The position numbers were made by a program, and so were the translations under genes. 64,000 bases of DNA from Acidobacteriota bacterium. Lineage in GTDB: Bacteria > Acidobacteriota > Polarisedimenticolia > J045. The first letter of the stretch is position 1. Every line of letters starts with the position of its first letter. A model generated the notes under the pieces. The model searched no databases. It saw only the letters and a program-made list of their open reading frames with translations, and was not told where the DNA came from. Positions 1 to 64,000 of the stretch are shown here, one piece after another. Location of the stretch: NCBI GenBank assembly GCA_030949985.1, contig JAUZRX010000028.1, positions 1 to 64,000 of the forward strand, read 5' to 3'.

Positions 1-153
1 CCCGCCGGGGAGCAGCTCGCACCATGCCAGGTGGGCTGCCGAGTCCTCCCAGACGACCCAGGTCTTGCCCTCCCGGGCCTCGAGGCGGACGTCGAGATCT
101 CCGTTACCGTCGAAGCCGGCGAAGGCCGTCGCCGCAAGAACATGACGAAGCAG
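1..153 (-). CDS. C-terminal-truncated (by window edge) secreted-type protein with DGNGDLD motif
   Basis: Reading the minus strand leftward from about 150 gives an open frame with typical high-GC third positions and a sensible composition. It includes a DGNGDLD motif like the calcium-binding loops of FG-GAP or dockerin-like repeats, preceded by a hydrophobic Ala/Val/Leu-rich stretch that could be the end of a signal peptide. It runs off the left edge. I find no ATG in frame. The frame is open back into the hairpin at 161-188, so the start is not resolved (a non-ATG start near 150 is possible). The plus-strand reading also lacks a natural end, so strand assignment is by composition only. Confidence 0.3.
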   Translation of the reverse strand, partial: MLRHVLAATAFAGFDGNGDLDVRLEAREGKTWVVWEDSAAHLAWCELLPGG

Positions 154-160
154 AGACGAG

Positions 161-188
161 AAAGGGACGACCCGCGGGTCGTCCCTTT
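161..188 (-). terminator. Perfect 28-bp palindromic hairpin, likely rho-independent terminator
   Basis: The arms AAAGGGACGACCC and GGGTCGTCCCTTT face each other around a GC centre. The hairpin starts about 60 bp after the stop of the small basic protein gene on the minus strand. Being symmetric, with a T-tract on both strands, it could stop transcription from either side. Confidence 0.7.
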
Positions 189-249
189 CCTGATGATCTC
201 GTGTTCGGGCCGGCAGCCCCACCACCGGGCCGCCGTCGGACCAGCGCGA

Positions 250-462
250 TCAGAGCCCGAGGGAGGCCTTGTACGCGCCGATGATGGAAACGCCCTTGTT
301 GGTCTCGATCGCCATCCAGTTGCGGTAGACCCGGTCCCGGTGCAGGTCCAGCACGTAGTTCTCGCCGTTGAAGCTGTAGTTCACCAGTTCCTTCGGCTTG
401 CGGGTGGTCTTGCGCCGCGTGGTGGTCTTCGTGCCCAGCTTTTTCGTCGCCATCGTCGCCAT
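250..462 (-). CDS. Small basic protein, unknown function (70 aa)
   Basis: I do not recognise the family. The 70-aa product has an N-terminal tail rich in Lys, Thr and Arg (KKLGTKTTTRRKTTRK), followed by a compact region with VNYSFNGENYVLDLHRD and ending in GAYKASLGL. The ATG at 462 is chosen because a GGGGA stretch lies just upstream. A nearer ATG at 453 is also possible, and the longer frame back to 552 adds an unlikely Cys-rich leader. The basic tail resembles in composition the Lys/Thr-rich histone-like protein at 2348-2638, so a nucleic-acid-binding tail is a reasonable guess. A hairpin terminator follows. Confidence 0.6.
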   Translation of the reverse strand: MATMATKKLGTKTTTRRKTTRKPKELVNYSFNGENYVLDLHRDRVYRNWMAIETNKGVSIIGAYKASLGL

Positions 463-740
463 ATGAGTCGTCCCCTTCGCGTTTTCGAGTTGCGCTGCGG
501 GGGTGCAGCCGCCATCGCCCTTTATTGGGAAGCAATAACTCTGCCAGCTCATCGCCTTCCGGAAGAAAGATCTAACATGCTGTTTAACAAAGCGTTATAG
601 TACTGAGACAGCGAGCCGGCGCGCGGTGGCGGGGAATAACACGGCGATTCTGACCCATTTCGCCTTGTATTCTAGGCCACGATGGCCGAGAATAGCCCTG
701 GTCGCATCACCGCGACACCCCTTGGCGGAGTAGCCTGACC

Positions 741-2213
741 ATGGCCACTGCCCCTCCCAGCTTCCCTGTCTCCCCCCAGCGCCGCGCCATCGTCGCTGTC
801 CAAAATCCTTCGGAAGCGTCACGTATCCGCCAGGGCTGTCCCGACCTCTGCCCCCACCTGCGAACAGCGACCGATCTCGAGGCCATCCTCGGCGAAATCG
901 AGATCGAGCCCTGCGACGTGCTGCTGGTGGACTACGGCCTCCTCGGCCCCCAACCCGAAGAAGCACTCGTTCGGCTACGCCGCCCCCCCGACCCCCCCAT
1001 CATCATCGTCATCGCTCCCCCGGGCGACCCGTCTCCGGCCTACACCCTTCTCGAAGCCGGGGCCCACGATGTGGTGCACAGCCCCGCTCATCCCCTCGAA
1101 CTGCGCCTGAGGGTGGGTCGCCTGCTCGAGGCCCGGGACCTGGGGGCGCACCTGGCGAGTCTCGAAGACGCCATCACCGAGCGCTCCCGCCGCTCATTCA
1201 AGGCCCGCACGGTGGTCGCCCACTCGGCGGCCATGCGCAAGCTCCAGGAGACCCTGGACAGGGTGGCGCGGCTGAGGACCACGGTGTTGATCAGGGGGGA
1301 GAGCGGGGTAGGCAAGGAACTCGTCTCCCGCAGTCTGCATTTCCGTTCACCGCGGGCCCAGGCTCCCTTCGTCGCCATCAATTGCGCCGCGCTGCCGCCG
1401 CACCTGATCGAAACCGAGCTCTTCGGTCATGAGCGAGGCGCGTTCACCGGCGCGGTCAGCCGTCGGGCCGGCAAGTTCGAACTGGCCCACTCCGGGACCC
1501 TTTTCCTCGACGAGATCGGTGAGACCGACGTGGCGACCCAGGCCAAGCTGCTGCGGGTGATCGAAACCCAGGAGTTCATGCGAGTCGGTGGATCGCGCAC
1601 CCTCAGGGTGGACGTGCGCCTGGTCGCCGCCACCAACGCGGATCTCGAGCGGATGGTGCGCGAAGGCCGCTTTCGCGAAGACCTCTACTACCGCCTCAAA
1701 GTCGTGACTCTTGAAGTACCGCCTCTCCGCCAACGCCGCGAGGACATCCCGGAACTGGTCACTACGACTCTCGAGGAACTCTGCCGAACCAACCACCTCC
1801 GACTGCGCCGCATCACGGACAAAGCCCTGGACACCCTTCGTCGCTACCCATGGCCAGGCAATGTGCGGGAGCTGATCAACACTCTCGAAGCGGTGGTGGT
1901 CTCCACGGCGGCGGAAACCATCGACGTCGAACATCTACCCGCTGCGATTCGTGGCGGCCTGTCTCCGGCCGTCCCGCTCCGAGACATGGCCGGCCGCTCG
2001 CTGCGGGACATCGAGGCCGAGGCGATTCGCGCCACCCTCAGCGCAACCGGTGGTTCGAGAACTCGAGCTGCCGAGATGCTCGGCATCAGTGTTCGCACTC
2101 TGCGCCGACGGATCCGGGAACTGGGCCTCCAGCAACTCATGCCTCCGCGTCCAGGACGCCCCCGACGCTCCGCCCCCGGCTCTCCCGAAGAGACCAAGTC
2201 CCCCGTGGAATGA
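741..2213 (+). CDS. Orphan sigma-54-dependent activator with degenerate receiver domain
   Basis: This is a 490-aa bacterial enhancer-binding protein. Residues 15-130 have receiver topology, with an Asp at 64, but the acidic pair at the first strand and the conserved Lys of the last strand are both missing (VVHSPAH instead of the usual xxKPF). Phosphorylation control is therefore unlikely. The AAA+ domain is intact: Walker A GESGVGKE at 186-193, the sigma-54 contact loop GAFTGA at 233-238, Walker B GTLFLDEIG at 252-260. A Fis-type helix-turn-helix follows near 440-465. No kinase gene is adjacent on the same strand. What it controls is not visible; no clear -24/-12 promoter was found nearby. 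Confidence 0.9.
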   Translation: MATAPPSFPVSPQRRAIVAVQNPSEASRIRQGCPDLCPHLRTATDLEAILGEIEIEPCDVLLVDYGLLGPQPEEALVRLRRPPDPPIIIVIAPPGDPSPAYTLLEAGAHDVVHSPAHPLELRLRVGRLLEARDLGAHLASLEDAITERSRRSFKARTVVAHSAAMRKLQETLDRVARLRTTVLIRGESGVGKELVSRSLHFRSPRAQAPFVAINCAALPPHLIETELFGHERGAFTGAVSRRAGKFELAHSGTLFLDEIGETDVATQAKLLRVIETQEFMRVGGSRTLRVDVRLVAATNADLERMVREGRFREDLYYRLKVVTLEVPPLRQRREDIPELVTTTLEELCRTNHLRLRRITDKALDTLRRYPWPGNVRELINTLEAVVVSTAAETIDVEHLPAAIRGGLSPAVPLRDMAGRSLRDIEAEAIRATLSATGGSRTRAAEMLGISVRTLRRRIRELGLQQLMPPRPGRPRRSAPGSPEETKSPVE

Positions 2214-2233
2214 GACTTTCCTTCGGACAGCTC

Positions 2234-2263
2234 TTGACAAGTGCGAAACAGTTCAACCATATT
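2234..2263 (+). promoter_or_regulatory. Sigma-70-type promoter of the histone-like gene
   Basis: TTGACA at 2234-2239, an 18-bp spacer and CATATT at 2258-2263, about 85 bp upstream of the Lys-rich protein gene. The -35 box is perfect. The patch is clearly AT-richer than its surroundings. Confidence 0.6.
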
Positions 2264-2347
2264 CACGACGAAGTTCTGAATACTGCGTGACTTCCCGTCA
2301 CGCGACACCGGACGAAGCTCTCGTCCGAGAAAGGAGGCACCAGGCCC

Positions 2348-2638
2348 ATGGCGATGCGCAAGGCCACCAAGAAGAAGGTGGCGAGAAAAGCCACCAAGCG
2401 GAAGGTCGCCAAGAAGAAGGCCACCAGAAAGAAGGCCACGAAGAAGAAGGCGACCAAGAAGAAGGCCACCAAAAAGAAGGTGACCAGGAAGAAGGCCGCG
2501 AAGAAGAAGGCCACCAAGCGCAAGACCACCAAAAAGAAGACGGCCAAGAAGAAGGCCACCAAAAAGAAGACGGCGCGCAAGGCGACCAAGCGCAAGACCA
2601 CCCGGCGCAAGACCCGTCGCACGACCAAGAAAAGGTAG
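2348..2638 (+). CDS. Histone H1-like Lys/Ala/Thr-rich DNA-binding protein
   Basis: This is a 96-aa protein made almost only of Lys, Ala, Thr, Arg and Val, in repeating KKKAT / RKATK / KKKTA units. This is the composition of bacterial histone H1-like or AlgP/Hc1-type C-terminal tails that bind and compact DNA. There is no globular domain. An AAGGAGG ribosome site sits 10 bases before the ATG, a good promoter lies upstream and a textbook terminator follows, so it is an independently expressed gene and not a chance repeat. The low-complexity codons (AAG, GCC, ACC) make the locus repetitive and prone to length change. The role as a nucleoid protein is inferred from composition. Confidence 0.85.
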   Translation: MAMRKATKKKVARKATKRKVAKKKATRKKATKKKATKKKATKKKVTRKKAAKKKATKRKTTKKKTAKKKATKKKTARKATKRKTTRRKTRRTTKKR

Positions 2639-2661
2639 ATACCAAACACATCCCGTCAGGG

Positions 2662-2693
2662 AAAAGGGACGCCCTCCCGGGCGTCCCTTTTTT
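2662..2693 (+). terminator. Rho-independent terminator after the histone-like gene
   Basis: GGGACGCCC and GGGCGTCCC around a TCCC loop, followed by TTTTTT and preceded by AAAA. It lies between convergent genes, so it may also serve the minus-strand kinase gene. Confidence 0.9.
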
Positions 2694-2715
2694 GCTGCGG
2701 CACCGGGTCCCAAGT

Positions 2716-4278
2716 CTACAGGGGCAGCCTCAAGGCGACCCGCACGCCCCCGCCTTCGGCCGTCTCCACGCGCAGATCTCCCGCGTGCCGCTCTGCCACC
2801 TTGCGGCAAAATGCGAGACCCAGGCCCACCGCGGTCCCGCCGTCGGCACGATGGGGGAAAGCACTCGCAACCCGCGCGAAGGCTTCTTCCGCGCCCGGAG
2901 GCAACCCCTGGCCCCAGTCGCGCACTTCCGCCGTCGCCGCCCCCGAGTCGCCCCTCAGGCTGATCGACACTCCCCGCTCCGACCAACCGTGCTCCACGGC
3001 ATTGCGCACGAGTTCCTTGAGCGCGTTCTGAACTCGCCTGCGATCGACCGACGCGATGACGGGGTTTCCGGGAAGATCCACCTGGAATCGAGAGGGATCG
3101 ACGGACGCTTCTTCGCAGACCTGGTCCACCGATTCCAGCAAAAGTCCATTGAGATCCACCAGGTCCCGCTCGAGAACCGGGAGGCCGGCATGAAGGCGGA
3201 AGATCTCGAGCCATGTCTCGAGCCGTCGCGCAAGGCGGGCGGCATCCTTGCGGATGATGCCGCAGAACTCCCGCTGCAGTTCCGGGGCGAGATTCTCGTC
3301 GCCGGTCAGCGTCGCCGCGAATCCTTGAATCGAGGCCAGTGGTGTGCGCAACTGGTGGAAGAAGACCTCGAGGAGGGCCGCACCATCCCCGGCGTCTTTG
3401 CCGCCCACGGCCTCCTCGGCCAGGACGACCACCGAACCCAGGGGCAGTCCTCGAACGCTGCAGACCTTGGCCAACTGCACCTGCACATGGCGCGTTTCGT
3501 CCCCGACCTCAACTTCGAGACCACGGGCGTCGATCTGGCGCGCCCCCGCGAGAAACGCCAGCCAGTGCCCGCGCAGGGTGCCGGGAAGTTCCACCGAGGC
3601 CAGTGGGCGGCCGTTGATCTCCGTCGCCGAGACGCCCAGCAGCCGGCTCGCCGCACTGTTGACCAGAACGATGCGCTCGGAATCGTCGGCGACCAGCAAG
3701 CCTTCCGCGATGGATTCCGCGGTGGAGCGCAAGATTTCCTTTTCGCGCTGGGCCGCCTCCGCCTTGACCACCAGTTCGGCGCGCAAACGTTCCCGTTCGC
3801 TTCCATCGGTCACCACGACCAGCCGCAGTTCAGGATGCTTGTCGGGTATCCGCACGCGGATCCAGGCGGGGAACGAGATGCCTTCCTGGTTGAAAGCCGT
3901 CAGATCGATGTCCCCCTCGCCCCGGGCCACCAGCTCGGACAGGGCACGACCTTCCGCTTCGGATGCGTAGGGCCCGACGATCAGACTGGCCCTTTCCCCA
4001 CGAAGCAGGGCCTCGGAATAGCCGAAAAGCCGCGAGAAGACGTGGCTGACCCACTGAATGCGGCCCTCCGCGTCGGTGACCAGCACCGCGTCGGGCAACG
4101 CGTCGAAGATCGACACGGCCCACTCGGAAGACGGGGCCGCCGGATCGGCGAAACTTTCGGGGTATCGGGCCCCGGGCGTCCTCCCCGCACGAGAGTCAAT
4201 ACCCTGCTGCTTGTCGGAAGCCAAGAGAGACCTCGCTCTTCCTCGCTCCTTCCCGCTCGCGCCGAAGTGCAGATGCAA
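2716..4278 (-). CDS. PAS-domain sensor histidine kinase, NtrB-like
   Basis: The product is a cytoplasmic kinase of about 520 aa with no membrane segment. A PAS domain spans about 55-165, a second about 185-290, then HisKA with the phospho-acceptor His308 (FFHQLRTPLASIQ) and an HATPase domain with N box (LKELVRNAVEHG), G1 (DWGQGLP) and G2 (GTAVGLGLAF). It is transcribed divergently from the NtrC-type response regulator at 4543 and is its probable partner. The longest frame starts at a TTG at 4278. A TTG at 4224 with a GAGG upstream is an alternative; no ATG is available before the first PAS, so the start is uncertain. Confidence 0.85.
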   Translation of the reverse strand: MHLHFGASGKERGRARSLLASDKQQGIDSRAGRTPGARYPESFADPAAPSSEWAVSIFDALPDAVLVTDAEGRIQWVSHVFSRLFGYSEALLRGERASLIVGPYASEAEGRALSELVARGEGDIDLTAFNQEGISFPAWIRVRIPDKHPELRLVVVTDGSERERLRAELVVKAEAAQREKEILRSTAESIAEGLLVADDSERIVLVNSAASRLLGVSATEINGRPLASVELPGTLRGHWLAFLAGARQIDARGLEVEVGDETRHVQVQLAKVCSVRGLPLGSVVVLAEEAVGGKDAGDGAALLEVFFHQLRTPLASIQGFAATLTGDENLAPELQREFCGIIRKDAARLARRLETWLEIFRLHAGLPVLERDLVDLNGLLLESVDQVCEEASVDPSRFQVDLPGNPVIASVDRRRVQNALKELVRNAVEHGWSERGVSISLRGDSGAATAEVRDWGQGLPPGAEEAFARVASAFPHRADGGTAVGLGLAFCRKVAERHAGDLRVETAEGGGVRVALRLPL

Positions 4279-4351
4279 GGATCACACCAGCACCGACTCA
4301 CACCCGATTGCGGGATAATATGGACCTTTTCCGTCAAGATCAAAGACCTTC

Positions 4352-4373
4352 TCCGCCACCGGTCCGCCACCGG
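4352..4373. repeat. Tandem 11-bp direct repeat between kinase and regulator genes
   Basis: TCCGCCACCGG occurs twice head to tail (4352-4362 and 4363-4373) in the 264-bp divergent intergenic region. It could be a binding site for the response regulator or merely a short duplication. Confidence 0.5.
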
Positions 4374-4400
4374 TCTCCTTGGCGGCGCGCTCCCGCGGGC

Positions 4401-4410
4401 GGAACGTTCC
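4401..4410. promoter_or_regulatory. Palindrome GGAACGTTCC in divergent two-component intergenic region
   Basis: A perfect 10-bp palindrome lies between the divergent kinase and regulator genes. The core GAACGTTC is the same as that in the palindrome at the bcr promoter (48715-48724). Function unknown. Confidence 0.35.
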
Positions 4411-4542
4411 ATTTCGATACGCGGGAAGGTGTTTCACGCTGGCACAAGGCGGCCGCCGTCACCATATTGACTCCAGGAGGTCCGCACCGATTCGCCACGC
4501 TCTGCCACCCGGCACCCGGGAAGGACGCCAGGAGTGGAACCC

Positions 4543-5955
4543 ATGAGCGCGATCCTCACCCCGCCCCAGCCGTCCTCTCCGAGCGCGCGGGAAACCACCG
4601 CACGGATCCTCGTGGTGGACGACGAGCCGAACATCTGCCGCCTGCTGGCCCATAACCTGGGCCGGGCCGGCTACACCGTCTCCACCGCCGGCAGCGGGGG
4701 ACAAGCCATCGAGACCTTCGAGAAAAGCGGCGCGGATCTCGTCCTGCTGGACCTGAAACTGCCCGACATGGCGGGTCTCGAGGTGTTGCGCCACCTCCGT
4801 CGCATCGATCGCGATCTGCCGGTGATCGTTCTCACCGCCCATGGATCGGTGGACACGGCCGTGGAGGCGATGAAACTCGGCGCCCACGACTTCCTCGCCA
4901 AGCCCTTCGAGTTGGAGCGCCTCGAAATCGCGCTGCGCAATGGGCTCGAAATCCGTCACCTGGCCCGGGAAGTCCGGCGGCTGCGGTGCCGCCTTGCCGC
5001 CACGGAACGCTTCTCCGAGATCATCGGCGCCGAAGGTGGCCTCCGAGAATGCCTGGCCCTGGTGGAGAAAGTGCTTCCCAGCGATCTGACCGTTCTTCTC
5101 ACCGGTGCCTCCGGTACCGGCAAGGATCTCTTCGCCCGGGTGATCCACGCCGAGGGCCCCCGCTCGAACGGCCCCTTCCTGCCGGTCAATTGCGCGGCTC
5201 TACCTGAAGGACTGCTGGAAAGCGAACTCTTCGGGCATGAAAAGGGAGCCTTCACCGGCGCCACCAGCCGGCACATCGGAAAATTCGAGCAGGCAGACGG
5301 GGGCACCCTCTTCCTCGACGAGATCGCCGACATGGCTCCCGCGGTGCAGGCCAAGCTGCTCCGGGTGCTCCAGGACCGGACGGTGTTCCGCCTCGGCGGC
5401 AACACGGCGATCCGGGTGGATGTGCGGGTGATCTGCGCGACCCACCAGGATCTCGAGCGCGCGGTGGCGGAAGGACGATTTCGGGAGGACCTCTACTACC
5501 GCCTGGCGGTCTTTCCGGTCCACATCCCGCCCCTGCGGGACCGCAAGGAAGACATTCCCGCGCTGGTCGACCACGTCATCGCCCGCGCGGGCAAAGCCCC
5601 GACCCAGGGCATCTCCGCCGCAGCCCTCGAATGCCTCGAGAGCCACGACTGGCCGGGCAACGTCCGTGAACTGCAGAACGTGATTCGGCGGGCGCTGGTC
5701 CTCGCCGGCGGGGAGACGATTCTCCCCGAGCACCTGCCCCCCGGGATCGGCGGCGCCCGGTCCCTCACCGCGGGACGCTCTTCCCTGCCGCCGGCCCTCT
5801 CCGGAGAGAGCATCGCTCCCCTCGAGGAAGTCGAGCGCCAGCACGTGCGGCGAGCGGTGGAGGCCTGCCGGGGCAATCTCAGCCAGGCGGCGCGACGACT
5901 GGGCATCGGCCGCACCACCCTCTATCGCAAGCTCAAGCGCTTCGGTCTCGGCTGA
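4543..5955 (+). CDS. NtrC-family sigma-54 response regulator
   Basis: A 470-aa regulator with a complete receiver: acidic pair Asp26-Asp27, phospho-acceptor Asp70, Thr98 and Lys120. The AAA+ domain has Walker A GASGTGKD at 188-195, GAFTGA at 235-240 and Walker B GTLFLDEIAD. A Fis-type HTH at the C-terminus ends in RTTLYRKLKRFGL. ATG 4543 is preferred to the upstream GTG at 4534 because AGGAG at 4530-4534 is correctly spaced for it. It pairs with the divergent PAS kinase. Its 3' end overlaps the convergent alr gene by 23 bp. The targets and stimulus are not shown by the sequence. Confidence 0.92.
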   Translation: MSAILTPPQPSSPSARETTARILVVDDEPNICRLLAHNLGRAGYTVSTAGSGGQAIETFEKSGADLVLLDLKLPDMAGLEVLRHLRRIDRDLPVIVLTAHGSVDTAVEAMKLGAHDFLAKPFELERLEIALRNGLEIRHLAREVRRLRCRLAATERFSEIIGAEGGLRECLALVEKVLPSDLTVLLTGASGTGKDLFARVIHAEGPRSNGPFLPVNCAALPEGLLESELFGHEKGAFTGATSRHIGKFEQADGGTLFLDEIADMAPAVQAKLLRVLQDRTVFRLGGNTAIRVDVRVICATHQDLERAVAEGRFREDLYYRLAVFPVHIPPLRDRKEDIPALVDHVIARAGKAPTQGISAAALECLESHDWPGNVRELQNVIRRALVLAGGETILPEHLPPGIGGARSLTAGRSSLPPALSGESIAPLEEVERQHVRRAVEACRGNLSQAARRLGIGRTTLYRKLKRFGLG

Positions 5956-7111
5956 CGGCGATCCGGGGCAAGGAGGGGTGGATGCGGGAGACGATCTCGT
6001 AGTGGATCGTCCCGGCCCAGCCCGCCAGATCCTCCGCACGGATCCGCTCCCCTCCCGACGCACCGATCAGGACCACCTCGTCTCCGGCCTGTACCGGCCC
6101 GGCGTCGGTGACATCGATCATGAACATGTTCATGCATACCCGACCGACCACCGGAGCCCGGCTTCCATGACACAACACGTGGGCCCGACCCGAAAGGGAG
6201 CGGTCGTAGCCCTCGTAGTAGCCCACGGGCACGACGGCGATCCGGCTCTCCCGGCCCGCGCGCCACGACCGCCCGTAACCGACCCAGGCGCCCCGTGGCA
6301 CCACCTTCACCTGGGCGATGGCGGCCTTCCAGCTCAGCACGGGTTCGAGTTGGAAATCGGCCAGGCTTCGCTCCCGGGCCGAGACCAGGGTTTCCCGGGA
6401 AGGCCACAGACCGTAGAGGGCGATGCCCACACGCGCCATGTCCAGATGGGTTTCGGGAAACAGGATCGCCGCCGCCGAACAGGCCACGTGGCGCAGCGGC
6501 GTCGACGATGGATGGAGCGCACGGACCTGCTCGGAGCAGGACAGGAAAGTCTCCAACTGCCGACGGGCGAAGTCGTGATCGGTGGTGTCTTCGATGTCCG
6601 CGAAGTGGGTCGAGATCCCGGCCAGGCGGAGGCTTTCACGACCCGCGACATGGCGCGCCAGGTCGAGCAACGCCTCGCCGGCCAGGCCTTGCCGGTGGGT
6701 TCCCGTCTCGACCTTCAGGTGCACCCGGGCCACCCTCCCCAACCGCCGCGCCGCCACGGCCAGGGCCTCGGCGGCGGCCCGGTCGTAGAGAGTCAGCTCG
6801 AGGCCGGCTTCCACCGCCGGGGGGCAATCGCCGGGGGGCACGCGGCCGAGCACGACGATGGGAACGTCCCGCCCCACCAGCCTCCGCAATGCGACCCCCT
6901 CGGCCAGGTTGATCACCGCCAGCACGTCGGCGCCGGCCTCGAGAGCCGCCGGCGCCACCAGCTCCACCCCGTGACCGTAGGCGTTGGCCTTGACCACCGC
7001 CGCCAGGCGAGTGCCGCGCCCCAACCGGCTGCGAAACGCCCCCAGGTTGCGCCGGAGAGCGTCCAGGTCGATCTCCACCCAGGAGACCGCGCCGGCAGGC
7101 AGGCCCCTCAC
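5933..7111 (-). CDS. alr: Alanine racemase
   Basis: Interconverts L- and D-alanine for peptidoglycan. This is a PLP fold-type III enzyme of 392 aa, normal length. The PLP lysine is Lys41 in VVKANAYGHG and the opposite-face catalytic Tyr is Tyr279 in WVGYGRSW. It starts with GTG at 7111 and overlaps the stop of the upstream membrane-protein gene by four bases (GTGA), implying translational coupling. Its 3' end overlaps the convergent response-regulator gene. Confidence 0.93.
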   Translation of the reverse strand: MRGLPAGAVSWVEIDLDALRRNLGAFRSRLGRGTRLAAVVKANAYGHGVELVAPAALEAGADVLAVINLAEGVALRRLVGRDVPIVVLGRVPPGDCPPAVEAGLELTLYDRAAAEALAVAARRLGRVARVHLKVETGTHRQGLAGEALLDLARHVAGRESLRLAGISTHFADIEDTTDHDFARRQLETFLSCSEQVRALHPSSTPLRHVACSAAAILFPETHLDMARVGIALYGLWPSRETLVSARERSLADFQLEPVLSWKAAIAQVKVVPRGAWVGYGRSWRAGRESRIAVVPVGYYEGYDRSLSGRAHVLCHGSRAPVVGRVCMNMFMIDVTDAGPVQAGDEVVLIGASGGERIRAEDLAGWAGTIHYEIVSRIHPSLPRIAVSRDRSA

Positions 7112-8712
7112 CGACGCACTCCGGGGCGGGAGACGATCAGCGGCGCCGAGTAGTGCACCTTGAGCCCCTTCCTCCCGGCCCAGGCACGGACCTCGCTCAC
7201 CGGCGCGGGAGAGGCGAAGATCCAGTAGCGCCAGCGCTCGCGGATCGGCAATTCCAGGCAGTGCACCATCACCCCATCCCGGGCCCAGGGCATCAAGCTC
7301 CGAGGCACCTGGTTGGGGGCGTAAGGCCGGTCATAGAGAAACTGGTTGAAGATATCGCAGAACATCACCCGGCGGCGCACCACGTCGTCCCAGGTGGCAT
7401 GCCGCTGGTGGAAGAGCACGCTCTGCTTCTGGAACGGCCGGGTGGCGATCTCGGGGTCGTTCAGCCCGAAGGGGTCGAAGTGCCACGCACCCGTCACCCA
7501 GGGCAGAGCCCCGGCCCAGCCGATGCAGATCCGGTCAGTGGGACCCAGGTAGGGCGCCAGCAAGCGGCCTTCCCGCAGCATCTCGTCCGCCGAGTGCTTG
7601 AGTGAGCGCCACGAGACCGTCGGGAAGAACTCCTGGAAGGGCCTGAAGGTGGGCACGGCGAAGGCGGCCGCCACGACCCACGCCCCCACGGCGAATAGCC
7701 GACGACGCCCGGCCTCCGCGGGCGCCAGGCGGTCGAGGGAGAAGGCCGCCAGCAGGGCCAGACCGGGCAGCAGCATGTCGAAAAAACGAAACTCCCAGGC
7801 GCCCCCGCCCTCCACCGCGACCCAGGTCGTCCAGAACAGAGCCTGGGCCAGCAGGGCGGGCACCAGGAGCGGCAGGCGGCGGCGAGCCCACCACACCCCC
7901 GCCACGATCAACGGCAGCCAGATCCAGGCGAAGTTCTGCGCCAGGAATTGCCCCACGTAAGTCAGGCCCAGCGAAAGCTGCACCCCGCCCACCTTGGCGT
8001 AGAAGGTGTTGGGCAGGGGCTTGCCGAACAGCGCCATACGCCAGCCGCAGAGTCCGAGGAGCCAGGCGCCGTGGACCAGGCCGGACAGCGCGATCCTCTT
8101 GAGCGAGTCCCTGCCGCCGGCCGCCACGGCCAGGCCCGCTCCCGCGGCGAGATGCAGCAGGGGCACTTCCGGACGAAAGACCGTGGCGAGGAAAAACAGC
8201 AGGCCGCTGATCCAGGCCCGACGCCCGGGATCCTCGATCTCCAGCGCCAGGCGCGCGGTGGCCACGAGCACCAGCAGGGTGGCGGCCCGGGTCTCGAGAC
8301 CGGCCACCGCCCACACCAGCCACTGGCGCCCGAGAGCGAGCACCAAAGGCGCGGCGAGGGCCCGCAGGGGAGACAGTCCGAGCCGATCCCGGGCGACGCG
8401 CCAACTGACCACCATCGCGGCCGCCCCGGCGAGGATCCCCAGGAAATGGGTAAACCCCACCGGGTCGAGACCGACGACCATCCCCAAAGCGGCGAGCAGC
8501 ATCCAGCCCAGGGAAGTGCTGCCCTCCACCGGCACACCGTCCACCGTGTTCCAGGCGATCCCCGCACCCTCCACCAGGTTGCGGGAGTAGCGGAAGGTGA
8601 TGAAGGTGTCGTCGTTGTACCAGCGCTGGCTGTAGGCCTGCACGCTGAACGCGGCGATCAGCACGGCGAGAAAAAGAAACGCGCCTCGGACCGGGGAGGA
8701 CTCCGCACCCAT
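7108..8712 (-). CDS. GT-C-type polytopic membrane glycosyltransferase, specificity unknown
   Basis: A 534-aa integral membrane protein with about ten hydrophobic segments. The acidic motif YNDDTFITFRY lies in the first periplasmic loop (residues about 32-42), characteristic of GT-C polyprenyl-phosphate-sugar-dependent transferases (PMT and AftB-like proteins carry such DD motifs). The soluble C-terminal part (from about 390) is periplasmic by analogy. It sits between purQ and alr with 4-5 bp spacing, so it is cotranscribed, but that context does not reveal the acceptor. Cell-envelope glycan or protein glycosylation is likely. Confidence 0.7.
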   Translation of the reverse strand: MGAESSPVRGAFLFLAVLIAAFSVQAYSQRWYNDDTFITFRYSRNLVEGAGIAWNTVDGVPVEGSTSLGWMLLAALGMVVGLDPVGFTHFLGILAGAAAMVVSWRVARDRLGLSPLRALAAPLVLALGRQWLVWAVAGLETRAATLLVLVATARLALEIEDPGRRAWISGLLFFLATVFRPEVPLLHLAAGAGLAVAAGGRDSLKRIALSGLVHGAWLLGLCGWRMALFGKPLPNTFYAKVGGVQLSLGLTYVGQFLAQNFAWIWLPLIVAGVWWARRRLPLLVPALLAQALFWTTWVAVEGGGAWEFRFFDMLLPGLALLAAFSLDRLAPAEAGRRRLFAVGAWVVAAAFAVPTFRPFQEFFPTVSWRSLKHSADEMLREGRLLAPYLGPTDRICIGWAGALPWVTGAWHFDPFGLNDPEIATRPFQKQSVLFHQRHATWDDVVRRRVMFCDIFNQFLYDRPYAPNQVPRSLMPWARDGVMVHCLELPIRERWRYWIFASPAPVSEVRAWAGRKGLKVHYSAPLIVSRPGVRR

Positions 8713-8716
8713 GGAC

Positions 8717-9541
8717 CTACACCAGCTCCCGGGCGGCGTCGAGGCCCGAGCGGAACAGGGCCAGTCCCGCCGGCTCCCGGGTTTCGGGAGCCGGCTGTCG
8801 GCGCCAGTCGGGATGGTGCCAGGGATGCAGGAAAGCGTCGGGATGAGGCATCAGGCCGAAAACCCTTCCCGAGTGATCACAGATCCCGGCGATTCCGCCC
8901 GTCGAGCCGTTGGGGTTCCACGGCCACCGCTCCGTGGGCCGGCCCGCCTCGTCCACGTAGCGCACCGCCACCCGGCCGTCCTCGGCAAGACGCCGGACCA
9001 GGCCGGCGGGCTCGGTGAGAAACTTGCCCTCGCCGTGGCGGGCGGGCAGTTCGAATGAATCCATCCCCCGGGTCCAAAGGCAGCGCGTGCCCGGCTCGAC
9101 CCGCAGGCGCACCCAGGCGTTACGGTAGCCGAGACGATCGTTGGGCCCCAGGTCCGCCCGCTGCACGAAATCGTGGGCTCCCTCCTCGGGCCCCGGCAGC
9201 AGGCCCAGGCGCACGAGGGTCTGAAAACCATTGCAGATCCCGATGGCCAGCCCCCCCCTTTCGAGGAAGCGCCGCAAGTCGTCTTCGAGGTGCGCTCTCA
9301 GGCGCGTGGCGAGCACCAGGCCGCCCGCCACGTGGTCACCGTAGGAGAATCCTCCGATGAAGGCGATCACGTGGTAATCGGCCAGGGGCCGCGGCCCCCG
9401 GTGAGCGAAGAGGTCGGTCAGGTGCACCCTGTCGGGCTCCACGCCGAGGGAACGAAAGGCGTGGGCCGTCTCCGCCTCGCAGTTGAGCCCCAGCCCGACG
9501 GGAATCAGCACCCTCAGGCCCGCGTTGTCGCCCGCGCCCAT
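8717..9541 (-). CDS. purQ: Phosphoribosylformylglycinamidine synthase, glutaminase subunit PurQ
   Basis: Supplies ammonia from glutamine to PurL in purine synthesis. This is a 274-aa class I glutamine amidotransferase with the nucleophile Cys103 in GICNGFQ and the His-containing MPHPDAF near the C-terminus. It follows purL directly (purL stop TAG at 9542-9544, purQ ATG at 9541). It is somewhat longer than the roughly 230 aa of Bacillus-type PurQ and similar to the PurQ that accompanies PurSL fusions. Confidence 0.93.
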   Translation of the reverse strand: MGAGDNAGLRVLIPVGLGLNCEAETAHAFRSLGVEPDRVHLTDLFAHRGPRPLADYHVIAFIGGFSYGDHVAGGLVLATRLRAHLEDDLRRFLERGGLAIGICNGFQTLVRLGLLPGPEEGAHDFVQRADLGPNDRLGYRNAWVRLRVEPGTRCLWTRGMDSFELPARHGEGKFLTEPAGLVRRLAEDGRVAVRYVDEAGRPTERWPWNPNGSTGGIAGICDHSGRVFGLMPHPDAFLHPWHHPDWRRQPAPETREPAGLALFRSGLDAARELV

Positions 9542-12541
9542 CTAACTTTCCTCCCCGGCGGCCTCGCGCCGCCAGCAGGACACCAGTGTCTCCACGCTCT
9601 CGTCCAGCAACAGCCGCCGGCCCAGTGAGACGCGCAGCCGCCCGTCGTCACCGAAGCGACCGATGCGGGCCAGGGGTTCACCCGCCAGCCGCCGGCAAAC
9701 CTCTTCCCTGTCTTCGGGTCGACAACACAGGAGCATGCGCCCGCAGGACTCGCCGAAAAGCCGGGCCTCCCAGCCTACGTCTCCCTCCACCGGCAAGGCT
9801 TCCAGGTCCACCTCCACGCCGGCATCGCCGGCCCGGGCCAGGCGCAGCAGGGCGGGCAGCAGACCGCCCAGGGCCGGCGCGTGAACGGCCTGCACCAGGC
9901 GGTCGCGGATCACACCGGCCAGGGCCCGGTAGCGGGGCGCCCAGGCCCTGGGCCGACAACGGGGCACCCGGGGGAAGTCCACGCCGCGGTGGGCCGCCCA
10001 CTGGCTGCCTCCCAACTCGTCGGCCGTGACCCCGAGCATCAGGATCTCCAGCCGGTGCTCCGGGACCTCGAGGGTCATCGCCTGCCGCACGTCGGGTACC
10101 AGGCCGATGGCGGAAACCAGCAGGGTGGGAGGGATGCTGATCCTCTTGCCGCCGATCACCGCGTCGTTCTTCATCGAGTCTTTGCCGGAGATCAGCGGCA
10201 CACCGTAGGCCGTGCAGGACTCGTAGAGTCCGCGACAGGTGCGTACGAGCTGGGCCAGTTTGTGTTCGGCGTCCGGGTTGGTCGGCCCGGGCAGGGGATC
10301 CGGCCAGCAGAAGTTGTCGAGGGCCGCGATCCGGTCCGGCCTCGCCCCGGCGGCCAGCAGGCGCCGCAGGGCCAGATCCATCGCCGCCTGGGCCATGGCG
10401 TGAGCGTCGATGTCCGAGTAGGTGGGAAAGATCCCCTCCGCCAGGGCATAACCCTCCCAGCCCTGGTGGTCGACCTGGAAGACGGTGGCGTCGGAGGGCA
10501 CGTCCCGGTGAACGCCCACCCAGGGCTTGACCACCGTCAACGCCTTGACCTCGTGATCGTAAACCCGGCAGAGCGCCTCGTTGGAAGCCAGGTTGTGGCG
10601 GGCGATGAAGGCCCGCGCCTGCTCTCCCAGGCCCCGAGCCGCCGGCAACGGCAAGCGCTGGGGATCGGCGATCTCGGGCGGGTCGAAGCGAGCCTCGAGG
10701 CGCATGGGGGGCAGCCCTTCGTGCAGAAACTCCATCGGCAGGTAGGTCACCGTTCGTTCGCCCCACAGGCAGTGGAAAACGCCGCTGTCTGTGAACTCCC
10801 CCAGGTCCGTCGCTTCCACCTCCCGCCGTCGGGCCAGTTCGATGAAGCGCTCCAGGTTCTCCGGGGGCACGGCGACGGTCATCCGCTCCTGGGCCTCGGA
10901 GACCAGCACCTCCCAGGGAGCCAGGCCCTGGTATTTCAGTGGCGCCCGGGCCAGATCCATCCGTGCGCCGCCGGGGGCCTGGGCCATCTCCCCCACCGAG
11001 GAGGAAAGGCCGCCGGCGCCGTTGTCGGTGATCGCGGAGTACAGCCCCAGGTCCCGAGCCTCGACCAGGAAGTCGAACATCATCTTCTCGGTGATCGGAT
11101 CCCCGATTTGCACCGCCTGGACCGGACTCTCCTCGGTCAGCTCCGCACTGGAGAACGTCGCGCCGTGGATCCCGTCCTTACCGATACGTCCGCCGACCAT
11201 CACGATGCGATCTCCCGGCCGGGCCGCCTTCTCGTGAGCCGGTCGACCGGCGACCTGCACCGGCATGCGGCCCACGGTCCCGCAGTAGACCAGGGGCTTG
11301 CCCAGGAAGCGCGGGTCGAAGAACTCGAAACCCCGACCATAGGGGATGCCCGACTGGTTACCCCCATCGATCACACCGCGGTGGACGCCTTCCCGGATGC
11401 GACGGGGATGGAGCAGGCCCGCCGGCAGATCCCCTTCCCAGTCGGGGTCGGCAAAGCAGTAGCCCCAGACGTTGGCCAGCAACTCGGCGCCCAGGCCCGT
11501 CCCGAAGGGATCCCGGTTGACACCGACGATGCCGGTGATCGCCCCACCGTAGGGATCGAGCGCCGAGGGACTGTTGTGGGTCTCCACCTTGTAGACCAGG
11601 TGATGCCGGTCCGTGGCCGCGATCACGCCCGCGTTGTCGTGGAAGACCGAGACCAGCCAACTCCGCCCTTCCCGCTGCCGGATCGCCGCGTCCACGGCAC
11701 GCGTGGCGCCCTTGATGTAGGTGCCGAAGAGGGAATCGATGATCTCCTCCTCCTCACCCGGACCGCGATAGCGGATGGTGGCGCTCATGATCTTGTGCTT
11801 GCAGTGCTCCGACCAGGTCTGGGCCAGGCATTCCAGCTCGGCATCCGTGGGCTCCGCGCCGAGCCCCGCCGCCCGGCGGCCGGGATCCTCGCCGGCCCGG
11901 CGAAAGAAGTCCCGAATCACCCGCATCTCGTCGGTGCTCAAGGCCAGGAGCATCTCGCGACTCAGGCGATCGAGTGCAGCGTCCTCCACTTCGAGGGAGA
12001 TCGTCCGCGTCTCGGGAACCCGGCTCTCCCGCACCCGGGGCACCTCCAGGTCCGGCTCGGAGGCCTCCCACTCTTCCCGACTCTGGATGGTGATCCTCTC
12101 GATCACTTCATTGGCCAGGAGTTCCCGGGCGATACGCTCGGCCTGGGCGCGGTCGACTCCGGCAAGCAGGTAGAGCCGGGAGGTGAACACGGCCTCGCAC
12201 CGGCCCGGTGACAGGCCCAGGAGATCCTCGATCGCGACCCTGGCCGAGTGGGCGACGGGATCGGTCACGCCGGGGCGGAAACCCACCGCCACCACCATGT
12301 CGAAGTCCCGTCCCTCGAGCCGACCGACCGCCCCCCGCCGCAGAACAGGCCCGGCGAAGGCCCGGGCTACCTGCTCGGCCTGCCGGGCGGAGAGGGCCGG
12401 CTGAATGTGATAGACGTCTCGCGTGCGCACCTCTCCGACGGGAATCCCCAGCAGGGTGCGGATTCGGTGGGCGACGGAGACGCCGCGGCTATCGACCTGC
12501 CCCGGCCTGATGCCGATCTCTATGCGGGTGGTTGTGCTCAC
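9542..12541 (-). CDS. purL: Phosphoribosylformylglycinamidine synthase, PurSL fusion
   Basis: ATP-dependent conversion of FGAR to FGAM. The 999-aa length is intermediate between small PurL (about 740) and the single-chain proteobacterial enzyme (about 1300). The N-terminal roughly 150 residues look like duplicated PurS modules (IEIGIRPGQVDSRG..., then a second unit around residues 80-150). The PurL core follows, with TWSEHCKHK, the VETHNSPSALDP motif and a second AIR-synthase-like half. The glutaminase is the separate purQ. The start is GTG 12541, which overlaps the upstream gene by 53 bp; the homology to PurS begins right after it. Confidence 0.93.
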   Translation of the reverse strand: MSTTTRIEIGIRPGQVDSRGVSVAHRIRTLLGIPVGEVRTRDVYHIQPALSARQAEQVARAFAGPVLRRGAVGRLEGRDFDMVVAVGFRPGVTDPVAHSARVAIEDLLGLSPGRCEAVFTSRLYLLAGVDRAQAERIARELLANEVIERITIQSREEWEASEPDLEVPRVRESRVPETRTISLEVEDAALDRLSREMLLALSTDEMRVIRDFFRRAGEDPGRRAAGLGAEPTDAELECLAQTWSEHCKHKIMSATIRYRGPGEEEEIIDSLFGTYIKGATRAVDAAIRQREGRSWLVSVFHDNAGVIAATDRHHLVYKVETHNSPSALDPYGGAITGIVGVNRDPFGTGLGAELLANVWGYCFADPDWEGDLPAGLLHPRRIREGVHRGVIDGGNQSGIPYGRGFEFFDPRFLGKPLVYCGTVGRMPVQVAGRPAHEKAARPGDRIVMVGGRIGKDGIHGATFSSAELTEESPVQAVQIGDPITEKMMFDFLVEARDLGLYSAITDNGAGGLSSSVGEMAQAPGGARMDLARAPLKYQGLAPWEVLVSEAQERMTVAVPPENLERFIELARRREVEATDLGEFTDSGVFHCLWGERTVTYLPMEFLHEGLPPMRLEARFDPPEIADPQRLPLPAARGLGEQARAFIARHNLASNEALCRVYDHEVKALTVVKPWVGVHRDVPSDATVFQVDHQGWEGYALAEGIFPTYSDIDAHAMAQAAMDLALRRLLAAGARPDRIAALDNFCWPDPLPGPTNPDAEHKLAQLVRTCRGLYESCTAYGVPLISGKDSMKNDAVIGGKRISIPPTLLVSAIGLVPDVRQAMTLEVPEHRLEILMLGVTADELGGSQWAAHRGVDFPRVPRCRPRAWAPRYRALAGVIRDRLVQAVHAPALGGLLPALLRLARAGDAGVEVDLEALPVEGDVGWEARLFGESCGRMLLCCRPEDREEVCRRLAGEPLARIGRFGDDGRLRVSLGRRLLLDESVETLVSCWRREAAGEES

Positions 12542-13736
12542 GACCCTGGCCTCGCTCTGATGGAGGCAAGAGTCTACCCTGCTCCGCCCCCCCGAGGCTG
12601 CCGATTGTGCCTGCGGGGCCCCGCAAACCCGCGGGCAGCCAGGATGTCCCGCCTTCGCGGGTCGCGGCCCAGGCCAGGATCCGGGCCCCGATCCGCGCCA
12701 GGCCCGGGTAGGGGGCCCCGATCAGCGCGCGCTGATGCCGTACCAGGAGCCCCACCCCGCAACCCGCTCCCGGAGCCGCGGGAACCAGCAACATGGACTC
12801 GGTCTCACCCTGGCGGGCCAGCGACTCGATCACACCGAGCCGCAGGGCGGCGACCAGCCGGGCCGCCGGGAGTGCGGGGTCCTTCATCACGGCGATCTCG
12901 ATCGCTCGGCGCCGCATGACCCAAAGGGCGCACGCCGCCACCGGCCGGCCGTCGCATGCGAGGACCGCCAGCCGCCGAGCCTCCTCGGGAGCCGCGTCGA
13001 AGATCCCCGCCATCACCCGCCAGCGGTCACTGGTCTCCGGCAGGGTGGAGTCCATCCGCTCCCGCAACTCCGCCAGGCGTCCCACCCGGGCAGGTGACTC
13101 GATGTGGAACCGCCACGAGCCTCCCCCCGGCGCCGCCGCCGCCCGCCGCAGGGTCTGGGGGATCGACGAGAGCACTCGCTCCCAGCCACCGCGCAGATCG
13201 AGTTCGGTTTCCCGGCGGGCGACGCGGAACTCGGTCCAGCCCGGTACCCCACGCAGCCCCTCGCGCAGCCACTCGATGGCGGGACCCGACGGACCGATAC
13301 CTTCGAGGTGGAAAACGACCGCCTTGCCCAGCCGCCGGGAGAGCGCCCGCAGCAGGTCGGCGGCCCCCACCCTCCGGCCTTCCACCGAGAGCAGGGGTTG
13401 ATGACGATAGAAGAGCCCCTGGCCGAGGAAGCGGGCCACCAGCCCCCCCATCCAGCGGTAGGTCTCGAGGGCGATGATGCCCTCGATGCGGGAGTTCAGT
13501 CGCAGGGCGGCGATCAGGGGCACGGGTCCCGAGGGCCGAACCTGGCCGAGGATCCGGGCGCCGGCGGGGCCTGAACCGGGCAGAGGCCAGCGCTGCGCGC
13601 CGAGCAGCCAGTTCCACTCGTCCTGAAGGTCGTCGATGGCGCTCCAGCCCTGGTGCAAATCCAGGCTCCAGCGCAAGGGAGCCCCCGAGCCGGTGGATTC
13701 GGCGGTTCGACTCCGGGTGCTGGACCGTGACGACAT
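12489..13736 (-). CDS. GNAT-fold BioF2/FemAB-like acetyltransferase-domain protein
   Basis: A soluble protein of about 415 aa. Its C-terminal half has the look of a BioF2-like (peptidoglycan-bridge-type) GNAT domain: RRLAVLACDGRPVAACALWVMR is followed by a substrate-site-like helix and PAARLVAALRLGVIESLARQG. No catalytic assignment can be made. I chose ATG 13736 because GGGAAGG precedes it; the open frame extends upstream only to a TTG at 13817. The 3' end overlaps purL by 53 bp, so the two are probably cotranscribed. Polysaccharide-locus acetyltransferase is one possible role. Confidence 0.6.
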   Translation of the reverse strand: MSSRSSTRSRTAESTGSGAPLRWSLDLHQGWSAIDDLQDEWNWLLGAQRWPLPGSGPAGARILGQVRPSGPVPLIAALRLNSRIEGIIALETYRWMGGLVARFLGQGLFYRHQPLLSVEGRRVGAADLLRALSRRLGKAVVFHLEGIGPSGPAIEWLREGLRGVPGWTEFRVARRETELDLRGGWERVLSSIPQTLRRAAAAPGGGSWRFHIESPARVGRLAELRERMDSTLPETSDRWRVMAGIFDAAPEEARRLAVLACDGRPVAACALWVMRRRAIEIAVMKDPALPAARLVAALRLGVIESLARQGETESMLLVPAAPGAGCGVGLLVRHQRALIGAPYPGLARIGARILAWAATREGGTSWLPAGLRGPAGTIGSLGGAEQGRLLPPSERGQGREHNHPHRDRHQAGAGR

Positions 13737-13927
13737 GGGGACGACCTTCCCGGTGAGCCTCCGGCCGGCGGAGAAGCCCGATACGGGCAATATGGTGACT
13801 CCGCCGGCCTTCGTCAAACCATCGCCCCACCTCTCCCGGAGAGGCCCGACCCCGGGCCCGGAAAACCTATAACGGATTGCTCCATAACGACTTAGATGCT
13901 TCTGTTAGACTCCCAGGCGGACGCTTT

Positions 13928-13977
13928 TTGACGTAGCCGGAGGATGAGCTTAAGATATTAATGACTAACACGTTAGT
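13928..13977 (+). promoter_or_regulatory. Promoter and start-site palindrome of the 2-oxoacid:ferredoxin oxidoreductase operon
   Basis: TTGACG at 13928-13933, a 17-bp spacer and TAAGAT at 13951-13956 make a good sigma-70-type promoter. Directly at the expected transcription start is ACTAACACGTTAGT (13964-13977), 6-bp arms around a 2-bp centre. It is well placed to be a repressor operator (TetR- or similar dimer-type; inference). The first gene starts at 14027 with AGGAG at 14016-14020. Confidence 0.6.
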
Positions 13978-14026
13978 TCCTACTCCCTTTCCAGCTTCGG
14001 CACCAGTTTTTCCACAGGAGCGCACC

Positions 14027-14263
14027 ATGGCGACGCGTCCAGACCGGGGTCGGGTGGAGATCGGTACCGACGAGTGCAAAGGCTGTCTGCTCTGCACCGC
14101 GGTTTGTCCGGTCCATGTTCTCGTTCGCACCAAAACCCTCAACAAACAGGGCTATTTCCCGGTGGCCTACACCGGCTCCGGCTGTACCGGCTGCGGCTTT
14201 TGTTTCTACGCCTGCCCGGAGCCCGGAGCGATCACCGTCTTCCGTCTCGAGAAATCGGCCTGA
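14027..14263 (+). CDS. korD: 2-oxoacid:ferredoxin oxidoreductase delta subunit (2[4Fe-4S] ferredoxin)
   Basis: A 78-aa bacterial ferredoxin-type protein with two clusters of cysteines, [12 protein letters not shown] and [15 protein letters not shown], each binding a [4Fe-4S] centre. It is the first gene of the operon, 16 bp before the alpha subunit gene, which is the usual place for the delta chain of Kor/Vor-type enzymes. It hands electrons from the TPP site to an external ferredoxin. ATG 14027 has a well-spaced AGGAG; the longer frame from 13961 would start at the promoter and is rejected. Confidence 0.85.
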
Positions 14264-14279
14264 ACACGAGAGGTGAAAC

Positions 14280-15356
14280 ATGTCTGTGAGCCTTAGGCGG
14301 CCGCCCCTTCTGATCAAGGGGAACGAGGCCATCATCAAGGGTGCGATCCTGGCCGGCTGCAAAACCTTCTTCGGCTATCCCATCACGCCGGCCAGCGAAA
14401 TCGCCGAGGCCGCGGCCCGGGACTTCCCTGCCGCCGGCGGCACCTTCATCCAGGCGGAGTCCGAAACGGCTTCGATCAACATGGTCTATGGCGCCGCCAG
14501 CACCGGAGTCCGCACCATGACCGCCTCGTCGGGGCCGGGCATCAGCCTGATGCAGGAGGGCATCTCCTACCTCGCCGGTGCGGAGCTGCCCGCGGTCATC
14601 GTCAGCATCGTCCGCGGCGGACCGGGACTGGGCAATATCGGCCCCGAGCAGAGCGACTACAACCAGATCGTGCGCATCGGCGGTCACGGCAACTACCGCA
14701 ACCCGGTCTTCGCACCGGCCACGGGCCAGGAAATGTGCGATCTGACCATGCACGCCTTCGAGGTCGCCGATCGCTATCGCACGCCGGTCTACCTGATGGC
14801 GGACGGCTTCACCGGCCAGATGATGGAGCCGGTTTCCTTCCCCGACCCGGTACCCGCCCTGCCGGAAAAAGAGTGGGCGGTGCGGGCCGACGCCGAGACC
14901 CGGGAGAACCTGGTTTCGTCCATCTTCCTCGAGCATGACCAGCTCGAAGAGCACAACCGCAAACTGCAGCGCAAGTACAAGGAGATCGAAGCCGCCGAGG
15001 TGAGGGTCGAAGACTTCCTGGTGGACGACGCGACGATCCTGGTGGTGGGCTACGGCATCATGTCCCGGGTGCTGCGCTCGGCGGTGCGGGCGGCGCGGGA
15101 AGAAGGCCTGAAAGTGGGCCTGGTGCGGCCGATCAGCCTCTGGCCCTTCCCCAAGGCGCACCTCGAAAACCTGGCGGGAAGGGTCGATCGCATCATCACC
15201 TTCGAGTTGAGCAACGGCCAGATGGTCGAGGACGTGCGCCTGTCGGTTCACGACAACGTTCCGGTCCACTTCTACGGACGGATGGGCGGCAACGTTCCCT
15301 CCGCCGAAGAGTGCCTCGACGTGATCCGGCGCTACGCGGCCGAAGGAGGGAAATAG
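14280..15356 (+). CDS. korA: 2-oxoacid (probably 2-oxoglutarate):ferredoxin oxidoreductase alpha subunit
   Basis: A 358-aa chain with the pyruvate:ferredoxin-type domains I and [16 protein letters not shown] near residues 34-47 and the [16 protein letters not shown] and [16 protein letters not shown] motifs identify the family. The enzyme oxidatively decarboxylates a 2-oxoacid to its acyl-CoA and reduces ferredoxin. In Thauera-type benzoate degraders, korAB is part of the benzoyl-CoA gene cluster and regenerates the ferredoxin used by benzoyl-CoA reductase. Here bcr lies about 28 kb away, so the same role is an inference. The exact 2-oxoacid cannot be read from sequence. Confidence 0.88.
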
Positions 15357-15357
15357 C

Positions 15358-16800
15358 ATGAGCAGCGCGCCGGTCTACAAGCCCTTTCTCCAGCGGGCCG
15401 ATAGCTTCTACGACACCTTCCAGCGCAAGTCGGGCAACCAGGAAGTCACCCACTATTGCCCCGGCTGCGGTCATGGCGAATTGCACAAGATGATGGCCGA
15501 GGCGATCGACGACCTGGGCATCCGTGACCGCACGGTGCTGATCAGCCCGGTGGGCTGCTCGGTCTTCGCCTACTACTACTTCGACGTGGGCAATGTGCAG
15601 GCAGCCCACGGACGGGCGCCGGCGGTGGGCACGGGCGTGCAGCGTTCGCGCCCCCACTCCATCGTCATCTCCTACCAGGGCGATGGCGACCTGGCGGCGA
15701 TCGGGCTCAACGAAATTCTCCAGGCCGCCAATCGGGGCGAGAAGATGGTGGTCTTCTTCGTCAACAACGCGATCTACGGGATGACCGGCGGCCAGATGGC
15801 CCCCACCACTCTTCCCGGCATGCGCACCACCACGACTCCCCTGGGCCGGGACCCCCGCCTGGCCGGCAACCCGATGCGGATGTGCGAGTTGGTCGCTCAA
15901 CTCGAGGCACCGATCTTCGTCGCCCGCGGGTCGCTGGCCTCCCCCAAGGAGATGAAGCGCACCCGCAAGCTCGTGCGCAAGGCCATGGAGATGCAGGTGG
16001 AGGGAAAGGGCTTCTGCTTCGTGGAAGTGCTCTCGGCCTGCCCCACCGGCTGGGGCATGACCCCCGTCGACGCCCAGCAGTGGATCGAAGACAAGTTGAT
16101 GCCCCAGTTCCCCCTCGAGATCTTCGTCGACAAGACCGACCAGGAACGACTGGAATACGTCACGCCGGAGCCCCCTCCCGCGGAAAAGTTGCACGAGGTG
16201 CTCGGCATCGCCGCGGACACCAGGCTGATGCCGGCGGCGACTCCCGACCCGGCCTACGCCAATCCCCGCATCAAGGTGGCGGGTTTCGGCGGCCAGGGCG
16301 TCCTGCTGCTGGGGCTGGGCCTCGCCCAGTGCGGCATGATGGAAGGCCGCAAGGTGGCCTGGCTTCCCTCCTACGGCCCCGAGATGCGCGGCGGCACCGC
16401 CCACTGCCATGTCAACATCAGCGAAGAGGAAATCGGCTCGCCCCTGGTTTCCCGTCCCACGGTGCTGGTGGCCATGAACCAACCTTCGATGGAAAAGTTC
16501 GAGGGCGAACTGGAGCCCGGAGCGGTGCTGCTCCTCAACGACTCGATGGTTCCCGGCGAGCCTTCCCGCAAGGACGTGGACGTGGTGCGGGTGCGCGCGA
16601 CGGAGATGGCCGAAGAGCTGGGCAACGCTCGTGCCGCGAACATGGTGATGCTCGGTGCGTTTGCCGGCTATACCGGCGCCCTGAACCTGGAGACCTGCCT
16701 GGCCGCGCTCGACACCCTGATCAAGCGCAAGGCGCTGATCGACCTCAACCGCAAGGCGATCACCGCGGGCTTCGAAGCCGGTCGCAAGGCGCGGAGCTGA
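15358..16800 (+). CDS. korB: 2-oxoacid:ferredoxin oxidoreductase, fused beta and gamma subunits
   Basis: A 480-aa chain. Residues 1 to about 290 are the TPP-binding beta subunit, with a cluster-type CPGCGH near residue 34 and the GDGD...NN TPP/Mg motif from about 108. From about 305 (IKVAGFGGQGVLLLG) the chain is the gamma subunit, normally a separate protein. The fusion is in frame with no stop and a short Pro-rich linker. It follows korA with one base between stop and ATG. The gene count is therefore delta, alpha, beta-gamma. A hairpin terminator follows. Confidence 0.88.
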   Translation: MSSAPVYKPFLQRADSFYDTFQRKSGNQEVTHYCPGCGHGELHKMMAEAIDDLGIRDRTVLISPVGCSVFAYYYFDVGNVQAAHGRAPAVGTGVQRSRPHSIVISYQGDGDLAAIGLNEILQAANRGEKMVVFFVNNAIYGMTGGQMAPTTLPGMRTTTTPLGRDPRLAGNPMRMCELVAQLEAPIFVARGSLASPKEMKRTRKLVRKAMEMQVEGKGFCFVEVLSACPTGWGMTPVDAQQWIEDKLMPQFPLEIFVDKTDQERLEYVTPEPPPAEKLHEVLGIAADTRLMPAATPDPAYANPRIKVAGFGGQGVLLLGLGLAQCGMMEGRKVAWLPSYGPEMRGGTAHCHVNISEEEIGSPLVSRPTVLVAMNQPSMEKFEGELEPGAVLLLNDSMVPGEPSRKDVDVVRVRATEMAEELGNARAANMVMLGAFAGYTGALNLETCLAALDTLIKRKALIDLNRKAITAGFEAGRKARS

Positions 16801-16834
16801 ACCGCCGCCGGCGTTCGACCGACGGCACGGAAAA

Positions 16835-16856
16835 GGGGCACCCCGCGGGGTGCCCC
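16835..16856 (+). terminator. Hairpin after the ferredoxin oxidoreductase operon
   Basis: GGGGCACCCC-GC-GGGGTGCCCC, preceded by AAAA and followed only by a weak pyrimidine tract. It is placed between convergent genes and probably bidirectional. Confidence 0.7.
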
Positions 16857-16882
16857 TCTCTACTTCCTGGTTCCAGATCTCT

Positions 16883-17107
16883 TCAGCGGACGCGAATCCG
16901 ACGGCTCGCCTGCATTTCCCGCAGCCCCCAGCGTCCGAGGAAGATCCCGATCATCGTCCCACCACCGCCAAGAATAGCCGGCGCCGCCGGCTGGTCGGCG
17001 GACATGGCGGCGAGCAGAAGCCCGGCGACAGGAACCAATACCGCCCCCCCCAAGGCCAGCAACCCCAACCCTTTGCGCCCCGAGCGGCGCCGAGTGGTGA
17101 CGTACAT
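16883..17107 (-). CDS. Small membrane protein of unknown function (74 aa)
   Basis: Basic N-terminus (RRRSGRKG), then two hydrophobic stretches (about residues 12-31 and 40-55) joined by a short loop, and an Arg-rich C-terminus. It could be a two-helix inner-membrane protein. An AGGAGGA ribosome site precedes ATG 17107. Family not recognised. It lies downstream of fabH on the same strand with about 180 bp between. Confidence 0.6.
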   Translation of the reverse strand: MYVTTRRRSGRKGLGLLALGGAVLVPVAGLLLAAMSADQPAAPAILGGGGTMIGIFLGRWGLREMQASRRIRVR

Positions 17108-17291
17108 CTGATCCTCCTTACGTTGGACGGACCCACTCGTGATGGGTGACCCTACTTGCCTGTGGCTGAACCTACTGCGCTTTGAAGACCAGGCAAGGCT
17201 CGGCGGGAGCCGGGAACAGGCGCGAAAAGTCCCGGAAAGGATTCGACAGAGGTCGACCCCTTCCAAACCGGCGCAGCCGCCCCGGCAAGGT

Positions 17292-18272
17292 TTACCAGCG
17301 ATAGAGCGCCGCGGCCCAGGTGAAACCTGCGCCGAAGGAGGCGCTGAGCACCAGGTCGCCGCGCTTGAGACGGCCTTCTCCGGCGGCATCCGCCAGGGCC
17401 ATGGGAATCGACGCCGCGGAGACGTTGCCGTACTTGTGGATCACCAGGTAGGTCTTTTCCATCGGCACCCGCGCTCGATCCGCGGTGGCCTTGATGATCC
17501 GCACGTTGGCCTGGTGGGGCACGAAGAGATCGATCTCGCCGTTGGTCAACCCCGCCTGCTCGAGCACCTCGCCCACGGCCTGCTTCATCGCCCGCACCGC
17601 GTGCTTGAAGACCTCGTTGCCCGCCATGTGCACCGTGTGCATCCGCTCGGCGACGGTGGCCTCCGTGGCGGGATGGCGGGTGCCTCCCGCAGGCTGCCAG
17701 AGCAACGACGCCAGGCGTCCGTCGGCCCCCCAGCTCGAGGCCAGCAGGCCGTCCTTCTCGTGTTCGCCGGGACCGATCACCGCGGCACCGGCACCGTCGC
17801 CGAAGAGGACACAGGTGGTGCGGTCGCTCCAGTTCATCACCCGGCTCAGGGCCTCGGCGCCGACCACCAGGACATGGCGCGCCCGACCCGAGGTGATCAG
17901 TGAGTCGGCCAACTGGTAGCCGTAGAGAAAGCCCGAGCAGGCGGCGGAGATGTCGAGCACGGGAATCGTCCCCAGGCCGACCTTGGGCTGGGCCCAGCAG
18001 GCGGTGGAAGGGAAGACCGTGTCCGGCGTGGCGGTGCCGACGATCATCACATCGATATCGGCGGGCGTCAGCCCCGCCCGCTCGATGGCCCGGCTCGCGG
18101 CCCGGGCCACCATGTCGCTGCAATCTTCACCCGGCTCCAGGTGACGGCGCTCCCTGATACCCGTCCGAGTCGTGATCCACTCGTCGGAGGTGTCTACAAG
18201 ACGCTCCAGATCGTGGTTGGTCACCACCTTCGAAGGAACCGCCGAGGCAATACCGAGAATCCTGGCACCCAT
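17292..18272 (-). CDS. fabH: 3-oxoacyl-ACP synthase III (FabH)
   Basis: Condenses acetyl- or another acyl-CoA with malonyl-ACP to start fatty-acid synthesis. A 326-aa thiolase-fold enzyme with the catalytic triad Cys112 (DISAACSG), His253 (VPHQAN) and Asn283 (KYGNVSAAS). ATG 18272 is chosen over the one at 18302 because AGGAGG is spaced 8 bases before it. It stands alone, not in a fab operon; the nearest upstream gene on this strand is namZ, about 200 bp away. Acyl-CoA preference is not visible. Confidence 0.92.
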   Translation of the reverse strand: MGARILGIASAVPSKVVTNHDLERLVDTSDEWITTRTGIRERRHLEPGEDCSDMVARAASRAIERAGLTPADIDVMIVGTATPDTVFPSTACWAQPKVGLGTIPVLDISAACSGFLYGYQLADSLITSGRARHVLVVGAEALSRVMNWSDRTTCVLFGDGAGAAVIGPGEHEKDGLLASSWGADGRLASLLWQPAGGTRHPATEATVAERMHTVHMAGNEVFKHAVRAMKQAVGEVLEQAGLTNGEIDLFVPHQANVRIIKATADRARVPMEKTYLVIHKYGNVSAASIPMALADAAGEGRLKRGDLVLSASFGAGFTWAAALYRW

Positions 18273-18473
18273 TGTCGCTTCCTCCTGGCGCGGCGCCTTC
18301 ATCGCCGCAGCCGGTCCCCATCAGCGTCGATCCCGGTGGGAAGACGAGTGTGCCCGCCGATTGTCATGCTTTCGTCATGCCCCTGAAAAACCGGTGCTCC
18401 CGGTACCCAGGCGGAACAATTCGGAGCCTGTTCAAGGATATCGAACAGGGCTTTCGCCTACTTTTCGCTGCCA

Positions 18474-19655
18474 CTAGTAAAGCAGGGCCGGCCGGCGCCT
18501 TTCGAGGAACTCCGCCTGCTCGGCCTGCCATGCGGCCTCCATCTCCGCGGGGTCGGCGCCTGCCTCGAGGGCTTGGCGCCACTGGGGGCCACCCCCCAGC
18601 AAATCGAGGGCCGGACGGTCCGAGACGAATTCGTAGGGCTCCTCACGCCACGCGAAAGCGTCACCCCCGAGGGAGCGGCAGGCCGCCAGGATTTCGAGCC
18701 CGGTGCGCAGGGGACGGAAGGCCCGGCGGTCGGTGACATGGATCTGCACGCCCCCGCAAGCCCGCCCGGCATGCTTGTGAAAGGCCGGCACGAAGCTGAT
18801 CGGCCGGAACACCACACCGGGCAGGTTCCGGGCGGCCAGATGCCGGGCCAGGGTCCGCCCCTCGAGGAAGGGAGCGCCGATCCATTCGAAGGGGCGGGTG
18901 GTGCCCCGCCCCTCGGAGAGATTGGTGGCCTCCACCAGGCAGGCGCCGGGATAGACCAGGGCGGTGTCCAGGGTCGGCATGTTGGGAGAGGGCTGGACCC
19001 AGGGCAGTCCCGAAGCGTCCCAGTACTGCTCACGTCGCCAACCCCGGACGGGGACGACATCCAGTTCCACGTCGATGCCGCGCTGCCGCCGGGCCCAGCG
19101 GCAGAGTTCGCCCAGGGTCATGCCATGGCGGTTGGGCACGTCGAGTTCCGAGACGAAGGAGCGGTAACGCGGGTCGACCCGGTTGCCCTCGACAGTGACC
19201 CCGTCGATCGGATTGGGGCGATCGGCGACGAGGACCCGGACCCCGGCCCGGGCCGCGACCTCGAGCAGACGCACCGCCGTGGCCACGAAAGTGTAGTAGC
19301 GCGCCCCCACGTCCATCAGGTCGACGACCACCGCGTCCACGCCGTCGAGGGACGCGATGGAAGGAGTCAGGGAAGCCTCGTCCTCACCGTAGAGGCTGAT
19401 CACCGGAATGCCGGTCAGGGGGTCGAGGGTCTCGTCCACGGCCTCCATGTCCTGCAGGCCGGCGGCCACGCCGTGCTCGGGGGCGAACTCACGCATCACC
19501 CGAGCCCCGGCCGCGTTCAGCACTTCGGCCGCGTGGCGCAGCCTGCTGTCCACCGACGCGGCGTGACAGAGCAAGGCGACGCGCGAGCCGGCCACCAGGT
19601 GGGCACGTTGCTCGCAGAGCACTTCGATGCCGGCAAGCGTCCCGCCGCCCACCAT
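18474..19655 (-). CDS. namZ: NamZ-type exo-beta-N-acetylmuramidase (DUF1343 family)
   Basis: A 393-aa protein of the DUF1343/GH171 family, known from Bacillus NamZ to release terminal MurNAc from cell-wall fragments. Family-typical segments are APEHGVAAGLQD near the N-terminus, SLYG with DAVVVDLMDVGARYYTF, DRPNPIDG, and SEGRGTTRPFEWIGAP. No signal peptide is apparent from the chosen ATG, which overlaps the upstream stop as TGATG. It is coupled to the HEXXH protein gene and cvpA. A role in peptidoglycan recycling is inferred. Confidence 0.85.
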   Translation of the reverse strand: MVGGGTLAGIEVLCEQRAHLVAGSRVALLCHAASVDSRLRHAAEVLNAAGARVMREFAPEHGVAAGLQDMEAVDETLDPLTGIPVISLYGEDEASLTPSIASLDGVDAVVVDLMDVGARYYTFVATAVRLLEVAARAGVRVLVADRPNPIDGVTVEGNRVDPRYRSFVSELDVPNRHGMTLGELCRWARRQRGIDVELDVVPVRGWRREQYWDASGLPWVQPSPNMPTLDTALVYPGACLVEATNLSEGRGTTRPFEWIGAPFLEGRTLARHLAARNLPGVVFRPISFVPAFHKHAGRACGGVQIHVTDRRAFRPLRTGLEILAACRSLGGDAFAWREEPYEFVSDRPALDLLGGGPQWRQALEAGADPAEMEAAWQAEQAEFLERRRPALLY

Positions 19656-20923
19656 CAACCTCCGCCGGGGGGGCCGGTGAATGCGACACCGGACCAGGGA
19701 TCGTCGTCGAGGACTTCCACGCCGCCGGCCGGGGAGGCCCGCAGGTCGATATCGATCTCCACGTTGCGCCCACTTTGCCGCAGGGTCCACCGGGCGACGG
19801 TCTCCTGGGCCTGGTCGAGCCAATCCACGACCGCGTCGACGAATTCGGCGACATCCCGGCCGCTGTCCCAAGCCGTCAGAACGCGCAGTCGTTGGCGGGG
19901 AGCCTCCCCCCCGGGCCGTCCCCCGGCCACCGCTTCGAGCAGTTCGACCCGGTCGCCGTCCCAGCCCGCCGCGGCTCTCGTGGCCCAAGCACGGTCCAGG
20001 CGGGTACCGAGCCACGCGCCGATACCCAACTCGCCGAGTTGCAGGACCCCGGCCCGTCGCCAGCCGTCGGGCGGGGGCGGCATGGCAGGCTCGCCGGGAA
20101 GCTCTCCGCGGCGATCGGCGTGAAGCAACTGCTCGGTGGACAGGGGAGGCTCGCGCCACAAGGCGTTGACCGCCTCCCAGCCGCCCCGCCTCCAGGCCCC
20201 GGCCACCAGCCGGGTGCCGAGACGGTAGGGCTCGAGCAACAGCGTGCGGACCCACGCCGGGGCCCGATCCAGCGCGGAAGCTCCCCCGGCGGTCGGCTCG
20301 TCCAGGCCCCGCAGGAAGCTCTCCACGTCGGGATCGCCGCTCGCGGCCGTGGCCAGGAGCATGGTCAGCACCGCGTCTCCCTCGGCCAGGGCCAACCACG
20401 CGAGTTGCCGGTCTTCCCGGCCGGGACGGTCGAAGGCCGCTCGGCGCCGTTCGAAGCCGAAGTGCTGATCGATCAGCGCGTGATCGTATTCGTGGATCCA
20501 TACGGTGCGCGGGTGGGGGCCGCCCGTCGCGACGTGACCGCCGAAGATCACCATCACACCCCGCTCCCCGTCGTAGAGGCCCAGGGCCTGCCGGCGCAGG
20601 ATCTTTTCCAGCTCGCCGCGCAGGTCGTAGCCGCCTGGGAGGAGTTGCAGACCTTCGAGAATGCGCGCCTGGCTCCGCGCCACGTCATCGGGAAGCTCGC
20701 GGGCGACCAGCCGGGCCAGCAGCGCCCGCCCCTCGTCGCCCGCGGGAGTCTCCACGGGAACCTGGCGCAAGAAAGGCAGACCCCGGACCTTTTCCACCTC
20801 GCTCATGACCCGGGCCAGGTCCTGTCCACGCTCGCTTGCAGCACGGCCGTAAGGGCCCGGCGGCAGGATCGCGACCAGCGTCAACAGGCCCAACACCCAC
20901 GGCAGACCCACTGCTCGCGTCAC
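19655..20923 (-). CDS. Putative secreted zinc-metalloprotease-like protein (HEXXH), family unknown
   Basis: A 422-aa protein. Residues 7-20 are hydrophobic (LPWVLGLLTLVAIL), a likely signal peptide or anchor. The motif HEYDH at 144-148 in VWIHEYDHALIDQHF fits HEXXH, and an EGDA at 181-184, about 33 residues later, could supply the third zinc ligand as in gluzincins. No named peptidase family could be assigned. GTG 20923 overlaps the cvpA stop by four bases, and its stop overlaps the namZ ATG, so the three genes are translationally coupled. Protease activity is a motif-based inference. Confidence 0.65.
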   Translation of the reverse strand: MTRAVGLPWVLGLLTLVAILPPGPYGRAASERGQDLARVMSEVEKVRGLPFLRQVPVETPAGDEGRALLARLVARELPDDVARSQARILEGLQLLPGGYDLRGELEKILRRQALGLYDGERGVMVIFGGHVATGGPHPRTVWIHEYDHALIDQHFGFERRRAAFDRPGREDRQLAWLALAEGDAVLTMLLATAASGDPDVESFLRGLDEPTAGGASALDRAPAWVRTLLLEPYRLGTRLVAGAWRRGGWEAVNALWREPPLSTEQLLHADRRGELPGEPAMPPPPDGWRRAGVLQLGELGIGAWLGTRLDRAWATRAAAGWDGDRVELLEAVAGGRPGGEAPRQRLRVLTAWDSGRDVAEFVDAVVDWLDQAQETVARWTLRQSGRNVEIDIDLRASPAGGVEVLDDDPWSGVAFTGPPGGG

Positions 20924-21501
20924 GACGGATGTCGCTCCCGCCCGCCACGCCGGCGGCTTTCCATCGACGCCGGGGGCAGCACCTCCCGCCGCCGCTCCTC
21001 GAGAGCGCGGCGACGCTCGTAGTAGAGCCGGGCCACGTCCGGCGGCAGGATTCGCGCCGCCAGGTCGCTGACGGTGATGGCATAGGGCAGAAGCACCGAC
21101 TCTCCCAGCACCGCCGAACCCGGCGGCAGGAAGGCCGTCAGTCCCACCAGCAGACCGCAGATGCCCAGGCAGCCCCCCGCCAGGCCCACTGTGGCCCCCA
21201 CCAGCCGATCGACCCAGCCCAGCTCGGCCGAGGCCACCAGTTTGCGAGCCAACCAGGCCGCCAGCCCCGTCAGCAGCAAACCGCACACCAGCACCAGGAC
21301 GAAGGCCACGACCCGTGCGATCTGGCCGGAGGCGAAGACCCCCGCGAACCACTGGGGTCCGCGAGCCGCCAGTCGCAGGGCCAGGGCCAAAGAGACCCCG
21401 AGTCCCGCCATGCCGATGGCGATCCTCACAAAGCCTTTCCACAGCCCGTAGACCGAACAAACCGCGAGAATCACCGCCATGCCGATATCGAGACCGCTCA
21501 T
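20920..21501 (-). CDS. cvpA: CvpA family membrane protein
   Basis: A 193-aa protein with four hydrophobic segments in the first roughly 150 residues, starting MSGLDIGMAVILAVCSVYGLWKG. This matches the CvpA layout (colicin V production family, short N-terminal DxxI/L start followed by a G-rich first helix and FVR). The C-terminus is a charged Arg/Glu tail. CvpA proteins are linked to envelope homeostasis. Here cvpA leads the coupled trio cvpA-HEXXH protein-namZ, which supports an envelope or peptidoglycan theme. Confidence 0.8.
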   Translation of the reverse strand: MSGLDIGMAVILAVCSVYGLWKGFVRIAIGMAGLGVSLALALRLAARGPQWFAGVFASGQIARVVAFVLVLVCGLLLTGLAAWLARKLVASAELGWVDRLVGATVGLAGGCLGICGLLVGLTAFLPPGSAVLGESVLLPYAITVSDLAARILPPDVARLYYERRRALEERRREVLPPASMESRRRGGRERHPS

Positions 21502-21695
21502 GGGGCGAGGATAGCACCGGGCTCGTTTTCGTCTACTGCCTGCCGGGAACCCCGCCCCCGCCGGTTCCGAGTCGCGCCCCGCGCTCGACGGACAGGCTTC
21601 CCCCCCGACAGATGGACCCTCGACAGGGTGGCCCGGCACCGGGTCCTTGCGCGTGAAACCGTACAGAAAACCCGGCTCCGACCCGAAAACGGCAA

Positions 21696-21727
21696 GCGGC
21701 GCGCCGTCCCCGAGGACCGCGCGCCGC
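21696..21727 (-). terminator. Strong hairpin terminator of the ExbB/ExbD/TPR operon
   Basis: On the minus strand a 9-bp GC-only stem (GCGGCGCGC/GCGCGCCGC) continues past one G-G mismatch into a 4-bp stem with a TCGG tetraloop, followed by TTGCCGTTTTC. It lies 27 bp past the last stop of the operon at 21754. Confidence 0.75.
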
Positions 21728-21753
21728 GCCGGGAACCCGGTTGACTCGGCCCT

Positions 21754-22842
21754 TCAGAAGCGCAGGGTGTAGGTGCTCTCCGGAGGCGTGGTGATGAAGA
21801 GGAAGATGGGCTGCCCCTCCTTGACGTAGTCCAGGCGCTCGGGCTCGGTACGCAGGGTGACCTCGGCCTTCTGCTCGACGGTGATCTTGTCGGGCAACCG
21901 GCGGTCACAGCTCGGCGGCACCTTCACCTTGTAGGTTCCATACTGCAACCCCACCAGGTTCTTGACCGGCAAACCGTTGAGATAGAGTTCCGGCGTGCAG
22001 GGCCCCTCCTCGTTGGCGAAAGCGAAGGAGAAGGTATTGGGGTTGAGCACGATGGGGTCGGGAACGCCGCCCTGCCGCAGGTAGAACTCCAGCGGCTCGA
22101 CGCCCGTACCCTTGGCCGTCGCCCGGTAACGTCCCGGCGGCAAGACCACGCGAAACTCCTCGAGACCCGCCTTGACCCGCTCGGCGAACCGTTCCTGGGC
22201 CAGTTCGAAGGAGGCCTGGGAGAAGGCATCGTTGCGGCCCCCGATGCGCTCGAGGGTCATGCCCTCGAGCTGGCCGGGGCTGAACTCCCGAACCCGGAAA
22301 CGGGTCACCACACCGGCCGACCAGAAATGCTTGAGATCCTCCACGGCCTCCCGCGGGCTGGCCATCTGGAAAACCACCTCGCTGACACCGGAGAGCAGGC
22401 CCGGACGGCCGGAACGCTCGATGTCCACGTCCCAGTCCGCCGGATCATAGCCCAGCAGATCGAGGACCTTCTCGTACTGCACGATGGAACCTTCCAGGTC
22501 GACGCCCCGGGCATGCAGCAGCGCGGCCTGGAAGTGCGCCTTGGCCACGGTCTTGGTGATCTCTCCGAGAATGCGGCGATCTTCGACGAAGAGTTTGTCC
22601 GTCGCGTAGCGGCCGTCGATCTCTTCGACGTAGTGCTCCACGTCGTAGAGCGCGGCATCCACCATTTCCTTGGTCACGCCCTCACCTTGCAGGAGGGTGT
22701 GATAGGAAGTGATGGCGCGGTAGATGTTCTGAATCTGCTCCAGCTCCCGCTCGGGGGAGGTCTCGGCCAGCACCGGGGCGAGCGGCACCAGCACGAGGAC
22801 GAGGGGCAACAGGGCGCGAAGGGTCGTCTCGATCTTCTTCAT
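21754..22842 (-). CDS. Secreted protein of unknown function in Exb-like operon
   Basis: A 362-aa protein with a clear signal peptide (MKKIETTLRALLPLVLVLVP, cleavage near AETSP). The N-terminal half is helical and repeat-like; the C-terminal half looks like two beta-rich carbohydrate- or PEGA-like modules (LPPGRYRATAKGTG and YGTYKVKVPPSC) containing two cysteines. No family recognised. It is the last gene of the six-gene operon, one base after the TPR gene, so it is presumably a periplasmic or outer-membrane partner of that system. Confidence 0.75.
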   Translation of the reverse strand: MKKIETTLRALLPLVLVLVPLAPVLAETSPERELEQIQNIYRAITSYHTLLQGEGVTKEMVDAALYDVEHYVEEIDGRYATDKLFVEDRRILGEITKTVAKAHFQAALLHARGVDLEGSIVQYEKVLDLLGYDPADWDVDIERSGRPGLLSGVSEVVFQMASPREAVEDLKHFWSAGVVTRFRVREFSPGQLEGMTLERIGGRNDAFSQASFELAQERFAERVKAGLEEFRVVLPPGRYRATAKGTGVEPLEFYLRQGGVPDPIVLNPNTFSFAFANEEGPCTPELYLNGLPVKNLVGLQYGTYKVKVPPSCDRRLPDKITVEQKAEVTLRTEPERLDYVKEGQPIFLFITTPPESTYTLRF

Positions 22843-22843
22843 T

Positions 22844-24133
22844 TCAGCTCCCCTGGCCTTCCGCTTCGATGTCCTTGGCCTTCTGACTCAGGCCGAACTG
22901 GCGAAGGATGTTGGCGTAGTTCTGACGGAAGGGCTGGAGTTCGGCTCCGGTGTACTTCTTGCGGGCCTTGTCGTAGGCCTTCTCCGCATGGATCAGGGCC
23001 TGGATCTTGTCACCGAAGTTGGCCTGCGCCCGGCTCAGGTCGAAGTAGGCCACCTCGTCCCCGTCCCACTCGAACGAGGTCGCCTCGGATGCGGTCTTCA
23101 GCGCGTCCTCGTAGCGCCCCTGGTTGTAGTGGGCGTAGGAGATCACGTGCAAACTGGTGCCGTACTGCACCTGGATGTCCGGGTTTCTAGGATCGAGCTT
23201 GAAGGCCAGGCGCCCGTACTCCACCGCCTTGAGCTTGAAGGCGTGGCCGTCCTGGCGACTGGCGTAGTCCGCCATTTGCCGGTAGATCTCCGCCCGCTGC
23301 GGATAGCCCCGCGTCGCCTGGGCGGCCTCGGCAAAGACCTCCATCACCTCCTTCGGATCCGAGCCGTCACTGTTCATCAGGTCGAGGCCGATCTGCCACA
23401 ACACACCGGCCCGCACGTTGCCCTCGTCGAAGCCCACCACCTGGTAGAGCTGGGCGAAACGGTCGTCGTACTTGGTGCCGAAACCGAGTCGACAGGCCTC
23501 CCGTACGCGGACGAGGTAGATATCGGGCACTTCCGAGTGACGAGCCATTTCGAAGGCGCGATTGATATAGAGCAGGACGTACTTGGCGAAAGCCGTGTAT
23601 TCCTCGCTGTCGCGATCCTTGTCGGCCAGTTCCTCGGCGCGGGCCAGCAGGGCCTTGTACATGTGCCAGTTGGCCGCGTTCTCCAGTTCCAGGTTGCGGA
23701 ACTGCTCATGTTTGAGCTTCTCGTAGTAGGCCGTCCCCAGCACGTTGTGCTTGAAGAAGGGGTCGTCCTGCAAAATGCGGAGGGAGCTGAGCATGGCCCC
23801 GAGCACATCCCGATCGAAGTCGTACTTGAAGCTGTCGGGATCGGCCTTCCACAACTCGAAGCGCGAATGACCGCCGATGAAGGAAACCAGGGCGAAATCC
23901 GCGCCCGCACGGGGCAGACCGGCCCCGTCGAGAGTCGAAAAATAGTTGTCCGCGGCGTCCGCGGCCGCCTGCCAGTCGCGGGCGTTGTAGGCCGCCACGG
24001 CGGCAGTGCGAATCGATTCGAGATTCGCCACCACGCTCTCCTGGGCCAGCAGGGGACCGGAGAACAGGAGACCCACCAGCAGCAGCGAGAGAGCGGCCGC
24101 GAGAAGAGGTCGACGGTTTGTTCTGACTATCAC
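22844..24133 (-). CDS. Periplasmic TPR-repeat protein in Exb-like operon
   Basis: A 429-aa protein with a signal peptide (hydrophobic residues 9-29, LAQES at the likely cleavage site). The mature protein is all-helical with tetratricopeptide-like units, the clearest around 280-420 (AVEYGRLAFKLDPRNPDIQVQYG, HYNQGRYEDALKTASEA). It starts with GTG and overlaps the TonB-like gene by four bases. TPR proteins with ExbB/ExbD/TonB sets occur in bacterial operons for envelope energy transduction; the substrate here is unknown. Confidence 0.78.
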   Translation of the reverse strand: MIVRTNRRPLLAAALSLLLVGLLFSGPLLAQESVVANLESIRTAAVAAYNARDWQAAADAADNYFSTLDGAGLPRAGADFALVSFIGGHSRFELWKADPDSFKYDFDRDVLGAMLSSLRILQDDPFFKHNVLGTAYYEKLKHEQFRNLELENAANWHMYKALLARAEELADKDRDSEEYTAFAKYVLLYINRAFEMARHSEVPDIYLVRVREACRLGFGTKYDDRFAQLYQVVGFDEGNVRAGVLWQIGLDLMNSDGSDPKEVMEVFAEAAQATRGYPQRAEIYRQMADYASRQDGHAFKLKAVEYGRLAFKLDPRNPDIQVQYGTSLHVISYAHYNQGRYEDALKTASEATSFEWDGDEVAYFDLSRAQANFGDKIQALIHAEKAYDKARKKYTGAELQPFRQNYANILRQFGLSQKAKDIEAEGQGS

Positions 24134-25503
24134 GATGCACCTCGGAGGTATTGGGTCAGGGCGGGCAACGCCTGTTCCGCTTCCTGAACCTTCGAAACCA
24201 CTTCCCGGGAACCCTTTGTCCGGGCGACAAAGATGTTCGCCAGCCCGTCTTCCGTGGGGACGAGAACGTGGACGATGCCGTCGCGGTAACGAATGATGAA
24301 GGCATTACCATCGCGAGTCACCGAAACCACCTTCCCTCCCGGACCACCTTGCCAGTCACCCTTGCCCCTTCCCTGCCGCAGCAGGTCACTGATCTGGGGC
24401 AGGAGCATGTTCCACCGCGCCGCCTCCGTGGAACGCTGCCCGAGGCTGTTGACCGACACCAGCGGCAGCCCGTACTTCCGGGCCAGCGCCGAGCGGACCG
24501 CCTCGAGCTTTCCTGCCGCAGCCGAGCGCTCCCGGGGGCCGGTGTTCGCCCCAACTGCCACATCGGCCGGAGCCGCCGAATACTTGAGCCCCGGTGTCCC
24601 GCCGCTGGTCGCCGCGAGCTGTGGCGCAGCGCCCCGGCGGCTGGCCTTTTTGGGGCTGGCCACGGCCACCTCGGGAGCATGGCCCGGGTTGGCGTCATAG
24701 ACCACGCGGGTCCCCGTCACCGCGCCGGAAATCGCCACGGGGGCCGACCGCGAGGGCCGCGCAGTATTGCCCCGGGGTACGTCCACGGCGGGCGCATCCG
24801 CCGCCTGGGTCACCGCCAGACCGGTCCGCAACTGCTGGGAAACCGGCTGCAGCGAAGGCCGGTCGCTCGCGCGAGCCGAAGGCCGGGGCGTGACGACCTC
24901 GACGTCCGGAGCCAGCGTGTCGTGGAACGATTCCCGGGTCGCCGCGGCCACCTGGATCTCCGCCGCCCGCGCCTGCCGCGGCACCGCCTGGGGGACGGTC
25001 ACTTCCACCTGCTGGTCCAACGGCTTGAGTTCCACCGGCCGGGTATCCACGACCACCTTCGTGGGACGAGGCGCGTCGACCTTCTCCCGCGGAGTTTCGA
25101 TGGCCGGCGTCTCGAGCTGCCGATTGAAGACCTCCCGGGTCTGCTGGGCCTGGAGTTCGAGACGCTTTTCCACCTCGCGCGGCTTGGGAATCTCGATCTC
25201 GGGCACCTCGAGCTGGGGCTCGAGTTCGACGATTTCCTGCACCTTCGGCGGTGGTTCCTCCTGGCGCGGCTGCGGCTTGGGCTTGGGCTTGGGCCTCGGC
25301 GGCAGGGGCGGGGGGGGAGGAAGGGTCTCGGGCGGCAAACGTACGATGGTCACCGGCCGCGGCTGGGGCTCGGCGGGCTTTTCCGGATGGCGGCGCAACT
25401 GGACCCAGTCCGGCGGAATCAGCAGCAGGGCCGTCACCACCGCCAGGCAGATGCTCATGTAGCGGTAGAAACGGTCCCGGGAAAGCTGCGCTCGCGGTGT
25501 CAT
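24130..25503 (-). CDS. TonB-like Pro-rich energy-transducing protein
   Basis: A 457-aa protein: a short cytoplasmic N-terminus, one membrane helix at about 16-29, then a long Pro/Lys/Glu-rich periplasm-spanning region (PPPPPLPPRPKPKPKPQPR). The C-terminal domain (about 330-457) does not show the usual TonB C-terminal signature. It instead has KVVSVTRDGNAFIIRYRDG and a helical end. The layout implies coupling of inner-membrane ExbB/ExbD motion to an envelope target. ATG 25503 overlaps the exbD stop (ATGA). Confidence 0.75.
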   Translation of the reverse strand: MTPRAQLSRDRFYRYMSICLAVVTALLLIPPDWVQLRRHPEKPAEPQPRPVTIVRLPPETLPPPPPLPPRPKPKPKPQPRQEEPPPKVQEIVELEPQLEVPEIEIPKPREVEKRLELQAQQTREVFNRQLETPAIETPREKVDAPRPTKVVVDTRPVELKPLDQQVEVTVPQAVPRQARAAEIQVAAATRESFHDTLAPDVEVVTPRPSARASDRPSLQPVSQQLRTGLAVTQAADAPAVDVPRGNTARPSRSAPVAISGAVTGTRVVYDANPGHAPEVAVASPKKASRRGAAPQLAATSGGTPGLKYSAAPADVAVGANTGPRERSAAAGKLEAVRSALARKYGLPLVSVNSLGQRSTEAARWNMLLPQISDLLRQGRGKGDWQGGPGGKVVSVTRDGNAFIIRYRDGIVHVLVPTEDGLANIFVARTKGSREVVSKVQEAEQALPALTQYLRGAS

Positions 25504-25982
25504 CGGCTGGCCACTCTCGCTTCCTCGAAGATGACCTGGGGCGTCACCCCCCGGTCGAGGCAGGCCATGATCACATTGAGCGTCGCTCCCGCATAGGACT
25601 CTTTGTCGGTGGTGACGAAAACGTCCACTCCCTCGAGCGCCTTCTCGAGCGGCAGGCCGGGTTTGTGCTCGGCCAGCCAGCCCTCGATGGCATCCCCTAC
25701 CAGCCGGTAGGCTTCCACCGAGTTCGGGTCACCGACGTCGATCTCCTTGTGATCGAGGGCGATTCGGGAGTCATGGTAGATGGTGATGTCGAGTCGCTCC
25801 CGGGTCTGGGGGCTGGTGGCCACAGCCTTGTCCGGATCGCGGGTGGGCAGGGCGAGCTTCTCCCGTACGGTCTTGTCGAAGGAGGACGCCACGAGGAAGA
25901 AAATGATCAGCAGGAAGACGACGTCGACCGCCCCCTCGAAACCGTCCTCAAGGTCGAAACTGTACCGGCTCGAGCCTCTCAC
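25500..25982 (-). CDS. exbD: ExbD/TolR family proton-channel subunit
   Basis: A 160-aa protein with a single N-terminal membrane helix (about residues 17-35). Asp20, at the start of the helix in GAVDVVFLLIIFFLVASSF, is at the place of the conserved proton-carrying Asp. The periplasmic domain follows. GTG 25982 has GAGGAGG upstream. It works with the ExbB-like protein encoded just before it (10-bp gap) as a proton-motive-force motor. It is longer than E. coli ExbD (about 141 aa), with an extra loop around residues 60-110. Confidence 0.88.
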   Translation of the reverse strand: MRGSSRYSFDLEDGFEGAVDVVFLLIIFFLVASSFDKTVREKLALPTRDPDKAVATSPQTRERLDITIYHDSRIALDHKEIDVGDPNSVEAYRLVGDAIEGWLAEHKPGLPLEKALEGVDVFVTTDKESYAGATLNVIMACLDRGVTPQVIFEEARVASR

Positions 25983-25992
25983 GGCAGCCTCC

Positions 25993-26739
25993 TCAGCGCT
26001 CGATCAGGCGCTGATAGGCCACGGTGAGCTGATCTTCCCGACGGCCGATGCTGTGCACCACGGCCGTCTTCAGCAACATGGCGATGGTCTTGATCGTCAG
26101 GCCGATCACCGTGGTGATCAACGCGATCTGGATCGACATGGCGAGATCCGCCGGCGTCACCGTGTCCTGAATCGAGATCTCGTAGAACGCAGCGACCATG
26201 CCCACCGCCGTACCGAGAAAGCCCATCGCGGGAGAGAGTACCGAGGCCAGCGAAAAGTACATCATGTTCCGCTTGACCCGCTCGAACTCCTCGTCCTGGA
26301 GGGCCTGCCACACCTTTCCCGGGCGCGGGGCGGCGAAACCGTTTTCATGGAGAAAACGGCGGAAGACCTGTCCGAACAGGGTCGTGTCCTTGTCCAGCAA
26401 TCCACGCACCTCGGCCATCCGCTCGTCGGCGCTCTTGCCGGGGGCATGGATCGCCTGGGACATCTTGCGCGCCGCCTCGGCGTCGTACATGAACGCATCC
26501 CGCAGCTCGAAGAGGTAGTAGTGGACGAACACGCCCAAGGTCAACGAAAGCAGCACGGCGAAAGAAAACATGATCACCGCGTTGACCGGCACCACGTACT
26601 GGGTCAGGACCCGCGCCAGCAGGTCGATCATGTTTTCGCCGCGAATGAAGGCTATGCCCAGCAGGGTCAGGGCGCTGAGCATGACCGCGAGAATGAATAC
26701 AGTCCGCGCGCTCCCCTTCTGCTTGTAAGAACGATCCAT
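25993..26739 (-). CDS. exbB: MotA/TolQ/ExbB family proton-channel protein
   Basis: A 248-aa protein with three or four membrane helices: about 12-30, 45-75, and the family-defining pair around 165-190 (SVLSPAMGFLGTAVGMVAAF) and 205-225 (SIQIALITTVIGLTIKTIAML). The GFLGTAVGM and ALITTVIGL segments are the MotA/TolQ/ExbB domain. It forms the stator-like complex with the ExbD-type protein. It is second in the operon, 70 bp after the small secreted protein gene. Confidence 0.9.
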   Translation of the reverse strand: MDRSYKQKGSARTVFILAVMLSALTLLGIAFIRGENMIDLLARVLTQYVVPVNAVIMFSFAVLLSLTLGVFVHYYLFELRDAFMYDAEAARKMSQAIHAPGKSADERMAEVRGLLDKDTTLFGQVFRRFLHENGFAAPRPGKVWQALQDEEFERVKRNMMYFSLASVLSPAMGFLGTAVGMVAAFYEISIQDTVTPADLAMSIQIALITTVIGLTIKTIAMLLKTAVVHSIGRREDQLTVAYQRLIER

Positions 26740-26808
26740 TGCATCACCCCTTCCCTGGTGAGTGAATTCCCGGTGATTCCGACGCAGCTCTGCCTGGCTT
26801 GCCGGGCG

Positions 26809-27270
26809 CTACTCGGCGGCGGCCCGGGAAACCGTCTTGATGATCGTGATTCGATGCAGGTCCGACAACCGACCGTCGGCACTCAACGCCCGGACGTCCA
26901 GGTCGTTGGCTCCCAGCCGCGGCAGGCCCGCGTCCGGCACCTCGAAATAGGTGCGGAAAGGCGCGTCGGAGGCGCCCGGCGGGACCTTCTGCAGCTTGAC
27001 CAGGTCCTTCGGCTCGGCGGGCCGAATCATGGCCACCCGCTCGCCGACGGTGACCCGGTCGATGGGAGCACGGGAGAAGACCACCCCGGTGAGGGTGATG
27101 AACTCCGCGTCGACGACCGGCGAGATCTCGTGAAACGCCACGATCGGCCGGAACATCGAGGTATCGAAGAGCGGCTTCTTGTTCTCTTCGACGGGTGACT
27201 GACCGCCGAGGGCGGCCAGCGGAACGATGGCCACCGCGACGATGGCCAGAAGGATCGACAGGACTCGCAC
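26809..27270 (-). CDS. Secreted protein of unknown function heading the Exb-like operon
   Basis: A 153-aa protein, signal peptide MRVLSILLAIVAVAIVPLAALG, then a beta-rich domain with VDAEFITLTGVVFSRAPIDRVTVGE, reminiscent of bacterial Ig-like folds. No family recognised. The start is GTG 27270 with GAGGAGA upstream. It is the first gene of the operon leading to exbB, so it may be a periplasmic accessory of that system. Confidence 0.65.
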   Translation of the reverse strand: MRVLSILLAIVAVAIVPLAALGGQSPVEENKKPLFDTSMFRPIVAFHEISPVVDAEFITLTGVVFSRAPIDRVTVGERVAMIRPAEPKDLVKLQKVPPGASDAPFRTYFEVPDAGLPRLGANDLDVRALSADGRLSDLHRITIIKTVSRAAAE

Positions 27271-27518
27271 TTCCGCGTCTCCTCTAACTAGGGCTCCCCC
27301 GGGTCAATATGGATCCCGAGCCGCGGGGAGCAAGCCCTTTGACGGCTCTCCCGGCGGGAAAATCCGGCCCCGGCGAGCCCCACCGATCGCGGCGCCGGCC
27401 CTTTCGTCAGCGGCACTACCGAAGCGTCAGAAGGTGTATCGAAACTGAACACCCCGGGGGCGGGAAGACACGCGGCCTTCGGCGACGGATTCCCCGAGGC
27501 TCCCGGGCGGAATCGGTG

Positions 27519-28871
27519 TCAGTTCTCGGTCGCGGCCTCGCCGGCGAGAGCCTCGGGCACCAGTTCGACCTGAACGATCCGGGGACCCTCGACCTGGGAA
27601 GCCACCAGCAGGTGGGCCACCCCGAAAGGCACCCGATCGCCCTTCCGGGGCAGGCGCCCGAGCCCCTGGTGGATCAACCCCGCGACCGAGGTGATGCCCT
27701 CGGGAGGCTCGGGAGGGTCGTCCACGAGTTCCGCCGCCAGGTCGACGGGGAGCAGGGGGTCGAGCAGGTAGCCGCCCCCGGGACGTGGGCGGACCGGATC
27801 CCGCTCTTCCTCGTCGAATTCGTCCCGCACCTCGCCCACCAGTTCCTCGATCACGTCCTCGAGGGTCACGATGCCGGCGATGCCGCCGTACTCGTCGACC
27901 ACCAGGGCCAGGTGCCCCCGAAAACGCTGAAAGCGCCGCAGCAGCTCCTGGATGGGAAGCGTCTCGGGCACCAGCAGCACCTCCCGGACCAGCCGCCGCA
28001 GATCGACTTCGTCCTGCCCCTCGGAGAGAGCCGGGAGCAGATCCTTGACATGAACCACACCCACGACCCGGTCCAGGTCCCCCACCGCCACCGGGTAGCG
28101 GCTGAAACCCTCCTCGGCGACCACCCGCCGCCAGGCGTCGGGCGAGTCCTCCAGGTCGAGCATCACCGTCCGCGAACGGGGCACCATGATCTCGCGCACC
28201 CGCCGGCGGGAAAAACGCAACAGGTTGTCGATCAACTCGGCGTCGAGACGACGAATGCGCCCCTGGCGCACCGAGTGGGCCAGGATCTGGTGGATTTCCT
28301 CCGCCCCGTGGGTCCCCGCGTCGTTGACCCCCGCCAGGCCGAAGGGACGCAGGGTCATTTGCACCATCCCGTTGAGCCCCACCACCAGGGGCCGGGAGAC
28401 CAGGCCCATGATCTGGGTCGGCCAGGCGGTCCAACAGGCCAGCCTGCCCGCGTCGGCAATGGCGGCGTACTTCGGCACCTGTTCACCGAAGACGATATGC
28501 ATCACGGTGATCAGCAGGAAGGAGGCCCCCAGGCTCAGGGTGAGGGAAAGGGGGCCGATCCAGGCCTCCGTCGGCGAGAAAATCCAGTGGAAGATGGCGG
28601 CGAACGCCGGCTCGCCCAACCAGCCCAGGCCGAGACTGGCCAGCGTGACGCCCACCTGGCAGACGGCGAGGGTCTCGTCGAGATGCTCGAGCAGGCGCAG
28701 GGCGCGCCGGGCCGAGGAGGAGCCCTCCTTGGCCATCGACTCGAGCTGCCCCGGCCGCACCTGGACGAGAGCGAACTCCGAGGCCACGAAGACCGCGTTG
28801 GCGAAGACGAGAAACAAGGCCAGGGGCAGGGCAATGCCCGGGTGTAGGGAGCTTTCTGCGGCGCCGCTCAT
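27519..28871 (-). CDS. CNNM/CorC-HlyC family membrane protein with CBS pair
   Basis: A 450-aa protein with three or four N-terminal helices (CNNM/DUF21 domain, about 1-190), then two CBS domains (about 210-330, with MVPRSRTVMLDLEDSP and VVGVVHVKDLLP), and a C-terminal CorC/HlyC domain. VDEYGGIAGIVTLEDVIEELVGEVRDE, the family signature, is present. Members are linked to Mg2+ or Co2+ efflux and to ion sensing by CBS-bound nucleotides. It is monocistronic; the ATG is at 28871. Confidence 0.9.
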   Translation of the reverse strand: MSGAAESSLHPGIALPLALFLVFANAVFVASEFALVQVRPGQLESMAKEGSSSARRALRLLEHLDETLAVCQVGVTLASLGLGWLGEPAFAAIFHWIFSPTEAWIGPLSLTLSLGASFLLITVMHIVFGEQVPKYAAIADAGRLACWTAWPTQIMGLVSRPLVVGLNGMVQMTLRPFGLAGVNDAGTHGAEEIHQILAHSVRQGRIRRLDAELIDNLLRFSRRRVREIMVPRSRTVMLDLEDSPDAWRRVVAEEGFSRYPVAVGDLDRVVGVVHVKDLLPALSEGQDEVDLRRLVREVLLVPETLPIQELLRRFQRFRGHLALVVDEYGGIAGIVTLEDVIEELVGEVRDEFDEEERDPVRPRPGGGYLLDPLLPVDLAAELVDDPPEPPEGITSVAGLIHQGLGRLPRKGDRVPFGVAHLLVASQVEGPRIVQVELVPEALAGEAATEN

Positions 28872-28959
28872 AGAAGGCGTATGATAACCCGGCTGCCTGG
28901 CGCCTGGAGCCCGACCGGCGGAATTCCCGGACGGGTTCGGTTTTCCCGGAGAAACTCCC

Positions 28960-29646
28960 GTGACCCGCCACCTGCTCTGGATCTGCTCGGCCCAGAAGGA
29001 CTTTCTGCCGGGCGGAGCGCTGGCCATACCTGCGGCGAAAGCGCTGCCCCCGGTCCTCGGCCGCCTGGTGGAAGACGCCCGGCGCACCGGCCGTCCGATC
29101 CTCCGCACGGTGATCCTCCGCCAGCCCGACGACCCGCCTCTCGCTCCCGCGCCGGCAAGCGCCGTCCACGCCTTGATGGAAGGCAGCGAGGGACAGCGGG
29201 AAATCCCCCAGGCGGCCCACCACTACGGCCCCGAGATTCCCCGCCGGGTCCGCTCCCGCCGCGGCGTCAGGGAGAGCCTGAACTTCCAGCACCAGGAAGT
29301 GCTGGTGGAGGTTCCGGGATACGACCCCTGGGAACACCCCCAGCTCGGGACGGTGCTCGAGGCGATCGCTCCTCTCCGGGTGCTGCTTTGCGGTGTGCCG
29401 GCCGAGCTGAGCGTGGCCGCTGCCGCCCGCGGGTTGAGCCGCCGGGGCCTGCCCTTCGACATTCTCGAGGAGGCCACCTGCCCGCTCGACCCCGCCCGAT
29501 GGGCCGAGGCCAGGCGGGAACTCCAGCGGCTGATGGATGCCGGGTCAGGCCGGAACGGTCACCAGCAGGGCCAGGGCGAAGCCCACCACGGGCAGCACGC
29601 CGGCGAACCAGGCGGCCAGGGTCCACAGGCGATCGACGAGGGGTGA
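28960..29646 (+). CDS. Isochorismatase-fold protein lacking catalytic residues (likely pseudoenzyme)
   Basis: A 228-aa protein with the cysteine-hydrolase Rossmann-like fold: LLWICSAQKDFLPGGALAIP at the N-terminus aligns with the VDVQNDF start of nicotinamidases and isochorismatases, and CGVPAELSVAAAARG aligns with GVATDYCV. The catalytic Asp is Ser10 and the nucleophilic Cys is Ser151, and the metal-binding His/Asp set is not recognisable, so hydrolase activity is doubtful. GTG 28960 has GGAG upstream. The last roughly 100 bp overlap the convergent rhomboid gene, so the true end may be correct but the tail is low-complexity. Confidence 0.6.
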   Translation: MTRHLLWICSAQKDFLPGGALAIPAAKALPPVLGRLVEDARRTGRPILRTVILRQPDDPPLAPAPASAVHALMEGSEGQREIPQAAHHYGPEIPRRVRSRRGVRESLNFQHQEVLVEVPGYDPWEHPQLGTVLEAIAPLRVLLCGVPAELSVAAAARGLSRRGLPFDILEEATCPLDPARWAEARRELQRLMDAGSGRNGHQQGQGEAHHGQHAGEPGGQGPQAIDEG

Positions 29647-30522
29647 GCGGGAGGGCTCGCCCTCGACCACCAGCCCCGCCACCGCTCCCGCCAGCAAGCC
29701 GCCGAGGTGCGCGGCGTTGTCGACGAAGCCGAGCCCCAGGCCGAGCAGGAAGTTGATCAGGGCCCACATGGCCAGGCGTGGAGCCACCTGCCGGAGAAAG
29801 CCCCCGCGGGCGCGAAAACCCGCCACGATGCCGTAGCCGATCAGGCCGAAGAGCGCCCCCGAGGCCCCCAGGCTCCAGTGCCGGGACACCAGGGCCCAGG
29901 CCGCGGAGAAGACGAAGGAGGCGATCCCCGTCCCCACGAAAAGCACCAGAAAGCGGCGCCGGCCGGTGGCCGCCTCGATCAACGGTCCGATGGCCGACAG
30001 CACGTAGCAGTTGAAACCCACGTGCAGCAGGCCACCGTGAAGGAAGATCGGGTTGACCAGGCGCCACCACTGCCCCTCGTAGATCAGCCAGTAGGGATGC
30101 ATCGCCCCCAGGCGATTGAGCATCTCCCCCGAGGGCGCCAGCATCGACCCCGGCGCGGGAGCGACCACGGCGCCCGCGAGGTAGATCGCGGCGATCAGCC
30201 CCATCAGGGTGGTGGACACCGAGCCGAAGCTCGGGACGACCGACCGCAGGACGCGGCCCACTCCCGGACGGGGCACCGCGCGCAGGCTCTCGCCGCAGGT
30301 CGGGCAGATCGACTCGCGGGCGGCGACCAGGGACCGGCAAGCCGGGCACATGCGGTGCGGTGTGCTCGCCGCGCGGCGCAGGTTCTCGGCCCGGCGACCG
30401 GTGTTTTGAAGTCGCCTGGCCAGGCGCGCCTTGTACCAGGTCGATCCACCCCGCAACAGGCCCAGGGCGGCCAGCAGGTCGAGCACCAGGTCCAGGGTGT
30501 CCTGCAAGAACTTCTTCAGCAT
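29545..30522 (-). CDS. Rhomboid-family intramembrane serine protease with N-terminal zinc ribbon
   Basis: A 325-aa protein. A CxxC pair at 59/62 and another at 73/76 form a zinc-ribbon in the cytoplasmic N-terminal region. Six-helix rhomboid core from about 105, with catalytic Ser221 in GASGALFG and His272 in DNAAHLGGLLAG, plus the HGGLLHVGFN segment of helix 2. It cleaves transmembrane substrates; targets unknown. ATG 30522 lacks a good ribosome site and an upstream GTG is possible. It starts back to back with the PrcB-like gene and overlaps the isochorismatase-fold gene at its 3' end. Confidence 0.85.
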   Translation of the reverse strand: MLKKFLQDTLDLVLDLLAALGLLRGGSTWYKARLARRLQNTGRRAENLRRAASTPHRMCPACRSLVAARESICPTCGESLRAVPRPGVGRVLRSVVPSFGSVSTTLMGLIAAIYLAGAVVAPAPGSMLAPSGEMLNRLGAMHPYWLIYEGQWWRLVNPIFLHGGLLHVGFNCYVLSAIGPLIEAATGRRRFLVLFVGTGIASFVFSAAWALVSRHWSLGASGALFGLIGYGIVAGFRARGGFLRQVAPRLAMWALINFLLGLGLGFVDNAAHLGGLLAGAVAGLVVEGEPSRSPLVDRLWTLAAWFAGVLPVVGFALALLVTVPA

Positions 30523-30588
30523 GGAAGGAGATTCTGACACACCGGCGCGAATCCGCCCGAACATGGCACAATCGTCACGGAGGAAACC

Positions 30589-31443
30589 ATGGCCCTGCCC
30601 CGCCTGCTCTCGTGCGTCGTTGCCTGCACCCTGCTCCTGCCCGCCGCCGACGCCGGCCTTTTCGATGTCCCCGAGCCGCAGTTGATCTACGAGGGGTCCG
30701 CCCCCGGCCTGGGGGAGGGCGTGCTCGTCATCCGCCGCGCCGAAGACTTCGACCGGGCCATCGATCTCCTCGACCCGGGCTTCGGCGCGCAGCGGCCGGA
30801 CATGCGCAAGCTCACGGTGCTCCGGATCGTCGGCCGTCCACGTCCCGACGCCTGTCACGACACGGTGCTCAAGTCGGTGTCGACCCGCAATCTCACCGCC
30901 ACCGTGGAACTCGAGCAGCGCGTCCCCGCCGCGGACTGCCCCTGTTCGGGGCCCGCCCGCCCGCCCCGCGCCTGGCTGCTGACCGTGGCCCGGGTCGTGC
31001 GCCGAGCCCGTACCCAGATCACCGACGTGGTGGTGCCTTGCTCGGAAGCCCGTCAGACCGCCGAGCCCGACGGGCCGGCCCTGCTCCTTCAAGGCTCGTG
31101 GGATCACGACCCGGGGGGAGAGATCCTCGACGACGCGAAAACCTACCGGGCCGCCCTCGCCCGCCTGGGCGCCGGCAAGCGTGGCCCGGAGGTCGATTTC
31201 AACACGCACCAGGTCCTGGTGGTCACCGGCCGCCCGCGGCAGAACGGCTGCCGCAAAACCCGGGTGGTGGAGGTCGACGTCACGGGTGCCGAGGCCACGG
31301 TCACGGTGGAGGAGATCTACCCGGGCAAGGGGCAGATGTGCACCCAACTCTTCACCCTGCCCAAGGCCTTCGTCTACCGCATCCCGCGAGGTGTCCGGCA
31401 GATCCGCGTCACGACCCGCGAGGTCCGCGGTTCCGGCCCGTAA
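30589..31443 (+). CDS. Secreted protein with two PrcB-like domains
   Basis: A 284-aa protein with a signal peptide (LLSCVVACTLLLPAADA). Two similar halves: about 25-150 and about 165-280. Each has an initial VLVIRR/DAKTYRAAL helix, a central hydrophobic strand ending in GRPR (VLRIVGRPRPDAC; VLVVTGRPRQNGC) and a paired-Cys strand. This pattern resembles the PrcB C-terminal domain, found in spirochaete-type surface protease complexes. Internal duplication is visible in the sequence; function is inferred only from similarity. Confidence 0.55.
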   Translation: MALPRLLSCVVACTLLLPAADAGLFDVPEPQLIYEGSAPGLGEGVLVIRRAEDFDRAIDLLDPGFGAQRPDMRKLTVLRIVGRPRPDACHDTVLKSVSTRNLTATVELEQRVPAADCPCSGPARPPRAWLLTVARVVRRARTQITDVVVPCSEARQTAEPDGPALLLQGSWDHDPGGEILDDAKTYRAALARLGAGKRGPEVDFNTHQVLVVTGRPRQNGCRKTRVVEVDVTGAEATVTVEEIYPGKGQMCTQLFTLPKAFVYRIPRGVRQIRVTTREVRGSGP

Positions 31444-31471
31444 CACCCCATCTCCAGACGGGCGAAGCAAA

Positions 31472-31493
31472 GGGGCGGCCAGCGGGCCGCCCC
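31472..31493. terminator. Bidirectional hairpin between convergent genes
   Basis: GGGGCGGCC-AGCG-GGCCGCCCC lies 28 bp after the plus-strand stop and 26 bp after the minus-strand stop of the FadL-like gene. No long T-run. Confidence 0.6.
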
Positions 31494-31519
31494 TCGGAGT
31501 CGTCGCTACAGTCGCCGGA

Positions 31520-32869
31520 TCAGTCGCCGAAACGCCAGTTGGCCGTCAGGCCGACCAGGTCGATGGAGGTCTCGTAGGTGCCCCACAGCACACCCTCGTC
31601 GAGCATGGCACTCACATCGCCGTCAAAGTCAGAGGGGCCCGTCGAGACGGTATCCGCTTCGATACGCAGCCAGTAGAAGTCGAGGCCGAACTTTTTCGAA
31701 GCGCTGGTGAATCCGTAGCCCAGGGTGTAGCCGACTCGATCGGAGTCGGGAATCGACGGGCGCAAGCGATGGGTCGGCACCGCGGTCTCGTCGGTATAGA
31801 TCCCGAAGCGCAGCTGGTGCTGCTCGTTGAAGGTGTAGGAGCCGCCCAGGCGGACGGTGGTCGTGTCCTTCCAGTCCTCACGCACGACGAAGTCATCCAT
31901 CAATAACGTCCGGTCGGCAAGATCGACGGGCAGCCGCTGGAAATCGGACCAGGAGATCATCTGGAAATCCAGCTCGAACTCCCAGTTCTCGGTCCCGAGC
32001 CAGGCGAAGCCCACCTGCCAGATCGCAGGCAGGTCGAGCACGCCCGCGGCCGGCATGGTGGCGAGCTGGGAAGCCCAGGACACCCCGGCAGGAAATGGCG
32101 GCGAGGGCAAGTCGCCCGCCGGCACGTTGCTCACCGCGAAACGGCCATCGATATCGATGCTGGCATCGTTGCGATAGCTCAGGCCGAAGGCCCAGTCATC
32201 GTTGCGGAAGTGGGCCGCCACATTCCAGGTCGTCGTATCGCCGTCACCGCTGAGGTTGGCGAACGGCTCGGTGAACTCATAGAGCTCGGCGAGAGAGATG
32301 TTGCGAGAGAACTCCTCGAGAGTGGCGTCGTAGTAGTCGAGACCGAAGGCCAGCGACCAGCCACCGCCCACGTCCACCGCCGCGTTGAGATTGTAGACCA
32401 GCACCGCGAGATCCGACTTCCGGGCCGAGAAGCGGCCGTCGAAGCTCTCGCCCCACTCGGTCACCAGGCCGAAAGGAGTCGTCACACCGAAACCCAGCGA
32501 CCAGGGCGAGTCCTCGAAGTGATAGACGAAAAAGGCGTGGGCCGGCGTGGCGGTGTTGTCGATCATGTCGAACCTGCCGCCCTCAAAGAGAACCGGGTCG
32601 ACGTCGTCCATCCGGGAGGTGAAGGTCGTGTCCCCGAGAAAAACCAGCGAGAAACCCAGGGAGGCCGCGTTGCCCTCCAGCTTGGTGATGGCGGCGGGGT
32701 TGTACCAGACCGCCGAGGCATCGTCCGCGCGGGCCACGAAGGCCACGGCCTGGCCGGAAGCCTTGGCCCCCTGTTCGGAAACCGCGAATCCCGAAGCCAG
32801 GGCGGACGGCGCGGCGAACAACAAGGCCGCCGCCAGAACACAAAGGACAAAACGAAGACGAACGTGCAT
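31520..32869 (-). CDS. FadL/TodX-family outer-membrane transporter
   Basis: A 449-aa beta-barrel protein. Signal peptide MHVRLRFVLCVLAAALLFAA with cleavage before SGFAVSEQG, then the FadL hallmark near the mature N-terminus: AVSEQGAKASGQAVAFVARADDASAVWYNPAAIT, including the NPAA motif of the hatch. The barrel ends in an aromatic strand (VGLTANWRFGD). FadL proteins take up long-chain fatty acids, and TodX/XylN relatives take up aromatic hydrocarbons. With a benzoyl-CoA pathway nearby, either substrate is plausible. ATG 32869 has AGGAGGAG just before it. Confidence 0.9.
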   Translation of the reverse strand: MHVRLRFVLCVLAAALLFAAPSALASGFAVSEQGAKASGQAVAFVARADDASAVWYNPAAITKLEGNAASLGFSLVFLGDTTFTSRMDDVDPVLFEGGRFDMIDNTATPAHAFFVYHFEDSPWSLGFGVTTPFGLVTEWGESFDGRFSARKSDLAVLVYNLNAAVDVGGGWSLAFGLDYYDATLEEFSRNISLAELYEFTEPFANLSGDGDTTTWNVAAHFRNDDWAFGLSYRNDASIDIDGRFAVSNVPAGDLPSPPFPAGVSWASQLATMPAAGVLDLPAIWQVGFAWLGTENWEFELDFQMISWSDFQRLPVDLADRTLLMDDFVVREDWKDTTTVRLGGSYTFNEQHQLRFGIYTDETAVPTHRLRPSIPDSDRVGYTLGYGFTSASKKFGLDFYWLRIEADTVSTGPSDFDGDVSAMLDEGVLWGTYETSIDLVGLTANWRFGD

Positions 32870-32936
32870 GAACTCCTCCTCTAGCTTGCTGCCGCTCCGG
32901 CGACACAAAGCGCTGCGCAGCATACCCGATCGACAG

Positions 32937-33965
32937 CTAAGTAGCAGAAGGGACGGGTAAGTCGCCCTCCACGAGCTGTCCGGCCGCCCCCAGGACGGCG
33001 CAGACCGGCCACCCGTCGAGACCCGTCAGCGTGTTCTGGGGGCGAGCGCCCCCGGCCAGGCGGTCCATCGGGAGGGCCCAGGCCTCGGCCAGACGCTGGT
33101 GCACCACCGGCCCCATCCAGCGCCCCCAGGCCTCCGGAGGCTGGGGCCAGCACAGCCCCGCATCGCGACTCTCCACGCCGCGACGCAGGAGAACCACCCG
33201 CGACCGCCCCTGGGGATCGGGAACCAGGGCCAGGTCACCGTCCTCGGCGACCAGGACCTCGTCCAGGGCCGCCTCGCCGGCGGCGAAGGACTGCCGGAGC
33301 ACCATGCGCCCCGTGCACGCCGCCTGGGCGCCCGTTCCGCCCGGCGGCGGCCCCCCGGTGGCCCAGTACACCCTGTCGAAGGTCTCGATCCGCCCGCCGA
33401 TGATCACCTGGCCACCGTCTCCCGCCTGTTGCGCGGGGCGAACGCCCCCCTGGCGCAGCACGGCTCCCCCCGCGCGGGCCTGGGCCAGCAGCTCGAAAAC
33501 CAGTCGCCGCGGCGAGACCAGCGCCTCCCGCCGGCTGCTGAGGACCACCGACCGCTCCGTCGACTCCACATCCACCTCGAAACCGGCGCGCCGAAGGCGG
33601 CCGGCCAGGTCCCCCGCCCGCTGCTCGAGGCCCGGGGGCAGGAGCATGCGGTGGCCCAGGCGGCGGTAGCCACAGTGGGCTCGCGCCGCCAGCAAGACTT
33701 CGCGCAGGATCTCGTGGCCCTGGCGAACGCGACGGGCTTCGCCCTCCAGTTCGGCGTCGGAAAGACCGGCCCAGCGCAGGATCCCCCCCGGGGGGCCGAG
33801 ACCGTGAACGATGCCGGGGGCCAGGGAGGTGCCCTGGCTCGCGGGCCGTTCGGCGGAAACCACGTGGACCTCCAGCCCCGCCCGGGTGGCGGTCCAGGCC
33901 AGGGCGGCGCCGGTCAGACCGGCCCCGACCACGAGCGCGCGAGGCGCATGGCGGCGGCTTCCCAC
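32937..33965 (-). CDS. FAD-dependent oxidoreductase of the DAO family
   Basis: A 342-aa soluble protein with the dinucleotide-binding start ALVVGAGLTGAALAWTATRAG and a C-terminal GLDGWPVCAVLGAAGQ FAD contact, as in D-amino-acid-oxidase-like enzymes (glycine oxidase, tRNA-modifying MnmC, and sarcosine oxidase relatives). Substrate not identifiable. Start GTG 33965 with GGAGAGAG upstream. It lies between fadL-like and lipA genes on the same strand with gaps of 67 and 248 bp. Confidence 0.7.
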   Translation of the reverse strand: MGSRRHAPRALVVGAGLTGAALAWTATRAGLEVHVVSAERPASQGTSLAPGIVHGLGPPGGILRWAGLSDAELEGEARRVRQGHEILREVLLAARAHCGYRRLGHRMLLPPGLEQRAGDLAGRLRRAGFEVDVESTERSVVLSSRREALVSPRRLVFELLAQARAGGAVLRQGGVRPAQQAGDGGQVIIGGRIETFDRVYWATGGPPPGGTGAQAACTGRMVLRQSFAAGEAALDEVLVAEDGDLALVPDPQGRSRVVLLRRGVESRDAGLCWPQPPEAWGRWMGPVVHQRLAEAWALPMDRLAGGARPQNTLTGLDGWPVCAVLGAAGQLVEGDLPVPSAT

Positions 33966-34213
33966 GTTCTCTCTCCCCGGCGTCCGAGTGCGTGAGAAGG
34001 CCTTCTCCCGCCGCGCCCGAGCAACCGCCGGAAAGGTCCGCCGATGAGGCCTCCCGTGCCACCTCTCGTTGAACGAATTGTCGAAGAACCCGTCGCCAGG
34101 GGCCGTCCGCCCCCCCCCCTCGGCGTCAGCGGGGTTACGGCCCGCCGGGGGGAAAGACTGCGGATCGGCTGCGGTTTGAGCGGGGAAGGCGGGGGAGGCG
34201 CGGGAAACGGACG

Positions 34214-35149
34214 CTACCGGCTCCCGGGGAGGTGATCATGGGCGTGGTAGGAGGAGCGCACGAGAGGCCCGGCCTCCACGTGGACGAAGCCCATCTCGAG
34301 GCCCCGCCGGCGCCAGCGCTCGAATTCGGCGGGTTCGACGAAACGCGCGACGGCCATCTGCTCCGGCGAGGGCCGCAAGTACTGCCCGAGGGCCAGCACG
34401 TCGACGCGGGCTTCCACGAGCCGGGCCAGCACCGCCTCCACCTGCGCGTCGGTCTCCCCCAGCCCGAGCATCATGGCGGTCTTCGTCCTGCCCCCAAAGT
34501 CGGCCTTGCGAGCCGAAGCCCGGCGCAACAGCTCGAGGGAGGATTCGAAACGCGACCCGGGCCGGGCCACCCGATAGAGTTCGGGCACCGTCTCGATGTT
34601 GTGGGAAAAGACCTCGGGCCGGGCACCGAGCACCAGATCGAGGCTTCCCTCGGGGTCCTGCTTGAAGTCGGGAGTCAGCACCTCCACCGCCGTCTTCGGG
34701 CAGCGCTGGTGGATCGCCTCGATCACCTTGCGGAAATGTCCGGCGCCACCGTCGGGCAAGTCGTCCCGGTCGACGGAGGTCACCACCACGTGCCGCAGGC
34801 CCAGTTCCGCCACCGAGGCGGCGAGGCGGTCGGGCTCCCCGGGATCCGGCGGAGCGGGCGGCAGGCCGGTTTTCACCGCGCAGAAACCGCAACGCCGGGT
34901 GCAGACATCACCCAGGATCATGAAGGTGGCCGTCCCCGCCGACCAGCATTCGAAGACGTTGGGGCAACGAGCCTCCTCGCAGACGGTGTTCAGCTTCATC
35001 CGCCGCATCAGGCCACGAACCCGGTTGTAGGTGGGCCCGCTCTGCACACGGATCTTGAGCCAGGAGGGCTTGGGACCCTCCTGGCCGCCATGCCTGGCGC
35101 GGCCGGCGGGCGAGTCGGGGCGGGGCTGGTAGCGGGGTAGGCTCTTCAT
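34214..35149 (-). CDS. lipA: Lipoyl synthase
   Basis: Radical-SAM enzyme that inserts two sulfurs into octanoyl groups on lipoyl domains. A 311-aa protein, normal length. The auxiliary cluster ligands are Cys57, Cys62 and Cys68 (CEEARCPNVFEC) and the radical SAM cluster ligands are Cys83, Cys87 and Cys90 (CTRRCGFC), with the C-terminal RSSYHA motif. ATG 35149 is used; the longer frame begins at a TTG. No lipB in the window. Confidence 0.95.
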   Translation of the reverse strand: MKSLPRYQPRPDSPAGRARHGGQEGPKPSWLKIRVQSGPTYNRVRGLMRRMKLNTVCEEARCPNVFECWSAGTATFMILGDVCTRRCGFCAVKTGLPPAPPDPGEPDRLAASVAELGLRHVVVTSVDRDDLPDGGAGHFRKVIEAIHQRCPKTAVEVLTPDFKQDPEGSLDLVLGARPEVFSHNIETVPELYRVARPGSRFESSLELLRRASARKADFGGRTKTAMMLGLGETDAQVEAVLARLVEARVDVLALGQYLRPSPEQMAVARFVEPAEFERWRRRGLEMGFVHVEAGPLVRSSYHAHDHLPGSR

Positions 35150-35207
35150 GGGGTTCAAGGCTACCGTCTCCGGCCCCGGGCGCCAGCTCCACCCGGCGAG
35201 AACCGGC

Positions 35208-35810
35208 TCAGAGCTGCAAGTGCGGGTCGTCCTCGTAGGCGGAACCCGCGTGGCAGAGCCGGTTGAGCAGTTCGGCGAACACGCCGTAGAGCTGCTCCAG
35301 CTCCGAGCAGACGGTGATGCGGCGGCGAGAGTGGAGATAGAGTTCGTCCACCTCCTCGGGGAAGGCCGGACCGAAGTCTCCCTCGTCGTCCCGCACCTCC
35401 ACCAGGTCTGCGGGAGACTCCAGCAGAGCCTGGCGGAGGGCCGGGTCGGCCAGCAGGAAGCGGGCCTTTTCTTCGTTGTTCGCAGAAATCACGAAAGCCT
35501 CGTCGAAGGCCTCGTCACCGAGCTGGATGTCCTGGGTGCCCAGCATGACCGCCAGGTCGGACAGCCAGTCGGAACGCCGGAGGCGGAAGCGGAAGCCGTC
35601 CTTGTTGATGTAGGCGGCTCGCAGGCGGGTCACCAGGCGGCTGGCGTAGCCGGCGAGTTCCGCGTGGAGATCGAGGCTGACCGCGAAGGGCCCGTGCTGC
35701 ACGGTGACCTTCGTGCCGTCCCACTTCTCGCCGGATTCATCGAGATGGGTCGCTAGTTGCTCCCAGATCTCCTGGTGAAAGGTGCGGAACAGGGGCTTGG
35801 GTTCGCTCAT
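35208..35810 (-). CDS. Conserved hypothetical protein, DUF3137-like
   Basis: A 200-aa soluble protein with no signal peptide. The pattern of a Trp-rich N-terminus, a beta-sheet region with LVTRLRAAYINKDGFRFRLRR and DIQLGDEAFDEAFVISANNEEKARFLL resembles the DUF3137 fold, where FDxxFxV and ARYLL recur. Function unknown. ATG 35810 is preceded by GGAG; the frame upstream to 35846 is a probable leader. Antisense to transketolase's upstream region, divergent from it. Confidence 0.6.
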   Translation of the reverse strand: MSEPKPLFRTFHQEIWEQLATHLDESGEKWDGTKVTVQHGPFAVSLDLHAELAGYASRLVTRLRAAYINKDGFRFRLRRSDWLSDLAVMLGTQDIQLGDEAFDEAFVISANNEEKARFLLADPALRQALLESPADLVEVRDDEGDFGPAFPEEVDELYLHSRRRITVCSELEQLYGVFAELLNRLCHAGSAYEDDPHLQL

Positions 35811-35955
35811 CGCTGGAATCTCCACCGGGCCCGAACCGGGCCGCACACGACAATGATCCGCGCCCGGCGGCCCTCAGGCAACCCCCTTCGGGGATATCAT
35901 GCGCCCCGGGTGGATATGCACCCGATGGATCCGCGATCCGGAGCGAGGGAACGAG

Positions 35956-37962
35956 ATGAGCACCTCCTACGAGGAAGCCTGGCTGACGATCAACACCCTG
36001 CGGGGGCTGGCCATCGACGCGGTCGAGGCCGCCGGCTCGGGCCACCCCGGGCTGCCCCTCGGCGCGGCGCCCGTGGCCTACGCCCTGTGGCAAACGCAGC
36101 TCCGCTTCGATCCCGCGGCGCCCCGATGGCCCGACCGGGACCGTTTCGTGCTCTCCCCCGGCCATGGCTCGGCGCTGCTCTACGGGCTGCTCCATGTCTA
36201 CGGCTACGACCTGGGGCAGGACGACCTGCGCGCCTTCCGGCAGTGGGGCAGCCGTACCCCCGGCCATCCGGAGCGCCTGGTCACCCCCGGGGTGGAGGCC
36301 ACCACCGGTCCCCTGGGCCAGGGGACGGCCCTGGCCGTGGGCATGGCCATCGCCGAGCGGCACCTGGCCCGGCGCTTCAACCGGCCCGGCTTTCCGGTCT
36401 TCGATCACCGCACCTGGGCCCTGGTCTCCGACGGTGACCTGATGGAGGGCATCGCCGCGGAGGCCGTCTCCCTGGCCGGACACCTGGGCCTGGGGCGGCT
36501 GAACTTCGTCTACGACGCCAACGACATCACCCTCGATGGCCCGCTCTCCCTGTCTTTCAGCGAAAATGTGGCCGCCCGTTTCGAGGCCGCCGGCTGGCAG
36601 GTTTTGCAGGTGGAGCGGGCGGACACGGACCTGGCGGCCCTGCTGCGGGCCCTCGCCTCCGCCCGGGACGAGACCGAGCGCCCGACCCTGGTCGTCTGCC
36701 ACACCACCATCGGCTGGGGTTCGCCGAACAAGGCGGGAAAAGCCGCCGCCCACGGCTCCCCCCTGGGCCCCGAAGAGGCCGTGCTGACCAAGCAGGCCCT
36801 GGGGCTCGACCCCAAGGCCCTGTTTCACGTGTCCCGGCGGGTCACGGCCCATTGCGCCCAGGCCGCCGGCCGGGGACGCCGGGCCCACGAAAAGTGGCAG
36901 CGCATGCTCGAGGACTATCGCCAGGCCCACCCGGAGCCGGCCGGGGCCCTGGAGCGGGCGATGGAGAACTCGCTGACCGAAGGCTGGAAAGCCGCCCTTC
37001 CCCGCTGGCAGCCGGGACAGGCCCTGGCGACCCGGGCCGCCGGCGGCGAGGTGATCGGCGCGCTGGCAGCCCATCTGCCGGAGCTGATCGGAGGCGACGC
37101 CGACCTTTCCTGCTCGACCAAGACGACGATCCCCGGTGGCGGCTCTTTCGACGGCCGGGAAGGGACGGGGCGCAACATCCACTACGGGGTCCGCGAGCAC
37201 GCCATGGGAGCGATCGCCAACGGGATCGCCTGCCACGGCGGACTGCGGCCCTTCGTCTCCACCTTTCTGGCTTTCAGTGACTACATGCGCACACCCGTGC
37301 GCCTGGCGGCTCTCGACCGGCTGCCGGTGATTTTCGTCTGGACCCACGATTCCATCGGCGTGGGGGAGGATGGCCCCACCCACCAGCCCGTCGAACAGGT
37401 GCTCTGCCTGCGGGCGATTCCCGACCTGGCCGTGATCCGACCCGCTGACGCCAACGAGACCGCCGCGGCCTGGGCCTGGGCCCTCGAGAGCGCCCGGCCC
37501 ACCGCGCTGATCCTCTCGCGCCAGGCGCTGCCGGTACTCGAGTCCACCGCCGAGGCCGCCGCGGAGGGAGTGGCCCGAGGGGCCTACGTGCTGGCGGAGG
37601 CGGAAGGGGGCGAACCCGAGGGGGTGCTGATGGCCAGCGGTTCCGAAGTGCACCTGGCCGTCGAGGCCCGCCGCCTGCTGGCCGAACAGGGCCATCGCCT
37701 GAGGGTGGTCTCCATGCCCTGCCTGGAACTCTTCGACGAGCAGCCCACCGCGTACCGCGACCAGGTCCTGCCTCCGCGGCTGCGGCGGCGGGTGTCCATC
37801 GAGGCGGGCCGCACCATCGGCTGGCATCGCCTCGTCGGCGAGGGCGGCCGGGCCCTGGGGGTGGATCGCTTCGGGGCGTCGGCCCCGGGGCCGGTGGTCC
37901 AGGACAAGCTCGGCATCACGGCCCAGGCGATGGTGCGCGCCTGGCTCGAGACGGAGGATTGA
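35956..37962 (+). CDS. tkt: Transketolase
   Basis: TPP-dependent transfer of two-carbon ketol units in the pentose phosphate and Calvin-type pathways. A 668-aa protein of normal length. Motifs: [11 protein letters not shown] near residue 30, [14 protein letters not shown] (TPP/Mg binding), [19 protein letters not shown], and the Pyr-domain motifs [13 protein letters not shown] and [17 protein letters not shown] 35956 is chosen over the upstream frame; the homology starts immediately after it. Monocistronic and convergent with the tricorn gene. Confidence 0.95.
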
Positions 37963-37981
37963 GCCACCCGCTGCCGGGGGC

Positions 37982-40900
37982 CTATCGCTCCCGCCGCCGG
38001 CGCCCCTCGCCGGGCTTGCTCCTGTCCGGGAAGGAAGGCCGTTCCGGCACGGACAGCGGCACCTCTTCGACCAGGCCGAGGAGAAAACGCACCGCGGTTT
38101 CCAGTTGGCGATCCTGGCCCGCCAGGACCTCCTCCGGCCAGTTCTGCACGTCGATGTGGGGCTCGACCCCCCGCCCCTCGATCAACCAGCCTTCCGCGCC
38201 GTAGGGCGCGAACTGGGGCGGCGTCGTCGTGGCGCCGTCGAGCAGATCCTGGTGCGGCTCGATACCCACGGCGCCTCCCCAGGTGCGACGGCCGATCAGG
38301 GTCGCCAGCTCCCGGGTCTTGATCGCCTGGGCGAAGTACTCGCCGTTGGAACCCGTATCTTCGTTGATCAGCACGGCCAGGTGACCATGGAAGACCCGTT
38401 CCGGGTCGGGAATCGGCCGGCCCTCCCGGGGTTGGGTCATCGCCCACAGCTTCCGCTCGAGGCGGTCGATGATCATGTCGCCGACGAATCCGCCGCCGTT
38501 GTAGCGCTCGTCGATCACCATCGCCCGTTTACCGTACTGGGGATACCAGGACCGGGCGAATTCGATCAACCCTCCTTCCATCATGTCGGGAATGTGGACA
38601 TAGCCCACCCGACCGCCCGAGAGCCTCTCGACCCGGCGACGGTTCTCTTCCACCCACTGCCGGTAACGCAGGGTTCGCTCGCTGGCCAGGGGTTCGATCC
38701 GGCAGGTGTGGGGATCGCGGCCGGAGTCGTCCGCGGCGAGGGTGATCTCCACCCGGTGTCCCACCTTGTTCTCGAGGAAGCGGTGGACGTTGTCGTCGGC
38801 ACTGACGGCCCGGCCGTCGATGGCCACCAGCCACTGGCCGTCACGCGCCGCGCAGCCGGGCTCGCGCAGCGGCGAGCGCTGGGCCGGGTCCCAGTTCCAG
38901 CCCTCCACGATATGGGCCAGTCGAAGGTGCCGCGCACCCTCGGGTCGTTCCCAGTCGACGCCCAGAAGACCCACCGGCACCGCGGGCGGCGCCGCTCCCA
39001 GGTCACCGCCGAAAATGTAAGTGTGGCCGATGTTCAGTTCACCGATCATCTCCCCGATCAGGTAGTTCAGATCCGCCCGGTTGCCGCAGTCGGGAAGAAA
39101 ACGCCGGTATTTCCGGCGGATTTTTTCCCAATCGACGCCATGGAGCCCCGGATCGAAGAACCAATCTCTCTGGACACGCCAGGCCTCATCGAAAATCTGC
39201 TCGAATTCGGCGACCCGGTCGACCTGGAAGCGAACCGACTCGAGGTTCACCGCACCTTCACCGGACTGCGCCCCGGCGCCGGCGTCGACCACCGCAAAGC
39301 CGTTCGCACCCTGGTAGACCAGCTTCTCCCCATTCGCCGAAAGGTGATAGTTGTACACTCCCTCGAGTACCTTTTCGGTTTTCTGCTCCTCCAAGTCGTA
39401 ATACAGCAGGTCGAGGCCTTCCCGGCTGGCGTCGGTGACGTTCTGGTACTTGAGAAAGGCGGGCTTCGGACGGGAGAGGAACAGCAGACCGTCTTCGAGG
39501 GCTTCGAGGCGGAAGTAGTTGCCCGGATCCACGCCATCCACGGCCAGAATCCGCCCGGACAGCCCCTCGAGATCGATCTTCACGGTCGTTGCGTCCGCGT
39601 CTTCTTCCCGGTCTTCGGTCGCCGCCGGAACGAAGGGAGAAGGCCGACCGGACTCGAGAACCACCAGGTAGGGCAGGGTCATATCGAGGAAGACGTGGTT
39701 CTGATCCACCCGCCCCATGATGGGGTGGAAGCTACGCTGGGAAAGGAAGTACAGGTAACGACCCGCCGGGTCGAAGACGGGGCTCCAGTCCGGGGTCTCA
39801 GGACCCGTCAGACGATAGCTTCGCCCGGCCTCGATCGAGTAGAGAAAGATCGACTCGTTGAGCGAAGCCTCCATCTTCGAGTAGGCGATCCACCGACTGT
39901 CCGGAGAGAAGACGTAGTCTTGAATTCCCCAGCGCTCCCACGCGTCATCATAGTCTCCCTGGTCGACCAGGGTCGTCTCGCCGCTGGCCACCTCGAGCAG
40001 GTTCAGGCGCATCTGCTTGTCGGCAAAGAGCAGGTAACGCGAGTCGGGAGACCACAGGGGAGGCAACAGGAAGCCTCCGCCGCGGCTGGTGATGCGCCGC
40101 GCCTCGCCACCTTCGGCGGGTACGAGATAGATCTCCTCTTCGCCGCTGCGGTCGGAGACGAAAGCGACATGCTTCCCGTCGGGTGACCAGGCGGGGTTCT
40201 TCTCCCGGCTGCCGGAATCGATGGCGAGGAAGGTCGCCTCGCCTTCTTCCACGGGCACGGTGACGATCTCGCCCCGGGTATCGAGCAACAGCCGGGAACC
40301 GTCCGGCGAGAGACGGAACGCGCCGGTTCGCCGGGAAGCGTCGGTCCAAAAGCGGCGGACGGGAGTACGATCGCTGGGCAGTACCACGGGCACCGCTCGC
40401 ACCTGACCGGTGGCCAGGTCGAGCAGCCACAGGGACTCGGCATACTGGAAGATGATCTTCTCCGGCCCCAAGGCAGGATATTTCACGTCATAGTCGGCGT
40501 AGTCGGTCACCGCCTCGATCACACGGCTTTCCGTGTCATAACGAAAAATGTTCATCGTCCCGTGACGACGATCGGACGTAAAGTAAATGAAGCGACCGTG
40601 CCACATCGGGTAGTTGTCGGTGCCTTCCCAGTCGGTGACCGGCCGGTAGTCCCGCTCATCGAGCGAACCGACCCAGATCTCCTGGGCCGTGCCGCCCTGG
40701 TGACGCTTCCAGGTGCGATCCTCCCGGCTGATGCGGTTGTAGGCGATCTTCGTGCCGTCGGGTGAAAGGGAGGCCAACCCCGCCCGGTCCACGGGCAGCT
40801 TGCGGGGCAGACCGCCCCGGATGCTGACCGCGTAGACCTGCTCACCACGGAAGGGGTACTCGCGCCGTGAGCGGAAGAGCACTTCGTCTCCCGCAGGCGT

Positions 40901-41239
40901 CCAGCCGATCACCCGGTCGGCCGCCGGGTGCCAGGTCAGGCGCCGGGGCTCGCCGCCCTCGGCGGGCATCACGTAAACGTCGACCCCGCCGTCGTAACCG
41001 GCGGTGAAGGCCAGGCGCTCGCCGTCCGGGCTGAAGCTGGCGTAGCGCTCCACCCCGGCGTGGCGGGTGATGCGCCGCGCGGCCCCGCCCTCCGTCGACA
41101 CCCGCCACAGGTCCCCCTCGTAGGTGAAGACGATCTTCACGCCGTGGACGTCGGCATGGCGCATCAGGTGCGAGGGGGCGGCCGCAAGGCTCGCGCCGAA
41201 CAGGAGAAATGCAAGGACGGCTGACGCAATCCGGACCAT
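37982..41239 (-). CDS. Tricorn-type serine protease homolog, exported
   Basis: A 1085-aa protein with an N-terminal signal peptide (MVRIASAVLAFLLFGASLAAAP). A six- then a seven-bladed beta-propeller (repeated PDG/SPDG blades, 30 to about 650), then the C1-PDZ-C2 protease part. Catalytic Ser964 in EDTGSNGEYF and His739 in NIGHTYIFGG match Ser965 and His746 of Thermoplasma tricorn in spacing. Tricorn trims oligopeptides released by the proteasome in archaea; bacterial homologs like this one are secreted and of unclear role. ATG 41239, GGAGG upstream. Confidence 0.92.
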   Translation of the reverse strand: MVRIASAVLAFLLFGASLAAAPSHLMRHADVHGVKIVFTYEGDLWRVSTEGGAARRITRHAGVERYASFSPDGERLAFTAGYDGGVDVYVMPAEGGEPRRLTWHPAADRVIGWTPAGDEVLFRSRREYPFRGEQVYAVSIRGGLPRKLPVDRAGLASLSPDGTKIAYNRISREDRTWKRHQGGTAQEIWVGSLDERDYRPVTDWEGTDNYPMWHGRFIYFTSDRRHGTMNIFRYDTESRVIEAVTDYADYDVKYPALGPEKIIFQYAESLWLLDLATGQVRAVPVVLPSDRTPVRRFWTDASRRTGAFRLSPDGSRLLLDTRGEIVTVPVEEGEATFLAIDSGSREKNPAWSPDGKHVAFVSDRSGEEEIYLVPAEGGEARRITSRGGGFLLPPLWSPDSRYLLFADKQMRLNLLEVASGETTLVDQGDYDDAWERWGIQDYVFSPDSRWIAYSKMEASLNESIFLYSIEAGRSYRLTGPETPDWSPVFDPAGRYLYFLSQRSFHPIMGRVDQNHVFLDMTLPYLVVLESGRPSPFVPAATEDREEDADATTVKIDLEGLSGRILAVDGVDPGNYFRLEALEDGLLFLSRPKPAFLKYQNVTDASREGLDLLYYDLEEQKTEKVLEGVYNYHLSANGEKLVYQGANGFAVVDAGAGAQSGEGAVNLESVRFQVDRVAEFEQIFDEAWRVQRDWFFDPGLHGVDWEKIRRKYRRFLPDCGNRADLNYLIGEMIGELNIGHTYIFGGDLGAAPPAVPVGLLGVDWERPEGARHLRLAHIVEGWNWDPAQRSPLREPGCAARDGQWLVAIDGRAVSADDNVHRFLENKVGHRVEITLAADDSGRDPHTCRIEPLASERTLRYRQWVEENRRRVERLSGGRVGYVHIPDMMEGGLIEFARSWYPQYGKRAMVIDERYNGGGFVGDMIIDRLERKLWAMTQPREGRPIPDPERVFHGHLAVLINEDTGSNGEYFAQAIKTRELATLIGRRTWGGAVGIEPHQDLLDGATTTPPQFAPYGAEGWLIEGRGVEPHIDVQNWPEEVLAGQDRQLETAVRFLLGLVEEVPLSVPERPSFPDRSKPGEGRRRRER

Positions 41240-41387
41240 GACGGAGGGCCTCCTTCCCGGTGCACGGGCGGCTGAGGCATCAGCATACCGCGCCCGGGGG
41301 GCGGTACGTGGAATCCGGGGTATGATTTCCGCGCTGGACGTGGGCGGTCCCTCCCCCGGCCTCGTCCCCTACCCCAAGGACACCACC

Positions 41388-42089
41388 ATGGCCAAGACAA
41401 CCTGGACCGTCGGCGCGGCCTGCGCCCTGTTGATGCTCTCCCTCCCCGCCCTGGCCGACCACAAGGGCAAGATCATCGAGACGATGAATTCCGGGGGATA
41501 CACCTATGTCCTGCTCGACACCGCCGACGAAGGCAAGATCTGGCTGGCCGGCCCGCAAACCCAGCTCAAGGTGGGCGATACCCTCGAGTGCCGCCAGGGC
41601 ATGGAAATGGGCGAATTCGAGTCACCGAGCCTGAAACGCAAGTTCGAGCGTATCTTCTTCGTCAGTCGGTTCGGCTCCAAAAGCAGCCGGCCCCTGGCTC
41701 ACGACCCCCATGCCGGGGTCCCCGGCGCGCCCAAGTTGGCGGGCAAGGTCGAGCCGCCCAAGGCCGGCTCGATAGCCAAGGCCGACGTGACCGTCGAGGA
41801 GCTGTTCCGCAACGCCTCCAAGTACAAGGGCAAGGCGCTCAAGATCCGCGGACGGGTGATGAAGGTCTCCCCCAACATCATGGGCAAGACCTGGGTCCAC
41901 CTGGCCGACGGCACCGGGTCGAAGGGAAGCGACGACCTGGTGGTCACGACCCGAAGCCCGGTCCTCGCAGGCACCACCGTCGTCGTCAGCGGAACGGTGA
42001 AGACCGACGTGGACCTCGGCGCCGGATACTTCTTCCCGGTGCTGATCGAAGACGCCAGGATCGACACCGAAGGGGGCACGGCGCTCTGA
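41388..42089 (+). CDS. Secreted OB-fold (nucleic-acid-binding-like) protein
   Basis: A 233-aa protein with signal peptide (TWTVGAACALLMLSLPALADHKG). The N-terminal module (about 25-100) contains ETMNSGGYTYVLLDT and ends in KRKFERIFFVSRFG; the C-terminal module (about 130-225) contains VEELFRNASKYKGKALKIRGRVMKVS and WVHLADGTG, as in OB-fold proteins of the tRNA_anti-like/DUF type. Function unknown; ATG 41388 with AAGGA. Divergent from the tricorn gene. Confidence 0.65.
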   Translation: MAKTTWTVGAACALLMLSLPALADHKGKIIETMNSGGYTYVLLDTADEGKIWLAGPQTQLKVGDTLECRQGMEMGEFESPSLKRKFERIFFVSRFGSKSSRPLAHDPHAGVPGAPKLAGKVEPPKAGSIAKADVTVEELFRNASKYKGKALKIRGRVMKVSPNIMGKTWVHLADGTGSKGSDDLVVTTRSPVLAGTTVVVSGTVKTDVDLGAGYFFPVLIEDARIDTEGGTAL

Positions 42090-42449
42090 CGCAGCTCCGT
42101 CGTGGCAGGCGGCGTCCGGGCGCCCGGCTCACCGCGCGAGGGGTGACGCTGGAAGTCACGACCCCTACGAGCGAGCCGGCATGGCCCTGCCTGGCGGCTG
42201 CGCTCGCGAAGCGGTCGCCCCCTCCACGAACCGTCGGCCGGGAACTCCGCCCGGTGGCTGGCGCTCCAGCGCGCTTGGCATCGGCCTGACTGAAGGAACC
42301 CGCCAGCACGCCGCCAAGGTCGCTGAAAACCACGCTCGTCGGGGCCCCGGGGCGGCGATCATCGGCGCCATCCGGGCCGTACTCTCGAAGGCCGGCAGTC
42401 TCCGCGGGTCGGTCCGCCCGGTGATCCGGGAATGGCGGAAGCCGCCGAC
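42090..42449. other. Intergenic, no gene seen
   Basis: Of 360 bp, the first part reads as GC-rich sequence without a supported frame. Short open frames on both strands lack ribosome sites or family features. No terminator hairpin with a T-tract was found after gcdH here. Confidence 0.5.
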
Positions 42450-43634
42450 CTACTCGAACGCCGAGTGCCCCGTGATGCGCTGGCCGAGAATCAGGGTGTG
42501 AATGTCGTCGGTGCCTTCATAGGTGTAGACCGACTCCACGTTGGCCATGTGCCGGGCGATGGGATACTCGTGCATGATGCCGTTGGCGCCGTAGATCTCA
42601 CGGGCGACCCTGGCGGCCCGCCGGGCCAGGCGACAGCCTTCGCGTTTGGCCAGGGAAACGTGGGCGAAGTCCGCCTTGCCTTCTTCGAGCAGGCGGGAGA
42701 CCCGCAGGTTGAGAGCCTGGCACTTGGTGATCTCGGCCAGCATGTCGGCGAACTTGGCCTGCTGAAGCTGGTGGGCGGCGATGGGCTTACCGAAAACGAG
42801 TCGCTCGCCGGCATAGGCCAGGGCCTCCTCGTAACAGGCCGCGGCCAGGCCCACCGTCCCCCAGGCGATACCGAAGCGGGCCGAACTCAGGCAGGACAGG
42901 GGGCTTTTGAGTCCACCACTGCCGGGCAGCAGGGCGTCTTCACCCAGCTCGCAGTTGTCGAAGTACAGCTCGGAGGTCACCGAAGCGCGCAGGGAGGCCT
43001 TGCCGGTCTGCTTGCGGGTCTCGTAGCCCGGCGTGTCTTTCTCCACCAGGAATCCGCGAATGCCATCCTCGGTACGGGCCCAGACCACCGCCACGTCGGC
43101 GATCGAGCCGTTGGTGATCCACATCTTCGCGCCATTCAGGCGCCATCCCGACCCGGTGCGCTCGGCACGAGTGATCATCCGCCCCGGATCCGAGCCGTAG
43201 TCCGGCTCGGTCAGGCCGAAACAGCCGATGGCCTCGCCGGACGCCAGGCGGGGCAGCCACTTCTGCTTCTGCTCCTCGGAACCGTAGGCGTGGATCGGAA
43301 ACATCACCAGGGAGGTCTGCACTGAAACGAAGGAGCGCACGCCGCTGTCACCCCGTTCGAGTTCCTGGCAGATCAGGCCGTAGGCCGTGCGGCTGGCTCC
43401 CGCACAGCCATAACCCTCGAGGTAGGACCCGAAGAGCCCCATCTCGGCCATCTGGGGCACCAGTTCCATGGGAAAGCGGTCTTCCTGGTAGGCGTCGCCG
43501 ATGATGGGCAGCACCTTGTCGTTGACGAAGGCCCGCACGCTGTCGCGGATCATCCGCTCTTCTTCGGTGTAGGTCGCCCCCAGATCGAGGAAGTCCACGC
43601 CGCGGGAACGGCTGCCAGTGGCCGGAATGCCCAT
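42450..43634 (-). CDS. gcdH: Glutaryl-CoA dehydrogenase (decarboxylating type)
   Basis: Oxidises glutaryl-CoA to crotonyl-CoA plus CO2. A 394-aa acyl-CoA dehydrogenase. Glutaryl-specific features: Arg100 in GVRSFVSVQTSLVM, which salt-bridges the substrate carboxylate, and the catalytic base Glu373 in YTYEGTDDIHTLILG, with Tyr372 beside it (the Tyr is kept in decarboxylating enzymes). The gene is the last of the bcrCBAD-GNAT-gcdH run; its ATG overlaps the GNAT stop (ATGA). It connects ring reduction with lower beta-oxidation. Confidence 0.9.
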   Translation of the reverse strand: MGIPATGSRSRGVDFLDLGATYTEEERMIRDSVRAFVNDKVLPIIGDAYQEDRFPMELVPQMAEMGLFGSYLEGYGCAGASRTAYGLICQELERGDSGVRSFVSVQTSLVMFPIHAYGSEEQKQKWLPRLASGEAIGCFGLTEPDYGSDPGRMITRAERTGSGWRLNGAKMWITNGSIADVAVVWARTEDGIRGFLVEKDTPGYETRKQTGKASLRASVTSELYFDNCELGEDALLPGSGGLKSPLSCLSSARFGIAWGTVGLAAACYEEALAYAGERLVFGKPIAAHQLQQAKFADMLAEITKCQALNLRVSRLLEEGKADFAHVSLAKREGCRLARRAARVAREIYGANGIMHEYPIARHMANVESVYTYEGTDDIHTLILGQRITGHSAFE

Positions 43635-44110
43635 CACTCCTCCCCTTCCTGCATCACGTTCTTCTCGAGCACCAGGCGAGGCACGGGGCGGAAACCCGAC
43701 TTGCCGAAAAAGGCCAACAGGTCCAGTTCGTCCCAGGCCAGCTCGGTGCGCAAGGTGGCCAGGCGCAACCCCCGCAGGTTCTGCAGCAGCTGGCCGAGCA
43801 TGGCCGTGGCTATGCCTCGCCTGCCGAAGCTCCGGTCGACGAGTACCGTGTCGAGGATCGCCACCGGCTCCGGCTGTCCGAACTCGCCGTATTGTACCGA
43901 GCCCATCAGGGCACCGACCAGGACGCCGTCCACCTCGGCTCCCAGGGAAATCCGCACATCGGACTCTTCGAGGGCCCGGCGCAGCTTGCCTTCGTACCAG
44001 GCCCGACGGTTGCGGCCGCTGGCGGCCTGGTCCATCTTCACCAGCCGCGGCAGGTCCTCGGCCCGCAAGAAGCGAATCAAGTACTCCTCGTTTTCCCTCA
44101 CGCCGTCCAT
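43634..44110 (-). CDS. GNAT N-acetyltransferase in the bcr-gcd operon
   Basis: A 158-aa single-domain GNAT protein: DTVLVDRSFGRRGIATAMLGQLLQN is the acetyl-CoA binding signature (R-x-x-G-x-A), with FFGKSGFRPVPRLVLEK as the final strand. Position is remarkable: its ATG overlaps the end of bcrD by 13 bp, and its stop overlaps gcdH (ATGA), so it is made with benzoyl-CoA pathway enzymes. Lysine acetylation of acyl-CoA ligases in benzoate degraders (Pat/KatA in Rhodopseudomonas palustris) makes a regulatory role attractive, but the substrate is unknown. GGAGGAG precedes the ATG. Confidence 0.8.
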   Translation of the reverse strand: MDGVRENEEYLIRFLRAEDLPRLVKMDQAASGRNRRAWYEGKLRRALEESDVRISLGAEVDGVLVGALMGSVQYGEFGQPEPVAILDTVLVDRSFGRRGIATAMLGQLLQNLRGLRLATLRTELAWDELDLLAFFGKSGFRPVPRLVLEKNVMQEGEE

Positions 44111-44943
44111 GCCGCCTCTCCTCCACCGATCTTCCGGTGCCGGAACGCGCCCCACAAGGCTGCCCCCAGGGCTCCCGCGAAGATACCCAGGGGGTGGGTC
44201 GTGACCTCCATCTTCCGGCCGTTTTTGGCCGCCGCCCTGTCCAGTTCGTCCCGCAGGGCACCGAGCAGCCCTTCGTCCGCCGACAGGCCTCCACTGACGA
44301 AAACCGCGCCGTCGAATTCCAGCGAGCGTAGCAGCCGGGCGAAACGTCCCGCCATGCTCTCATGAATGCCGCGCAAGATGTCCTCCGTGGCGATGCCCCG
44401 GGAGACCATGTTGATCACGTCGGTCTCCGCCAGCACCGCGCAGATGGAGGAAACCTTCTCCGGGGACTTGGCGCCGAGGGAAAGCGAACCCACTTCGGCC
44501 TGGGAGACTCCGAGGTAGCGCGCGATATTCTCGAGGAATTGCCCCGATCCCGAGGCGCACTGGCTGGTCATCTTGTAGCCCAGCACCTTGCCCCGATGAT
44601 CCATCGCCACCGCCCGGGAGTGCAGCGCGCCCACGTCCAACACCGCCCGAGCCCGAGGCTCGAGGTAGAGCGCGCCCCGGGCATGGGTGGTCATACCGTA
44701 GAAATGGCCGGTGGCGAAGGGAATGTCCTCCCCTTCACCGGTGCTGGCCACGTAGTGGATGCGACGGACCCCCGACTCGGCGATCGCCGTGGTCCACACC
44801 TCCTCCACCACCTGGACCATGTCCCGGCGCCGGATCCGCGCCGAGACCTTGGCCAGGATGTCGCTTTCGCCCTGCGCGGGACAATGCATGATCACGCCCT
44901 TGACGGCGCCGCTGCCGACATCGATACCTGCGGTGATGCACAT
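44098..44943 (-). CDS. bcrD: Benzoyl-CoA reductase subunit D (ATPase/activator)
   Basis: A 281-aa ASKHA-fold ATPase of the BcrA/BcrD/HgdC family. Nucleotide-binding motifs GIDVGSGAVKG and DVGALHSRA, and the bridging [4Fe-4S] ligands in TSQCASGSGQFLE and SSICAVLAETD, are present. With BcrA it hydrolyses ATP to push ferredoxin electrons to BcrBC. Length and order (C-B-A-D) match Thauera-type benzoyl-CoA reductase. ATG 44943 overlaps the bcrA stop. Confidence 0.9.
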   Translation of the reverse strand: MCITAGIDVGSGAVKGVIMHCPAQGESDILAKVSARIRRRDMVQVVEEVWTTAIAESGVRRIHYVASTGEGEDIPFATGHFYGMTTHARGALYLEPRARAVLDVGALHSRAVAMDHRGKVLGYKMTSQCASGSGQFLENIARYLGVSQAEVGSLSLGAKSPEKVSSICAVLAETDVINMVSRGIATEDILRGIHESMAGRFARLLRSLEFDGAVFVSGGLSADEGLLGALRDELDRAAAKNGRKMEVTTHPLGIFAGALGAALWGAFRHRKIGGGEAAWTA

Positions 44944-46220
44944 CAGTTCACCATCCTGTGAGCGAAGAGGGCCGCGCCCAGGGCGCCGGTGTAGATGCTG
45001 TCCGGAGAGATGTTGAGGGTCTTCCGGCCGTAGTTCTCGCGCACCAGGTCGCGAAGCGCCGTCACCGCCGCCCGGTTGTTGGCCACGCCCCCGGTGAAGG
45101 TGAATTCATCATCCACGCCACCGGACCGGGCCAGCAGGCTCATCGCCCGCAGGATGATCGCCCGGTGGAGACCGGCGAGGATGTCTTCACGCTTTTCCCC
45201 CAGGCTCAGCCGTTCCCGCAGCTCGGCACCGGCGAAGACCGTACAGGTCGAATTGATCTTCACGCAGCGGGTGGACTTCTCGGCCATCGGTCCCAGCTCG
45301 TGCAAGCCGATGTTCATCTCGTCGGCGATGTAGCCGAGATAGCGCCCACAGCCTGCCGCGCAGCGATCGTTCATCTGGAAGCTGGTGACGATGCCCTGGT
45401 CATCGACCTGGATCGCCTTGGTATCCTGTCCCCCGATGTCGAGGACCGTGCGGGTACCGGGGAACATGGCGTGGGCCCCCAGGCCGTGGCAGAGGATTTC
45501 GGAGCGGATCTGCTCCCTGGGAAAGGGCAGCCGCGCCCGGCCATAGCCGGTGCCCACGCTGGCCACCTCCTCGATCCCGGTCGAGGCCGCCACCTCCACC
45601 GCCCGCTCGAGAGTCTCCCGCTTGCCGACCCGACCGAGAGCCGAGCGAATGTGCCCTTCGAAACTCAACTCGAGCGGCTCGTTCTCGACGCGGATGATGC
45701 ACTTGTCGTAGAGGCCCACGAGAATGTCGAAACTCACGCCACCGGGCTCGCCGATCTCCTCGGCGATGCGGGTGTAAGCCGAGCCGGCGGCGTCACGAAA
45801 GAAGGCTGAGCGTCGAGGTGGATCGAGTTCCCTGAAACGCTGCTCTTCTTCCTTTTCGATACGCTCGAAGATGATGTCCACCTTCTGTTCGGTGGGTCCG
45901 GCCAGGTCGCCGAGGCGACCGGAGTGCACTTCCTCCAGTACCAGTTCCCGTAACCTGCGGAGCTGATGCAAACGCTGCTCGAGGCGAAACGCGCGCAGCA
46001 GCCGCTCGATCAGGGTAGGCTTGACCTGGTCCTCTTCGGCGGCGCGGGAGAGGAGGTCGAAACGGGCACTGGTGTAGGCTTCCGAGCGTGCCACCGCGGC
46101 GGCCAGATCGTAGTTGGATCGCGAGTTGGTGATGCCCCGGCCGAGGATGCCCCCCGACTCGTCGAGAATCACAGCCTTGGTGGTGGTGGAGCCCAGGTCG
46201 ATGCCGATCACGCACTTCAT
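44943..46220 (-). CDS. bcrA: Benzoyl-CoA reductase subunit A (ATPase/activator)
   Basis: A 425-aa ASKHA ATPase, larger than BcrD because of an inserted helical segment (about 60-130, between the two halves of the first domain), as in known BcrA. Motifs: GIDLGSTTTKAV, DIGGQDTKAI, cluster Cys in NDRCAAGCGRYLG and NSTCTVFAGAE. Partner of BcrD in the electron-activating module. ATG 46220 overlaps the bcrB stop by four bases. The reaction needs two ATP per electron pair and an anoxic cell. Confidence 0.92.
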   Translation of the reverse strand: MKCVIGIDLGSTTTKAVILDESGGILGRGITNSRSNYDLAAAVARSEAYTSARFDLLSRAAEEDQVKPTLIERLLRAFRLEQRLHQLRRLRELVLEEVHSGRLGDLAGPTEQKVDIIFERIEKEEEQRFRELDPPRRSAFFRDAAGSAYTRIAEEIGEPGGVSFDILVGLYDKCIIRVENEPLELSFEGHIRSALGRVGKRETLERAVEVAASTGIEEVASVGTGYGRARLPFPREQIRSEILCHGLGAHAMFPGTRTVLDIGGQDTKAIQVDDQGIVTSFQMNDRCAAGCGRYLGYIADEMNIGLHELGPMAEKSTRCVKINSTCTVFAGAELRERLSLGEKREDILAGLHRAIILRAMSLLARSGGVDDEFTFTGGVANNRAAVTALRDLVRENYGRKTLNISPDSIYTGALGAALFAHRMVN

Positions 46221-47509
46221 GCCGTCATCCCCGCCCGCCTGGCGTCGATCATTTGCAGGTAACTCTCGAGGCGGTTCTTGATGTTGGCGGCGGAGAAGTA
46301 ACGCGGATCCACCAGGTCCGACTCGATGAAGGCCCCTGGTATCCCGGTGCGTTTCTCCACTTCCCGCAACATCATCAGCTGCCCCGCGGAAAAAGAGTTG
46401 CAGGATTTGACCGAATTGATCACGAAACCATCGGCCCCGTACTCTTCGAGATAGTCGCACATCATGTCGATCCGGCCGGGCAGGTTGATGTTGGTGTAGC
46501 AACCGGCGCAGTAGTCGGCCTGGGTGCCCAGCGGATCGTCCGGGTCGTGGCGGAAACCAAAATCATAGGTGCCTCCCACCTTGGTGTAGGTCGAGGCCAC
46601 CACCACGGCCCCCTCCTCCGCGAACATCCGCCAGAACTCGCGGAAGCTGGTCCAGTTGGGGGGACCCTCGACCACCAGCCGGTACTTTTCGTGCTCGAGG
46701 GGGCCGTCCGGGGTCACCGGTCCGAGACCCGCCGCCGTCCGCGCCTCCACTTCCGCGCGCAGAGCCTTGTAGTACTCGACCCCTTCGGGGGTGCCGCGGA
46801 AGGCGCTGAAGATCGGTCCCACGTAGTAGACGGCGCCGAAGTAGGCGTCGATGGGACTGGGGCGATTCTTGGCCGCCTGCAGCACGGCCACCAGGTCTTC
46901 CTCGGCCCGGGCCGCATGGACCAGGTGCTCGCGCAACCGGTCCTCGTCGTACTTGCGGCCGGTGACCTTCTCGAGGGCCGGAATGACGCTCTCCTCGAGC
47001 TGCCGGGTCATGTACTCGCGATGTTCCGGTTCGATCTTCCCGTCACCCTGGTAGGGCACGTGGAAGAACACCGTTGGGCAGTCGTACTCCTCCCGCAGCA
47101 ACTCGAACCATTTCATGAAGGTGTAACAACCCGTGTAAGAGAGCAGCAGCAGGTCCGGCTTGGGCAGGCGGGTGCCGGTAGGGCCGATGTTCCCGGCCTT
47201 GATCATGCCGATGTCGCACTTGACGTAGGTGCAGACGTCTTCGGAGTGGCCCGCCCGCTCCGCCTCCGCGATGAAGTCTCCGCTGCGCCGACGCATCCCC
47301 GACTGCAGGGCGTTGATCTCCGGAAGCAGGGGCAGGGCGCCGAAAGAACGCACCAGCTCGGTGAGGTTGCCGGGAACGAAGGTGTAGACCACCGGCTCGC
47401 CGGTTTCGGGGGCCTGCTCGAGGCGTTTGTAGTGTTCGGCGATCATCTGCTTCTGCAGCAGCATCGAGCGATCCTTGCTCGCGCCGTCGGCTGTCTTCCT
47501 GTCGCTCAC
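46217..47509 (-). CDS. bcrB: Benzoyl-CoA reductase subunit B
   Basis: A 430-aa member of the HgdB/BcrB family, which with BcrC binds benzoyl-CoA and an iron-sulfur cluster and reduces the aromatic ring to cyclohexa-1,5-diene-1-carbonyl-CoA. Conserved pieces: VCTYVKCDIGM, YTGCYTFMKWFELL, ADYCAGCYTNINLPGRIDMM and VINSVKSCNSFS, carrying the likely cluster ligands. ATG 47509 overlaps the bcrC stop by four bases. Confidence 0.93.
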   Translation of the reverse strand: MSDRKTADGASKDRSMLLQKQMIAEHYKRLEQAPETGEPVVYTFVPGNLTELVRSFGALPLLPEINALQSGMRRRSGDFIAEAERAGHSEDVCTYVKCDIGMIKAGNIGPTGTRLPKPDLLLLSYTGCYTFMKWFELLREEYDCPTVFFHVPYQGDGKIEPEHREYMTRQLEESVIPALEKVTGRKYDEDRLREHLVHAARAEEDLVAVLQAAKNRPSPIDAYFGAVYYVGPIFSAFRGTPEGVEYYKALRAEVEARTAAGLGPVTPDGPLEHEKYRLVVEGPPNWTSFREFWRMFAEEGAVVVASTYTKVGGTYDFGFRHDPDDPLGTQADYCAGCYTNINLPGRIDMMCDYLEEYGADGFVINSVKSCNSFSAGQLMMLREVEKRTGIPGAFIESDLVDPRYFSAANIKNRLESYLQMIDARRAGMTA

Positions 47510-48675
47510 TCCACACCTCCCCAGAGCTTGATCGAATCGGAAAAGGTCCCCGCCTGCTCGCGGAACTGCTGGAACTGGCCGCTGTTCTCGGCGTACTTGA
47601 AGGCAATGCAGGGGATGCCGGCCTGCTCGGCCCCCGCGCGAAGCATCGGCCGGTCCAGCAAGGCCGGGTCGCAGAAACTCGGAGCGGCGAAAATGATCCC
47701 ATCGGCCCCCGCGGCTTCGACTTTTTCCTTCATCAGGCGGCGCTTGCCCTGCGGGTCCGGCTCATAGACCACCGAGGAACGCACCGCCGAGCGCGTGAAG
47801 GCGGCCGCCAGGGCCGTCAGGGGATCGCCCTCGAGACTGACATCGTCTTCGATGAAACGATTGCCGAGCAGGAAATCGTCCTCGACGATGTAGCAGCCGG
47901 CCCGCTCGATGGTCTTGATCAGGCCCAGGGGCGGCTGCTCGCAGAAAGCTCCCACCACCACCACCCGGCTGTTGTCCCGCCGGCGGCCCGGGTTGTCTCG
48001 GGCCAGGCGCAGGTAGGCGGCGGCCTTCTCGATGAACTGCTCCACCGGGATCACCTCACCGGCCCGCATCAAAACGTAGAGTTCCTCGGTGGGGACCGAC
48101 CAGGGAGCGCGGCGCCGCTGTTCGAAGAGTTCGGCGATCACGCGCCGGGCCTTGTTGTAAAGGGCGATCGACGCCCGCAGGGCATCGTCACCGGGCATGC
48201 CACCGGTCAGCTCGCCGAGGTCCCGGGCGAGCTGCTGGAGTTCCCGGCGCCAGAAGGCGATGGCCAGGTCCGGCTCGGCCACCTGGGGCACGTCGATGTA
48301 ACGCACGTATTGCCCGGGGTAGAGCAATTTCCACATGCCCGACAGGTTGCGGATCACGTCGCAGGTGGAGGGGAAGAGGGTCGCCGCGAGCATGTCCAGC
48401 CGACCGGACTGCCCGAGTTCGATCACCGACCGGGGCAGGTGGCAGATGTAGGACTGGTAGAAGGCGTCCCCGCGGATGATCTCCAGCCGATCACCGCCCC
48501 CGTGGATGCCCACCGGAAGCATCCCGCAGGCATGGATGATCTCCCGCGGCACGTAAACCGGCAGATAACCCACGGCCTTGCGTCCGGGCTCGGCTTCGAG
48601 CCAGCGGCGCGCGGCACCGAATTCCAGGTCCTCATAGATCCCGGTCGCCCAATCCACGATGCTCGCACGGTCCAC
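47506..48675 (-). CDS. bcrC: Benzoyl-CoA reductase subunit C
   Basis: A 389-aa HgdA/BcrC-type subunit, partner of BcrB. Family features: VYVPREIIHACGMLPVG, QSYICHLPRSVIEL, FPSTCDVIRNLSG, and AAPSFCDPALLDRP, each with one conserved Cys. The start is GTG 48675 with AGGAGG upstream; it is the promoter-proximal gene of the bcrCBAD-GNAT-gcdH operon and has its own promoter (48727-48754). Bcr class I (ATP-dependent), in contrast to the Bam class II enzymes of strict anaerobes. Confidence 0.93.
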   Translation of the reverse strand: MDRASIVDWATGIYEDLEFGAARRWLEAEPGRKAVGYLPVYVPREIIHACGMLPVGIHGGGDRLEIIRGDAFYQSYICHLPRSVIELGQSGRLDMLAATLFPSTCDVIRNLSGMWKLLYPGQYVRYIDVPQVAEPDLAIAFWRRELQQLARDLGELTGGMPGDDALRASIALYNKARRVIAELFEQRRRAPWSVPTEELYVLMRAGEVIPVEQFIEKAAAYLRLARDNPGRRRDNSRVVVVGAFCEQPPLGLIKTIERAGCYIVEDDFLLGNRFIEDDVSLEGDPLTALAAAFTRSAVRSSVVYEPDPQGKRRLMKEKVEAAGADGIIFAAPSFCDPALLDRPMLRAGAEQAGIPCIAFKYAENSGQFQQFREQAGTFSDSIKLWGGVE

Positions 48676-48714
48676 GGGTCCTCCTTCCCGGCGACGACGC
48701 CGCCAAGAGACGAA

Positions 48715-48754
48715 CGAACGTTCGATAGATTACGCGGACAGGCCCCGGAGTCAA
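48715..48754 (-). promoter_or_regulatory. Promoter of the bcrCBAD operon with overlapping palindromic operator
   Basis: On the minus strand: TTGACT at 48754-48749, a 16-bp spacer, TAATCT at 48732-48727, then the palindrome CGAACGTTCG (48724-48715) where transcription should start. The bcrC start codon follows about 40 bp later. The palindrome has the GAACGTTC core typical of TetR-family acyl-CoA-responsive operators. No TetR gene is in the window. Confidence 0.7.
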
Positions 48755-48810
48755 GAGGGTCGGCACCCTCGGCCCCCGGGTCATCGCGACAAGTCAGGCG
48801 AAAGCGGGAC

Positions 48811-49230
48811 TCACCCCTGGAGGGGCACGGGGGACTCACTGTCGCCCAGCAGATCGGCGATGGTGGTCTTGCGGAAGGACTCCTCCGCGCTGGCCATGGC
48901 CGCGTCGAGGCGCCGGTGGAGGCTGCAGAGGTGTTCCCGGTGGGCGGGGATGCCCAGCGGGCAGGAACGGATGCGCTTGAGAGGATCCACCGCGTCCAGC
49001 ACGTCGAGAACGGTGATCTCTGTCAGCGGCCGAGAGAGCGTAAAGCCCCCCGAGGGCCCCCGTTGGCCTGATACAAGCCCCGCTTTTGCAAGCCCTTGCA
49101 ACACCTTGGCCAGGTAACCCGCGGGAACCTGGGTGCGGAGCGCAATCTCCTGGGTCGTCAGGGGGCCGGCCGGGTCCCCGGCCAGGCAGACAACCGCCCG
49201 AAGAGCGTACTCGGCGGTCTGGGAAATCAT
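48811..49230 (-). CDS. Rrf2-family transcriptional regulator (NsrR/BadM-like)
   Basis: A 139-aa winged-helix Rrf2 protein starting ISQTAEYALRAVVCLA, with the recognition region VPAGYLAKVLQGLAKAGLVSGQRGPSGGF. The cluster-binding loop reads CPLGIPAHREHLCSLH: in the usual C-x6-C-x5-C-x2-H pattern the middle Cys is replaced by His, leaving two Cys and two His. It could sense NO (NsrR), redox state or benzoyl-CoA metabolites (BadM represses benzoate genes in Rhodopseudomonas palustris). It sits between norB-type and bcr genes, so either target is plausible. Confidence 0.85.
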   Translation of the reverse strand: MISQTAEYALRAVVCLAGDPAGPLTTQEIALRTQVPAGYLAKVLQGLAKAGLVSGQRGPSGGFTLSRPLTEITVLDVLDAVDPLKRIRSCPLGIPAHREHLCSLHRRLDAAMASAEESFRKTTIADLLGDSESPVPLQG

Positions 49231-49277
49231 CGGAGGGAGCCCTCCTCGGCAATTCCGGACAAGTTTATCCCTTTGTG

Positions 49278-49291
49278 TTGACTCAAGTCAA
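49278..49291. promoter_or_regulatory. FNR/NnrR/HcpR-type box TTGAC-N4-GTCAA
   Basis: TTGACTCAAGTCAA is an inverted repeat with 6-bp arms. It fits the TTGAC-N4-GTCAA consensus of CRP/FNR-family regulators of NO and anaerobic respiration (DNR, NnrR, HcpR). Located 48 bp upstream of the Rrf2 ATG and 107 bp upstream of the NO reductase start. Confidence 0.65.
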
Positions 49292-49300
49292 TAGAAGACC

Positions 49301-49328
49301 TTGACGTCCAGAATAGCCGCAGTATCGT
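49301..49328 (+). promoter_or_regulatory. Candidate promoter of the NO reductase gene
   Basis: TTGACG at 49301-49306, 16 bp, TATCGT at 49323-49328. The upstream FNR-type box centre would be about 50 bp from the expected start. A further inverted repeat AGGATA...TATCCT (49337-49342 and 49355-49360) lies in the leader and could be a binding site for the adjacent Rrf2 protein. Confidence 0.4.
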
Positions 49329-49397
49329 CCTGGTGAAGGATAAAAAGACCTTCATATCCTGAATTCAGACGGTTCTTCGATACAGGAGGAACGGGCC

Positions 49398-51689
49398 GTG
49401 AGTTACCGCAAGTATTTCTGGGCCTTCGGGCTCGTGATCGTCCTCTCGTTCGCCGTACTCGGCGGTTTCGGCTTCGAGATCTACCAGAAGGCACCGCCCC
49501 GTCCCCGGCAAATCGTCAACCAGAGCGGTGAAGTGCTCTTCACCCACCAGGACCTGCTCGACGGCCAGAACGTCTGGCAGTCCATGGGCGGTCAACAGGT
49601 GGGATCGATCTGGGGCCATGGCGCCTACGTCGCCCCGGACTGGAGTGCGGACTGGCTCCACCGGGAAGCCACGACCCTGCTCGACCTCCTGGCTCGACAG
49701 CGCTACGGCCGGGCCTACGACGCCCTGGACCTTGGGGAACAGGCGGCGGTCAGGGCCGAGACGCAGGCTGAAATGCGGCACAACGGTTATGACCCGGACC
49801 GAGACGTCCTGGTGATTTCCGATCTTCGCGCCCGGGCGGTCGCCGCGGTCGCATCCCACTACGACGCCCTGTTCTCGGACGACGCTTCGCTGGCCGAACT
49901 CCGCGAAGCCTACGCCATTCCCCCCGGCGCGGTCCCCGACCCCGAGCGCCGCCACAAGCTCACGGCCTTCTTCTTCTGGGCGAGCTGGACCTGTGCCGCC
50001 GAGCGCCCCGGCGCGGCCGTCAGCTACACCAACAACTGGCCCGCCGAACCCCTGGTGGGCAATCAGCCCAGCGCCTCCATCGTGGGCTGGTCGCTGATCA
50101 GCATCCTCGTGCTGATTCTCGGCATCGGCGCGCTGGCCTGGCACTTCGCCCGGAAAGGCGGCGAGGAAGAGAACACCGACGCTCCCACGAAGGATCCCTT
50201 CCTCGGCCTGCAGCCGACGCCCTCGATGAAGGCCACGTACAAATACTTCTGGACCGTGGGCCTGCTGGCCGTGGTGCAGGTGGTGCTCGGCATCATCGCC
50301 GCCCACTACGGCGTGGAAGGTGACGGCTTCTACGGCATCGATATCCAGTCCTTCCTGCCCTACTCGGTGGTGCGCACCTGGCACACCCAGGCCGGGATCT
50401 TCTGGATCGCCACCGCCTGGCTGGCCACCGGCCTGTTCATCGCGCCGGCCATCGGTGGTCGCGAACCCAAGGGTCAGCGTTTCCTGGTCAACTTCCTCTA
50501 CGTCTGCATCCTGACCATCGTGGGCGGCTCCATGCTGGGCGAGTGGCTCGGCATCCACCAGAAGCTGGGCTATGCCACGAACTTCTGGTTCGGCCACCAG
50601 GGCTACGAGTACGTCGACCTGGGGCGCTTCTGGCAGCTGTTCCTCTTCGTCGGACTGCTGATCTGGTTCGGCCTGGTGGTCCGGGCCCTGGCGCCGGCCT
50701 TCCGCGAGAAGGAAGGTCGGCCGCTGCTGGGCCTGTTCACCATCGCCGCCGGCGCCATCGGCCTGTTTTACGGCGCGGGGCTGATGTGGGGTCAGCACAC
50801 GCACCTCTCCATCGCCGAGTACTGGCGCTGGTGGGTGGTCCACCTGTGGGTCGAGGGATTCTTCGAGGTCTTCGCCACCGTGGCCATCGCCTTCCTCTTC
50901 TCCCGCATGGGCCTGATCCGTGCCCGCACCGCGACGGCGGCCGCGTTCTTCACCAGCACGATCTACCTCACCGGCGGGATCATCGGCACCATGCATCACC
51001 TCTATTTCGCCGGCACACCCACCGCGGTGATGGCCCTGGGCGCGACCTTCTCGGCCCTCGAGATCGTCCCGCTGGTCTTCGTCGGCTTCGAGGCGATGGG
51101 CAACCTGCGCCTGTCGACGAGCCGGCCGTGGGTCACTCACTACCGCTGGCCGATCTACTTCTTCGTCGCGGTTTCCTTCTGGAACCTGGTGGGTGCGGGA
51201 GTCTTCGGCTTCCTGATCAACCCGCCCATCGCCCTCTACTACGTGCAGGGCCTGAACACCACCCCGGTCCACGGGCACTCCGCCCTCTTCGGCGTCTACG
51301 GCATGCTGGGCTTTGGCTTGCTGCTGTTCAGCCTGCGGGCGATGACCATCCGCTACGTGTGGAAGGAAAAGCTGCTGTCCATCGCCTTCTGGTCGCTGAA
51401 CATCGGGCTGGCGGCGATGGTGCTGCTGAGCCTGTTGCCCATCGGCCTGCTCCAGACCTGGGCCAGCATTTCCCACGGCATGTGGATGGCCCGCAGCGCC
51501 GAGTTCATGCAGACCGGCCTGATGGACAACCTGCGCTGGATGCGGGTGTTCGGGGACGTGATCTTTTCGGTGGGCATCGTGGCCATGGCCTGGTTCATCA
51601 CCGGCATCGCCACCGGCCACAGCTTCGCCGGCGAGTTGGCGGCCAAGAGTGACGCCCCCGGCACAGCCGACGCTTCCAGCCGCGCCTGA
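49398..51689 (+). CDS. norB: Quinol-dependent nitric oxide reductase (qNOR)
   Basis: Reduces 2 NO to N2O with quinol electrons. A 763-aa protein: an N-terminal extension (periplasmic, about 30-215) fused to the 12-helix catalytic NorB core. Active-site residues seen: His482 and Glu486 (VVHLWVEGFFE) and the His533-His534 pair (GTMHHLYF), all as in reducing NORs. The quinol-binding helix has RTWHTQAGIFWIATAW. Start GTG 49398 with AGGAGGA. A strong terminator follows. It serves NO detoxification or denitrification. Confidence 0.94.
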   Translation: MSYRKYFWAFGLVIVLSFAVLGGFGFEIYQKAPPRPRQIVNQSGEVLFTHQDLLDGQNVWQSMGGQQVGSIWGHGAYVAPDWSADWLHREATTLLDLLARQRYGRAYDALDLGEQAAVRAETQAEMRHNGYDPDRDVLVISDLRARAVAAVASHYDALFSDDASLAELREAYAIPPGAVPDPERRHKLTAFFFWASWTCAAERPGAAVSYTNNWPAEPLVGNQPSASIVGWSLISILVLILGIGALAWHFARKGGEEENTDAPTKDPFLGLQPTPSMKATYKYFWTVGLLAVVQVVLGIIAAHYGVEGDGFYGIDIQSFLPYSVVRTWHTQAGIFWIATAWLATGLFIAPAIGGREPKGQRFLVNFLYVCILTIVGGSMLGEWLGIHQKLGYATNFWFGHQGYEYVDLGRFWQLFLFVGLLIWFGLVVRALAPAFREKEGRPLLGLFTIAAGAIGLFYGAGLMWGQHTHLSIAEYWRWWVVHLWVEGFFEVFATVAIAFLFSRMGLIRARTATAAAFFTSTIYLTGGIIGTMHHLYFAGTPTAVMALGATFSALEIVPLVFVGFEAMGNLRLSTSRPWVTHYRWPIYFFVAVSFWNLVGAGVFGFLINPPIALYYVQGLNTTPVHGHSALFGVYGMLGFGLLLFSLRAMTIRYVWKEKLLSIAFWSLNIGLAAMVLLSLLPIGLLQTWASISHGMWMARSAEFMQTGLMDNLRWMRVFGDVIFSVGIVAMAWFITGIATGHSFAGELAAKSDAPGTADASSRA

Positions 51690-51712
51690 GCGTCACGACC
51701 GACGAACCCCGA

Positions 51713-51743
51713 GGGGAGCGGGCCCGGCCCGCTCCCCTTTTTT
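51713..51743 (+). terminator. Rho-independent terminator after the NO reductase gene
   Basis: An 11-bp stem, GGGGAGCGGGC / GCCCGCTCCCC with a CCG loop, followed by six T. Confidence 0.9.
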
Positions 51744-51767
51744 CGCGGCCGCCGAAGATCGACTTAA

Positions 51768-51785
51768 GTGTTGGATCCCGAACAC
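51768..51785. promoter_or_regulatory. Inverted repeat upstream of the pentaheme cytochrome gene
   Basis: GTGTT-GGATCCCG-AACAC, 5-bp arms around an 8-bp centre that itself contains the palindrome GGATCC. An AT-rich stretch (51856-51880) follows that may hold the promoter. A possible operator. Confidence 0.4.
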
Positions 51786-51922
51786 CTTACCTAAAACCGG
51801 GGGCGATTCCGCAGAAACCGGCGTTCCATGCCGGTGGAGAAGTGTATTACGCGACGAGATTAACAAGCTATTAATTTTCTCTGCGCCTTGTGTATTCCCG
51901 GTCCTCAGGGGATCTTGTGGCC

Positions 51923-52579
51923 ATGTTCACGAAAGCAAGAGGCAACCACGTCCGTCGCGCGGCGCGCATGCTCGCCGCCGTCACGGCCTGTGCCCTGATG
52001 CTGTCCGTACCGCTGGCCGACAAGATCCGCGGTTCCAAGCACGACTTTTCCAGCGAATCCTGGAACCCGGGGGGCGAGATTTGCCGGATCTGCCACATTC
52101 CCCACGACCATGGCCGCGACACGGGCCGGATCGGCCTGCTCTGGAACCATCAGCTTTCCGAGGCCACCTACCAGCTCTACTCCAGCAACTTGCTGGAGAA
52201 CACCCCGGAGCAGCCCCGCGCAGCTTCCAAGCAGTGCCTGTGCTGTCACGACGGCACCGTCGCCGTCGACGCCTTCGACGGCGACACGGGGTCCCATTTC
52301 ATGGAAGGCGGCGCCCTGATCGGCACCGATCTCCGCGCCACGCACCCGATCAGCATCGCCTGGAGTCACGAACCGGGCCTGAACTGCAGCAACTGCCACA
52401 ACACCCACAGCGGCAAGATGTTCGATTCGCCCCTCCCCTTTTTCGACGGGCGGGTCGAGTGCCCAAGCTGCCACGAGCCCCACAACGACATCCCCCTCAA
52501 CACTCAAACCGGCGACCGCTTCATGCTCCGCAAGTCGATGCTCAAGTCCGAACTCTGCTTCCACTGCCACAACAAGTAG
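51923..52579 (+). CDS. Periplasmic pentaheme c-type cytochrome
   Basis: A 218-aa protein with a Sec signal (MLAAVTACALMLSVPLA) and five CXXCH sites: CRICH, CLCCH, CSNCH, CPSCH and CFHCH, the last at the very C-terminus. The repeats CHNTHSG and CHEPHND resemble the doubled-CXXCH cytochromes. Electron carrier between quinol pool and a periplasmic reductase. It lies 230 bp after the qNOR gene but has its own upstream region and terminator separation, so a link to NO reduction is only positional. ATG 51923, AGGGGA upstream. Confidence 0.88.
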   Translation: MFTKARGNHVRRAARMLAAVTACALMLSVPLADKIRGSKHDFSSESWNPGGEICRICHIPHDHGRDTGRIGLLWNHQLSEATYQLYSSNLLENTPEQPRAASKQCLCCHDGTVAVDAFDGDTGSHFMEGGALIGTDLRATHPISIAWSHEPGLNCSNCHNTHSGKMFDSPLPFFDGRVECPSCHEPHNDIPLNTQTGDRFMLRKSMLKSELCFHCHNK

Positions 52580-52711
52580 CCGTGACTCGACCCGGTGCCC
52601 TCCGGGGCGCCCCCCTTTTCGCCGAGGGACCACCCGTCGCCTCGCGACTCGGGACTGGCGCGGGAGCGGCGAAGAGAGGCCTCTCCGCCGCTCCCGGCCT
52701 TCAAGCACCCT

Positions 52712-54304
52712 TCAAGGACAGCGTTCCTGCGTCAACTGAAAATCGCCCGGCACGACCCTTGTCGCAACATGGGTGTTGCCCGCGCAGTCGCTGACTTCCA
52801 CCATGATCACCGGAGAGTGCCACTCGCGTACGCCGCAGCGCCTGACGAGACGACACAACTCGTCCTCCGAAGCTTCCACATTTTCATCCGACAGCAGGCC
52901 ATCGCCGTTGCCGAATTCCAATCCGTCATACACGACGCAGCCATCGACAGAAACCCGCTCATACACGACACCTCCCGTCGCCCCATCCGCATCGGACGCG
53001 TCGAAGAGGCTCGAAAAGGGGACGAGCCGCGGGAAAGCGGATTGAGCCGCAGGCCCAAGGATCGTCACCACCGGCGGAACCCTGTCGATTGTGAAAAAGC
53101 GTTGCGACGAGGCGGAGTTCCCCGAAGAGTCTGTAGCAGTCAACGTCACGGCATAATCGCCATGTTCACTGTACAGCGGCCCGCCGGCGGGATCATAGAT
53201 CCTCTCCAGGTTCTCATCGCACGCATCGGTGAAATCGTCCACGATCGTCACGCCGGCATGCGTGCAGAATCCGTCTTCGGGGTACGTGATCCCGCCCACC
53301 GGAGGTTGAAGGTCTTCAAAAACATGGACGCATCCCTCTTCACTCTCGCAGCTATCCGCGGTGCACTCATCACCGTCGTCGCAATCGGGAGGCGGCCCCC
53401 CGACGCAAACCGAATCCCGACAGACATCGTCGGCGGTACAGGCGTCTCCATCGTCGCAGGGGTCCCCGTCCTGGCCGCAGCCAGACCACTCCTTCGTCAC
53501 GGTCTGGGAACACCGCTGCTCACCGTCATCGTCCATGAAACAAGCCACGATTTCATCGATGCCCACCGCGTCACCGCCGGTATAGGTGAACGTCACCTCG
53601 CCATTCCAGTCGGTGGTGCAATCCGCATGGATCGAGCAGGTGCCCCCGGCCCCGGCGTTCGGCCCGGACAGGATATTGAACTGTACGATCCGGCCGGCGA
53701 CGCCGACACCATCTGAATCCTGCACCGTCGCCGTGACGCTGTGCGATGTTCCGACGGGACTCGACGCCGAGGCGGGCAAGAGCGTGATCAAGGAAATGGT
53801 CGTGTTGGTGAATGAGAAACTGAGGTCATTGTAGCGAAAAGGGCCGTTGTAGAGATCTTCAAAGCTCACCAGCGTCGTGCCGGGTTTCCAGTCGGCTTGC
53901 GCGCGCGCATGACAGCGGCCGTCCGGATTGCGATTGGCTGGCCCCGTCAAGTAATCCTTGCTCGTGTTTCGAACATGCAGGCGGAAAATGAGTTCCGTTC
54001 CAACCGGAAAGGATCCAAGGTTGACTTCGCTCCCGACTCGTGACGTGTGGTTGTTGAAAATGAAGCGATCGTTGGCGGGGTTGCCGTCATCGGCAGGATT
54101 CCCGGCATCGTCCAGCATCAGGTAGAGGTCGTTGCTGTAACTGGCGGAGTTGCCCCTATACGTCGCGATGATCGGCTCGGTCCCGCCGACACTGATCCGA
54201 AGACACTCCGTACCATGCACAGCGATAGGGAACCCGTAGACCGATCCCCCGACCATGGCGGCCCCGATCCACAACACCAACCAAAACCTCGAGCACTGCC
54301 TCAT
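52712..54304 (-). CDS. Secreted multidomain protein (DUF4114-like, Ig-like, Cys-rich repeats)
   Basis: A 530-aa exported protein. Signal peptide at 1-24. Residues about 30-160 resemble DUF4114 (SNDLYLMLDDAGN, FRLHVRN, LYNGPFRYNDLSFSF). Then an invasin-like Ig domain (about 165-265, VTATVQDSDGVGVAGRIVQF), Cys-rich repeats CDDGDACTADDVC and CDDGDECTADSC (about 275-330) as in myxobacterial surface proteins, and a C-terminal Ig/HYR-like domain (about 340-430). Probable cell-surface or adhesion role. ATG 54304 has GGAGGG. Confidence 0.7.
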   Translation of the reverse strand: MRQCSRFWLVLWIGAAMVGGSVYGFPIAVHGTECLRISVGGTEPIIATYRGNSASYSNDLYLMLDDAGNPADDGNPANDRFIFNNHTSRVGSEVNLGSFPVGTELIFRLHVRNTSKDYLTGPANRNPDGRCHARAQADWKPGTTLVSFEDLYNGPFRYNDLSFSFTNTTISLITLLPASASSPVGTSHSVTATVQDSDGVGVAGRIVQFNILSGPNAGAGGTCSIHADCTTDWNGEVTFTYTGGDAVGIDEIVACFMDDDGEQRCSQTVTKEWSGCGQDGDPCDDGDACTADDVCRDSVCVGGPPPDCDDGDECTADSCESEEGCVHVFEDLQPPVGGITYPEDGFCTHAGVTIVDDFTDACDENLERIYDPAGGPLYSEHGDYAVTLTATDSSGNSASSQRFFTIDRVPPVVTILGPAAQSAFPRLVPFSSLFDASDADGATGGVVYERVSVDGCVVYDGLEFGNGDGLLSDENVEASEDELCRLVRRCGVREWHSPVIMVEVSDCAGNTHVATRVVPGDFQLTQERCP

Positions 54305-54829
54305 ATCACCCTCCATGCCTCCGGTCGCAAACGCGACGGTGTCTTCGTGCGGAGCCCGGCTCCACCACCCGCCCTCATCAGCTCGCACGGGGTTGGCCTC
54401 CACGACCCGGACGGTGAACCACCAACGGCTGGAACCCCCAACGGCCCCGCCACCGCCCGGTCGTGCCGAGAACGGTCACGCAGCAGGTGAGCAAGCCTCG
54501 TGCCACGAGTCGCCCCCCCGCGCGACTCCCGCCAGGCCCCGGGGGATGGCTGGTGACACTTTCTTCAGCCCGGTCGGAACCTGCGGCCGCCTCTAGGTTG
54601 AGACAGACTTGTCTCTCGGTCAGGACACTTCCCCCCGTGCGATGACATCACGATGGGCTTGATCGGGGACGCTGGGCTGCTGAAGATGCATCCCGCGCAG
54701 GACCGTGAGGGATCGCGGTGCGGGGAACGGCGGAAGTCATCGGCGCGGCACGGGAGGCCGCTACCGAGAACGGTACCGACCCACCCGGGCCACCTCAATC
54801 ATGGGTCCGGCGGACCAAGAAGTCCGCTC
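54305..54829. other. Intergenic region, no gene seen
   Basis: 525 bp between the start of the secreted-protein gene and the stop of the acyl-CoA synthetase gene. No frame has a ribosome site or recognisable product. It contains a small inverted repeat AGACA-GACT-TGTCT at 54601-54614. Confidence 0.5.
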
Positions 54830-57097
54830 TCACTCCGCCTGGACATCCATACGCTGCAACCGATGGTCCACCAGTCGACCCAACGCGGTCATGGCCCGCT
54901 CGGCGGTGGTGAAGGTCGGCACGCCCCCCTCCTCGAGGGCCTCGACAAAGGCGTTGTACATGGTTCCGGCGTTGACCGAGACCACCACGGGCTTGTCGTG
55001 CCGGCCGGCCTGGCGGACGATGCGGATCGCCAGGTTTTCGCGATCGCGCTCCATCTCCTCGGGCTTGGTGTGCAGGGCCACGGTGTGAGGTACCACCGAG
55101 ATGAACAGGGCATGCACACCGGGATCCTCGAGGGTCAGTTCGATACAGCGCTCGAAGGTGGCGTCGTCGGCCATCGGCGTCAGGTCGAGAAAGGGCTGGA
55201 CCGAGACGAAGGGGGGCAGGGCCTGGCGGAGCTGCCGGGCGGTGGCCCCGGAAAACTCCACCAGTTCGAGCCGACCGATGTTGTCCGCCGCGTAGGTGCT
55301 CTCGAAGCCCGCGTTGACGACTCCTGCCACCCGCCTTCCGCCGATCTTCTTGCCGCCCATCAGCGAGAAGGTCTTGAGCAGATCCTTGTGATCGAGAATG
55401 TGGTCGGCCACGATGGCGCCGGCCTGCTCCATGGCCGCCAGGGCCACCTTGTAGTCGCCGGTCATCGACGCCGTGTGGGAGGCCGCGGCGCGGGAGCCGG
55501 CGTCGGTGCGCCCGGCCTTGTAGACGATCACGGGCTTGGCCGATCGGCGCACCGCGTCGAAGAATTTGCGCCCTCCCGAGGGCTTGAACCCCTCGATGTA
55601 AACCCCGATCACGTCGATCGCGGGATCCCGGTCGAAGTAGGCCACCAGGTCGCCGGGATCCACGTCGAGCTGGTTGCCGTAGCTCACCACCACCCGCGGG
55701 TAGATCGCGCTCTTGAGCTTGTCCAGCTCGGAGACGCCCAGGGCCCCACTCTGGGTCAGCAGGGCCACGTTGGACTGTTTGCGCGGACGATACTCGAGCT
55801 TTTCTTCGGGGATGAAGAGGGTGTTCAGGCCGGGCCGGTCTTTCACCGGCGCGCGGAAAATGCCCAGGCAGTTGGGTCCCACGATGCGCATCCCGCTCCC
55901 GGCGACCACGTCGAGGATCTGCCGCTCGAGGGTGGCGCCGGTCTGCACTTCCGAAAAGCCGCCGGGGATCAGTACCAGGCCCCGGGCCCCGATCTTGCGC
56001 GCCTCCTCGGCCACCGCGGGGGCCAGTGGCGCGGGCACGCAGACCACCACCAGGTCCACCGGCTTGCCTATCGCCTTGAGGCTCTTGTGGAGCGGATAGC
56101 TCTTGCCGCCGATCACCGCCCGGCCCCCCTTGACGTTGACCAGGTAGAGATCCTCCCGGCCCAGGTTGTGCAGCAGGGTGGCGATGTTGTTGCCCGTCTT
56201 GGTGGTGTCGGTGGCCGAAACGCCCACCACGGCGATGCCCTCGGGCCAGAACAGCGCGTCGAGACCCTCGGGACGGGGACCGGAGAGCAGGTCCAGCCGC
56301 TGCTCGGCGGAGAAGACCTGGGCCAGCCCGTCGATGGCAACCAGCTCACCCTGGTGATCGACCACGAAGGGATTGACCTCGAACTCCGACAGCAACAACC
56401 GGGGCGGGGCCGGGTTGAGGCTCGAATAATGCTCGAAGAGCGCGCTGATCGCACAGATCGCCTCGGCGATCAGGTCGATGTGGCCGCTGTTGCCCTCTTC
56501 CCGGTACTTGCGGGCGATGGCCGTGGTCTCGAGCAGCTCACGGCAAGCCGCCTCCTCCAGGGGCAGCAGGCGCACGTTGGGCGCCGAGAAGTACTTGGCG
56601 AAGTGTTCGGCGTCGGTGCCTCCCTTGCTGAAGGAGATCACCGGGCCGAAGGCCATCGAGACCTTGGCGCCGATCAGCACCTCGTTGCCCAGGTCCTTGG
56701 AGTACTCGACGAATGAGGTCAGCAGGAAGCCCTCGATGCGCGGCGTCGCCCCGGCGAAGTGAGGGTGGGCTTCGACCTCTTCCCGCATCCGGCGCATCGC
56801 TCCGCGGATACGCTCCCGGTCCCGCAGCACGATGCGCACGCCACCCACGCGGGTCTTGTGGGCGATATCCGAGGAGACGACCTTGAGTACCAGCCGCTCG
56901 GTGCCGAACTCGGCCAGCATGCCGGGCTGGAGGGCGTCCGGCTCACGCAGGAAAAGCCAGGTCGGAACCTGCAAACCGAGGGCCTGGAGGATCCGGTAGA
57001 CCTCGGGCTCCAGCAGTCGCTCGCGCCCCTCCGCCATCGCATCGGCCATGACGGCGTCGATTTCCCGAATCTGCCTGTCCGACAGGCGTGCAGTCAT
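54830..57097 (-). CDS. NDP-forming acyl-CoA synthetase, beta-alpha fused (acetate-CoA ligase type)
   Basis: Converts acyl-CoA plus ADP and phosphate to free acid plus ATP, or the reverse. A 755-aa chain. Residues 1 to about 235 hold the ATP-grasp (beta) part, with HKTRVGGVRIVL; from about 285 the CoA-binding domain (EGIAVVGVSATDTTKTGN), then the ligase-CoA domain with the phospho-His541 in SHTASMTGD. The order is beta first, alpha second, reversed from the common alpha-beta fusion. It is the last gene of the catabolic operon (34-bp gap after oah) and could harvest ATP from acetyl-CoA. ATG 57097. Confidence 0.85.
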   Translation of the reverse strand: MTARLSDRQIREIDAVMADAMAEGRERLLEPEVYRILQALGLQVPTWLFLREPDALQPGMLAEFGTERLVLKVVSSDIAHKTRVGGVRIVLRDRERIRGAMRRMREEVEAHPHFAGATPRIEGFLLTSFVEYSKDLGNEVLIGAKVSMAFGPVISFSKGGTDAEHFAKYFSAPNVRLLPLEEAACRELLETTAIARKYREEGNSGHIDLIAEAICAISALFEHYSSLNPAPPRLLLSEFEVNPFVVDHQGELVAIDGLAQVFSAEQRLDLLSGPRPEGLDALFWPEGIAVVGVSATDTTKTGNNIATLLHNLGREDLYLVNVKGGRAVIGGKSYPLHKSLKAIGKPVDLVVVCVPAPLAPAVAEEARKIGARGLVLIPGGFSEVQTGATLERQILDVVAGSGMRIVGPNCLGIFRAPVKDRPGLNTLFIPEEKLEYRPRKQSNVALLTQSGALGVSELDKLKSAIYPRVVVSYGNQLDVDPGDLVAYFDRDPAIDVIGVYIEGFKPSGGRKFFDAVRRSAKPVIVYKAGRTDAGSRAAASHTASMTGDYKVALAAMEQAGAIVADHILDHKDLLKTFSLMGGKKIGGRRVAGVVNAGFESTYAADNIGRLELVEFSGATARQLRQALPPFVSVQPFLDLTPMADDATFERCIELTLEDPGVHALFISVVPHTVALHTKPEEMERDRENLAIRIVRQAGRHDKPVVVSVNAGTMYNAFVEALEEGGVPTFTTAERAMTALGRLVDHRLQRMDVQAE

Positions 57098-57131
57098 TTT
57101 CTTTCCCTCGATTTTTCCTCGATGATGCCTG

Positions 57132-58262
57132 CTATTCGCGGGGCTTGCCCAGAACCTCGGCGAACACCGCATCGTCCATCTCGCGACCCTCGGCGATGAG
57201 CTGACGGTAACGGATGAAATCGATGGTGTCGGTACCGGTGAGCTTACGGGTGTTGAAGGCGTTGAACCCGAGCAGGGCTTCGTTGGCCATGTTCGCCGAC
57301 AGCCAGTGACGGTTGGGGACCTTCATCATGTCCCAGAAGAAACGCTTTTTCGAACGGATACCGTCGATGGACTTGATCAGGCAGCCGGGGAAGAGATTCG
57401 CCAGTCGCCAGACCACCGAGTCGACCTCCCGGTCGAGCAGTTCGAAGTCGATCTCCCCCTGCTTGAGCAGGGTCTTGGCCTGGCGGGCCGCGTCGCCGGC
57501 TTTGAACTCACCGTAGACGATCTCGCCCTCGTCCACGTAGCGATCGGTGATCACCAGGGGGTTCGCCACGAACCGGCCATCGACCTTGAGCACCCGTTTC
57601 ACCGCGGTGATCAGGCCCTTCATCTTCATCTTGTAGGCACTCCACATCTCGCAGGACACGCAGTTCCACATGGCGTCCTCGATGGAGAGCATCCAGGGCA
57701 GAAAGTCGGTGGATCCGCCGTCGGGAGCCGAGCCGTGGCGCGGGCCGGCCTGACCGAAGACCGCCAGATCGGAAGCCAGGGTGAAATCGCAGGCCATGCC
57801 GATCTCCTGTCCTCCGGCCACGCGCATACCGTTGACCCGGCAGATGGTCGGCTTCTTGCAGCCGAGGATCGCATCGACCATGCCGTTGAAGATGTCCATG
57901 TACTCGCCGTACTCATTGGGGCGACGCGAGTAGTACTCGGCGTATTCCTTGGTGTTGCCGCCGGTGCAGAAGGCCCGATCCCCCACGGCGGTGAAGACCA
58001 CCGCCACCACGCTGCGGTCGAGCGACGCGGTGGAGAACGCCGCCGTCACACCCTTGGCCATCTCGGTGGTGTAGGAGTTGTACTGCTTCGGGTTGTTGAG
58101 GGTCACCCACGCAGTGTAGAGCCCCTCGACCTGACGGCCCCCGGGATCGACCAGGGGACGCTTTTCGTAGATCGTGCAGGGCGCCTGCTCGCCCCAGTGC
58201 TCGGAACCGAAAAGCTGGTGGTCTTTCTTCTGGTGATCCCGGGGAAGCCACTTGATATCCAT
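57132..58262 (-). CDS. oah: 6-oxocyclohex-1-ene-1-carbonyl-CoA hydrolase (ring opening)
   Basis: Adds two waters to 6-oxocyclohex-1-ene-1-carbonyl-CoA to open the ring, giving 3-hydroxypimelyl-CoA. A 376-aa crotonase-fold enzyme of the Oah/BamA family, longer than ordinary enoyl-CoA hydratases. Typical family segments: YTAWVTLNNPKQYNSYTTEM, GDRAFCTGGNTKEYAEYYS, NGMRVAGGQEIGMACDFT, and FGQAGPRHGSAPDGGSTDFLPW. BamA is the accepted marker gene of anaerobic aromatic degradation. AAGGAG precedes ATG 58262. Third gene of the operon. Confidence 0.93.
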   Translation of the reverse strand: MDIKWLPRDHQKKDHQLFGSEHWGEQAPCTIYEKRPLVDPGGRQVEGLYTAWVTLNNPKQYNSYTTEMAKGVTAAFSTASLDRSVVAVVFTAVGDRAFCTGGNTKEYAEYYSRRPNEYGEYMDIFNGMVDAILGCKKPTICRVNGMRVAGGQEIGMACDFTLASDLAVFGQAGPRHGSAPDGGSTDFLPWMLSIEDAMWNCVSCEMWSAYKMKMKGLITAVKRVLKVDGRFVANPLVITDRYVDEGEIVYGEFKAGDAARQAKTLLKQGEIDFELLDREVDSVVWRLANLFPGCLIKSIDGIRSKKRFFWDMMKVPNRHWLSANMANEALLGFNAFNTRKLTGTDTIDFIRYRQLIAEGREMDDAVFAEVLGKPRE

Positions 58263-58295
58263 TGCCTCTACTCCTTCTCGCGTCCTGCTCTTCTT

Positions 58296-59579
58296 TCAGT
58301 GAATCGACTCGAGGACCAGCGCGATGCCCTGGCCGCCCCCGATGCACATGGTCACCACTCCCCAACGCAGCTTGCGCCGCCGCAGGGCGTAGGCGCAGGT
58401 CAGGGTCAGGATCGCTCCCGTGGCCCCCAGGGGATGACCGAGAGCGATGGCCCCCCCCATGGGATTGACCTTCTCGGGGGCGATGCCGAAGTCTTCGAAA
58501 TCCCGGATGCAGGCCAGGGCCTGGGGAGCGAAGGCCTCGTTGAGTTCCACGATGTCCACGTCGCCGCCCCCGATGCCCGCGTTTTCGAGGGCCAGGCGCA
58601 CCGCGGGGACGGGACCCCAGCCCATGATGTGCGGATCGCAGGCCGCCACGCCCATGCCGGCCAGCCGCGCCAGGGGCGCAAGGTTGCGCTCGACCACGAC
58701 ACTCTCTTCGGCGATCACCATCGCCGCCGCTCCGTCCACCACCGCGCTGGCGTTACCCGCGGTGATGATGCCGCCGGCCTCGAAAGCCGGTCGCAGGCGA
58801 CCCATCTTCTCGAGGCTGATACTGTCCATGATGTGGGTGTCGTGGCGCACCTCCACTGGATCCCGCGCCCCATCGACGACGACCTTGACCGGCGCCGTCT
58901 CCTCGTCGAATTGCCCCTCGTCCCGGGCCGTACGGGCCAGTACGTGGGAGCGGTAACCGAAGGCGTCGGCCTCGTCCCGGGTGATCTTGTAGCGCCGACC
59001 CAGTTCTTCGGCGGTGTTGGCCATGGACATCTTGCTGCTCGGATCGTAGAGCCCCATCAACAAGCTGTCCTGCAGGTAGGATCCGGGGGGCAGGGCCCGC
59101 ACGTCCAGCGGCCCGTACTTCTGAACCGCCTCGCCCACCTTGCGGCCGCGATAGCTGTAAAGGATGAAGGGGTACTGCATGCTCTCCGCACCCCCGACCA
59201 CCGTCAACGGGCGACGCCGATCGTGGCGCACGCCGGCGAGCATCATCTCGGCGCCCACCGCCACCGCCTCCGCGCCCGAGCCACAGATCCGCGCCACGGT
59301 CAGGGCGGGCACGTCGTCACCGAGACCGCCGCGCCAACGCATACCCTGGGCGGCGTAGATCGAGTCGCGGTGGCTGTGGGAGGCCATGCCCATCACCACG
59401 TGCCCCACGTCCCGGGGATCGATGGCCGTGTTCTCGAGAGTCGCGGCGATGGCCATACCACCGAGCTGGGTGGTGGAGAAGCGGGAGAACAGGCCCGGCT
59501 CCCGGTTTTGGATCAAAATATCGGCCCGCGGCGTCCGCCGGCCGCCATCGAGGATCATGATCGCGCGCTTGCTGGCCAT
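58296..59579 (-). CDS. Acyl-CoA thiolase (acetyl-CoA C-acyltransferase)
   Basis: Cleaves 3-oxoacyl-CoA with CoA; here 3-oxopimelyl-CoA and acetoacetyl-CoA are the expected substrates. A 427-aa enzyme with nucleophile Cys99 in RICGSGAEAV, LNEAFAPQ, His in GGAIALGHPLGATGA and the second Cys in MCIGGGQG. It follows the fused dehydrogenase gene by 11 bp and precedes oah by 33 bp. Confidence 0.92.
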   Translation of the reverse strand: MASKRAIMILDGGRRTPRADILIQNREPGLFSRFSTTQLGGMAIAATLENTAIDPRDVGHVVMGMASHSHRDSIYAAQGMRWRGGLGDDVPALTVARICGSGAEAVAVGAEMMLAGVRHDRRRPLTVVGGAESMQYPFILYSYRGRKVGEAVQKYGPLDVRALPPGSYLQDSLLMGLYDPSSKMSMANTAEELGRRYKITRDEADAFGYRSHVLARTARDEGQFDEETAPVKVVVDGARDPVEVRHDTHIMDSISLEKMGRLRPAFEAGGIITAGNASAVVDGAAAMVIAEESVVVERNLAPLARLAGMGVAACDPHIMGWGPVPAVRLALENAGIGGGDVDIVELNEAFAPQALACIRDFEDFGIAPEKVNPMGGAIALGHPLGATGAILTLTCAYALRRRKLRWGVVTMCIGGGQGIALVLESIH

Positions 59580-59590
59580 CGTTGCCTCTC

Positions 59591-61558
59591 CTACTCGTGG
59601 AGGAAGGTCGCCGGCACCCGGGGACCGTTCTGGATGAAATTGGTCATGCCGATGTCGTAGTCGACGGTCTTCCTGCAACGGGCGAAGCCCTCGGCCTCGA
59701 CCTCGAGACCCTCGTCCAGGGGCCTGGCCAGGCCCCGCCGGATCACGTCGCAGAGGATCGCGTCGATGGCCAGGGAGCGGTGGCCTATCTCCACGACGGG
59801 AAACGCGGCGGGCACTTCCATGGGCGCGGGATCCACGGGCTCCAGCTTCACCCTGCCCTCGAGGTGGTCGCGAATCAGGGTCATCGCGGCATCCACCACG
59901 GTGGCTCCCTCGACCCCGGCAGCCCAACCCCAGGCGCGGGCCTTGTCGGCACCGATGCTGCGCGCCGAACGGAGCATCTGCACGCCGCGCTCGAAGCCCA
60001 CCAGCCGCGGCAGACGCTGGGTGCCGCCGTAACCGGGGATGATCCCGAGGTTCACCTCGGGCTGACCGAGCACGAGCGACGGACCGACCACGCGACCGTG
60101 GCAGGCCATCGACAGTTCCGAGCCGCCACCGAGCACGGGCCCGTCGACCGCGGCGACGACCGGCGTGCTCATCGCGGCGATGCGGGCCAGCACGCCGTGG
60201 CCGTGGCGGCACTTCGCCGCGGCCTCCTCCGGCGTCTCGAGGGCCGCGAGTTCCATGATGTCGGCACCGGCCAGGGAACCGTCGAAACTGGTCAGCACGA
60301 CCCCTCGGACGCCGTCATCCTGCTCGAGTTCGGCGAAGACCGCGTCGAGTTCCTCCATGGTCTGGTGGTCGAGGGCGTTCTTCACCTCCGGGCGCTCGAT
60401 GGAAACCACCGCCACGTCACCCCGGCGGGAGACCTCCACGTTGCGGCGGAAGGCGGGGAAGCTGCGCTCGCGGATACTCGGCGGCACCTCGAAGCCGGGA
60501 TGGGCCGCGGCGTAGCTCTCGCAGATCTCGGCGACCTTCTGCGGCCCCAGGTCTTCGGCCAGGTCGAGCAGGCCCTTGGCAAAACCCAGGGCCGTGCGGG
60601 TCATCCAGTTCAGCTCGCGGCGCGAGCAGATCTCGTTGTCGGCCACGTAGAAGGTACGAGCCAGAAGCACGGCGAGCATACGATCGAGCACCGTACGGGC
60701 CAGCGCTTCGTCGTGGGAGGGGTCACCGGGATCCTTGGGATCGTGCCAGGGACGGTTGCCCTGGGTGGTGAAGATCTCGGGTGGCGCGAACCACTCACCC
60801 CCTGGAGGGCCCTCCTGCATCAATTTCAGGCATTTGACGTTGAGCAGGTTGCCCCGGGTCAGGTCCATCACCAGGAAGGGTCCACCGCCACCGATGGCAT
60901 CGTTGACGATCTTGTCCACCTGGGCCGGCGTGGCCACGCCTTCGACCACGATGCGGGCGGCCTCGGCGCAGTAGTTGCAAAAAATGTCGTCGGCCGCAAA
61001 GCAGGGAACGTCGGCGGTGACCACGGGCACCTTGCCCAGCCGGCGAAGCATGTCCAACATGCGCCGCTCGAAGGCGGCATCACCCGAGAGCACCACCTCC
61101 ATCGGAAGCGAACGCCAGGCCGGAAAGAATGGATGATTGACGAAACAGCGCTCGGGATGCCTTGCGTTGGCCACGATACGGGCGCGCGGAATACCGGAGG
61201 TGGCGAAACCCACCAGGCAGTCCGGGCCGACCACCGCCTCCAGACTGTCGACAATCGCCTGCTTGGTACCCAGCTCTTCGGTGGCCGCCTCGAGCACGTA
61301 GTCGCACTCCGCCAGGTCAGCGATGTCGAGGGTCGGAACCAGGGCCTTCTCGATGGCTGCCGCCACACGCGGACTGAGTTTGCCGCGAGTCAGCCCTTTC
61401 TTGACGTAACCCCGGATGCGTTCGACACCGGCGTCGAGAGCCTCTTGCCGAATGTCGTGCAGGTAGACCTGGTGGCCGTCGGTCGCCGCCAGCGCGGAGA
61501 CGAAGCCGTAGGCCAGGTCGGGTCCGATGGATCCCGAGCCGATCACGGCAACCTTCAT
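59591..61558 (-). CDS. Fused 3-hydroxyacyl-CoA dehydrogenase / enoyl-CoA hydratase
   Basis: A 655-aa protein, dehydrogenase first. NAD-binding GSGSIG at 7-12, NHPFFPAW catalytic His region, dehydrogenase C-terminal domain about 185-370, then the crotonase domain from about 390 with SLAGADIMELAAL and LGQPEVNLGIIPGYGGTQRLP. This order (HCDH then ECH) occurs in fatty-acid and 4-hydroxybutyrate-type enzymes. Here it can oxidise 3-hydroxypimelyl-CoA and hydrate and oxidise crotonyl-CoA. First gene of the operon; ATG 61558 has AGGAGG. Confidence 0.9.
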   Translation of the reverse strand: MKVAVIGSGSIGPDLAYGFVSALAATDGHQVYLHDIRQEALDAGVERIRGYVKKGLTRGKLSPRVAAAIEKALVPTLDIADLAECDYVLEAATEELGTKQAIVDSLEAVVGPDCLVGFATSGIPRARIVANARHPERCFVNHPFFPAWRSLPMEVVLSGDAAFERRMLDMLRRLGKVPVVTADVPCFAADDIFCNYCAEAARIVVEGVATPAQVDKIVNDAIGGGGPFLVMDLTRGNLLNVKCLKLMQEGPPGGEWFAPPEIFTTQGNRPWHDPKDPGDPSHDEALARTVLDRMLAVLLARTFYVADNEICSRRELNWMTRTALGFAKGLLDLAEDLGPQKVAEICESYAAAHPGFEVPPSIRERSFPAFRRNVEVSRRGDVAVVSIERPEVKNALDHQTMEELDAVFAELEQDDGVRGVVLTSFDGSLAGADIMELAALETPEEAAAKCRHGHGVLARIAAMSTPVVAAVDGPVLGGGSELSMACHGRVVGPSLVLGQPEVNLGIIPGYGGTQRLPRLVGFERGVQMLRSARSIGADKARAWGWAAGVEGATVVDAAMTLIRDHLEGRVKLEPVDPAPMEVPAAFPVVEIGHRSLAIDAILCDVIRRGLARPLDEGLEVEAEGFARCRKTVDYDIGMTNFIQNGPRVPATFLHE

Positions 61559-61835
61559 CACAGTCCTCCTCGTGCTCAATCACCCAAGGCGTGCCACGGC
61601 TACCGTCGAATTTTTTCCTCGATCTCGCAACGGGGTCTTACGGACTTCACGCCCGAGTTACTCTTGCCGGTGACAGCCGGATGGAGCGCCCATGATACTC
61701 CGCCGTTCGGCGACCCGGGCATGCCCTTTTCGAGTCCTGCCATCTGGTGAAGACCCCGAGCCCCTTGACCCGACTCCCGCCGCTGGTTTCTCATGGGCGG
61801 CGCGCTCCCGCCATCGACCGCCGAGGAGTTTCCCC

Positions 61836-63080
61836 ATGAACGCCGACAAGCCAGCCATCAAGAAGATTCGTGCCACCGCCGCGATGCGCGAGATCATGGC
61901 CGAGTACTTCCAGCAACTCGACGCCGGCTCCTTGAGCGACCAGGCCAGAATCGCGTGGTGCACGAGCGTGGGGCCCGCCGAGCTGCTTCGCAGCATGGGT
62001 TTTCTCGTCTATTTCCCGGAGAACCACGGCGCTCTGCTCGGTGCCTCCCGAGCCGCCACGGACCTGATTCCCGCGGCCAATGCCCTCGGATATTCGCCGG
62101 ATATCTGCTCTTACCTGACCAGTGATGTGGGTTCGTATCTTCGCAAGAACACGCCCTTGACCCGCGCCTTCGGTATGCGATCGGTACCCCGCCCCGACGT
62201 CCTGGTCTACAACACCAACCAGTGTCGAGACGTGCAGGACTGGTTCGCCTTCTATCATCGCGAGACGGGGGCGCCGATGCTGGGCATTCATACGCCCCGC
62301 AACCTCGACACCATCGACAGCGACCTGCTCGGGAATCTGGCCGGCCAGCACCGGGCGCTGATCCCGCGGCTCGAGGAGATCTCCGGCCGGGCGTTCGACA
62401 TCGATCGGCTGCGTGAGACCGTCGCCGCCTCCTACCGATGCACCCAGTTGTGGAAGACTGTCCTCCGCCTGGCAACCCACCGTCCCTCGCCGATCACCTT
62501 CTTCGACGGAACGATTCACATGGGACCGGCCGTGGTTCTGCGCGGTGATCCACGGGCCGAGCAGTACTACGAGACGCTGATCGCCGAGCTCGAAGAGCGC
62601 ATCGCCAACGGCGTCGCCGCGGTGGAAGACGAGGCGCACCGGTTCTACTGGGAGGGCATGCCCGTCTGGGGCAAGCTGCGCGACCACGCCGAAACCTTTG
62701 CCGCTCAGCGTTCTTGCGTGGTGGCCTCGACCTATTGCAACAGCTGGATCTTCGAAGGCCTGGGCGAGAAGGACCCGTTCATCGGCATGGCCCGGGCCTA
62801 CAGCGAGATCTTCATCGTCCGCTCCGAGGCCTACAAGCTCAAGTATCTCGAGCAGATGATCGAGGACTATGCGATCGACGGCATCATCTTCCACGACGCC
62901 AAGACCTGCCCCAACAACTCCAACAACCGCTACGGGCTGCACCAACGGTTGACGGAAAAGCTGGGTGTCCCCCATGTGGTGATCAACGGCGACCTCAACG
63001 ACCTGCGCATGTACTCGGAAGAACAGGCCAGGACCCAGTTCGAGGCGCTGATCGAGCAGATCGAGGAGAACGCCCTGTGA
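61836..63080 (+). CDS. 2-hydroxyacyl-CoA dehydratase / benzoyl-CoA reductase-family subunit (HgdB-like), second copy
   Basis: A 414-aa protein of the HgdB/BcrB superfamily, distinct from bcrB and bcrC at 46-48 kb. Cysteines at 42 (AWCTSVGP), 91 (DICSYLTS), 130 (NQCRDVQDW) and 358 (KTCPNNSN) lie at intervals like the four cluster ligands of HadB-type subunits. A fifth Cys is in STYCNSWIF. No obvious second large subunit is beside it: the next gene is the activator and then a CoA ligase. It may be a homodimer (as in double-cubane proteins) or its partner lies outside the window. Substrate unknown. GAGGAG precedes ATG 61836. Confidence 0.75.
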   Translation: MNADKPAIKKIRATAAMREIMAEYFQQLDAGSLSDQARIAWCTSVGPAELLRSMGFLVYFPENHGALLGASRAATDLIPAANALGYSPDICSYLTSDVGSYLRKNTPLTRAFGMRSVPRPDVLVYNTNQCRDVQDWFAFYHRETGAPMLGIHTPRNLDTIDSDLLGNLAGQHRALIPRLEEISGRAFDIDRLRETVAASYRCTQLWKTVLRLATHRPSPITFFDGTIHMGPAVVLRGDPRAEQYYETLIAELEERIANGVAAVEDEAHRFYWEGMPVWGKLRDHAETFAAQRSCVVASTYCNSWIFEGLGEKDPFIGMARAYSEIFIVRSEAYKLKYLEQMIEDYAIDGIIFHDAKTCPNNSNNRYGLHQRLTEKLGVPHVVINGDLNDLRMYSEEQARTQFEALIEQIEENAL

Positions 63081-63892
63081 ACTCTCCCGTGGCCGGGGCC
63101 GTCTTCTGCGGCGTCGACATCGGTGCCAGCGCCACCAAGCTGGTGCTGACCGGGAACGAGGGCCGAGCACTGGCGCGGGTGGTGCGCCACTCGGGAGTGG
63201 ACTATGCCGCCACCGCCGAGGCCTGCCTGGACGAAGCTCTCGAGCAGGCCGGTGTCCAGCGCGAGCGTATCGTGCGGACGGTGTCCACTGGATACGGCCG
63301 GCAGAACGTACCTTTCGCCGACGCCCATCGCACCGAGATCACCTGCCATGCCACGGGCTGCTTCGCCCTGATCGGGCGGGCGATGACGATCATCGACATC
63401 GGCGGCCAGGACAACAAGATCATCCACCTCGACGACCAGGGCCGACGTCGCTCCTTCAAGATGAACCGCAAGTGCGCGGCCGGCACCGGCGCCTTCATCG
63501 AAGAGATCGCGCTGCGCCTCGGCCTCGACGTCAGTCAACTCGACCCCCTCGCGGAACAGGCGGAGCGCACCGTCAAGCTGGGCTCCTTCTGCACGGTTTT
63601 CGCCAAGACGGAGATTCTCGCTCACCTGCGCCAGGGAGAGCCGGTGGAGGGGATCATCCGCGGAGCCTTCGAGTCGGTGATCACCCGGGTCCTCGAAATG
63701 GACACCCTCGAAGGCGAGATCGTCGCCACCGGGGGCGTGGTCGCCCACAACCCGATGATCGTGCGCCTGCTCACCGAGAGGGTCGGGCGCGAAGTGACAG
63801 TGCCACCCCACCCCCAGCTCACCGGCGCGCTGGGCGCGGCCCTGCTCGCCGCACGCCAATCGGCGCCCACCACGCCCGCGACGGAGACCTGA
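63077..63892 (+). CDS. ATP-dependent activator (HgdC/BcrD-like) for the adjacent dehydratase-family enzyme
   Basis: A 271-aa ASKHA ATPase with [4Fe-4S]: GVDIGASATK, DIGGQDNKII, cluster ligands in NRKCAAGTGAFIE and GSFCTVFAKTEI. The GTG start overlaps the previous stop by four bases (GTGA), so it is coupled to the HgdB-like gene and presumably its dedicated activator. As a single small activator (one chain) it is closer to HgdC-type homodimers than to the BcrA/BcrD heterodimer. It is different from bcrA and bcrD at 44-46 kb. Confidence 0.85.
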   Translation: MNSPVAGAVFCGVDIGASATKLVLTGNEGRALARVVRHSGVDYAATAEACLDEALEQAGVQRERIVRTVSTGYGRQNVPFADAHRTEITCHATGCFALIGRAMTIIDIGGQDNKIIHLDDQGRRRSFKMNRKCAAGTGAFIEEIALRLGLDVSQLDPLAEQAERTVKLGSFCTVFAKTEILAHLRQGEPVEGIIRGAFESVITRVLEMDTLEGEIVATGGVVAHNPMIVRLLTERVGREVTVPPHPQLTGALGAALLAARQSAPTTPATET

Positions 63893-63894
63893 CG

Positions 63895-64000
63895 ATGTTA
63901 GACGGACTTTTTCGACCCCGGGCCGTCGCCGTGATCGGTGCCTCGGCCAACCCCTACTCCATCGGCCACATCGTCGTCCGCAACCTGGTGGACTACGGCT
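63895..64000 (+). CDS. NDP-forming acyl-CoA synthetase, alpha-type N-terminus (partial, runs off right edge)
   Basis: The first 35 codons read as the CoA-binding start of an ADP-forming synthetase: FRPRAVAVIGASANP with the Rossmann GASANP motif. Alpha-first, unlike the beta-first enzyme at 54.8-57.1 kb. It begins two bases after the activator stop and so belongs to the same transcript. The rest lies outside the window. Confidence 0.8.
   Translation, partial: MLDGLFRPRAVAVIGASANPYSIGHIVVRNLVDYG

Follow-up and report, generated by a model that had tools for sequence, protein, structure and literature searches.

Do the six clustered genes of an Acidobacteriota contig, which encode an ExbB/ExbD-type motor pair beside a TonB-like protein and three putatively exported proteins, represent a distinct machine for energy transduction across the envelope, or a variant of the Ton or Tol-Pal systems? 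A sequence-only reading of the window, meaning the whole 64,000-nucleotide stretch analyzed here (contig JAUZRX010000028.1, termed C28), had proposed the former. How force is transferred from ExbB-type motors to the transducer is an unsettled question. In the open-access literature, no account of the operon or of the tip of protein D was found by title or start of abstract among the matches listed.

Gene Content and Organization

The proposed six-gene operon (A–F) was present as described, with all reading frames on the minus strand (Table 1) and syntenic in relatives. The genes had been said to overlap, and this was the case at two of the five junctions (C/D and D/E, −4 nt each), while the others were merely close (A/B +69, B/C +10, and E/F +1 nt). 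Searches of Pfam matched B to MotA_ExbB (9.6e-16; 58.1 bits vs. a curated cut-off of 22.9) and C to ExbD (2.1e-8; 34.7 bits vs. 25.4); NCBIfam matches to both exist, all below cut-off. No Pfam family was found for A, D, or F, and no NCBIfam match for A, D, E, or F (E ≤ 1 in each case), which agrees with the description of A and F, given their signal-type segments, as secreted proteins of no known family, and of D as having no recognizable TonB C-terminal domain. The dN/dS of the window genes was 0.03–0.12 against locus L005 (A–E) and 0.08–0.26 against L006 (A–F). The flanks encode CNNM, a CvpA-like protein, a 426 aa frame with no Pfam match, and NamZ; the CvpA-like gene and NamZ (an exo-N-acetylmuramidase) lie downstream in 5 of 21 loci examined, in addition to the window. 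Zorya defense was considered and rejected: B weakly matched a ZorA model (E = 0.003), and nothing else matched at E ≤ 0.01.

Table 1. Positions of the six genes and of selected residues and segments within the window.
Feature	Coordinates	Strand	Description
Gene A	27270-26809	-	153 aa; hydrophobic N-terminal stretch resembling a signal peptide; Ig-like as judged by eye
Gene B	26739-25993	-	248 aa; ExbB/MotA-like; four hydrophobic segments
Gene C	25982-25500	-	160 aa; ExbD-like
Gene D	25503-24130	-	457 aa; predicted TonB-like transducer
Gene E	24133-22844	-	429 aa; TPR protein; N-terminal hydrophobic segment of signal-peptide type
Gene F	22842-21754	-	362 aa; N-terminal hydrophobic segment of signal-peptide type
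B Thr177	26209-26211	-	Equivalent of ExbB Thr148/TolQ Thr145, proton path
B Thr210	26110-26112	-	Equivalent of ExbB Thr181/TolQ Thr178
C Asp20	25923-25925	-	Corresponds to the essential transmembrane Asp of ExbD/TolR
D transmembrane segment (residues 16-34)	25402-25458	-	Lacks the SHLS histidine
D-box-like segment (D residues 49-57)	25333-25359	-	Between transmembrane segment and Pro-rich linker
D C-terminal domain (residues 330-457)	24133-24516	-	Modeled as alpha-alpha-beta4-alpha

Predicted Motor Proteins B and C

Domain matches and key residues place B and C as predicted members of the ExbB/TolQ-ExbD/TolR superfamily of 5:2 motors. The motor residues and their changes were observed directly in the alignments. 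Both pore threonines were present in all 11 B proteins aligned, and the transmembrane aspartate in 12 of 12 C proteins, the twelfth being that of genome G343. Equivalents of ExbB Ser34, Trp38, and Pro190 were missing from every B (11/11). All three are present in the Tol-type ExbB on contig C23 of the same genome, and genomes G185 and G223, which lack B and C, each encode one ExbB with the three residues. Among the five other aligned ExbB-type proteins of the window's genome (a set without the one on C27), four also lacked Ser34 and/or Trp38, and the one on C21 lacked Pro190, so such losses are not unique to B. A profile of C searched against solved structures recovered eIF2-gamma chains only (E 0.01–0.03) and no ExbD or TolR, which points to a distant member.

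Transducer-Like Protein D

Protein D consists of one N-terminal transmembrane segment followed by a Pro-flanked alternating segment, a Pro-rich linker (20–23 Pro per 73 residues in 7/7 D proteins), and a globular end. The alternating segment was judged by eye to resemble the D-box as presented in PMC10907165; D has an Arg at the position occupied by a buried Met in the E. coli motif. The transmembrane histidine was missing from all ten D proteins adjoining B/C, including that of the window (the G343 protein was seen next to C only, where its contig ends). It was kept in the five without adjoining B/C, four times as SxxxH and once as AxxxH, with the D of G193 carrying the full S-x3-H-x6-L-x3-S. 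The link between loss of the histidine and presence of B/C may reflect one evolutionary event.

Structure prediction of the D C-terminus, suggested with the original reading, produced a confident modeled domain (pLDDT 91.6; element order H H E E E E H) and no clear match in the PDB. Foldseek returned nothing at E ≤ 0.001, and the best of 50 VIA matches listed was a polo-box domain (Z 4.9, rmsd 4.1 over 74 residues). TonB chains were absent among these best 50, an absence that carries no weight against a TonB fold; no Pfam match to a vWA fold was found in the tip, and the VIA listing is compatible with one. When the tip was aligned by hhalign with two TonB_C domains from this genome, the result was 0.6% on shallow profiles, and the D profile had a single match among solved structures (E = 0.75).

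Putatively Exported Proteins A, E, and F

We infer that A, E, and F are exported and act together as a periplasmic complex. A profile of A found nothing among solved structures. That of E recovered designed TPR-type chains and their fusions only, supporting its earlier naming as a TPR protein, while Pfam TPR matches were all sub-threshold (best 1.2e-4). The model of F comprised TPR-like helices, an alpha/beta middle, and a beta-rich C-terminus. Foldseek found no match to F at E ≤ 0.001; with VIA, residues 24–177 matched mostly helical or TPR chains (Z up to 11.6, a designed protein), a comparison that bears mainly on these residues and barely covers the C-terminal half.

Distribution and Gene Order in Relatives

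The order A–F, read directly from the sequences, was identical in loci L006, L007, L008, L009, and L011, and L005 follows it up to the contig end inside F. Together with the dN/dS values, this recurrence suggests that the operon is more than a chance arrangement. The D C-terminal domain and F were found in an identical 13 of the 396 phylum genomes examined, and E in those 13 again, out of 41 class genomes. This count omits one weak row from each of the F and D C-terminal profile searches, namely a match in G326 that lies in a carboxyl-transferase reading frame and one in G320 with E = 0.0052. The carriers represent 11 of 12 genomes of the window's family and 2 of 8 of one sister family. No match to E was found when it was searched against plasmids.

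D, E, and F co-occurred by genome, D being retained in 13/13 genomes having E, and in the gene neighborhoods B/C were present in only part of the loci. Besides ABCDEF, relatives had ADEF and AEF loci (both without B/C) and ABCEF loci. Two of the B/C-less loci lie at the same chromosomal place, the subfamily of B is confined to part of one family, and the sister-family loci lack the motor genes. To tie every part to the ExbB/D motor was thus too strong a claim, as A, E, and F occur without B/C, in some loci together with D and in others not. Copy number and placement also varied. G223 has an AEF locus and a second D located apart from A, E, and F; G000 and G231 each have two E/F sets and a single D; and in G185, which also has two E/F sets, one D was recovered, with the second set on a contig that starts at E. 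In the sister family, the counterpart of A makes up the C-terminal portion of a longer reading frame, with TPR repeats shown for G208. The B/C-less outgroup leans toward gain rather than loss of B/C; 8 of 15 inner branches of the E tree are open.

Comparison with Known Systems and Alternative Explanations

The set resembles E. coli TonB-ExbB-ExbD in the ExbB Thr pair, the ExbD Asp, a Pro-rich transducer with one transmembrane segment, and the strand-like segment that follows it. Unlike that system, it lacks a TonB_C match at the tip, the SHLS His, and ExbB Ser34/Trp38/Pro190, and B carries one more hydrophobic segment at its N-terminus. As originally noted, no receptor gene is adjacent: none of the genome's seven TonB plug-domain matches is on C28, although a receptor on the same contig is not a strict requirement. 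The Vibrio TonB2/TonB3 systems (TtpB, TtpC, ExbB2, ExbD2, TonB2, TtpD) likewise have six genes that include ExbB, ExbD, a transducer, and a TPR protein, with an accessory protein as the first gene. A–F differ in having no DUF3450 or TonB_C match and one ExbB-type protein instead of two; the DUF3450 and second ExbB-type proteins are both on contig C81, and membership in TonB2/TtpBCD was rejected. Tol-Pal (TolQRAB-Pal-CpoB) shares the motor pair, a transducer, and an exported TPR protein, but has a different tip, and its TolB and Pal are not among A–F. A match to Tol-Pal, which had been named as grounds for abandoning the proposal, was found instead on C23 as a complete TolQRAB-Pal set, and gliding-type systems (Agl/Glt, GldLM) gave no NCBIfam match to A, D, E, or F at E ≤ 1. 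A precedent for transducers with a TonB layout and another tip, near motor and TPR genes, is found in the vWA transducers (Williams-Jones et al. 2025, PMC12204202). These have a transmembrane segment, a disordered Pro-rich linker, and a foreign globular tip, with TolQR-like motor genes and a TPR gene nearby, as in D. There the tip has the vWA fold and SHLS is retained in many of the proteins, whereas D ends in a 128-residue domain modeled as alpha-alpha-beta4-alpha, lacks the transmembrane His when adjoining B/C, and is accompanied by A and F.

It appears unlikely that the locus is a divergent Ton system, in which D would be the TonB for receptors encoded elsewhere and A, E, and F accessories like TtpB and TtpD of Vibrio TonB2. 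The plug-domain matches in the genome fit such a role, as does the six-gene TonB2 with TPR and accessory proteins, without which Vibrio vulnificus cannot take up siderophores (PMC6957404). However, six TonB_C matches lie elsewhere in the genome, D has none, and the hhalign value for its tip was low. A set of receptor, DUF3450, TtpC-like, ExbB, ExbD, TonB, and TPR genes is located on C81, and E and F compared with its TPR/DUF3450 pair gave 0.7% and 0.6% on shallow profiles, with no alignment. A second Tol-type or wall-linked machine, with D, E, and F working in peptidoglycan or outer-membrane constriction, would accord with the CvpA-like and NamZ neighbors downstream and with E as a TPR protein like CpoB. 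We regard it as improbable given the complete Tol set on C23, the absence of TolB and Pal from the operon, and the passive nature that shared order with housekeeping genes can have. Little weight is also given to a periplasmic A/E/F complex whose role is non-mechanical (chaperone or scaffold), to which B, C, and D were added only for signaling or gating ions. The absence of the motor from AEF, ADEF, and sister-family loci favors such a role, and the lack of B/C in the sister family hints that the motor may be a later gain; on the other side are the presence of D in every genome with E and the invariance of motor residues wherever the motor is present.

Proposed Mechanism and Implications

The explanation we favor, with some reserve, is that A–F encode a lineage-specific, PMF-driven machine for force transduction that belongs to the ExbBD/TolQR motor superfamily. 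The inner-membrane motor would consist of B and C, and a single transmembrane helix would anchor D next to it, with the D-box-like strand docking onto the periplasmic domain of C. The Pro-rich linker could then carry D across the periplasm, where its modeled C-terminal domain would grip a partner, most likely the exported A/E/F set. E and F may be the receptors of the tip and A an accessory, and the set would pass the pull on to the outer membrane or wall. For this mechanism we infer export, complex formation, force, contacts, and target. A/D/E/F would be the conserved output module, and B/C an optional dedicated motor. With B/C, D and B would have dropped the contact between the SHLS His and Ser-Trp-Pro, presumably using another interface; without B/C, D keeps the His and probably borrows a Tol- or Ton-type motor. 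Against this explanation stand the AEF and ABCEF loci, which show that D and the motor do not always adjoin the output genes, and the genomes with two E/F sets and one D. The original proposal of a distinct energy-transduction set is favored by sequence, being neither Tol-Pal nor TtpBCD, without the strict tie to the motor.

More tentatively, and with considerable doubt, the locus could join Ton and Tol as a third type of trans-envelope force transducer, one that is restricted to a lineage and has a tip fold and periplasmic receptor complex of its own and a re-wired motor contact. A/D/E/F would have come first, B/C would then have been recruited, and D and B would have jointly lost the His/Ser-Trp-Pro coupling.

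According to PMC12215075, the SHLS His and ExbB Ser34, Trp38, and Pro190 of E. coli belong to a single network of contacts, proposed as a signal path. The window and its relatives offer a naturally occurring example where the pore residues are kept and this path is gone from both partners. Since relatives' D proteins that keep the His without the motor can be set beside His-less D proteins with it, the role of the His is testable by comparison. D also lengthens the short list of transducers with tips other than those of TonB and TolA. If the favored reading is true, this operon would be an addition to the few known ways of powering work in the envelope.

Operon Structure and Conservation

The six reading frames proposed in the sequence-only reading were borne out at identical coordinates on the minus strand (27270 to 21754) and are termed A (secreted), B (ExbB-like), C (ExbD-like), D (TonB-like), E (TPR), and F (secreted). 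Intergenic spacings were +69 (A/B), +10 (B/C), −4 (C/D), −4 (D/E), and +1 nt (E/F). Pfam matches above the cut-off were obtained for B (MotA_ExbB) and C (ExbD), and the TPR matches of E were all sub-threshold. A, D, and F gave zero Pfam matches at E ≤ 1, and A, D, E, and F gave none in NCBIfam. An N-terminal hydrophobic stretch resembling a signal peptide, as judged from hydrophobic segments and with the start codon uncertain in some A and F rows, was present in 10/10 A, 9/9 E, and 8/8 F sequences. The dN/dS values of the window genes were 0.03–0.12 against locus L005 (A–E) and 0.08–0.26 against L006 (A–F).

Genes of the window operon
Gene	Window position	Length (aa)	Strand	Order of transcription
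A		153	minus	first
B	25996-26739	248	minus	second
C		160	minus	third
D		457	minus	fourth
E		429	minus	fifth
F		362	minus	sixth

Four hydrophobic segments were found in B (10/10 rows), whereas the same threshold gave three in TolQ and two in ExbB; the extra segment relative to TolQ is N-terminal. MotA also has four hydrophobic segments in total.

Distribution

A contig scan with B returned eight loci, every one from Acidobacteria or Acidobacteriota. Genes A–F occurred in order in five (L006, L007, L008, L009, and L011); L005 kept this order as far as its contig end inside F, L010 ended inside D, and L012 carried A-B-C-E-F without D. A second set, also A-B-C-E-F, was found in the window's own genome (G000:C25). 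This D-less copy occupies 4486-8741 of L001 (G000:C25:80500-92500), and this genome thereby has two motor and E/F sets but a single D.

Among 396 genomes of the phylum, profiles of F and of the D C-terminal domain (D-CTD) each matched 14, with 13 genomes common to both: 11 of the 12 sampled from the window's family and 2 from one sister family. The fourteenth matches, a carboxyl-transferase ORF for F and a hit at E = 0.0052 for D-CTD, were discarded. An E search of the 41 class genomes recovered the same 13, including 2/8 of the sister family, and G247 (window's family, 84% complete) gave zero D, E, or F matches. Several B-scan loci are, by coordinates, contigs of sampled genomes (e.g., L005 = G231:C23 and L010 = G215:C231), so the two sets are not independent.

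The Probable Transducer and Its Proposed Coupling to the Motor

D comprises a short N-terminus, one transmembrane (TM) segment (above threshold in 6/7 aligned rows, the seventh scoring 1.58 vs. 1.6), an alternating segment flanked by Pro (RPVTIVRLP in the window's D), a linker rich in Pro, and a globular end. A D-CTD model built from seven sequences (pLDDT 91.6, pTM 0.86) had the elements H2-15, H29-48, E63-69, E72-77, E81-87, E93-99, and H109-126. Foldseek returned zero matches at E ≤ 0.001 and VIA none at Z ≥ 5 among 999 chains, neither of which is proof of a new fold. Against two TonB_C domains from the window's genome, D-CTD scored 0.6% in hhalign, with shallow profiles. At G000:C60:17370-20049 (L102), two TonB_C domains occur in long open frames, which are 720 and 793 codons in length and start ~2.4 kb apart. 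Transducers of vWA type, with a tip unlike that of TonB or TolA, have been published (PMC12204202), and a transducer with a tip other than those two is thus of a known kind. Among the literature matches listed, no entry described the D tip, the A/E/F set, or paired coupling-residue loss.

In E. coli, TonB Ser16 and His20 contact ExbB Ser34 and Trp38, and Trp38 contacts Pro190 (PMC12215075). Based on alignment with E. coli ExbB and TolQ, both pore Thr residues were retained in 11/11 B proteins and the Asp in 12/12 C proteins, and the equivalents of Ser34, Trp38, Pro190, Asn196, and Arg200 were absent in 11/11 B. The TM His was absent in 10/10 D encoded beside B/C (in G343, beside C only) and present in 5/5 D without B/C beside them (four SxxxH, one AxxxH), a correlation by counts that covers few independent events. 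Ser, Trp, and Pro were retained in one ExbB each of G185 and G223 and in the Tol-type ExbB at G000:C23. Within G000, where C23, C24, C21, and C81 were aligned, the C24 and C21 ExbB-type proteins lacked Trp38, C21 also lacked Pro190, and the C81 ExbB and TtpC-like proteins lacked Ser34 and Trp38. These losses weigh against over-reading those of B.

An Optional Motor at One Chromosomal Place

The B subfamily was strongly matched in 8 of the 13 genomes, and G343 is a ninth motor genome, with C at a contig end. In the remaining four, A or an A-like part was followed directly by D or E: A-D-E-F in G185, A-D-E-F and A-E-F in G223, [TPR+A]-D-E-F in G208, and an A-like frame then D at a contig end in G193, with E-F on a different contig. 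These four encode 2 to 5 other MotA_ExbB proteins each. In the sister family (L051 9093-10898, L093 4587-6440), the A-like part forms the C-terminal portion of a longer frame before D; Pfam, run on the L051 frame only, found TPR repeats.

An upstream CNNM gene was found in 8/21 loci and downstream CvpA-like and NamZ genes in 5/21, counts affected by many contigs ending too early to tell. Both flanks were present at L008 and L011 (ABCDEF), L052 (AEF, G223), and L054 (ADEF, G185), and thus one chromosomal place holds differing motor contents. Between the window's CvpA-like and NamZ genes lies a 426 aa frame (19658-20935) that matched no Pfam family; L052, L054, and L058 carry relatives of it at the equivalent position.

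In the E tree, the ABCEF copies clustered with the D-bearing G215 copy (97/99), and deeper branches were not resolved; this grouping points to loss of D in the ABCEF copies. The AEF locus of G223 lacks D, and a separate D, with S-x3-H in its TM, lies on contig C86 (L092 8354-9634); the 20 kb retrieved there contain neither A nor E nor F. By eye, the genes neighboring this D resemble RelA, RidA, and STAS genes, and ~9.6 kb away lies an ExbB-type gene weakly matching B.

Relation to Other Systems and Proposed Function

The window's genome also encodes TolQ, TolR, TolA with TonB_2, TolB, and Pal (C23); a receptor, DUF3450, TtpC-like, ExbB, ExbD, TonB_C, and TPR proteins (C81); ExbB-like, ExbD-like, and TonB_C proteins (C21); ExbB and ExbD with a TonB_C match nearby (C24); and a MotA_ExbB match followed by an OmpA-domain match (C27). 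The window operon is a separate set, additional to these. The C81 genes (L004, G000:C81:55500-62500) form a Vibrio-TonB2-type set in an acidobacterium.

At the level of sequence, the operon, its conservation, the motor residues, the D layout, and the co-occurrence of D, E, and F are established. B and C would use the proton gradient, C would grip D near the membrane, and the D tip may pull on A together with E, F, or both; the load would be the outer membrane or wall. In the model of F (pLDDT 80.1), helices occupy 30-130, the middle is alpha/beta, and the end is rich in beta structure, confidence being low toward the C-terminus. The sequence-only reading had raised a distinct envelope energy-transduction machine, and an envelope or wall task for the operon is plausible because CvpA-like and NamZ genes lie downstream.
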